The notes beneath the pieces were generated by a model, which had not been told where the DNA came from, searched no databases, and was given only the letters and a program-made list of their open reading frames with translations. Below are positions 1 through 25,051 of a stretch of 25,051 nt of DNA, piece after piece; the first letter of the stretch is position 1, and the number at the start of each line of letters is the position of its first letter. The DNA comes from a virus, in IMG/VR virus record IMGVR_UViG_3300035698_009707, positions 1 through 25,051 of that record; one strand, 5' to 3'. The position numbers and the translations under genes were made by a program.

Positions 1-1
1 A

Positions 2-97
2 CGACGACATATTGGTCAGGTTGTTGTACATAATCGGTTTGGGCGGATTGAACACGAGTGGACATACGGGGCTGATCCCGTGAGAACGAAAGGATAG
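2..97 (+). CDS. 3' end of an unidentified gene (partial)
   Basis: The frame beginning at base 2 is open from the window edge to a TAG at 95-97, giving 31 residues ending in ADPVRTKG. Its FGRIEHEW stretch looks protein-like rather than random. The next gene starts 4 bases after the stop, with AGGATAGGAG as ribosome binding site overlapping the end of this frame, which matches the tight spacing seen elsewhere. The start and function lie outside the window. Coding status is inferred from composition and context only. Confidence 0.5.
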   Translation, partial: RRHIGQVVVHNRFGRIEHEWTYGADPVRTKG

Positions 98-101
98 GAG
101 C

Positions 102-467
102 ATGATTAGATTGATAATTGATATTGCTTCATTAGTGGCTGTTGCACTGCTTGTCTTGTGGTGCGTTTGGACGGCTGTGAAGTATTTCTGGCCAGCCACT
201 GAGACGTCTCCTCTGGGTCAAGTTGTCGGAAAGCTGACTGACACGACGCAGGCTTACACGATTTATGGCTTGTTGGAAACAATGAAGCTAGATAACAAAG
301 TCAGGGAAGATGCAAACGCTCTGGGTGCCATTGCCTATTTGCAGTCGGTAGCCTTGCGTGGTGTGGCAAAGGACTGGACGGTAGCAAACGATACGATGGT
401 TGCTAATGACTTATCAGATCAGGTTGATCCAAATGCAGCCTCTATTCAATGGGAGCCAAAGAAATGA
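102..467 (+). CDS. Small membrane-anchored protein, function unknown
   Basis: The product has 121 residues. Residues 3-30 form a hydrophobic segment (IDIASLVAVALLVLWCVW) followed by a basic Lys, so one N-terminal membrane anchor is likely, with the rest soluble and mostly helical. ATG 102 follows the strong binding site AGGATAGGAG. The stop overlaps the next start in an ATGA at 464-467, so the two are probably translationally coupled. I do not recognise a family. Small one-segment membrane proteins are common in accessory parts of phage genomes. Confidence 0.75.
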   Translation: MIRLIIDIASLVAVALLVLWCVWTAVKYFWPATETSPLGQVVGKLTDTTQAYTIYGLLETMKLDNKVREDANALGAIAYLQSVALRGVAKDWTVANDTMVANDLSDQVDPNAASIQWEPKK

Positions 468-646
468 AGGTTACAACTACGCAAGTGACGGAGCTGACAG
501 CCAAGGAAACAGGTGACATCCTATGCCGCAAGCTAGCCGAGCAATCTAGCGACCTCGGTAAAGTCAAGGCAGGCCATGCTGAAGACCTTGATGGTTTGGC
601 TGCGAAGGTGACAATAGTGTTTGAGCATGAAGGAAACCAGCAATGA
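464..646 (+). CDS. Small hypothetical protein
   Basis: The product has 60 residues and begins MKVTTTQVTELTAKETGDI. An in-frame ATG at 449 exists, but ATG 464 is preferred: it overlaps the previous stop (ATGA) and has GGGAG 8-9 bases upstream. The protein is soluble and acidic, with a beta-like C-terminus (AAKVTIVFEHE). Its first half could be a small helical fold. It is coupled to the next gene by another ATGA at 643. No family recognised. Confidence 0.65.
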   Translation: MKVTTTQVTELTAKETGDILCRKLAEQSSDLGKVKAGHAEDLDGLAAKVTIVFEHEGNQQ

Positions 647-846
647 CATTATCTGATGCGTGTCGATGTGCTAGTGCAGTCTTGGCTTATGCTGAAGGTT
701 TGGATGAGTTCAAGGAATTGGGCATAGATGATAAGCTGCTAGTATTGAAGACGATGACCAGTGCAGCTGAGAGTAAGATAGCCCTAAGCGCCATGATGGC
801 TTCGATGCAAGTGGCATTGGCGGATTTAGAAACGGGGAAGAAATGA
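643..846 (+). CDS. Small helical hypothetical protein
   Basis: The product has 67 residues and looks almost entirely alpha-helical (FKELGIDDKLLVLKTMTSAAE). The start overlaps the previous stop (ATGA at 643-646) and its own stop overlaps the next start (ATGA at 843-846), making this the middle of a four-gene coupled string from 102 to 974. It has no membrane segment and no Cys-based metal site. Function unknown. Confidence 0.65.
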   Translation: MTLSDACRCASAVLAYAEGLDEFKELGIDDKLLVLKTMTSAAESKIALSAMMASMQVALADLETGKK

Positions 847-974
847 GCAGGGAAGGTGACAGGTTGATTTGCTTCCAGCGTGAGCAGAAGAAACGAAGAA
901 GGGATGCTAAGGCCATGCCTCTACTCACAGTTCAACCAAAGAAGATGCCTGTTTGGGTTGATTCTTCGCATTAA
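843..974 (+). CDS. Very small basic protein
   Basis: This is a 43-residue frame from the ATG at 843, which overlaps the previous stop, to TAA at 972-974. It is strongly basic in the middle (QREQKKRRRDAK) and ends PVWVDSSH. The coupled start and the GGGGAAG binding site at 835-840 support it as a gene despite its size. The basic patch could bind nucleic acid, but that is speculation. Confidence 0.5.
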   Translation: MSREGDRLICFQREQKKRRRDAKAMPLLTVQPKKMPVWVDSSH

Positions 975-1034
975 AACCTCGCTTTCTTGGATACCCTGTC
1001 CACTAAATGTACTATCAAAAGAGAGTGTGAAGCA

Positions 1035-1454
1035 ATGAAGAAGTTTTTGATGCCAATCATGCTATTGCTAATTTTACTGTTTCTTCAAGGAACTAAGTAC
1101 GGCTTGCAGTATGCAATACCTGATATTCTTCCCCCTGCTAGCTCAATTACAATGGCCGTTATTATCTATGAATCAGAAATAGATGACGCCTTGGCTTACC
1201 CCGAAGAGCATGAGACGATGATGGGAAAGACTTCACAGGCCCTTCGTAAGGCAGACAAGTGGAGACAGTATGATAAAGATCATGTACCGTCAAAGTGGAA
1301 CATCTTAGCAGTAGAGGCCAAGGCAGGGCAGAGTGGAAGGAAGTGGCAGCCGTGGTTAGGTCTGTATCACGATAATAGGTTGACAGAGAACCAGTCAGTA
1401 CCAAAGGGTGATGTGGAGTTGAAACAACTGATTGAAGAGAATGGGGGATATTGA
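1035..1454 (+). CDS. Small secreted or membrane-anchored protein
   Basis: The product has 139 residues. ATG 1035 is chosen over an in-frame ATG at 987 because it gives a signal-like N-terminus: MKKF, then a leucine-rich hydrophobic run at residues 5-17, then polar sequence. Another hydrophobic stretch lies at residues 33-45. The C-terminal half is soluble (EHETMMGKTSQALRKADKW, then PWLGLYHDNRLTENQSVP). The protein ends LKQLIEENGGY, and this end plus the following start region is repeated about 500 bases downstream. No family recognised; location probably outside the cytoplasmic membrane or anchored in it. Confidence 0.7.
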   Translation: MKKFLMPIMLLLILLFLQGTKYGLQYAIPDILPPASSITMAVIIYESEIDDALAYPEEHETMMGKTSQALRKADKWRQYDKDHVPSKWNILAVEAKAGQSGRKWQPWLGLYHDNRLTENQSVPKGDVELKQLIEENGGY

Positions 1455-1458
1455 TATG
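1417..1458 (+). repeat. Gene-end/start cassette, copy 1
   Basis: These 42 bases match 1926-1967 at 37 positions. The unit holds a perfect hairpin (AGTTG-AAA-CAACT), the codons for the C-terminal LKQL..GGY of the upstream frame, a GGGGGAT binding site and the ATG of the next gene. A shorter piece of it (16 bases, GGGGGATATTGAGATG) recurs at 1654-1669. All three copies sit directly at the start of a small ORF. Confidence 0.8.
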
Positions 1459-1638
1459 AACAGGTGTGAACGAAAGGCCGTGATGTGGCTGAGGAAGTAT
1501 TTAGACCTTCCATTATGGATGAATGCTGAAGATGTATTCAGAGCGTATAAGAGTTCTTTGCGGTTTCAGATTTCGGTATTGGGGTATGCCTTTGCGTGGT
1601 TAATCCGTGATATCAAGCGTGTTGTTATCAAAAACTAG
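1456..1638 (+). CDS. Small hypothetical protein with amphipathic or membrane helix
   Basis: The product has 60 residues (MNRCERKAVMWLRKYLDLPL...), rich in Arg, Lys and aromatic residues. Residues 37-52 (RFQISVLGYAFAWLIR) could be a membrane-associated helix. ATG 1456 follows GGGGGAT by about 7 bases within the repeated start cassette and starts just after the previous stop, so it is preferred over the in-frame upstream ATG at 1440. Function unknown. Confidence 0.6.
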   Translation: MNRCERKAVMWLRKYLDLPLWMNAEDVFRAYKSSLRFQISVLGYAFAWLIRDIKRVVIKN

Positions 1639-1666
1639 GATCAAAAGCAAACAGGGGGATATTGAG

Positions 1667-1864
1667 ATGGAGAAGTTGACATTGATTGATCTAATCGACA
1701 CCGATGGTGATAGCGTTTCCTTTGCTAATGCGGGGAAGTGTGCAGACGGTACTGATGGCGACGGTATAGAAATTGAGACGCAGGGGTATCACCGCGTTAC
1801 GCTAAATAGAAGGCAGGTCCAGAACATTTCTGATTGGGTAGATGCTTGGCTTGTAGATGCTTAG
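1667..1864 (+). CDS. Small acidic hypothetical protein
   Basis: The product has 65 residues (MEKLTLIDLIDTDGDSVSF...), acidic, with a Gly/Asp-rich centre (DGTDGDGIEIE) and a regular beta-then-helix pattern ending SDWVDAWLVDA. ATG 1667 has the GGGGGAT binding site of the shortened start cassette. An upstream in-frame ATG at 1607 lies inside the previous gene and is less likely. The C-terminal part resembles small phage proteins that bind through a single helix, but no family can be assigned. Confidence 0.65.
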   Translation: MEKLTLIDLIDTDGDSVSFANAGKCADGTDGDGIEIETQGYHRVTLNRRQVQNISDWVDAWLVDA

Positions 1865-1879
1865 CTCACGGAATACAAG

Positions 1880-1963
1880 TTGACGCATGGTGATCCAGCA
1901 GCCAAACGACTTGAGGATGATATGAAGTTGAAACAACTGACTGAAGTGTTTGGGGGATATTGA
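1880..1963 (+). pseudogene. Short ORF ending like the 1035-1454 gene; possible duplicated gene end
   Basis: This frame is open from the TAG at 1862-1864 to the TGA at 1961-1963, reading ...THGDPAAKRLEDDMKLKQLTEVFGGY. Its end aligns with the LKQLIEENGGY end of the gene at 1035-1454, so it is either a remnant of a duplication or a tiny gene. The only plausible starts are TTG 1880, with GGAA 6 bases upstream, or the internal ATG 1922. Both are weak. Confidence 0.3.
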
Positions 1964-1967
1964 GATG
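1926..1967 (+). repeat. Gene-end/start cassette, copy 2
   Basis: This is the second copy of the 42-base unit at 1417-1458 (5 differences), again with the AGTTG-AAA-CAACT hairpin, the GGGGGAT binding site and a terminal ATG, here the start of the gene at 1965. Confidence 0.8.
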
Positions 1968-2093
1968 GACGATTTTGTTATATCTGATTTTACGTGGGTA
2001 GTGCTGGTCGGAATCGTTACTCCCGTTGCAATCCACCTTATTGTTCTGTTTGTTCTGTTCTGTTGTGATATAGCACACTGTATGAGAGACTAA
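1965..2093 (+). CDS. Very small single-span membrane protein
   Basis: This is a 42-residue frame beginning MDDFVISDFTWVVLVG with about 24 hydrophobic residues in a row through the middle and CDIAHCMRD at the end. It follows the repeated start cassette with GGGGGAT about 9 bases before the ATG. An acidic N-terminus, one membrane span and a short cytoplasmic tail are the whole protein. Tiny membrane proteins of this kind can be regulators or holin/antiholin-like, but nothing specific supports either. Confidence 0.55.
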   Translation: MDDFVISDFTWVVLVGIVTPVAIHLIVLFVLFCCDIAHCMRD

Positions 2094-2127
2094 GAACCCT
2101 ATACGAAATTGGTTGAAGAGGTAAATC

Positions 2128-4014
2128 ATGCCTGAGCTATTCTTAACACCCGAAAACGCATACGAGCACACTGGTTGTGGTCTCGATAGGTTTTGGTATA
2201 ACGGCGAGCGTATTCTGAATGCCATGCCTCAGGAGCTGATAGAGGTGGAGCGTGTGAAACGGGAGATGGAGGGCAGGCTTGTATCCCGTCCACTCGAAGA
2301 GGCCGTCCAAGTAATCCCACGAAGTGAGTGGGTTGATCGAATCAAGGAGAAGGATGCTAACGGTTCATGGATGCGAAACGTCAACGATCAAGCAGGTGTG
2401 CCTGAGTTAGATCAGGATGGCCTCGGTTTCTGTAGTTCAGCTGATACAGAGGTTCTAACAGAAAAGGGTTGGACCCCGTGGCCGGATTACAATTGGAAAG
2501 ACTTGCTTGGTACGGTGAATCCATCGAGCCATAAGCTTGAGTTCCAGTTGCCATATCAAAAGCACGTCTATCCCTATGACGGTGAGATGATCTACAGTAC
2601 AAACAGAAGACTTGATTTTGGTGTCACACCAGATCATCGCATGTATGTGCGAAAATGGGATGGACGATTGCGGACGCTATCGAGCCAGTACGAGTTTGTG
2701 CGTGCTGGTAATCTTGGTTGGTACACAGGTCTTCTTCACGCGCCGAGTGGCTTCATTGGAACAGAGTTAAAACGTGTCGGTGTCGAGGGGGATCGTGAGT
2801 ATGACGGCGATGATTTCATGGCAATGCTCGGAATTATCTGTGCAGATGGATATGCTGGTGGTGCAGAGTTCACAATGAAGCGGGTTAGTTTTTGTTGTTT
2901 TCGTGACGACAGATATGAAGCAGCCTCGTCTTTGGCTAGACGCACTGGGTTTAATGAACGGCCAAGCCGTCGTGGTGTGTGGAACAGGAACAATGAGTCG
3001 TCATACGCTTTAGCCGAATGGATTAGAGCTAATTGCTATTACGGTGGAAAATTAAGATCACCTAATAAGTGTGTGCCTGATATCGTGAAGGTCGCCAGTG
3101 AGCGACAAATCAAAGTGTTTTTGGAATACTTTGGTGACAGATTGCATGACGCTGATGGGACGGGCACCCAGTTTTTCAGCAGCAGCAAGCGAATGATTGA
3201 CGATTTGCAAGAGCTGCACCTGCGAATAGGAATGCGTGGGTCAATCTGCCATCGAGGATCTCGTACAGCCGACCGAAAGATACCAGGGACGGATAGGGTA
3301 CAAGTGATTCAGAGCAGTGGAGAATACACGTTGGTTGTCAGCCAAACCGATCGGCTTCACATTGATCGGAAGAAGCATATTGAAACAGATCATTACAAAG
3401 GATTGGTCTATTGTGCTGCCGTGCCTAATGGAACGTTGGTGACACGTCGGAATGGTTCTGTGCTTGTGTCCGGCAACTGTCACGCATACGGAACTGTGGG
3501 GGCGGCGATGACGGCTAGGGCCATCACTGGGCTACCTCATATTCTTCTATCGCCAGAGTCAATTGGAGGCCCTGTGACGAATTGGCGGAACAGAGGAGCC
3601 AATCCAGACGATGACTTGGAGGTGCTGGTTAAGCGGGGTGCCTGCCGTATGGACATGATGGATTGTGCCAATTCGCTTAATCCAAACAAGTGGGATCCTG
3701 ATTGGAAAGAGGATGCAAAGAACCACACGGCAGTCGAGGTATTCCATCTAAGTAGCCGGGAGATGTTCGAGCAGCAGATGACCTGTGTATTGTTAAACAT
3801 TCCGACGGGTGTGTGGTTCAATTGGTGGGGTCATCACGTTCAAGGTGCACTAGCGGTGATGTATAAGGATGGGGATTTCTGGTTGTGTGCTCGTAATTCA
3901 TGGCGACCCTATGGAGAGAATGGATACTTCTGGATGAAAGAGGGCTACGGTAAGGGTAAGGCAACGGCCAGTGGTGCCCATGCCATTCGTGTAATGAAAC
4001 CAAGCGAGGTGTAA
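2128..4014 (+). CDS. Papain-like (C1 family) cysteine peptidase with an in-frame intein
   Basis: The 628-residue precursor has extein residues 1-101, an intein at 102-450, and extein 451-628; splicing would leave 279 residues. The joined extein reads QDGLGFCHAY, which aligns position by position with the papain active-site QGxCGSCWAF, making Cys451 the nucleophile and Gln96 the oxyanion-hole Gln. The general base is probably His569 (WWGHHV; His570 is an alternative) and the orienting Asn is Asn590 in ARNSW, followed by GENGYFWM as in papains. No signal peptide is visible. The N-terminal 80 residues could act as a short propeptide. ATG 2128 follows GAAGAGG. Substrate unknown; as a phage gene it may cut host envelope or virion proteins. 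The family call is firm; the biological role is not known. Confidence 0.88.
   Translation: MPELFLTPENAYEHTGCGLDRFWYNGERILNAMPQELIEVERVKREMEGRLVSRPLEEAVQVIPRSEWVDRIKEKDANGSWMRNVNDQAGVPELDQDGLGFCSSADTEVLTEKGWTPWPDYNWKDLLGTVNPSSHKLEFQLPYQKHVYPYDGEMIYSTNRRLDFGVTPDHRMYVRKWDGRLRTLSSQYEFVRAGNLGWYTGLLHAPSGFIGTELKRVGVEGDREYDGDDFMAMLGIICADGYAGGAEFTMKRVSFCCFRDDRYEAASSLARRTGFNERPSRRGVWNRNNESSYALAEWIRANCYYGGKLRSPNKCVPDIVKVASERQIKVFLEYFGDRLHDADGTGTQFFSSSKRMIDDLQELHLRIGMRGSICHRGSRTADRKIPGTDRVQVIQSSGEYTLVVSQTDRLHIDRKKHIETDHYKGLVYCAAVPNGTLVTRRNGSVLVSGNCHAYGTVGAAMTARAITGLPHILLSPESIGGPVTNWRNRGANPDDDLEVLVKRGACRMDMMDCANSLNPNKWDPDWKEDAKNHTAVEVFHLSSREMFEQQMTCVLLNIPTGVWFNWWGHHVQGALAVMYKDGDFWLCARNSWRPYGENGYFWMKEGYGKGKATASGAHAIRVMKPSEV
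2431..3477 (+). mobile_element. Intein with LAGLIDADG homing endonuclease
   Basis: This encodes a 349-residue intein. Block A starts at Cys102 (CSSADTEVLTEKGW). Block B contains T167-P-D-H170. Two LAGLIDADG motifs follow: LGIICADGY (Asp240) and YFGDRLHDADG (Asp343), both with their acidic residues present. Block F/G reads YKGLVYCAAVPNGTLVTRRN and ends V-S-G-N450 before Cys451. The penultimate residue is Gly rather than the usual His, a known variant. The complete motif set predicts an active splicing element and possibly an active endonuclease. The insertion point is immediately before the catalytic Cys of the host peptidase. Confidence 0.93.
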
Positions 4015-4015
4015 G

Positions 4016-4282
4016 ATGAGTAGTAGATCGAGTCATAAACAGCCAAGAAATCGATTATACCAATGTGATGACTGCAAGACACGTAGAATGGTTGCGTGGG
4101 TAGAGCTGAATCGTGCGGCTCGTCCCAAGTGCATGGCTTGTGGGTCAACATTCTTAGAGTTGGTTTCTGCTGATGCTGTGAAAGATGCTCGTAGGTTGCA
4201 AGGCGAACGATTGATGGGATCAGGTGGATCGCAGAAGCTAAGTGGAAATCTGGAATACAATAAACACAAGATAGCATTATGA
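4016..4282 (+). CDS. Small zinc-ribbon protein
   Basis: The product has 88 residues. CDDCKTRR (CxxC) and PKCMACGS (CxxC) are separated by about 20 residues and form a four-Cys zinc ribbon. The N-terminus is basic (SSRSSHKQPRNR) and the C-terminus polar (RLMGSGGSQKLSGN). ATG 4016 is two bases after the peptidase stop and uses the GAGGTGTAAG at the end of that gene as its binding site, so it is co-translated with the peptidase. Zinc ribbons of this size often bind nucleic acid or protein partners; no specific role can be given. Confidence 0.75.
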   Translation: MSSRSSHKQPRNRLYQCDDCKTRRMVAWVELNRAARPKCMACGSTFLELVSADAVKDARRLQGERLMGSGGSQKLSGNLEYNKHKIAL

Positions 4283-4300
4283 AACCGAGTGGGGTTTAAG

Positions 4301-4426
4301 TTGCTGGTGATAAAAAGATTATATCGTCGTATCAAGTGGTTGTTGCTTGTTCAGTGGGGGACTTTGTCTCGTAAGAGTTGGCCTTACGAATCTTGTGATT
4401 ATTGTGGTAAGGCGTTTCGCCTTTAA
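4301..4426 (+). CDS. Very small basic protein with CxxC
   Basis: This frame runs from TTG 4301 (or GTG 4307) to TAA 4424-4426, about 41 residues: basic and hydrophobic at first (IKRLYRRIKWLLLVQW), then YESCDYCGKAFRL with a zinc-finger-like CxxCGKAF. TTG 4301 is favoured because bases 4279-4303 are a diverged copy of 3994-4018, in which the matching position is the ATG of the gene at 4016. With only two Cys it would need a partner or dimer to bind metal. Confidence 0.45.
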   Translation: MLVIKRLYRRIKWLLLVQWGTLSRKSWPYESCDYCGKAFRL

Positions 4427-4446
4427 TTGTATTGGGGATAGCAGCG

Positions 4447-4914
4447 ATGATTGCATATTTTGCAAACTTGTGGCAAGGAGTAGGAGTAGAAGTAGGGGTA
4501 GGGGGTGTGATTCTGAAATCATATCTTATATTTGGGATGTTAGTTCTTGTGATTGTAGGTATTTACTATGGGGTGAAAGGCTATAAGGAATGGGTTAGGG
4601 GAAGTTACCGTACATTAGGGGAAAAGAAGCGCGCTACTGATTGGTTTTTTAGCCGCGTAGATAATTTGATTCAGCAGGCCCCAAGTGGGGACGATCCTAG
4701 AGAAGCGGTAATGTGGGTTGACAGAGTGGTTAGCTTTCTTCAGGAATGGCTTTGTAAGCCTTTGCCAATAGTTTATAGATTTGAGAAAGGGGTATCAGGT
4801 ATTAAGTGGGAGAAGGATATTCAAAAGGATATTCAAAATGCTGTTTCTGAAAGAATTGAGCTTCTACGCGGATTGAAGGCCACGGTCCGAGAGTTTGATA
4901 TTAAGACTCCCTAA
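4447..4914 (+). CDS. Membrane protein, function unknown
   Basis: The product has 155 residues. Residues 20-42 form one clear membrane span (VILKSYLIFGMLVLVIVGIY); a weaker hydrophobic Gly/Val-rich stretch precedes it and is encoded by an imperfect GTAGRR hexamer run at about 4485-4505. The rest is a soluble helical domain (DDPREAVMWVDRVVSFLQEW; ERIELLRGLKATVREFDI). ATG 4447 has GGGGA about 9 bases upstream; the in-frame TTG 4432 is the alternative. It lies directly upstream of a copy of the repeat that also follows the membrane-protein gene at 19960, so it may be a similar insertable accessory gene. No family recognised. Confidence 0.65.
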   Translation: MIAYFANLWQGVGVEVGVGGVILKSYLIFGMLVLVIVGIYYGVKGYKEWVRGSYRTLGEKKRATDWFFSRVDNLIQQAPSGDDPREAVMWVDRVVSFLQEWLCKPLPIVYRFEKGVSGIKWEKDIQKDIQNAVSERIELLRGLKATVREFDIKTP

Positions 4915-4919
4915 AGGTC

Positions 4920-4963
4920 GGATACAACATATAGTAGGTGGTGGAGTCAATTGAATAACCCTA
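4920..4963 (+). repeat. Dispersed repeat, copy A (direct orientation)
   Basis: These 44 bases match 20740-20783 at 40 positions, in the same orientation. They begin 6 bases after the stop of the membrane-protein gene ending at 4914 and end 14 bases before the next start. The 37-base core also occurs in reverse complement at about 19752-19788. There is no internal palindrome and no T-run, so it does not look like a terminator. Confidence 0.85.
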
Positions 4964-4977
4964 AAGCCGAATGAAGT

Positions 4978-6042
4978 ATGAAACGATCAATCATCCCACT
5001 ATCGTTGCTAGCACTATTGGTCGGACTACGGTTGATGGCGATGGTGTCGGTGCATGATAAAATCATTATTGCCAAACCAGAAGTATGTGTTGAGGCAGCA
5101 CTCCTGTCTCCGTTAGGTGCAGACGTGAGCGGGGACCGTTTAGTAGGCGGCGAGACCGTAGCACCTTTACAATCTATTGTGATGGCCCACACAGACACAA
5201 TAGGGGTGTTTGGTGTACCCACCAAAATGGAGATGGGGGTTATTATGGACAGGATCGTGAGTGTGGTGGCTGACACGCTGATTTCTTATAGCAATTCCGT
5301 TTGCACCATTTCAGGAAAGGAAATCGAAGATGAAGATTATGAAATGGAAGCCCCAAAAAAGCCAATCACAGAAGAAGAAACCATCATCGGTAAACAAATG
5401 CAGCTCGTCGGTTACACGGCTGATTGGTGTGCTGGTTGCCAGAAGATGAAACCTATCTGGGATCAACTTGCGTCCGAGGGGTTCAAGGTGTCGATAGCTG
5501 ACATCGACAATCCTCCTGTTTGGATGGAGGATTACAGACCACTACAAATACCGCTGACAGCCGTGTTTGACGGTTCGGAGTTTATAGCACAATGGATTGG
5601 ACCTGTGGAGGTTAACGAGTTACGGAATGCATTGCGGTATGGTGAGGGCGTACTTCCGAAGTCATTAGGAAGGGTGCTTGAAACCCCAAAGCACATGATG
5701 CTCTGCAGTGCCGCTAAAGAGTCCTCCGATCTGCAGGCGGCAAGGAATAAGCAGGGCCACCTTGATTGGGATAATCGTAAATCAAAGCTATTGTTAACCA
5801 GTGGGTATAGCCGGATCGAAGAAATCTGTGCAGAGAGTTGGCCTGAGCAGAGGGATTGCTATGACGAAGCGTTGTGGACTGAAGCGTTCGATTGCTGGAG
5901 CCAATCCCCAGGGCATTGGAGTGTTGCGAACCGTGTTTGGAGAGCTTACGGCAGGGCTAGGTCACAGGGTGAAAACGGTGTTTGGTATATGGTGATCTTG
6001 GTAGCTAGTAATGAGCGTTCCCCGATTGTAGGGGTTAAATGA
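4978..6042 (+). CDS. Secreted thioredoxin-like protein with C-terminal CAP-like region
   Basis: The product has 354 residues. MKRSIIPLSLLALLVGLRLMA is a signal-peptide-like start. Residues about 135-225 form a thioredoxin fold: YTADWCAGC with the redox pair Cys151/Cys154, then MKPIWDQL, and a probable cis-Pro region (LQIPLTAVFDG). Residues about 255-345 resemble the end of a CAP/SCP (PR-1-like) domain: FDCWSQSPGHWSVAN with His313, then GRARSQGENGVWYMVILVAS. The thioredoxin call is firm; the CAP call rests on motif resemblance, and other CAP histidines are not obvious. A disulphide role outside the cytoplasm would fit the extra Cys in the second domain. The binding site before ATG 4978 is weak (GAAG). 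Confidence 0.75.
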   Translation: MKRSIIPLSLLALLVGLRLMAMVSVHDKIIIAKPEVCVEAALLSPLGADVSGDRLVGGETVAPLQSIVMAHTDTIGVFGVPTKMEMGVIMDRIVSVVADTLISYSNSVCTISGKEIEDEDYEMEAPKKPITEEETIIGKQMQLVGYTADWCAGCQKMKPIWDQLASEGFKVSIADIDNPPVWMEDYRPLQIPLTAVFDGSEFIAQWIGPVEVNELRNALRYGEGVLPKSLGRVLETPKHMMLCSAAKESSDLQAARNKQGHLDWDNRKSKLLLTSGYSRIEEICAESWPEQRDCYDEALWTEAFDCWSQSPGHWSVANRVWRAYGRARSQGENGVWYMVILVASNERSPIVGVK

Positions 6043-6099
6043 AAAGCTAAGGGTATAATTCCGTTTACAAAAGGGCATTAGAAAGGGAAAGGTGATACG

Positions 6100-6225
6100 A
6101 TGGGAATAGAGATAGTAAAGGTTGTGGTTCGGATACGAGACAGTAGTTCGTCAGATGATGAGAAACAGTCAGATGATGAGAAACAGTCAGATGATGAGAA
6201 ACAGTCATCTGTTAAAGACGAATGA
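6100..6225 (+). CDS. Tiny protein with SDDEKQ repeats
   Basis: The product has 41 residues: a beta-like start (MGIEIVKVVVRIRDSSS), then three perfect copies of Ser-Asp-Asp-Glu-Lys-Gln and a charged end. ATG 6100 follows AGGGAAAGG with normal spacing. The repeat is an exact 18-base tandem, so length variants by slippage are expected. Function unknown; the tail would be disordered and acidic. Confidence 0.5.
   Translation: MGIEIVKVVVRIRDSSSSDDEKQSDDEKQSDDEKQSSVKDE
6151..6204 (+). repeat. Perfect 18-base tandem repeat, three copies
   Basis: TCAGATGATGAGAAACAG is repeated at 6151-6168, 6169-6186 and 6187-6204, in frame with the small gene at 6100. The unit is a whole number of codons, so copy changes keep the frame. 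Confidence 0.95.
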
Positions 6226-6310
6226 AAATGCTAACCCAAGGAGAAGGGCGATGCGAGAATTGACAAGTCATAATCTGTAGATGTGTGACTCTAACCAGAG
6301 GAGGTGTGAA

Positions 6311-6682
6311 GTGACTAGGAAAGTGATTCTATTGTTCGTGTGTATCGTTGCGATGTTGATTGGGACGACGGCGATGGCTGCTGTTTCGGTCGAGATTTCT
6401 GATGTGCCAGCCTGTCCAGAGATATGCATCATTGGGGTTCCAGCGGTGATCGTTGATGGGATCGATGCGTGTGGTGAGGAGGCGGTGCATGCAAGGCGTA
6501 TCGTTACGGCGGGAAAGCGAATCGTAGGTATTGGCAAAGGCACAATTAAAGTCGTGGCCAAAACCGTTGCCGTTCCCGTCCGTATTGCAAAGAGCATTGG
6601 CAGTCGAATTGTTACCAGAGTGAAAGGACGTGAGACACGTATTGTGGTGCGTATCCTTCACAGGGGTAGGTGCTGCCATTAA
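6311..6682 (+). CDS. Small secreted basic Cys-containing protein
   Basis: The product has 123 residues. GTG 6311 is chosen because GAGGAGGTG lies 5-12 bases upstream and it gives a clean signal peptide (TRKVILLFVCIVAMLIGTTAMA with AMA as probable cleavage motif); an ATG at 6281 would add ten polar residues. The mature part has PACPEICIIG, then a long basic Val/Ile/Lys-rich stretch (AGKRIVGIGKGTIKVVAKTV) and ends RILHRGRCCH. Small exported Arg-rich proteins ending in paired Cys are familiar from planctomycete genomes, though their role is unknown to me. It could act at the host envelope. Confidence 0.65.
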   Translation: MTRKVILLFVCIVAMLIGTTAMAAVSVEISDVPACPEICIIGVPAVIVDGIDACGEEAVHARRIVTAGKRIVGIGKGTIKVVAKTVAVPVRIAKSIGSRIVTRVKGRETRIVVRILHRGRCCH

Positions 6683-6699
6683 GTTGAGTTAGCAGTGGT

Positions 6700-6762
6700 G
6701 TCGGGAGGATGGCCCCCCTTCCGACGTTAATGAGCTGCGGGGGATGGATCCCCTGTCCCCCG
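6700..6762 (+). promoter_or_regulatory. Two adjacent GC-rich hairpins before a membrane-protein gene
   Basis: The first stem is 6700-6708 with 6717-6725 (9 pairs, one G-T). The second is 6738-6744 with 6756-6762 (CGGGGGA/TCCCCCG), with a competing inner form GGGGA/TCCCC at 6740-6753. A CTCTTTT run follows at 6767-6772. They could be a weak terminator or an attenuator in the leader of the gene at 6789. Confidence 0.45.
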
Positions 6763-6788
6763 TAGCCTCTTTTAGAGAAGAGATTGTA

Positions 6789-7175
6789 ATGGCGAAGCAA
6801 GCAGCGAAAAAGGTTGCAGAATACTGGGAGGGCTGGCAGGCATGTCAGATTCGTCAGACTTGCAATTATGACAAGGACGAGGCAGGGATGCGTGATCATT
6901 GGGCCGAAGGATTTGCAAATGCTGTAGCTGAACAGCGAGCCGGAAAGGTTTGGTGGAAGAGCAACACAATTCGCACAGCACTGATTTGCCTGACGGCTGG
7001 AATCGTAGTTTTGCTCTATGGTCGATTCAGTGGTAATGGTGCTGGTAATGAGATCATGTCGGCAGGTGGCGGTATGAGCGTTGGGGCAATACTGAGCATG
7101 GGTTTGCGGAAGATGATAAACGACTCTCCAGTGCATTGGAGTGGTGGGAGTCAACAGTGGTACTCGGGCCAATAG
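6789..7175 (+). CDS. Small membrane protein (possibly holin-like)
   Basis: The product has 128 residues. The first 55 are charged and helical (AAKKVAEYWEGWQACQIRQTC), then a membrane span at about residues 62-80 (IRTALICLTAGIVVLLYG), a Gly-rich second hydrophobic stretch (NEIMSAGGGMSVGAILSMG) and a polar tail. ATG 6789 has GAAGAG about 8 bases upstream. The next gene also encodes a small membrane protein. Consecutive small membrane proteins in a phage suggest holin or antiholin roles, but this is context only. Confidence 0.6.
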   Translation: MAKQAAKKVAEYWEGWQACQIRQTCNYDKDEAGMRDHWAEGFANAVAEQRAGKVWWKSNTIRTALICLTAGIVVLLYGRFSGNGAGNEIMSAGGGMSVGAILSMGLRKMINDSPVHWSGGSQQWYSGQ

Positions 7176-7183
7176 GAATGGTT

Positions 7184-7507
7184 ATGACTATGTCGTCTGA
7201 TCTAAAGAATCCAAAAGCTGCTACAGTTACCGAATCTCGAAATGGCAATGGGTACATAAAGATTAAGTACCGTTGGATTGTGATTATAGCTGGCGTACTG
7301 ATCTCGGCTGCCGGCATTGTCTTTGGATTTGGCGTGAACGCTGCACAGTATAGGGGAGTTACCTGGCAAGTTGAAAAAAACAGCGGTGCCATCAATAGGT
7401 GTAGTGGCAGGCTAAACAGTGTTGATGTATCGTTGGCTGAGATTCAGAAAGACGTTACTTGGATACGTCGATCAATCGAGAAACGCAACGGTCTACCAAC
7501 CGATTGA
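7184..7507 (+). CDS. Small single-span membrane protein (possibly holin-like or spanin-like)
   Basis: The product has about 107 residues. A polar N-terminus of 27 residues is followed by a strong span (YRWIVIIAGVLISAAGIVFGFGV) and an external helical domain (GRLNSVDVSLAEIQKDVTWIRRSIEKR). ATG 7184 is preferred because AGGA lies 6 bases upstream; ATGs at 7178 and 7190 are close alternatives. N-in topology with a coiled tail is seen in some phage lysis proteins, but no sequence motif confirms this. Confidence 0.6.
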   Translation: MTMSSDLKNPKAATVTESRNGNGYIKIKYRWIVIIAGVLISAAGIVFGFGVNAAQYRGVTWQVEKNSGAINRCSGRLNSVDVSLAEIQKDVTWIRRSIEKRNGLPTD

Positions 7508-7531
7508 AGCCGCTGAGGCAGGAGGTAAGTG

Positions 7532-7843
7532 ATGCAAACATTTCGGTGGATATTCTGGCGTCTGGTGTATGCAGTACGCCTACGGCCGAAAGACTTAACG
7601 GCATGGCTTACCAAGACCAATCGTATTCGTTCGCCGTGGTGGAAGTTTCGACCGTCCGTTTGGTATAATCAAGACGGTTGTATGTGGCAAATATATTTTG
7701 AGAATGAACGTTCCTATACAGTACCGGGCTGTACTCTGTCCGTTGAATTGCATATGGGTGAAGAAGCTGGCAAGGTTGTGGGTTTCAACGTGTGGGACGA
7801 GAAACTAAGAGAAGCCGCCGAGGCGGCGGGAGGTGAGGAGTGA
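7532..7843 (+). CDS. Small Trp/Arg-rich hypothetical protein
   Basis: The product has 103 residues, opening with a basic aromatic stretch (MQTFRWIFWRLVYAVRLRP) that may associate with a membrane, then a beta-rich region (CMWQIYFENERSYTVPGCTLSVELHMG) and a helical acidic end. GGAGG lies 6 bases before ATG 7532. The stop overlaps the next start (TGATG at 7841-7845). Function unknown. Confidence 0.6.
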   Translation: MQTFRWIFWRLVYAVRLRPKDLTAWLTKTNRIRSPWWKFRPSVWYNQDGCMWQIYFENERSYTVPGCTLSVELHMGEEAGKVVGFNVWDEKLREAAEAAGGEE

Positions 7844-8061
7844 TGGCGGAATTCGTACAACTTGATGGTGACGTAGACGTATTGGTCCTTCGTGGTCTGT
7901 GTAAGAAAAATGGTATTGTTTCCCCTTTGCATCAATCTGAATTATGGGGTGCTGTCTCCAGAGTGCTGGACAAGCTGAGTAGTGCAGAAAAGGAAATCGA
8001 ATGCCTCCGCCAGATGGCAAGGAAAGTCAACCATGCGACGAAATGTGATGTAGGAGATTAA
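7843..8061 (+). CDS. Small helical hypothetical protein
   Basis: The product has 72 residues, with a beta-like start (AEFVQLDGDVDVLVLRG) and a helix near the end with heptad spacing (RVLDKLSSAEKEIECLRQMARKV), possibly a short coiled coil. It is coupled to the previous gene by a TGATG overlap, with GGTGAGGAG as binding site. Function unknown. Confidence 0.6.
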   Translation: MAEFVQLDGDVDVLVLRGLCKKNGIVSPLHQSELWGAVSRVLDKLSSAEKEIECLRQMARKVNHATKCDVGD

Positions 8062-8063
8062 GA

Positions 8064-8177
8064 ATGCAGGTATTATTGTTGCATGGGCAGGATCGAAGGC
8101 GAGTGGCGTGGAATACTGATGTAAACGATTATACCAGCCAAACAATAACCCTTAGATTTGAGAGGATTGTATTATGA
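8064..8177 (+). CDS. Very small beta-rich protein
   Basis: This is a 37-residue frame beginning MQVLLLHGQDRRRVAWNTD. AGGAG lies about 8 bases before ATG 8064, which starts two bases after the previous stop, and its stop overlaps the next start (ATGA at 8174-8177). The tight coupling on both sides is the main evidence that it is translated. Confidence 0.5.
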   Translation: MQVLLLHGQDRRRVAWNTDVNDYTSQTITLRFERIVL

Positions 8178-8455
8178 CATTTTCAGAAGTGAAAATGAAC
8201 TTGGATTTGTTGGCCGAAACGATTGTGGCTGAGAAGGGCCGCGTCAATTCTGTAAAGGCAAAGCTGGAAGCAGCATCAACGACATTGGATGGGCTGCCAA
8301 CGCAGTATGGTGATACGCTCACGGCGATCACTGATCTGCTTGTGGCGAATCCAGCGGACACTGCTGCCCTGGGGGCTGCTGCTGAAAAGGATTTTCTAAT
8401 TGCGGATTTCCTTGCTCTGAAGGCGTCGGTCGATACGGCGATTGCCGCGTTGTAA
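8174..8455 (+). CDS. Small helical protein upstream of the fibre genes
   Basis: The product has 93 residues, nearly all helical, Ala/Leu-rich (MNLDLLAETIVAEKGRVNSVKAKL; DTAALGAAAEKDFLIADFLALKA), consistent with a helical bundle or coiled coil. GAGAGGA precedes the start. Its position next to the fibre genes suggests a minor virion or assembly protein, which is inference. Confidence 0.65.
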   Translation: MTFSEVKMNLDLLAETIVAEKGRVNSVKAKLEAASTTLDGLPTQYGDTLTAITDLLVANPADTAALGAAAEKDFLIADFLALKASVDTAIAAL

Positions 8456-8467
8456 AGGATAATCTGA

Positions 8468-8650
8468 ATGAGCCTGAACGACAAGAAACGCCAATCGCTG
8501 ATCGTCGCAATGGCGGCTTATGGTTCGGTAGTCGTCATGGTGATTGCTGGCATTGATCTACGGAGTGCATTGAATGGCTGCTTTTTCATCGACACAAAAC
8601 GGCAACTGGAAAGACGGTGCCACCTGGGGACTCAATTCTCCAGGCGTTGA
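8468..8650 (+). CDS. Small membrane protein overlapping the fibre gene start
   Basis: The product has 60 residues with one span (LIVAMAAYGSVVVMVIAGI) after a basic N-terminus. AGGATAATCTGA precedes ATG 8468. The last 25 residues lie inside the fibre gene in another frame and look less natural (CFFIDTKRQLERRCHLGTQ), so the original stop may have been lost or the frame may be partly fortuitous. Confidence 0.45.
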   Translation: MSLNDKKRQSLIVAMAAYGSVVVMVIAGIDLRSALNGCFFIDTKRQLERRCHLGTQFSRR

Positions 8651-9740
8651 GGGCACCGACTATCCTGGTGCGTCGGACAATGCGACGATGACGCACACCG
8701 TCACGCTCACCGCTGCTCAAGCCGCTGTGAATATCACTATCGGGGCAAGCGGCATTCTTACCACGGGTAATTACGCCGTGACGATTTCGGGCGTGTGGGA
8801 CCAGTCGGATGTGGACTCAAAATGTCTTGCGGGAAGCTCTACGATTACCGTCAACGGCAACGGAGCATTCACTGCTGACGGTACGCTTGACTCGACTCAG
8901 TACAACTCTGCTATGCTGGTATTGAATGGCATTAACGCTCTTACTTACAATCATAGTAATGCACAAGGTTTCTTTGATCTAACTTGCGGTCAAGACGGAT
9001 ATGCTACTACTTTATCAGCCCCAGTAAATGTGCGTATTTATAATCAATTGATTATTGGTACAGGACAGCTAACGAATAATACTCAAATATATTTAATTGG
9101 AGAAACAAACCCACTTTCAGTCAATAAAACAAGTACAAATATCGTAGGTGGTACATTAACTTTTTGGGGATTAAATCAAACCATCCCTGAAATAGACAAT
9201 GGATACGTTTGCAACATTTCTAACGGCCCGGATAATTCCATTGTAACCCAAACTGGTCATGTTGTAATAACCGGGACACTTTATATCCACGGAAATGCAA
9301 ATGCGACTAGGGTATGTACCTGGAAAACCGATGGTCACGACTGCACAGTAGGTGCTATCCACATAGGTGCAGGTTCCGACACCGGCCTAAAGACCCTCGA
9401 CGCAACGCACGGCACGGGTGGAACGTCAACAATCACCTGCAGCAGCACCTGGCTGAACTACGGCACAGGCTCGGCACCGTCAGTATTCACGGCTGACGAT
9501 TCAACGGTAGTCTTTGACAGGGCCAGTGGAACCCAAACGCTTAATTCTGGCGGCTCTACGTTCCATGTCGCCAAGCACACGGGGGCAGGGATTTTGCAAC
9601 TCGTGACGAACGCCCTGACCACAGATTATTTGCTTAATCTCGGCGGGGCAATCGACACGAACGGGCAGGCGCTTCAAGTGTGGCCGTATCCAATACAGCC
9701 AACCGTACAGCGAATGGTTCAATCAATGGTTTATGCGTAG
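8574..9740 (+). CDS. Tail-fibre-like beta-rich protein
   Basis: The product has 388 residues. The start AAFSSTQNGNWKDGATWG, followed by repeated TVTLTAAQAAVNITIGASG-type strands, is a pattern found in phage and secreted beta-helix proteins. The whole chain is Thr/Gly/Asn-rich with short strands, as in a right-handed beta-helix fibre. No enzyme motif is seen. Bases from about 8925 to 9330 are visibly AT-rich compared with the GC-rich ends, suggesting a swapped receptor-binding segment. GGAG at 8562-8565 serves ATG 8574. First of a fibre/depolymerase module with the three following genes. Confidence 0.65.
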   Translation: MAAFSSTQNGNWKDGATWGLNSPGVEGTDYPGASDNATMTHTVTLTAAQAAVNITIGASGILTTGNYAVTISGVWDQSDVDSKCLAGSSTITVNGNGAFTADGTLDSTQYNSAMLVLNGINALTYNHSNAQGFFDLTCGQDGYATTLSAPVNVRIYNQLIIGTGQLTNNTQIYLIGETNPLSVNKTSTNIVGGTLTFWGLNQTIPEIDNGYVCNISNGPDNSIVTQTGHVVITGTLYIHGNANATRVCTWKTDGHDCTVGAIHIGAGSDTGLKTLDATHGTGGTSTITCSSTWLNYGTGSAPSVFTADDSTVVFDRASGTQTLNSGGSTFHVAKHTGAGILQLVTNALTTDYLLNLGGAIDTNGQALQVWPYPIQPTVQRMVQSMVYA

Positions 9741-9749
9741 GAGAATGAT

Positions 9750-10673
9750 ATGGCAATCACAGCAGAAACTACCGCCGACGCTAATATTTATGCAGGGGCG
9801 ACAATCTACGACCAAACCGCTGCCGCCGACGGCGAGTGGGAACTGGATATACGTGTTGGTGGTGTTGATGATTTGCATACAGATGCCGCTACATTGACTT
9901 TGAGCGTTACCGTCAGTAATGCGTTAGGCACGTTTACGGTCAACGGCGGTCCTACCTACGTGGCAAAAGCTGCGGGGGTCTTGTTGGTAGCCCTGCGAAC
10001 TGGCCCCGTTTTCGTCGGTAACGGGTATGATATTACCGCAACGCTGTCAAGCGATAATAGCAATGATACGCAAGTCGATGTAACCGTCACGCCACGGCTG
10101 ATGAAGGCTGACGTTGAAACGATTAAGACGCAAGCCGTGACGTGTGGGGCTGGTGTGACCATTCGGGCTGATGTTGGGGCAGCAGCAGCCCCAGGTGCCT
10201 CTAATGGAATGCTGATTGCCGGCAGCAACGAAGCTACTACGTTTGCCACCCTGACGGTTACGGGTGCTGTAGGTTTTGGCTCGACATTTATTGTTACTGG
10301 AGCCACTACATTTACTGGAGCCATATCAGCCTCAGCAGGCATCGACGTAGTGAACGCCGCTGGTCCTGCCATGAGCTTGGTTGGTAGCACCTATGGTTTG
10401 TATGTCGAAGCAACAGGAAGCCTGGGTACTGGACTGTTTGCGTGTGGGAACGCGGTCGGCGGTTACGGAATCCAAGCCCAGGCATCAAATCCCGGCGGAT
10501 CGGGCATGACGATCTCCGGTTCGTCCTACGATCTAAACGCCAACATCACAGGGAATATCACTGGAAATCTGTCGGGGTCTGTGAATGTGGGATTATGGCT
10601 TGGTGAAACTCCACCGACGCCTCGCACTCCTGGCATTCCCAAAACCGAACCCGTGATGCGGGGGACGATGTAA
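9750..10673 (+). CDS. Tail-fibre or baseplate-type protein
   Basis: The product has 307 residues. The first 125 form a regular beta domain (GEWELDIRVGG, ATLTLSVTVSN, DVTVTPRL) like upper-baseplate or fibre N-domains. The middle is Ala/Thr/Gly-rich with repeated strand pairs (TLTVTGAVGFGS, TFIVTGATTFTGAI). The end has ITGNITGNLSGSVN, a short-repeat stem also found in the gene at 12088. GGAG precedes ATG 9750; the stop overlaps the next ATG (TAATG). It probably anchors or forms part of the adsorption apparatus. Confidence 0.65.
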   Translation: MAITAETTADANIYAGATIYDQTAAADGEWELDIRVGGVDDLHTDAATLTLSVTVSNALGTFTVNGGPTYVAKAAGVLLVALRTGPVFVGNGYDITATLSSDNSNDTQVDVTVTPRLMKADVETIKTQAVTCGAGVTIRADVGAAAAPGASNGMLIAGSNEATTFATLTVTGAVGFGSTFIVTGATTFTGAISASAGIDVVNAAGPAMSLVGSTYGLYVEATGSLGTGLFACGNAVGGYGIQAQASNPGGSGMTISGSSYDLNANITGNITGNLSGSVNVGLWLGETPPTPRTPGIPKTEPVMRGTM

Positions 10674-12088
10674 TGATTCGCAATGTGAACCCGCTCGATC
10701 AATACGACCGGCTGGCCTACCCGCTGCCGTCGGATGATCCGTGGCCAATCGGTACCGTGGCCGACGGTCAGGCAGGCGAGACATGGGCCGCTACCAACGG
10801 CTCGATCGCCGCCGATACGTCGATTTTCCACGACGGTTTGCAGTCGCAAAAGCTGACCGGCAACGCGGGGGCAGTGGCGACGGCCTATTGCACACTGCCA
10901 TTCTCGATCGACGTTCGCGGCGGGATTGGCCTGGCGTTGCGCGTGGTCGACATCACCAAGTTGGACTCGATCCGATTGACGATCAGCGAGGACGACGGAA
11001 CGAACGGCTACAAGGCGAGCTTTTACGAGAAGGTGACCGTCGCGCCGTCTTTGCCGCGAACTTTCCCAACCGGATCGGCCTATCAGTACCCAAACTACCA
11101 CGTCTTGAGCGATAACACGTGGGCATTGTGTTGGGACACGCGAAAACGCCATCAAAGTGTTGGCTCGCCAACGGCGTGGGGCACCGGCGCCGGCGGCTCG
11201 GTCGATGAGTATCCTGTTACTTACGTGACGCTGGAAGTGGACGCCGTGGCCGGCCAGTCGCCCGAGGTCTGGATCGGCGGAATCTATCGGCAGCAATGGT
11301 CGAAGGCGCGGATCATGCTGATCTTCGACGACATGCCTGTGACGACTTACACCGTAGCTTATCCCGACCTGAAAAAACGAGGGTGGCGAGCAACGGGAGC
11401 CGTTGTTCCTACATGGATCGGCACGTACTCCGCTGGCTACGGCATGGGTTTCTGTGACGCAACCCAGCTTCAAACTCTTTATGACGATGGTTGGGCGTTG
11501 TGCAACCACGGCTATGCCCATGTCAATGGGTCACGCTCAGTAACGCCCGCCACATTAGCGGCCGACATCGCCCAAGGCAAGCGATACATGATGTCGCAAG
11601 GCTGGTTTCGCGGCAGCAACTTTTTCGTTTGTCCCGGCAACATGGGCGATACCACCACTGGCGACCTGTACTCAACCTTGCAAGGTTTTCATGCTGGAGC
11701 GAGGGCGCACGTTCATCGTTCAATCAATGAGCCGACGGGTGAAGATTCCAGAAGGTGCAAAGCCATCGGCATCGCCGACGCCGGGATGTTTCCATTCCCG
11801 AGTGATCCATTCAATTGGCCGTACATCGAACTCAATAGCACGACCTACAGCGGAGCAGTCGCGGCGTTGGCCGATGCCGTGCGGGATCGCCATGTCGTCA
11901 TGCCGTTTATTCACGGAATCTACGAAAGCCCAGACGCATGGTCGATCACCCCGGCCGAATGGACCGCATTTCTGGCCGTGCTGGATGCGCACCACGCAGC
12001 GGGCACGGTCGAGTTTGCAACCTACGACGACGTGCTTAAAGCGACATATAGAAAACATCCGTGGGTCTGGGAATCGAGGTTATCGTAA
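10673..12088 (+). CDS. Polysaccharide deacetylase-like (NodB/CE4) tail protein
   Basis: The product has 471 residues. Residues 1-205 are beta-rich and carbohydrate-binding-like. From about 212 a NodB-type domain begins: MLIFDD gives the base Asp219 and metal-ligand Asp220; NHGYAHVN gives His279 and His283 in the H-x3-H arrangement; a late FIHGIYE and a C-terminal LDAHHAAGTVEFATYDDV fit the end of the barrel. This predicts metal-dependent removal of acetyl groups from a host surface polysaccharide. It is coupled by TAATG to genes on both sides and lies between fibre genes, so a tail-borne activity is likely. The DNA is clearly more GC-rich than the head genes, a sign of separate origin. Confidence 0.78.
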   Translation: MIRNVNPLDQYDRLAYPLPSDDPWPIGTVADGQAGETWAATNGSIAADTSIFHDGLQSQKLTGNAGAVATAYCTLPFSIDVRGGIGLALRVVDITKLDSIRLTISEDDGTNGYKASFYEKVTVAPSLPRTFPTGSAYQYPNYHVLSDNTWALCWDTRKRHQSVGSPTAWGTGAGGSVDEYPVTYVTLEVDAVAGQSPEVWIGGIYRQQWSKARIMLIFDDMPVTTYTVAYPDLKKRGWRATGAVVPTWIGTYSAGYGMGFCDATQLQTLYDDGWALCNHGYAHVNGSRSVTPATLAADIAQGKRYMMSQGWFRGSNFFVCPGNMGDTTTGDLYSTLQGFHAGARAHVHRSINEPTGEDSRRCKAIGIADAGMFPFPSDPFNWPYIELNSTTYSGAVAALADAVRDRHVVMPFIHGIYESPDAWSITPAEWTAFLAVLDAHHAAGTVEFATYDDVLKATYRKHPWVWESRLS

Positions 12089-13251
12089 TGAGCTATACCG
12101 TTTGGGAAGAAATCAATCTCGGACACACGGTGGACGATCATTTCGTCGGGTTGACGCTTGCGGGCCGCTGGGTTGACAGCGATGGCAACGACACCGGCGA
12201 CGAGATCACGTCGGGGTTTTCAGAGATCGGCGACGGCAATTATCTATTCGTCGGTACAACCGACACACTGCCGATCGGACTACGTATTTACGAAAGCGGA
12301 GATAGCAGCAATACATTGGTGTTTGTTGTGATCGAGCAGTTGGCAGTCCTGGCGTCGGCATGCACGGAAATCCGGCTGGCTGAACTGGATGCTGCGAACC
12401 TGCCCGCCGACGCGGACACTATTCTGGCCGACGTGACTGGGCTTAATGGTGAAGCCATGCGTGGGACGGACGGAGCCAACACGACAGTTCCCGATGCTGC
12501 TGGTGTTGTAGCCACGGCACTTGCTCTTATGGAGACTCACGGCGATAGCACTTGGAGTACGGCTACGAGCGTTGCGGTCTCGGATAAGACTGGATTTAAG
12601 TTGGCGAGCGATGGGTTGGATTTAGTGACGACTTGGACAGTCGGCATTACTGGGAACATTACAGGTAACGTATCGGGCAATGTGGGGTCTGTCACTGGGG
12701 CGGTCGGCAGCGTGGCGACTGATGGAATCACCGCTGCAAGCATCAAGACCGATGCCATAACAGAGATTCAATCAGGATTAGCGTTGGAAGCCACGTTGAC
12801 AGCAATCAAGGGTGCTGGTTGGACAACGGAGACTCTGGCCGCAATTGACGTTTTGATTGATGCGACCAAAGCCAAAACCGATCTGATACCTGCCAGCCCG
12901 GCGGCCGTTGGATCAGCGATGACTTTGGCCAGTTCTGAGGATGTGTACCATGCCGATGTATTCCTCACACGCGACACTTTGAATAGCCAAGATGAATATA
13001 CAGTGGTCTGGTATAAGAACGGAACGCCAATCACAAGTGGAATCACATCGCCCACACTCCAGATCGTCAAGCGTTCGGATGGCACAGACTTAGTTGCCAG
13101 TTCGGCTATGACACAGATTGGATCAATAGGTTGCTACAAGTTAGATTCAACGACAAGACTCACATCAGGAGAAGCGGCAATAGCTGTGATTACGGCGACT
13201 ATTGATAGCGGTTCCAGAACATGGCGTAGGCCCGTGGGGAGAGATATATGA
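12088..13251 (+). CDS. Tail-fibre-like protein
   Basis: The product has 387 residues. An N-terminal beta domain (TVWEEINLGHTVDDHFVG, then DGNYLFVGTTDTLPIGLRIYE) is followed by helical linkers (AIDVLIDATKAKTDLIPASP), a stem with ITGNITGNVSGNVGSVTGAV as in the gene at 9750, and a C-terminal Ig-like beta domain (EYTVVWYKNGTPITSGITSP) ending RRPVGRDI. ATG 12088 overlaps the previous stop and has GAGGT 7 bases upstream; the in-frame GTG 12061 is inside the deacetylase. Probably a structural fibre subunit. Confidence 0.62.
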   Translation: MSYTVWEEINLGHTVDDHFVGLTLAGRWVDSDGNDTGDEITSGFSEIGDGNYLFVGTTDTLPIGLRIYESGDSSNTLVFVVIEQLAVLASACTEIRLAELDAANLPADADTILADVTGLNGEAMRGTDGANTTVPDAAGVVATALALMETHGDSTWSTATSVAVSDKTGFKLASDGLDLVTTWTVGITGNITGNVSGNVGSVTGAVGSVATDGITAASIKTDAITEIQSGLALEATLTAIKGAGWTTETLAAIDVLIDATKAKTDLIPASPAAVGSAMTLASSEDVYHADVFLTRDTLNSQDEYTVVWYKNGTPITSGITSPTLQIVKRSDGTDLVASSAMTQIGSIGCYKLDSTTRLTSGEAAIAVITATIDSGSRTWRRPVGRDI

Positions 13252-13451
13252 AGCCTAGTCTGCTCCCACTAATGCTATTGAGATGGAGATACGAGGTTGT
13301 AGCATTCCTACCACCGAAGTTTCCAATGAGCAAGTCAGTGACTAGGATCGGGGTAACGTCAGCTTCGTGGGCAGATGTAGATTTAAGTTCTGGTAGTATT
13401 GCCAAGGTAGGCAGTGCGATTGATGGTTGTAGTGTGGAGGCACCAACATGA
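13248..13451 (+). CDS. Small hypothetical protein between fibre and connector genes
   Basis: The product has 67 residues. Both ends overlap neighbours in ATGA quartets (13248-13251 and 13448-13451), and GGGGAGAG precedes the start, so it is very likely translated. The first 25 residues are hydrophobic and basic; the C-terminal part (SASWADVDLSSGSIAKVGSA) is beta-like. Function unknown. Confidence 0.6.
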   Translation: MKPSLLPLMLLRWRYEVVAFLPPKFPMSKSVTRIGVTSASWADVDLSSGSIAKVGSAIDGCSVEAPT

Positions 13452-14572
13452 CATTGATTCTAGCGTATGTAGATCGTGGAATATCGAGGGACATCACAAT
13501 CCTGGACGCCGACGGTGCTGCGATAACGCCGACCGATAGTGATACAATTCGAGCAATCATCGGTCGTGAGGGTGAGACAGCACAATTGACTGTGATCAGC
13601 ACAGCTGCAACCTCTAATGGTAGCAGTTTTACGAAAGGAGCTACAAACAGACTACGATTGGATGCTAATGATCTCAGCTTCAATCCTGGAACGTATAGTC
13701 TCTGGGTTGATTTTCTGGATGCCTCTGATGCCTTGGAATGGAAACGGGTCGAAGATGAAGTGTTTGTTCTCAAGGCAGGTGGTGGGATTGTGGACCTGTC
13801 GGAAGTCATGCTCGAATTGGGGCTGTCTAGTTCGGCCACAGATGAGGAGCAGGCTGTAGTTGCAGCCGCTCTACAGAAGGCGGAAGGGGCTGTGTGCCAG
13901 TTCCTAGGTTATGATCCCGTTCAGCGATCCCGCACAGAGTTCTATCCTACCACGAATCGGGTTGCATCATATCAGGATGGTGTATGGGATGTGGAGTCAG
14001 GTCAAGCTGTCTGGGAGGGCCTATCGTCAGCGTCGACTGATGAGCTTCTGTTGCGTCATATCCCAATTCGTAGTATCACTAGCCTCTTTATTGATTACGA
14101 TGCTCGTGCTGGGTCTAGGTCGGGGTCGTTTGCAGCGGCCACTAAGAAGACAGAGGGCGACGATTTCTGGCCAAATTATAGTCGGGTGGATAGTGATGGG
14201 AATAGTATTTGCATGGACGGGATCATTCGGAGTTCTGGATTGTGGCCAGTGACGGCTGGGACTGTGCGGGTGGTTTATGTGGGTGGATATACAAATGAGG
14301 AGTTGCACGGGGAGGATACAATAATCAACGCCTCCCCGATTGCAGAGAGTGTGATTTACGAGGCAGTGCGTCGTGCCCGTCGCATGTTTACGATGAAGAA
14401 GAGGACGGGGGCAGGTCTGATTCCTGGTTTGGTGACGAGTGAGCGGTTGGGTGATTACAGCTATACAGTGGATGGCAGTTCCGCCAAGTCTCTACTCTCG
14501 GGGGGAATTGAGGCTGGGGTTAAGGAACGTCTAATGGACTTCGTGAACTACGGTTGGTTCCTGGAGGGTTAG
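13448..14572 (+). CDS. Head-tail connector-like protein with N-terminal beta domain
   Basis: The product has 374 residues. Residues 1-110 form a beta domain (VDRGISRDITILDADGAAITPTDSDTIRAIIG, ending DEVFVLKAGGG) typical of small phage virion proteins. The rest fits a gp6/gp15-type connector: DLSEVMLELGLSS, helices with AEGAVCQFLGY, then LLLRHIPIRSITSLFID, VRVVYVGGYT and AESVIYEAVRRARRMF. Such connectors form a ring below the portal. The fusion of the two parts is longer than the usual 100-200-residue connector. The domain call is from pattern recognition. Confidence 0.6.
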   Translation: MTLILAYVDRGISRDITILDADGAAITPTDSDTIRAIIGREGETAQLTVISTAATSNGSSFTKGATNRLRLDANDLSFNPGTYSLWVDFLDASDALEWKRVEDEVFVLKAGGGIVDLSEVMLELGLSSSATDEEQAVVAAALQKAEGAVCQFLGYDPVQRSRTEFYPTTNRVASYQDGVWDVESGQAVWEGLSSASTDELLLRHIPIRSITSLFIDYDARAGSRSGSFAAATKKTEGDDFWPNYSRVDSDGNSICMDGIIRSSGLWPVTAGTVRVVYVGGYTNEELHGEDTIINASPIAESVIYEAVRRARRMFTMKKRTGAGLIPGLVTSERLGDYSYTVDGSSAKSLLSGGIEAGVKERLMDFVNYGWFLEG

Positions 14573-14651
14573 ATTACCAGGAAGACCTAGGAACGTATTA
14601 AACGCTACGCTAGGCCGGTTAGAAACGATATTATAGGGAGAGGAGATAGTC

Positions 14652-14987
14652 ATTTCGATCCTAGACAATTTACCGCACACGGCTACAGCGTACCGACGTA
14701 TCCGAACGAAGGATGCTAGTGGGGGTATCAAGGATTCGGTGGATACAGCCCTGTTTACTGATCGGGCATGTTGGCGGCAGCCTGTGAGTGACAATGAGCA
14801 AGTGCAATGGCAGAGACGTGGAATTGTGGTGTCTCATAAAGTTTATTTTGCTTCTGACCCTGGAGTAGATGAGCAGTATACTCTCACTGTGGATGGTGAT
14901 GATATGGATGTGATGAGTAGTGCCCACCCGGATGCTAGTTTGGGGTTGTCAATTTTATGGCGGGTCATGTGTAGGATGGATATTTAG
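14652..14987 (+). CDS. Head-tail adaptor-like protein with apparent ATT start
   Basis: The product has about 111 residues: LPHTATAYRRIRTKDASGG, then WRQPVSDNEQ, and beta strands to the end, a pattern of head-closure/adaptor proteins (DILPHTVTVYR-type openings). Coding potential begins well before the first ATG or GTG (GTG 14739). AGGAG at 14641-14645 is placed 6 bases before ATT 14652, which is therefore the best start; the frame is closed by TAG at 14634. If GTG 14739 were used the family's N-terminal strand would be lost. Confidence 0.55.
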   Translation: MSILDNLPHTATAYRRIRTKDASGGIKDSVDTALFTDRACWRQPVSDNEQVQWQRRGIVVSHKVYFASDPGVDEQYTLTVDGDDMDVMSSAHPDASLGLSILWRVMCRMDI

Positions 14988-14988
14988 A

Positions 14989-15336
14989 GTGAGAATTTCC
15001 TGCAATACACTAGATGAGTTCCTACGAAATCTAAAGGACGTGGACATCGGTCAGGTCTTCCGTGGTGTTGTGCATTGTTCGGTCACGGAAAGGTCTTTGG
15101 ATGATGGTATGAGTGGGTGTGTGCGGTTTGCCATTGTATTCCAGGCATCGACTGTGGTCCGTTGTGATGATGGTAGTGAGTATATACTAGAGATGGGGCA
15201 GAGTTGTGGATTGGATTATAGGGATTCTTCCAAAGAGTATGGTGGGACTAAGAATGCTAAGACCTTGAGAGAGCAGTTAGAAGCCTATTATGATGACGTC
15301 GGTCTGAAGGTCAGGCCGGGCATCGTGGGTATGTAA
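14989..15336 (+). CDS. Hypothetical protein of the connector cluster
   Basis: The product has 115 residues. GTG 14989 is one base after the previous stop and has AGGATGG about 9 bases upstream; an upstream in-frame ATG at 14920 lies within the adaptor gene. It has a beta-rich core (GQVFRGVVHCSVTERSL, CVRFAIVFQASTVVRC) and a helical C-terminus (LREQLEAYYDDVGLKV). Position suggests a small virion or tail-completion protein; no family recognised. Confidence 0.55.
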   Translation: MRISCNTLDEFLRNLKDVDIGQVFRGVVHCSVTERSLDDGMSGCVRFAIVFQASTVVRCDDGSEYILEMGQSCGLDYRDSSKEYGGTKNAKTLREQLEAYYDDVGLKVRPGIVGM

Positions 15337-15350
15337 ATAGGAGAACGGCG

Positions 15351-15536
15351 ATGAAGATTTTTTCGAGTAAAGAGGGACGGGATGATGTGGTTCAAGAGAT
15401 CATCCGGGTGTCGTACTTGGAAAACCCCAAGTGGATGGTGGCTGTGTGGTCCGTTAATAATGGGGTGTTGAAGCTGGAGAAGCGCACTACGTTTCAGTTC
15501 CACGACAGGACTTTACGAGGGCAGTTGGATTGCTAG
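15351..15536 (+). CDS. Small hypothetical protein
   Basis: The product has 61 residues, compact alpha/beta (DDVVQEIIRVSYLENPKWMVAVWSV, VLKLEKRTTFQFHDR). AGGAG lies 7-8 bases before ATG 15351. Its end overlaps the TTG start proposed for the next gene. Function unknown. Confidence 0.6.
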   Translation: MKIFSSKEGRDDVVQEIIRVSYLENPKWMVAVWSVNNGVLKLEKRTTFQFHDRTLRGQLDC

Positions 15537-15739
15537 CGGAGGATCTGGACCGTGAAGAGAAGGAGAAACCTTTACTCCCATCCGATGAACCGTTGCCTAG
15601 AGGTGATCTGAAATGCCCCCTTCCCCCTCCGGAGTTTTGCATTGCAGAGCCATCGGTTCCTAGGGAAGAGGAAGCGGTTGACGCTGCGACTATGGATGGT
15701 ACGATAAAAATAGCCTCAGAGGAGGAGCAGCCACTATGA
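15530..15739 (+). CDS. Small acidic Pro-rich protein
   Basis: The product has 69 residues, probably disordered: rich in Glu and Pro (REEKEKPLLPSDEPLPRG, PREEEAVDAA). TTG 15530 overlaps the previous stop and has GAGGG about 9 bases upstream. Its stop overlaps the next ATG (ATGA at 15736-15739). The low-complexity composition makes a function impossible to guess. Confidence 0.45.
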   Translation: MLAEDLDREEKEKPLLPSDEPLPRGDLKCPLPPPEFCIAEPSVPREEEAVDAATMDGTIKIASEEEQPL

Positions 15740-16119
15740 TCTTTCGATTTCTCCAGGCGTTGAGGGCACAGTGCGCTTTTCGTTTGTTGTCGAGGTCAAG
15801 GAGACTAGCGGCAGAGTGGGACCGGGAGGCCAATCATTCCTTGAAGTCGATACAGCAGCACACGAAGGAACTTGAAAACCTACGTCGGATGGTAGAGGCT
15901 GCTGTGGAATTGGTGGTAGGTGACCTACAAAGGGCCGAACACCTCCATACACAGCAGCAGATTGTAGTCGAGTCTTTGCAGAATGAGAATAAGGTGTTGA
16001 GTGATATATTGGTTCCCTCCCTCACAGCAGCCAACTCTGTCCTGCTGAGACGGTGGGAGGCACAATTGGCCGTTTTGGCTGGGCAGCAGGTAGTTGCCAG
16101 TGGAGAAAGGACAGAATGA
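15736..16119 (+). CDS. Coiled-coil protein upstream of the portal
   Basis: The product has 127 residues: a basic amphipathic start (FRFLQALRAQCAFRLLSRSRRL), then long helices with heptad character (HTKELENLRRMVEAAVELVVGDLQRAEHL; ESLQNENKVLSDILV). ATGA overlap and GGAGGAG support the start. It may be a small scaffold, a chaperone or a terminase-associated factor, but there is no motif. The portal gene begins two bases after its stop. Confidence 0.6.
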   Translation: MIFRFLQALRAQCAFRLLSRSRRLAAEWDREANHSLKSIQQHTKELENLRRMVEAAVELVVGDLQRAEHLHTQQQIVVESLQNENKVLSDILVPSLTAANSVLLRRWEAQLAVLAGQQVVASGERTE

Positions 16120-16120
16120 G

Positions 16121-17782
16121 ATGAGTGCTTTGACGAAGTCCCTTGACCATTGTCGTGCAATCTATGGGTCAGCCCAGGATCGTGCTTTGCAGTTGAAGGC
16201 ATCCGGTATGGCAGATGCTATAACCCCCTCTCTTGCGGGTCCTCTAGGCGATTGGGGCACTCAGTCAAAGCAGCGTCAGGGCTACGCCAATTTTCGCGGA
16301 TGGCTCTATGCGGCAATCAATGTGATTGCTTCTGAGGCAGCGGGTCAGGAAGTGGTGGTAGCAAAACTTATGGGAGGGAAGGGGTCGAAAAAGAAAGATG
16401 GACCATCTGGTATCAAGCAGTATCACATGGCCCGTATGACTTCTGGTATGCGAACCAAAGTGGCAGCCCAGGAGTTTGAGGTGTTGATGGAGCACCCGTT
16501 GCTGGATGTGATGGAGCACCCAAACCCCATTCAGCAGAGATGGCAGTTCGTCTATTCTTTTGTGGCCAATCTGATGTTGACGGGGTGGTCCTATGTGATT
16601 TGTGGAAAAGGGGAAGATCAGGAGGTGGAGTTCTACTCTCTTCCAACCACCTGGATTCGACCCTCCCACAAGGAAGGGCCGTTCTCCCGATTCGACGTTG
16701 TAAATCCGAACAAGCCTGGAACTGCAATTGATTCCCTGATACGGGATCAGGTGGGGTTTGCCCATCTGCCCAATCCGGCGGACCCTCTGGGTGCTATAGC
16801 TCCCGTGACATCCCAGTATTCAGCCATTCGGATTGACGATCATATCCAGACCTCACAGGAGCGGTTCTTTGAGAACGGCATCTTTCCCTCTGTCATAGTT
16901 AGCATTGGTAAGGGTCCGTATCTGGATGGTAAAGGTAGACCAACGCTGACAGGTGTTCAACGTCGTCAAATCAACAGTGCAATCCGTAAGATGATGTCCG
17001 GAGTGCAGAATTATGGTAATCCAGCCATCACGGATGGATTGATAGACAAGATAGAGCGACTCAGTGCATCCAGCAATGAGATGGGATGGGACAAGAGCGA
17101 GTCTAAAGTGCGGACACGTATACTGAGTGCGTTCGGGGTTCATCCGTACATCCTAGGTGAACCCGTCGGCGTGGGCGGGTATGCCCAGGTAGCCAAAATT
17201 GAGGAGCGGTTCTGTAAGCGAGTCAACACTGTCTTGGATATGCTAAGTACAGTGATGTCCAACCTAATTGAACGTCAGCGTCCCGAGGATAATGTGCTGG
17301 TGTGGTGGGAGAAAACATCACCCAACGATCCGGCTCTGCGGTGGCAGAAGTGGCAGTATGCAAGGACGAATGGAGACATCAGCCAGAATGAGTTACGGTC
17401 GGAGTTGGGGTTGCCTCCTGATGAGAATCGGAATGAATCGGTTATTAGTTCCAGTCAGTTGACCCCAATCATCTCTGCTCTGGGCCAGGTGGGTCAGGGT
17501 GTAATGCAGCCAGAACAGATGACGAATCTGTTGATTGGGGCTGGGCTACCCTCTGATCTTGCAAAGGATATTGCCGGTAAGGGGCCACCAAAGCAATTAG
17601 AACAGCAGGAACAGGAACAAGTGGCAGTAGAAGAGGCCACAGAGGAATTGAAAAAGGCGGTTGATGCATTAAAGGCCCCGCCGGAAGTGATAGAGGATCT
17701 GATTATACCAAGGATCAAGTACAGTCCGTCACAGCCAAGAGATGACGTTGTGGCCGTAGTGGAGCAATCGGAAGAAGAATGA
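16121..17782 (+). CDS. Portal protein (HK97-type)
   Basis: The product has 553 residues. Characteristic features are FRGWLYAAINVIASEAAGQEV near the N-terminus, EHPNPIQQRWQFVYSFVANLMLTGWSYVI, LPTTWIRP, RIDDHIQTSQERFFENGIFPSVIVS, and the late AFGVHPYILGEPVGVGGYAQVAKIEERF with WWEKTSPNDPALR. Portals form the 12-fold ring through which DNA enters and leaves the head. ATG 16121 has AAAGGA 9 bases upstream. The last 40 residues are a charged extension with KYSPSQPRDD, a tail shared with the next two genes. Its stop overlaps the next start (ATGA). Confidence 0.9.
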   Translation: MSALTKSLDHCRAIYGSAQDRALQLKASGMADAITPSLAGPLGDWGTQSKQRQGYANFRGWLYAAINVIASEAAGQEVVVAKLMGGKGSKKKDGPSGIKQYHMARMTSGMRTKVAAQEFEVLMEHPLLDVMEHPNPIQQRWQFVYSFVANLMLTGWSYVICGKGEDQEVEFYSLPTTWIRPSHKEGPFSRFDVVNPNKPGTAIDSLIRDQVGFAHLPNPADPLGAIAPVTSQYSAIRIDDHIQTSQERFFENGIFPSVIVSIGKGPYLDGKGRPTLTGVQRRQINSAIRKMMSGVQNYGNPAITDGLIDKIERLSASSNEMGWDKSESKVRTRILSAFGVHPYILGEPVGVGGYAQVAKIEERFCKRVNTVLDMLSTVMSNLIERQRPEDNVLVWWEKTSPNDPALRWQKWQYARTNGDISQNELRSELGLPPDENRNESVISSSQLTPIISALGQVGQGVMQPEQMTNLLIGAGLPSDLAKDIAGKGPPKQLEQQEQEQVAVEEATEELKKAVDALKAPPEVIEDLIIPRIKYSPSQPRDDVVAVVEQSEEE

Positions 17783-18279
17783 CTAACCTCCCTGCCCTAG
17801 AACAGGTGCTTGGTGCTGCTACTGCTGCTGTCAAGGCTAAGCAGCAACAGCTTCGTCCCTATTTACGCAAAGCCGCTCTTCGCATCTCTCACCAGAAGCA
17901 TATCAACGCCACAGAGGCAGATCTGATAGAGGCTTTGATACCCGTATTCAAGCAGCAGATTGAAGAGATGGGGAAGCAGTTAGCTGCGATGGTCACGGAG
18001 GGTAAGTCAGTTACAGAGTTGACGGAGAATGAGAACCCCACTGCCCACTACTTCGGTCAGAAGACGGCCAAGGGTGGGGCTGAGATGCTGATGCAGAACA
18101 TTTTCAATGTCAGGGAGGCCACAGAGCAGATCATCAATACCACACTGCCTATCATGGCAATTCGAATGGCTGAGGCTGCCAGGAATCAGTTGATTGAGAT
18201 GGGGGTCGATCCACGTAAGAAGTCAGTGAATGGCAACGGTGAGAAATATCCTAGTCAACCAAGAGACGATGAAGAGTAG
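17779..18279 (+). CDS. Helical head-associated protein
   Basis: The product has 166 residues, almost all alpha-helical (KAKQQQLRPYLRKAALRISHQKHI; EALIPVFKQQIEEMGKQLAAM). It ends KYPSQPRDDEE, closely matching the portal's tail. Coupled to the portal by ATGA, and followed 3 bases later by the MuF-like gene. In related phages the MuF protein has a helical N-terminal region before its conserved core, so this gene could be that region as a separate polypeptide. This is inference. Confidence 0.65.
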   Translation: MTNLPALEQVLGAATAAVKAKQQQLRPYLRKAALRISHQKHINATEADLIEALIPVFKQQIEEMGKQLAAMVTEGKSVTELTENENPTAHYFGQKTAKGGAEMLMQNIFNVREATEQIINTTLPIMAIRMAEAARNQLIEMGVDPRKKSVNGNGEKYPSQPRDDEE

Positions 18280-18282
18280 AGC

Positions 18283-18981
18283 ATGGCCGTATCCACAGCG
18301 ACAGAATGGTTGACAAAGAATCCAGGTAACATCGAAGCCCTGGAGACGTTGATGGGTGGGACGGGCCTCCCTGTAAGCATATTCACTGAGCTGCCAGTGT
18401 GGATGAAGAAGTCAATCGTCCAGAAGCTGCAGGTGTCCTTCTCCCAGAGTTATTGGTCAGCTATTAGTGCGACCACAGCAGGTGATGCCGAACTCTATCT
18501 CATGCAGGGTTTACAAGAAGGCTGGCCCATTCGTCGTATGGCCACACAGATTGCCTTTGCGTTCAAGGGTGGTACGGGCAAATACGCCTTGATGAGAGCC
18601 ACAAACATAGCCAGAACAGAGGCAGGTGGGGCGTTGAATGGCGCGAGGAAGGGTGTGATGGATCAACTAAAAGCGGATCTGGGCGACAAAGTCCCAATGC
18701 GTCCGACGTGGTTGAGTGTACTGGGGACGACGACACGGGATACGCACGCCCGACTAGATGGTGTGCCGGCTGATGAAGATGGGATGTGGAACTTATCCGG
18801 TTATCTGGTTCCAGAACCGGGGCATTTTAGTCTACCGCCCGAGGAGCGCTGCAACTGCCAGTGCACAATCATTATGGAGATGGGTTTACAAGATATAGAA
18901 GCCCGTGACATGATTCAGGAGTATACCGACCGTGCAGATGGTTTGGAAGAGCGTGGTGTATCAGGTCTGAATGAGAAGTAA
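18283..18981 (+). CDS. Minor head protein, MuF/SPP1 gp7-like
   Basis: The product has 232 residues. The conserved core is present: ATNIARTEAGGALNGARKG, WLSVLGTTTRDTHARLDG and a late LPPEERCNCQCTI, the Cys/His-rich signature of phage head morphogenesis (MuF) domains. Such proteins are injected or sit inside the head near the portal. The frame ends NEK-stop, but after the TAA the same frame continues PGQPRDEDVE to a TGA at 19012-19014 that overlaps the next start, so the gene appears to have lost ten residues and its coupling. Confidence 0.85.
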   Translation: MAVSTATEWLTKNPGNIEALETLMGGTGLPVSIFTELPVWMKKSIVQKLQVSFSQSYWSAISATTAGDAELYLMQGLQEGWPIRRMATQIAFAFKGGTGKYALMRATNIARTEAGGALNGARKGVMDQLKADLGDKVPMRPTWLSVLGTTTRDTHARLDGVPADEDGMWNLSGYLVPEPGHFSLPPEERCNCQCTIIMEMGLQDIEARDMIQEYTDRADGLEERGVSGLNEK

Positions 18982-19014
18982 CCAGGCCAACCAAGGGATG
19001 AAGATGTAGAATGA
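18982..19014 (+). other. In-frame C-terminal tail beyond the MuF stop
   Basis: Directly after the TAA at 18979-18981 the same frame reads PGQPRDEDVE and ends TGA, forming an ATGA overlap with the gene at 19011. The equivalent position in the gene ending at 18279 has a Tyr TAT codon (EKYPSQPRDD), so one base change would convert Tyr to TAA. It may be a recent nonsense mutation or a readthrough extension. Confidence 0.6.
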
Positions 19015-19247
19015 TCGCTATCATACTGACAGCCGTTGCGTTCCTGGTCCTAGGTTTCCTGCTTGGGTCGATGAGCACTCACATCAACAATGCTAAGACT
19101 GGAGGGGTAGTGACACCCCAAACAATAGAAAATCTAAAGGTTGGTGAGGGTTTCATTATCATTATTAAGAAGAGATCAAGTTCTCACAGTTCTGATGGTG
19201 GTGCTGGCATACTCTACGAAGAGACTATGCTAAGGAGTGATAATTGA
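19011..19247 (+). CDS. Small membrane protein
   Basis: The product has 78 residues: one N-terminal span (IAIILTAVAFLVLGFLLGSM), then a soluble tail (PQTIENLKVGEGFIIIIKKRSSSHSS). ATG 19011 overlaps the TGA of the extended MuF frame. It ends at the start of the next gene (TGATG). No family recognised. Confidence 0.6.
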   Translation: MIAIILTAVAFLVLGFLLGSMSTHINNAKTGGVVTPQTIENLKVGEGFIIIIKKRSSSHSSDGGAGILYEETMLRSDN

Positions 19248-19468
19248 TGGCCGTGATGCCCCGGATAGCTGATATAAGAGCCTCTCGGATACGATTCCAA
19301 CCGGGGGATCGGGTGACGGTTAAGACTATGCATCGTTTGGACATGGATCAGAAGCAAAAGCTGATCCGCTCGATTAAGAAGTGGGCGGGAACTGAGGTAG
19401 AAGTGCTAATCATCTGCCTGTTGGATTATGACATAGAAATTGAAAGAGCAAATATCATTGTTGCATAG
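19247..19468 (+). CDS. Small basic hypothetical protein
   Basis: The product has 73 residues. It has a possible small beta-barrel region (RIRFQPGDRVTVKTMHRLDMDQ) followed by a helix (KLIRSIKKWAG) and strands. ATG 19247 overlaps the previous stop; AAGGAGTGAT supplies the binding site, and the in-frame TTG 19244 is an alternative start. Function unknown. Confidence 0.6.
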   Translation: MAVMPRIADIRASRIRFQPGDRVTVKTMHRLDMDQKQKLIRSIKKWAGTEVEVLIICLLDYDIEIERANIIVA

Positions 19469-19477
19469 GGAGAGAAT

Positions 19478-19741
19478 GTGGCTGCTGCAAATAGAGAACA
19501 GGTTGATTATAGGTCGGTGCTGAAACATGATGATTCTCTGGCCAAGTTCCTCAAGGCCATGAAGAAGTTTGATCGGGTGTTTGTCGACTTGATGTGTGAT
19601 AGCTCGGATTTTACAATCCGTTTGGAGATTCACGGTAATAGGGGCCAGATGCTACACGCCCGCGTCATTACCGATAACTTTGAGCGACCTGATGGGGTTG
19701 AGAAGCGAGTAGAACAGCAGGCAAACTCATTAAGAAGGTGA
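19478..19741 (+). CDS. Small hypothetical protein
   Basis: The product has 87 residues. GTG 19478 follows AGGGAGAG. Alpha/beta composition with a central strand pair (RVFVDLMCDSSDFTIRLEIHG) and a helical C-terminus. It ends 11 bases before the inverted repeat that bounds the 1 kb insert. Function unknown. Confidence 0.6.
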   Translation: MAAANREQVDYRSVLKHDDSLAKFLKAMKKFDRVFVDLMCDSSDFTIRLEIHGNRGQMLHARVITDNFERPDGVEKRVEQQANSLRR

Positions 19742-19752
19742 GATTGACGATT

Positions 19753-19788
19753 AGGGTTATCTAGTTGACTCCACCACATACTATATGT
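19753..19788 (-). repeat. Dispersed repeat, copy B (inverted)
   Basis: These 36 bases are the exact reverse complement of 20747-20782 (36 of 36), extendable by one further base. They form the left boundary of the segment carrying the gene at 19960. Against copy A at 4927-4963 four positions of the 37-base core differ. Confidence 0.93.
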
Positions 19789-19875
19789 AGTGGTTGGAGA
19801 TTTTGATGTAAAGCCAACTGTTTGTCAAATGGGGGTGTGTGCTATTGGGGGTTTGTTTGATGCGGGACTATCTAC

Positions 19876-19918
19876 TTGATACAAGGTAGCTAGCCACGAT
19901 ATGCTCTCCTGCTATGAT
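19876..19918 (+). promoter_or_regulatory. Candidate sigma70-type promoter for the inserted gene
   Basis: TTGATA at 19876-19881 is followed after 18 bases by TATGCT at 19900-19905. A second choice is the extended -10 TG-C-TATGAT at 19910-19918. Both lie 40-60 bases before ATG 19960 and inside the inverted repeats. Host promoter consensus is unknown, so this is provisional. Confidence 0.4.
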
Positions 19919-19959
19919 AGGGGTTATGTTGATCCTTGGATAGTGGGGGGTGTGGGGAA

Positions 19960-20667
19960 ATGCGTCTTCACAAATGGATAATACGTGGTGGACTTGGTGT
20001 ATTGGTGGCTATTCTTGGGCGGTACGTATTCACGCCACGAGTGGATGTTGCTCAAGCGTTGAAAGATAGGACAGAAGAAATGGGCTGGTTATGGGCTTGG
20101 TTTTGTACTTATTGGGCACACGTGTTGTTATCAGTGTGTGGGATAGCATTTTTGATTTCGCTTGTTCCTTGGGATCGTTGGTTCGGCAAACCAACGGAAT
20201 CGAAGGACAAGCCTAAGCTGGAGTTTGAGTATACCCCCGCAAAGATAATTGGGCACCCCAACGGGTTCATAGAAGCGAGATTGCTTTTGTGGAATCGCGG
20301 AACAGTGCGAGCGCAACGGGTACGTGTTGTGCTTGTGAGCCTTGAACCATTGGATAGTACAAACACTGCATACTCTGGGCAATTCCCATGCCGATTGCAA
20401 GTTGAGGGAAAAGACTTGGGATTTGATTTGCAGGCAGGGGAACCGGTTGATGTTCGTGTTATAAAGGGTGGCAAGGGATCGCAGATGTTTTTAGTAGATG
20501 GATATAGTAACGATGCCGGGAACCAACAAAGACAAACTTTTCGTGTAAACTCTGGCAGCTATCGTATGACAATAACTGCGACCTCTTTGCACGGGAAACC
20601 AGACAAAAAGCATTTTCTAGTGTCACAAGATGCCAACGGCTTCTTGAGTTTTAATGAAGTTGTCTAA
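19960..20667 (+). CDS. Two-span membrane protein in an inverted-repeat cassette
   Basis: The product has 235 residues. Two hydrophobic helices lie at about residues 5-24 (IIRGGLGVLVAILGRYVF) and 42-70 (WAWFCTYWAHVLLSVCGIAF, then LISLVPW), followed by a beta-rich domain (KLEFEYTPAKII, EARLLLWNRGTVRAQRVRVVL, then QTFRVNSGSYRMTITA). ATG 19960 is preferred over TTG 19936; a G-run at 19945-19950 lies 9 bases upstream. It sits alone between perfect inverted repeats with its own promoter candidate, the arrangement of a moron gene. Membrane morons often block superinfection, but no such family is recognised here. Confidence 0.7.
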   Translation: MRLHKWIIRGGLGVLVAILGRYVFTPRVDVAQALKDRTEEMGWLWAWFCTYWAHVLLSVCGIAFLISLVPWDRWFGKPTESKDKPKLEFEYTPAKIIGHPNGFIEARLLLWNRGTVRAQRVRVVLVSLEPLDSTNTAYSGQFPCRLQVEGKDLGFDLQAGEPVDVRVIKGGKGSQMFLVDGYSNDAGNQQRQTFRVNSGSYRMTITATSLHGKPDKKHFLVSQDANGFLSFNEVV

Positions 20668-20739
20668 GGATCAATTGCCAATTAACTCTTTATACTCCAA
20701 ATTATCCGATTCAATAAGGAATGATGCCCTCATAGTAAT

Positions 20740-20783
20740 GGATACAACATATAGTATGTGGTGGAGTCAACTAGATAACCCTA
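20740..20783 (+). repeat. Dispersed repeat, copy C
   Basis: Right boundary of the insert: 20747-20782 is the perfect inverse of 19753-19788, and the longer 44 bases match 4920-4963 at 40 positions in direct orientation. It lies 72 bases after the stop of the enclosed gene and 28 bases before the next start. Confidence 0.93.
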
Positions 20784-20811
20784 TTAGCGATTTAGCACGG
20801 AGCATGTTGAT

Positions 20812-21066
20812 ATGAACATTTTGGATAAGCAAGAGGAGCGGCTTAAATTACAGGCCGAAATGGAATATCAGTGGAAATTGGAGGATCAGATACGAAACAG
20901 GCGATGGAGACGCGAGGATAAATACTTCAATGCCCTTGTTATAGTTGGTGCTGCTGTATTGTCTGGGGTTATGGGGATAATTGGCATGTATGTAGGAAGA
21001 CAGGGAAGCATCGCATTGAACCACCTTCCAAAAACAGTGGAAAGTAAGCAACTATCTGGAGATTAG
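20812..21066 (+). CDS. Coiled-coil membrane protein
   Basis: The product has 84 residues: a charged helix (KQEERLKLQAEMEYQWKLED, then QIRNRRWRRED), one membrane span (FNALVIVGAAVLSGVMGIIG) and a short tail. GGAG about 10 bases before ATG 20812. The arrangement resembles small phage membrane proteins with a cytoplasmic coiled coil. It is the first gene after repeat copy C. Function unknown. Confidence 0.6.
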   Translation: MNILDKQEERLKLQAEMEYQWKLEDQIRNRRWRREDKYFNALVIVGAAVLSGVMGIIGMYVGRQGSIALNHLPKTVESKQLSGD

Positions 21067-21070
21067 TATT

Positions 21071-21241
21071 GTGAAAAAACAAACCAAGAGAAAATCCAGA
21101 CTCAAACCCCTTTCCCTCTACCCCCTGAAAGTGGAGGAGGTATTGAGGGCGTTTATGGAGGTGAACCCGGAAGAGGTGGAGGCAAAGTTAATTTGTATGC
21201 GACGGGGCAAAAGAGGCAAGGCCGCTTTGTCAAGGGTATAA
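21071..21241 (+). CDS. Small basic protein
   Basis: This 56-residue frame runs from GTG 21071 to TAA 21239-21241: a basic start (KKQTKRKSRLKPLSLYPL), a helix VEEVLRAFMEVNPEEVEAKL and a basic end (MRRGKRGKAALSRV). It begins 4 bases after the previous stop. Short proteins of this pattern (PLSxEEALRALMxVxPEK) are familiar from phages, but their role is unknown to me. The upstream binding site is weak (GGAGATTAG). Confidence 0.6.
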   Translation: MKKQTKRKSRLKPLSLYPLKVEEVLRAFMEVNPEEVEAKLICMRRGKRGKAALSRV

Positions 21242-21362
21242 TTCCGAAAAGGTAAGCCAGATTCCCAAAGAGTGGTGCAAGATTGACAAATACGTATAGG
21301 AGAAGTTCTTCTTATACTGTATATTTTAAGAGTTAAGTAGAAACGTCTAAGCGTCCTTTGTG

Positions 21363-21418
21363 AGCCGCGGCGTATTCTTTCCAGTCAAAATGGGAGAATA
21401 CTCCACGGCTTTTTATTT
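21363..21418 (+). terminator. Rho-independent terminator or attenuator
   Basis: Arms 21363-21378 and 21395-21410 pair over 16 positions with two mismatches (AGCCG..GG..GTATTCT), with three further pairs possible in the loop (CCA 21381-21383 with TGG 21391-21393). A TTTTATTT run follows at 21411-21418. It ends 12 bases before the start of the next gene, whose binding site GGAG comes right after the T-run. An 11-base palindrome TATACTGTATA lies upstream at 21313-21323. Confidence 0.72.
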
Positions 21419-21430
21419 GGAGTTTGGATT

Positions 21431-22072
21431 ATGAGGAATGTAACTTTTTATCTTGGACCGGCCAGTGGTTTGTCAGAGCGTTATCTGGTTATTACTCGCA
21501 TGCGTCATGCGGGCGATGATTCAGCAATCACCCCATCTGTAGAAACAAGGCTAAATGGTGCAGTTGAGATTTGCACACGGGCCTTGGCAGACGACACAAT
21601 TTGGGAGGCGGTGCTGATTGATACTCGGACATCTGGAGAGGTTAGTGTACCGGACGTTCTCCCGTTCCATACGGGGTCATTACAGTTTCCAGGACCAAAG
21701 ACACAAGACCGTTTGTCGATTCTGTCGATGGAAGACGAGAGTAGTTCTAGTTCGAGTATCTCGACTTCTAGTTCTAGTCAGAGCAGTTCTAGCAGTTCTA
21801 GTTCGAGTATCTCAACGTCAAGCTCCAGTCAGAGCAATTCGAGTAGTTCGAGTATTTCCACATCGAGTAGCTCAAGTAGCATCTCTACATCGAGTATCTC
21901 GACTAGCTCAAGTAGCATCTCGACGTCCAGTTCTAGCCAGAGTAGCATCTCTACTTCGAGTATCTCGACTTCTAGTTCTAGTCAGAGCAGTTCAAGTTCT
22001 AGCATCTCAACGTCAAGTGTTAGTTCTAGCAGCAGCAGCAGCATGAGTAGCCAGTCTTCACAGTCAGAATAG
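21431..22072 (+). CDS. Virion-type protein with long Ser-rich tail
   Basis: The product has 213 residues. Residues 1-102 form a beta-like domain (NVTFYLGPASGLSERYLVITRM; DTIWEAVLIDTRTSGEV). Residues 104-212 are almost only Ser with Thr, Ile and Gln in recurrent SISTSSSSQSSSS units. GGAG precedes ATG 21431. The tail would be disordered or heavily modified. The N-domain looks like small surface or fibre-linker proteins of phages. Both Ser codon families (AGY and TCN) are mixed. Confidence 0.65.
   Translation: MRNVTFYLGPASGLSERYLVITRMRHAGDDSAITPSVETRLNGAVEICTRALADDTIWEAVLIDTRTSGEVSVPDVLPFHTGSLQFPGPKTQDRLSILSMEDESSSSSSISTSSSSQSSSSSSSSSISTSSSSQSNSSSSSISTSSSSSSISTSSISTSSSSISTSSSSQSSISTSSISTSSSSQSSSSSSISTSSVSSSSSSSMSSQSSQSE
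21740..22069 (+). repeat. Degenerate Ser-codon repeat tract
   Basis: About 330 bases of near-repeats built from AGTTCTAGTTCGAGTATCTC-type blocks; for example a block of about 25 bases around 21765-21789 recurs near 21966-21990. It encodes the Ser-rich tail, and recombination between blocks would change its length in frame. Confidence 0.85.
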
Positions 22073-22092
22073 TGAGAAAAGAAACTTGGTCA

Positions 22093-22114
22093 GCTGCTTC
22101 CTACGGGAGGCAGC
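22093..22114 (+). promoter_or_regulatory. Strong hairpin with a C(TACG)G tetraloop
   Basis: GCTGCTTCC at 22093-22101 pairs with GGAGGCAGC at 22106-22114 (9 pairs, one G-T) around TACG. In RNA this is the very stable cUUCG-class (UNCG) loop. No T-run follows, so an mRNA-stability or processing role between the Ser-rich gene and the next is more likely than termination. Confidence 0.6.
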
Positions 22115-22148
22115 ATAATCATTGGAAGTCAGAATTAGGGAGGAGTTT

Positions 22149-22442
22149 ATGCCTATCCAAAAGCATTTGCTTAAGAATCACTTTAACAACATCATCCGGG
22201 TCATTCGCAAATCTGAAGTTGCACGGGTGATGGTCCTTCGGACGGCTACATACAATGCCTTGAAAGCATTGAATGTTAAACGGGACACCAGCAAAGCAGT
22301 TTCCAAGCTGCCACCTGGAAGTGACCAGACGGATCTTATGTCTGTCATCCGGTGGATAGACAAGATTGCCCCCGGTGACACGGAGGCGATTCAACAGTTG
22401 GTGCGGATTGATGCCACGGCTGTCGTTCGCACTAGCACGTAG
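22149..22442 (+). CDS. Small basic hypothetical protein
   Basis: The product has 97 residues. ATG 22149 has GGGAGGAG right upstream and is preferred over the in-frame start at 22122. Mostly helical and basic (QKHLLKNHFNNIIRVIRKSE; ATYNALKALNVKRDTSKAV) with a C-terminal helix (GDTEAIQQLVRIDATAVV). Lies with the head genes; no family recognised. Confidence 0.6.
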   Translation: MPIQKHLLKNHFNNIIRVIRKSEVARVMVLRTATYNALKALNVKRDTSKAVSKLPPGSDQTDLMSVIRWIDKIAPGDTEAIQQLVRIDATAVVRTST

Positions 22443-22454
22443 AGGAGGTTTTGT

Positions 22455-22742
22455 ATGTATCTGGGGTTTGAACAAGAGGCTGCTACTGCGGTGGTCAAGA
22501 CTGTGGCCGATCTAACCGTGCCTGCCAATGCCACGGGTGTTGAGATTCAGTCGGACACACAGAATGTCCGCTATACGATGGACGACGCCACAAACCCAAC
22601 CCAGGCACTTGGTATGATCTTCCTAGTAACGGAAGGCCCAAAGCCATTTCTGATCGATGACCTACTCCGTATCCGCTTTGTGCGTGGGGCGGGGATTGAT
22701 GGTAATCTAAATCTTCACTACTTCGCAGGACGTGAGATATGA
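22455..22742 (+). CDS. Small virion-type beta protein
   Basis: The product has 95 residues, all-beta pattern: VVKTVADLTVPANATGVEIQ, then NVRYTMDDATNPTQALGMIF and LLRIRFVRGAGIDGNLNLHYF. This is the layout of short beta-sandwich proteins common next to phage capsid genes (decoration or fibre-attached). AGAGGAGG precedes ATG 22455, and its stop overlaps the next start (ATGA). The specific role is a guess. Confidence 0.6.
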   Translation: MYLGFEQEAATAVVKTVADLTVPANATGVEIQSDTQNVRYTMDDATNPTQALGMIFLVTEGPKPFLIDDLLRIRFVRGAGIDGNLNLHYFAGREI

Positions 22743-22990
22743 TAAACGATCTACTGCAATCAATACGAGCACGTCAAGAGAAACAGACTGCTTGGAATTA
22801 CGGTATCCTTACTGCGGATGCGTATGTGCAAACCCTTCAGGATCACATCGGTCTGCAAGCTGCCTATAAGTTCACATCGAAAGGCACTACGAGCTTCGAT
22901 GATTTGTTGAAGAAGGCGGCACAAACGCTCGTCTATTCCAACGAAGATATGCTGGTCGGGGAGAAGCAACGGTCAAGCAGGATCAAGTAG
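22739..22990 (+). CDS. Small protein, probably the N-terminal part of the prohead protease gene
   Basis: The product has 83 residues: LLQSIRARQEKQTAWNYG, LTADAYVQTLQDHIG and FDDLLKKAAQTLVYSNEDMLVGE, then a short abnormal-looking end (KQRSSRIK). The next gene's coding character starts before its first ATG, in the -1 frame, within this gene's last 35 bases or so (ATVKQDQVEGVELPKN). Phage proteases of this type usually have a helical leader ending in YxNxDM before the catalytic domain, so both probably belong to one protein separated by a frameshift. Confidence 0.6.
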   Translation: MINDLLQSIRARQEKQTAWNYGILTADAYVQTLQDHIGLQAAYKFTSKGTTSFDDLLKKAAQTLVYSNEDMLVGEKQRSSRIK

Positions 22991-23019
22991 AGGGCGTTGA
23001 GCTGCCTAAGAACACGCTC

Positions 23020-24039
23020 ATGGTGTTCAAGCACGTTCTTACTTCTTCCACAAGGGATCGGGATGGTGATATCCTACACAGTGATGGGGCACATCCAGAT
23101 CCGAATATGCTGCTGCTATGGCAGCATGTTCACACGCTTCCGATTGGTAAGATGCTCAAAATTGAAGGTCAAGACCGTGATAGCCTGAAGGTCGTCAGTT
23201 GTATTGTGGACATGAATGAGTTGAGCCATGATGCAGCCGTGATGATCGACAACGGTATGGGACGATTCTCGCATGGGTTCAAGGCCCTGGAGTTTGTTGA
23301 GATCAAACGGGCAGGGGAAACTGCTCCACAAGGATTCGATGTTACGAAGTTCGAGATCATGGAGGAGTCACTCGTTAGTGTCCCAGCCAATATTGATGCC
23401 CAGACCGAAGAGGTTCTGCTATCGCTGGTGGAAGGCGGTAAGTTGACTAGTCCCATTATGAAGCGGGTTGGTAAGGGTATTCGACACATGATGCGAAAAC
23501 AGGTTCCCGTCAGTATTCAGTATCGTGAAAATGATGGAGGAATTGAGCGTGAGTTGACTTGCAATACAGTAGCCGAGTTGGAAGAGGCCGCCAAGGCCGT
23601 ATCGATAGGAGGACGAAAAGATGAGAACGAGTGCAGAAGTAGAAGCACAACGTCAGAAGGAGGAGGAAAAGAACAAGACAACGGTAAGCCATCAGAAAAA
23701 GCCGATGGCGACAATGATGAAGGACAAGAGGGCAAGGCCGAAGGTAAGAAAATGACTTGTCCTGATTGCGAGTATGTGGGCAATCCTAAGTCTGATGGAA
23801 TGTGTCCTAAGTGTGGTGCCAAGATGGAGGCAGCGAAAGAGCCTAAAGAGGAAGAGAAAGAAGTTTACGACTGTGAATGCTTGGAGTGTGGGCATCAAGT
23901 GAGCTCTGAAAAGCATTGTATGGAAATTAAATGCCCGAAGTGTGGTGGAGAGATGCGAAGAGCGGTAGGCCCGGACCAGGGAAATCAACTGAATGGATTG
24001 ATGCCAAGCCTTATCCCAATGAGCATGCCGCCCGACTAG
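23020..24039 (+). CDS. Prohead maturation protease with two C-terminal zinc ribbons
   Basis: The product is 339 residues from ATG 23020. The protease domain (1-150) has HVLTSSTRDRDGDIL, LLLWQHVHTLPIGKM with probable catalytic His36, and EIMEESLVSVPAN with Ser117, matching S78/XkdF-type head maturation proteases that trim capsid and scaffold. An acidic linker (195-243) leads to zinc ribbons with Cys247/250/262/265 and Cys287/290/305/308, unusual in this family. ATG 23020 has no binding site, and the frame upstream (open from 22903) looks coding but holds no ATG, GTG or TTG. The last 17 residues are an out-of-frame reading of the downstream module. Confidence 0.82.
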   Translation: MVFKHVLTSSTRDRDGDILHSDGAHPDPNMLLLWQHVHTLPIGKMLKIEGQDRDSLKVVSCIVDMNELSHDAAVMIDNGMGRFSHGFKALEFVEIKRAGETAPQGFDVTKFEIMEESLVSVPANIDAQTEEVLLSLVEGGKLTSPIMKRVGKGIRHMMRKQVPVSIQYRENDGGIERELTCNTVAELEEAAKAVSIGGRKDENECRSRSTTSEGGGKEQDNGKPSEKADGDNDEGQEGKAEGKKMTCPDCEYVGNPKSDGMCPKCGAKMEAAKEPKEEEKEVYDCECLECGHQVSSEKHCMEIKCPKCGGEMRRAVGPDQGNQLNGLMPSLIPMSMPPD

Positions 24040-24605
24040 CTGATCCCAGCAAGTTTGAAAAACTACGCCGTCAGAATGACAAGTTTGGTAGTGGCGTCCA
24101 TGCCATCTTTGGGGTCACTGCTGATGGGAAGTCCGAGTTGCAGGCTATCAGGTTTGATCGCAGCCAGTTCACGGCCGATGAAGCCAAAAAATGGTTGGAG
24201 GAGCATAAGCACAAGCCTATCAAGTTTGAGGAATCCTCTGGTAAGCACACCGAACTATCTGGCCAAAAGCGTGGACGTGTCTTGTCCAAAGGCAACGAAA
24301 GGAAGTTGCGTGATGCAAAGGACCACGTCGATGAGGTGCATGGGACGGGTGAGATAGCACGGTCAGCAAAGGCCATGCTGCGTGTAGCCAGTGGCAACCT
24401 CAACGAAGTGTTGCACAGTCTTGGCGAGGAAGTGGGGGGACAGACAGAGATTCAGTCCATTACGGTCAAGGAGGCTGTGGCAGTGGTTGTCACACAGACC
24501 GATCCAGAACAGCGTAAGCAGTTGATAGAGATGCTGCAATCCATCGAACTGGTGGAGAAGCACAACCAACTAGCAAAACAGTTTCGCACTGCGGTGCGGA
24601 AATGA
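23931..24605 (+). CDS. Overlapping -1 frame ORF: phage module plus helical scaffold-like tail
   Basis: The real module starts near 23991: EWIDAKPYPNEHAARLADP, then GSGVHAIFGVTADG and QAIRFDRSQFTADEAKKWLEEHKHKPIKFE, a domain often appended to phage proteases and head proteins. A helical C-terminus follows (GNERKLRDAKDHVDEVHG; SAKAMLRVASGNLNEVLHSL; DPEQRKQLIEMLQSIELVEK). The first 20 residues after ATG 23931 mirror the protease's second zinc ribbon in another frame and there is no good binding site, so independent initiation is doubtful. A -1 slip at 23979-23985 would give a 528-residue protease-scaffold fusion. A sequence error or mutation is the alternative. Confidence 0.65.
   Translation: MPEVWWRDAKSGRPGPGKSTEWIDAKPYPNEHAARLADPSKFEKLRRQNDKFGSGVHAIFGVTADGKSELQAIRFDRSQFTADEAKKWLEEHKHKPIKFEESSGKHTELSGQKRGRVLSKGNERKLRDAKDHVDEVHGTGEIARSAKAMLRVASGNLNEVLHSLGEEVGGQTEIQSITVKEAVAVVVTQTDPEQRKQLIEMLQSIELVEKHNQLAKQFRTAVRK
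23979..23985 (+). promoter_or_regulatory. Candidate -1 frameshift site GGGAAAT
   Basis: The heptamer fits X_XXY_YYZ in the protease frame (codons GGA AAT at 23980-23985 preceded by G). After slipping, tRNAs would sit on GGG and AAA. It resembles the lambda gpG/gpGT site GGGAAAG and lies exactly where the downstream module's frame must be entered. Confidence 0.55.
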
Positions 24606-24676
24606 GAGTGAAAGTGAAGTGCGCCTCGACGTTCGTGGCGGCTTAGAAGTAGCATTCCGTTGTAAAGGAGTTCGTG

Positions 24677-25051
24677 ATGAACCTCACGGAAAAAGTGCGA
24701 GAATGGCTCGTCAAAAACTGTGGTATTGAAACCACAGCGGATGACGACACATTCAAGAAAGCCGCTGGTGATGCGTTTGTAGAAGGCACACTGACGGCGG
24801 AGTTGTATACGGAGTTGTCCAAGACCAAGGAAGCTGATGAGGCCAATGAGTTCTCAAGCAAGCTGGATCGGATCGCGGGCAATCTCGAGAAACTAACCGA
24901 AGTGATGACGCCCAAGGAAGAGGTGACCAAACCCGAGACAAAGGAAGTCAAAACTGAGACGAAAGAGACCAAGAAAGTCGAGACCAAGGAAGGTATTTCT
25001 CTCACTAAGAAGATTGGTGATATGGGAACTGGTGGTGACGATCCCAATATC
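24677..25051 (+). CDS. N-terminal part of a probable capsid or scaffold gene (partial)
   Basis: The frame is open from ATG 24677 to the window end (125 codons). AAAGGAG lies 6 bases upstream, one of the best binding sites in the window, consistent with high expression. The chain starts helical (NLTEKVREWLVKNCGIETTADDD), then AELYTELSKTKEADEANE, EFSSKLDRIAGNLEKLTEVM and a highly charged Lys/Glu/Thr repeat region (PETKETKTETKETKK). A long charged helical N-terminus directly after the protease is typical of an HK97-type major capsid delta domain or of a scaffold. The defining capsid fold is beyond the edge. Confidence 0.6.
   Translation, partial: MNLTEKVREWLVKNCGIETTADDDTFKKAAGDAFVEGTLTAELYTELSKTKEADEANEFSSKLDRIAGNLEKLTEVMTPKEEVTKPETKEVKTETKETKKVETKEGISLTKKIGDMGTGGDDPNI

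Follow-up and report, generated by a model that had tools for sequence, protein, structure and literature searches.

The open reading frame at positions 2128-4014 (plus strand) of the window, the whole 25,051-base virus record analysed here, encodes a 628-residue protein that is a papain-family (C1) peptidase split by an intein of class 1 type, 349 residues long, that contains a LAGLIDADG homing-endonuclease domain. The window comes from a tailed phage, since it carries genes for portal, head-morphogenesis and head-tail adaptor proteins and for an S78-type prohead protease. We think it very probable that this C1 peptidase of a tailed phage is interrupted by a mobile intein that would splice itself out of the protein and spread by homing at a conserved site.

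Using both outer segments of the ORF, joined as a single query, we identified a 40-kb virus contig (L002) encoding at 6001-6843 a 280-residue protein that lacks the insert and is 89% identical to the window protein across its whole 279-residue extein. The DNA alignment of the two breaks exactly at the insert (2128-2428 of the window matches 6001-6304 of L002, and 3478-4014 matches 6307-6843), and the DNA flanking the two peptidase genes is 71-80% identical over much of its length. Because the intein and the C-extein both begin with TGT, the DNA comparison has a register ambiguity of one codon; the rules of splicing (a Cys at the start, an Asn at the end and a +1 Cys) place the insert at 2431-3477 and make Cys451 the +1 residue (Table 1). 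Its 349 codons begin with CSSADTEVLT and end with LVSGN, directly ahead of Cys451. An insert that is 53-64% identical occurs at the same residue in six virus contigs, including the window, and its presence there is therefore not due to chance. The proposal of the earlier note that residues 102-450 form an intein is thus borne out by the empty site in L002, the six same-site alleles, the splicing blocks and the homology to phage inteins described below.

Table 1. Features of the interrupted peptidase gene and of the small protein encoded upstream (window positions unless another contig is named)
Feature	Coordinates	Strand	Evidence
N-extein, residues 1-101	2128..2430	+	Ends DQDGLGF; aligned with 18 intein-free homologues
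Oxyanion-hole Gln96	2413-2415	+	Within the N-extein; Gln invariant in 24/24
Intein, 349 residues (precursor 102-450), with embedded LAGLIDADG endonuclease domain	2431..3477	+	L002 empty site; five further same-site alleles; phage-intein similarity; LAGLIDADG_3 in 6/6; PI-SceI fold match
Intein Cys1 codon, block A nucleophile	2431..2433	+	Invariant in 12/12 aligned inteins
Block B T-P-D-H, intein Thr66 and His69	2626..2637	+	Thr and His invariant in 12/12
Asp139, acidic residue of LAGLIDADG motif 1 (CADGY)	2845..2847	+	Invariant in six peptidase-site inteins; Glu in six distant inteins
Asp236, acidic residue of LAGLIDADG motif 2, aligned to GDG of related inteins	3136..3138	+	Invariant in 12/12
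Intein blocks F and G (Y-x-G-x-VYC...TRRNGSVLVSGN), terminal Asn349	3394..3477	+	Tyr322, Gly324, Val326, Cys328, Arg339 and Asn349 invariant in 12/12
C-extein, residues 451-628 plus stop	3478..4014	+	Full-length homology to L002 and other family members
Cys451, +1 splicing residue and predicted catalytic nucleophile of the peptidase	3478..3480	+	Cys invariant in 24/24 family members
Catalytic His, spliced His220 (precursor residue 569)	3832..3834	+	Invariant in 24/24
Catalytic Asn, spliced Asn241 (precursor residue 590), in RNSW	3895..3897	+	Invariant in 24/24
Upstream small protein	window 1032-1454; L003 2976-3470; L004 5222-5701; L011 5409-5831; L012 5480-5926; L015 5369-5848; L024 5393-5872; others		

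We aligned the six peptidase-site inteins with six more distant phage inteins, whose hosts are, by inspection, portal, helicase-like and ATPase proteins. Every one of the six peptidase-site copies has Cys1, Thr and His in block B, Asn at its end and Cys at +1. The class 1 features found are thus an empty site, the Cys1, Asn349 and +1 Cys ends, a block B TxxH and homology to recognised inteins. Two features that are common, though not universal, in this class are missing, here as in the other aligned phage inteins: the usual penultimate His is replaced by Gly or Ser, and the block F Asp by Cys (Cys328) in all 12 sequences. The loss of the block F Asp is not a defining failure, since this residue is conserved in about 60% of inteins according to a review (PMC7765530). 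Both LAGLIDADG motifs can be recognised by their acidic residues, Asp139 and Asp236, which are invariant in the six inteins; motif 2 is divergent, the Gly after Asp236 being replaced by Arg or Gln in the peptidase-site clade. With a penultimate Gly, a block F Cys and a divergent motif 2, neither splicing nor cutting need be efficient. Class 3 inteins have no N-terminal nucleophile and carry a W-C-T set, consisting of a Trp after the block B His, a block F Cys and a block G Thr. We ruled this class out, as Cys1 is present and the block B His is followed by Arg or Gln rather than Trp.

The insert is similar to 214 phage records, in many cases from end to end. In these searches, its close relatives (53-64%) were all in C1 peptidases and those at about 25% were in other hosts. 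Over the whole 349 residues it is about 27% identical to inteins in the nucleotidyltransferases of mycobacteriophages, BeanWater among them, and of Escherichia virus TH47 (E 2e-13 and 1e-19; PMC5050341). These inteins have the same block pattern and the same ends. The hosts differ, however: that of the BeanWater intein is annotated as a nucleotidyltransferase and that of TH47 is one by inspection, whereas the intein studied here is in a C1 peptidase. A structure model of the intein was of low confidence (pLDDT 59) and too weak for residue-level claims. Its best match in the PDB was the yeast VMA1 intein PI-SceI (E 6e-5), followed by Hint domains; PI-SceI has the same Hint plus LAGLIDADG architecture, but is only 10% identical in sequence and has a vacuolar ATPase as host. 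Contig L025, which carries the third peptidase-site allele, also has a second, distant intein (about 23%) at 10380-11384 in what is by inspection an RNA-polymerase-beta-like protein. A protein resembling the latter is encoded on L039 (3001-6747) and apparently contains two inteins, the first being a mini-intein without an endonuclease.

We scanned 2.9 million virus contigs, together with genome contigs, and after removal of duplicate records obtained 24 distinct members of the peptidase family, the window counted among them. The insert is absent from 18 of these and present in six (the window, L004, L025, L026, L027 and L029); one insert-free member, L003, comes from a Planctomycetota MAG. All 24 have the complete papain tetrad of Gln, Cys, His and Asn, in papain order and without variation. 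A profile of the 18 insert-free members matched chymopapain (1.3e-13), falcipain and cathepsin K in the PDB (E 1e-13 to 1e-12), and 13 of the 18 matched Pfam Peptidase_C1 individually (best 2.8e-11). An AlphaFold2 model of the L002 protein (pLDDT 88, pTM 0.88) has fold matches to cathepsins and xylellain. A helix (residues 103-118) starts at the catalytic Cys in this model, which would therefore put the intein at a loop-helix boundary. Proteolytic activity is predicted from the tetrad and from the likeness in profile and fold. The family has in common with papain-family C1 enzymes (chymopapain, cathepsin K, falcipain, xylellain) a profile similarity of about 1e-13, the fold and the Gln-Cys-His-Asn tetrad, but its members are only 15-20% identical to them, are phage-encoded and have an N-terminal segment and gene neighbourhood of their own, and six of them contain an intein.

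These data uphold the assignment of the host to the papain-like peptidases made in the earlier note. The profile comparison suggested there succeeded at the level of the family, with its match to C1 peptidases and with Pfam LAGLIDADG_3 in all six intein alleles (best 2.2e-5), and fell short for the window sequence alone, which was below the cut-off both for Peptidase_C1 (E 0.3-0.5, near the C-terminus) and for LAGLIDADG_3 (E 0.0023, mid-protein, 18.6 vs. 22.5 bits). Because single-sequence profile matches are weak, the C1 and LAGLIDADG assignments rest on the relatives. Among 294 genomes of the phylum of the Planctomycetota MAG, three, including the MAG itself, have a relative of the peptidase; none of the 294 has this intein in a peptidase and one gave a weak intein match. 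Contig L009 has a second, truncated copy of the peptidase at 7910-8350, in which similarity stops just past the catalytic Cys region (NQDGLGYCWVYGSTSC).

In most loci, the peptidase gene is immediately preceded by a gene for a small protein whose N-terminus carries a membrane anchor or signal and which, in the majority of copies, has a conserved PW motif. This small protein falls into two clusters, one with 15 loci and another with the window, L002 and L006, and a similar segment is apparently fused to the peptidase in L007. A profile of this protein had no match in the PDB; it may be a functional partner of the peptidase. Downstream of the peptidase, intein-bearing and intein-free contigs alike encode a protein of a single cluster (window 4978-6042, L002 7015-8376, L025 6627-6938), the window copy of which has a Pfam Thioredoxin domain. 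Elsewhere in the window, the S78-type prohead protease (23020-24039) has a C-terminal zinc-ribbon-like region, an ORF at 21431-22072 has a long serine-rich low-complexity tail, and one at 10673-12088 resembles a polysaccharide deacetylase by inspection, though its PHROG match is weak (E 0.23) and of unknown function.

The invariance of Cys451 in all 24 members agrees with the earlier claim that the intein lies directly before the catalytic Cys and that its +1 residue is the protease nucleophile. The predicted excision would follow translation and proceed by an N-S shift at Cys1, transfer to the +1 Cys451, cyclisation of Asn450 and an S-N shift, so that residues 1-101 are fused to 451-628 to give the active-site line DQDGLGF-C-HAYG. 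The oxyanion-hole Gln is six residues ahead of the nucleophile once spliced and 355 away in the precursor, a gap across which a normal active site should not be able to form; the unspliced precursor is thus plausibly without peptidase activity. The endonuclease, for its part, is predicted to cleave alleles that lack the intein, close to the codon for the catalytic Cys, and would in this way allow the intein to spread by homing. A site whose sequence is constrained by catalysis would offer a dependable target from which imprecise deletion is hard, which may account for its use. Inteins are well known to favour conserved, functional sites, and this bias has been explained by constancy of the target and difficulty of loss (PMC2814812; PMC5050341).

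The relationships among the alleles are consistent with such movement. The six inteins are 53-64% identical pairwise, compared to 24-48% for their exteins. In a tree of the exteins of the 24 peptidases, accounting for the distribution of the intein takes five changes, of which well-supported branches force at least four (the L029 host is very divergent and its placement unsure), and the nearest relative of the window peptidase has no intein. Since the inteins are more alike than their exteins and four to five changes are needed on the tree, the pattern points to a mobile, homing element that has moved between very divergent peptidases. Between inteins, the first, second and third codon positions are about 67, 72 and 35% identical, respectively, and the low value at third positions indicates that the intein protein is under purifying selection. 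The codon for the +1 Cys is TGT in all six intein-bearing genes vs. 7 of the 18 intein-free genes (Fisher p 0.013, members treated as independent despite their kinship); this excess is no more than suggestive of homing-site recognition.

The earlier note suggested that splicing could be a timed activation step for a toxic protease. The intein would then act like a propeptide, holding a harmful enzyme inert until a signal, for example redox in view of the Cys-dependent chemistry, triggered splicing. Its position at the catalytic Cys should make activity depend on splicing, and redox- or metal-controlled conditional splicing is documented in other inteins (PMC7765530, PMC6195587). The block F Cys present in all 12 aligned inteins and the thioredoxin-domain protein encoded about 1 kb downstream (4978-6042) can be added as circumstantial hints of redox control. 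However, the thioredoxin gene also adjoins the intein-free L002 peptidase, and 18 of the 24 family members, including this 89% identical homologue, lack the intein. Close relatives keep the same protein with its tetrad intact and no intein, there is no sign that the protease is toxic, and the intein, sporadic in distribution, moves among divergent alleles and keeps its endonuclease domain. We therefore consider regulated activation unlikely and depart from the earlier note on this point. The data point to a selfish element at a conserved site, which would explain everything seen, with no call for regulation.

The penultimate Gly or Ser, the block F Cys and the divergent LAGLIDADG motif 2 could also be read as signs of a decayed intein that no longer splices, leaving the gene effectively dead or the unspliced protein with another role. 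This is quite unlikely given that there are no stops or frameshifts, that Cys1, Thr66, His69, Asn349 and the +1 Cys are common to the six alleles, that variation is far greater at third codon positions than at the other two, and that the same block F and G features are found in the six phage inteins of other hosts. Hint-fold domains that are not inteins exist and can process proteins, and BIL domains were among the weaker fold matches, but a constitutive regulatory or processing domain of this type was rejected in view of the intein-free homologues. Searching for such homologues in other phages was a proposal of the earlier note, and the 18 that were found, together with the sporadic distribution, the LAGLIDADG domain and the Asn plus +1 Cys, make a constitutive 349-residue domain highly improbable. 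An unrelated intein misjoined during assembly might be suspected in a contig from an uncultivated virus; six different contigs share this in-frame junction and its residue, which brings the probability of such a chimera close to nil, and we rejected it on the strength of these independent copies.

That proteases can host inteins, and that inteins usually insert at active sites, is known already. Lon is one such protease host, serine-type and not of the C1 fold. The chloroplast ClpP intein (PMC5784728) likewise interrupts a protease gene, but ClpP is also serine-type and not of the C1 fold. Our literature searches, which covered open-access papers, found no C1 peptidase reported as an intein host, in line with the unfamiliarity of such a host remarked on previously. 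What we describe thus looks like a new host and a new site for a known kind of element. The use of one cysteine in two catalytic roles, in splicing and as the protease nucleophile, is uncommon, and the open-access papers searched held no precedent for it.

With this family, C1 peptidases join the list of proteins invaded by inteins. The analysis also brings to light a family of phage C1 peptidases, of which the window extein has no PHROG profile match and the L002 protein, used as query, no relative among 50,697 annotated phage records. As splicing and proteolysis are predicted to share their nucleophile, the splicing reaction itself should build the active site. A single residue that is occupied in six alleles and empty in 18 provides a ready system for the study of homing at a catalytic site, and for asking whether splicing can serve as a natural zymogen step.
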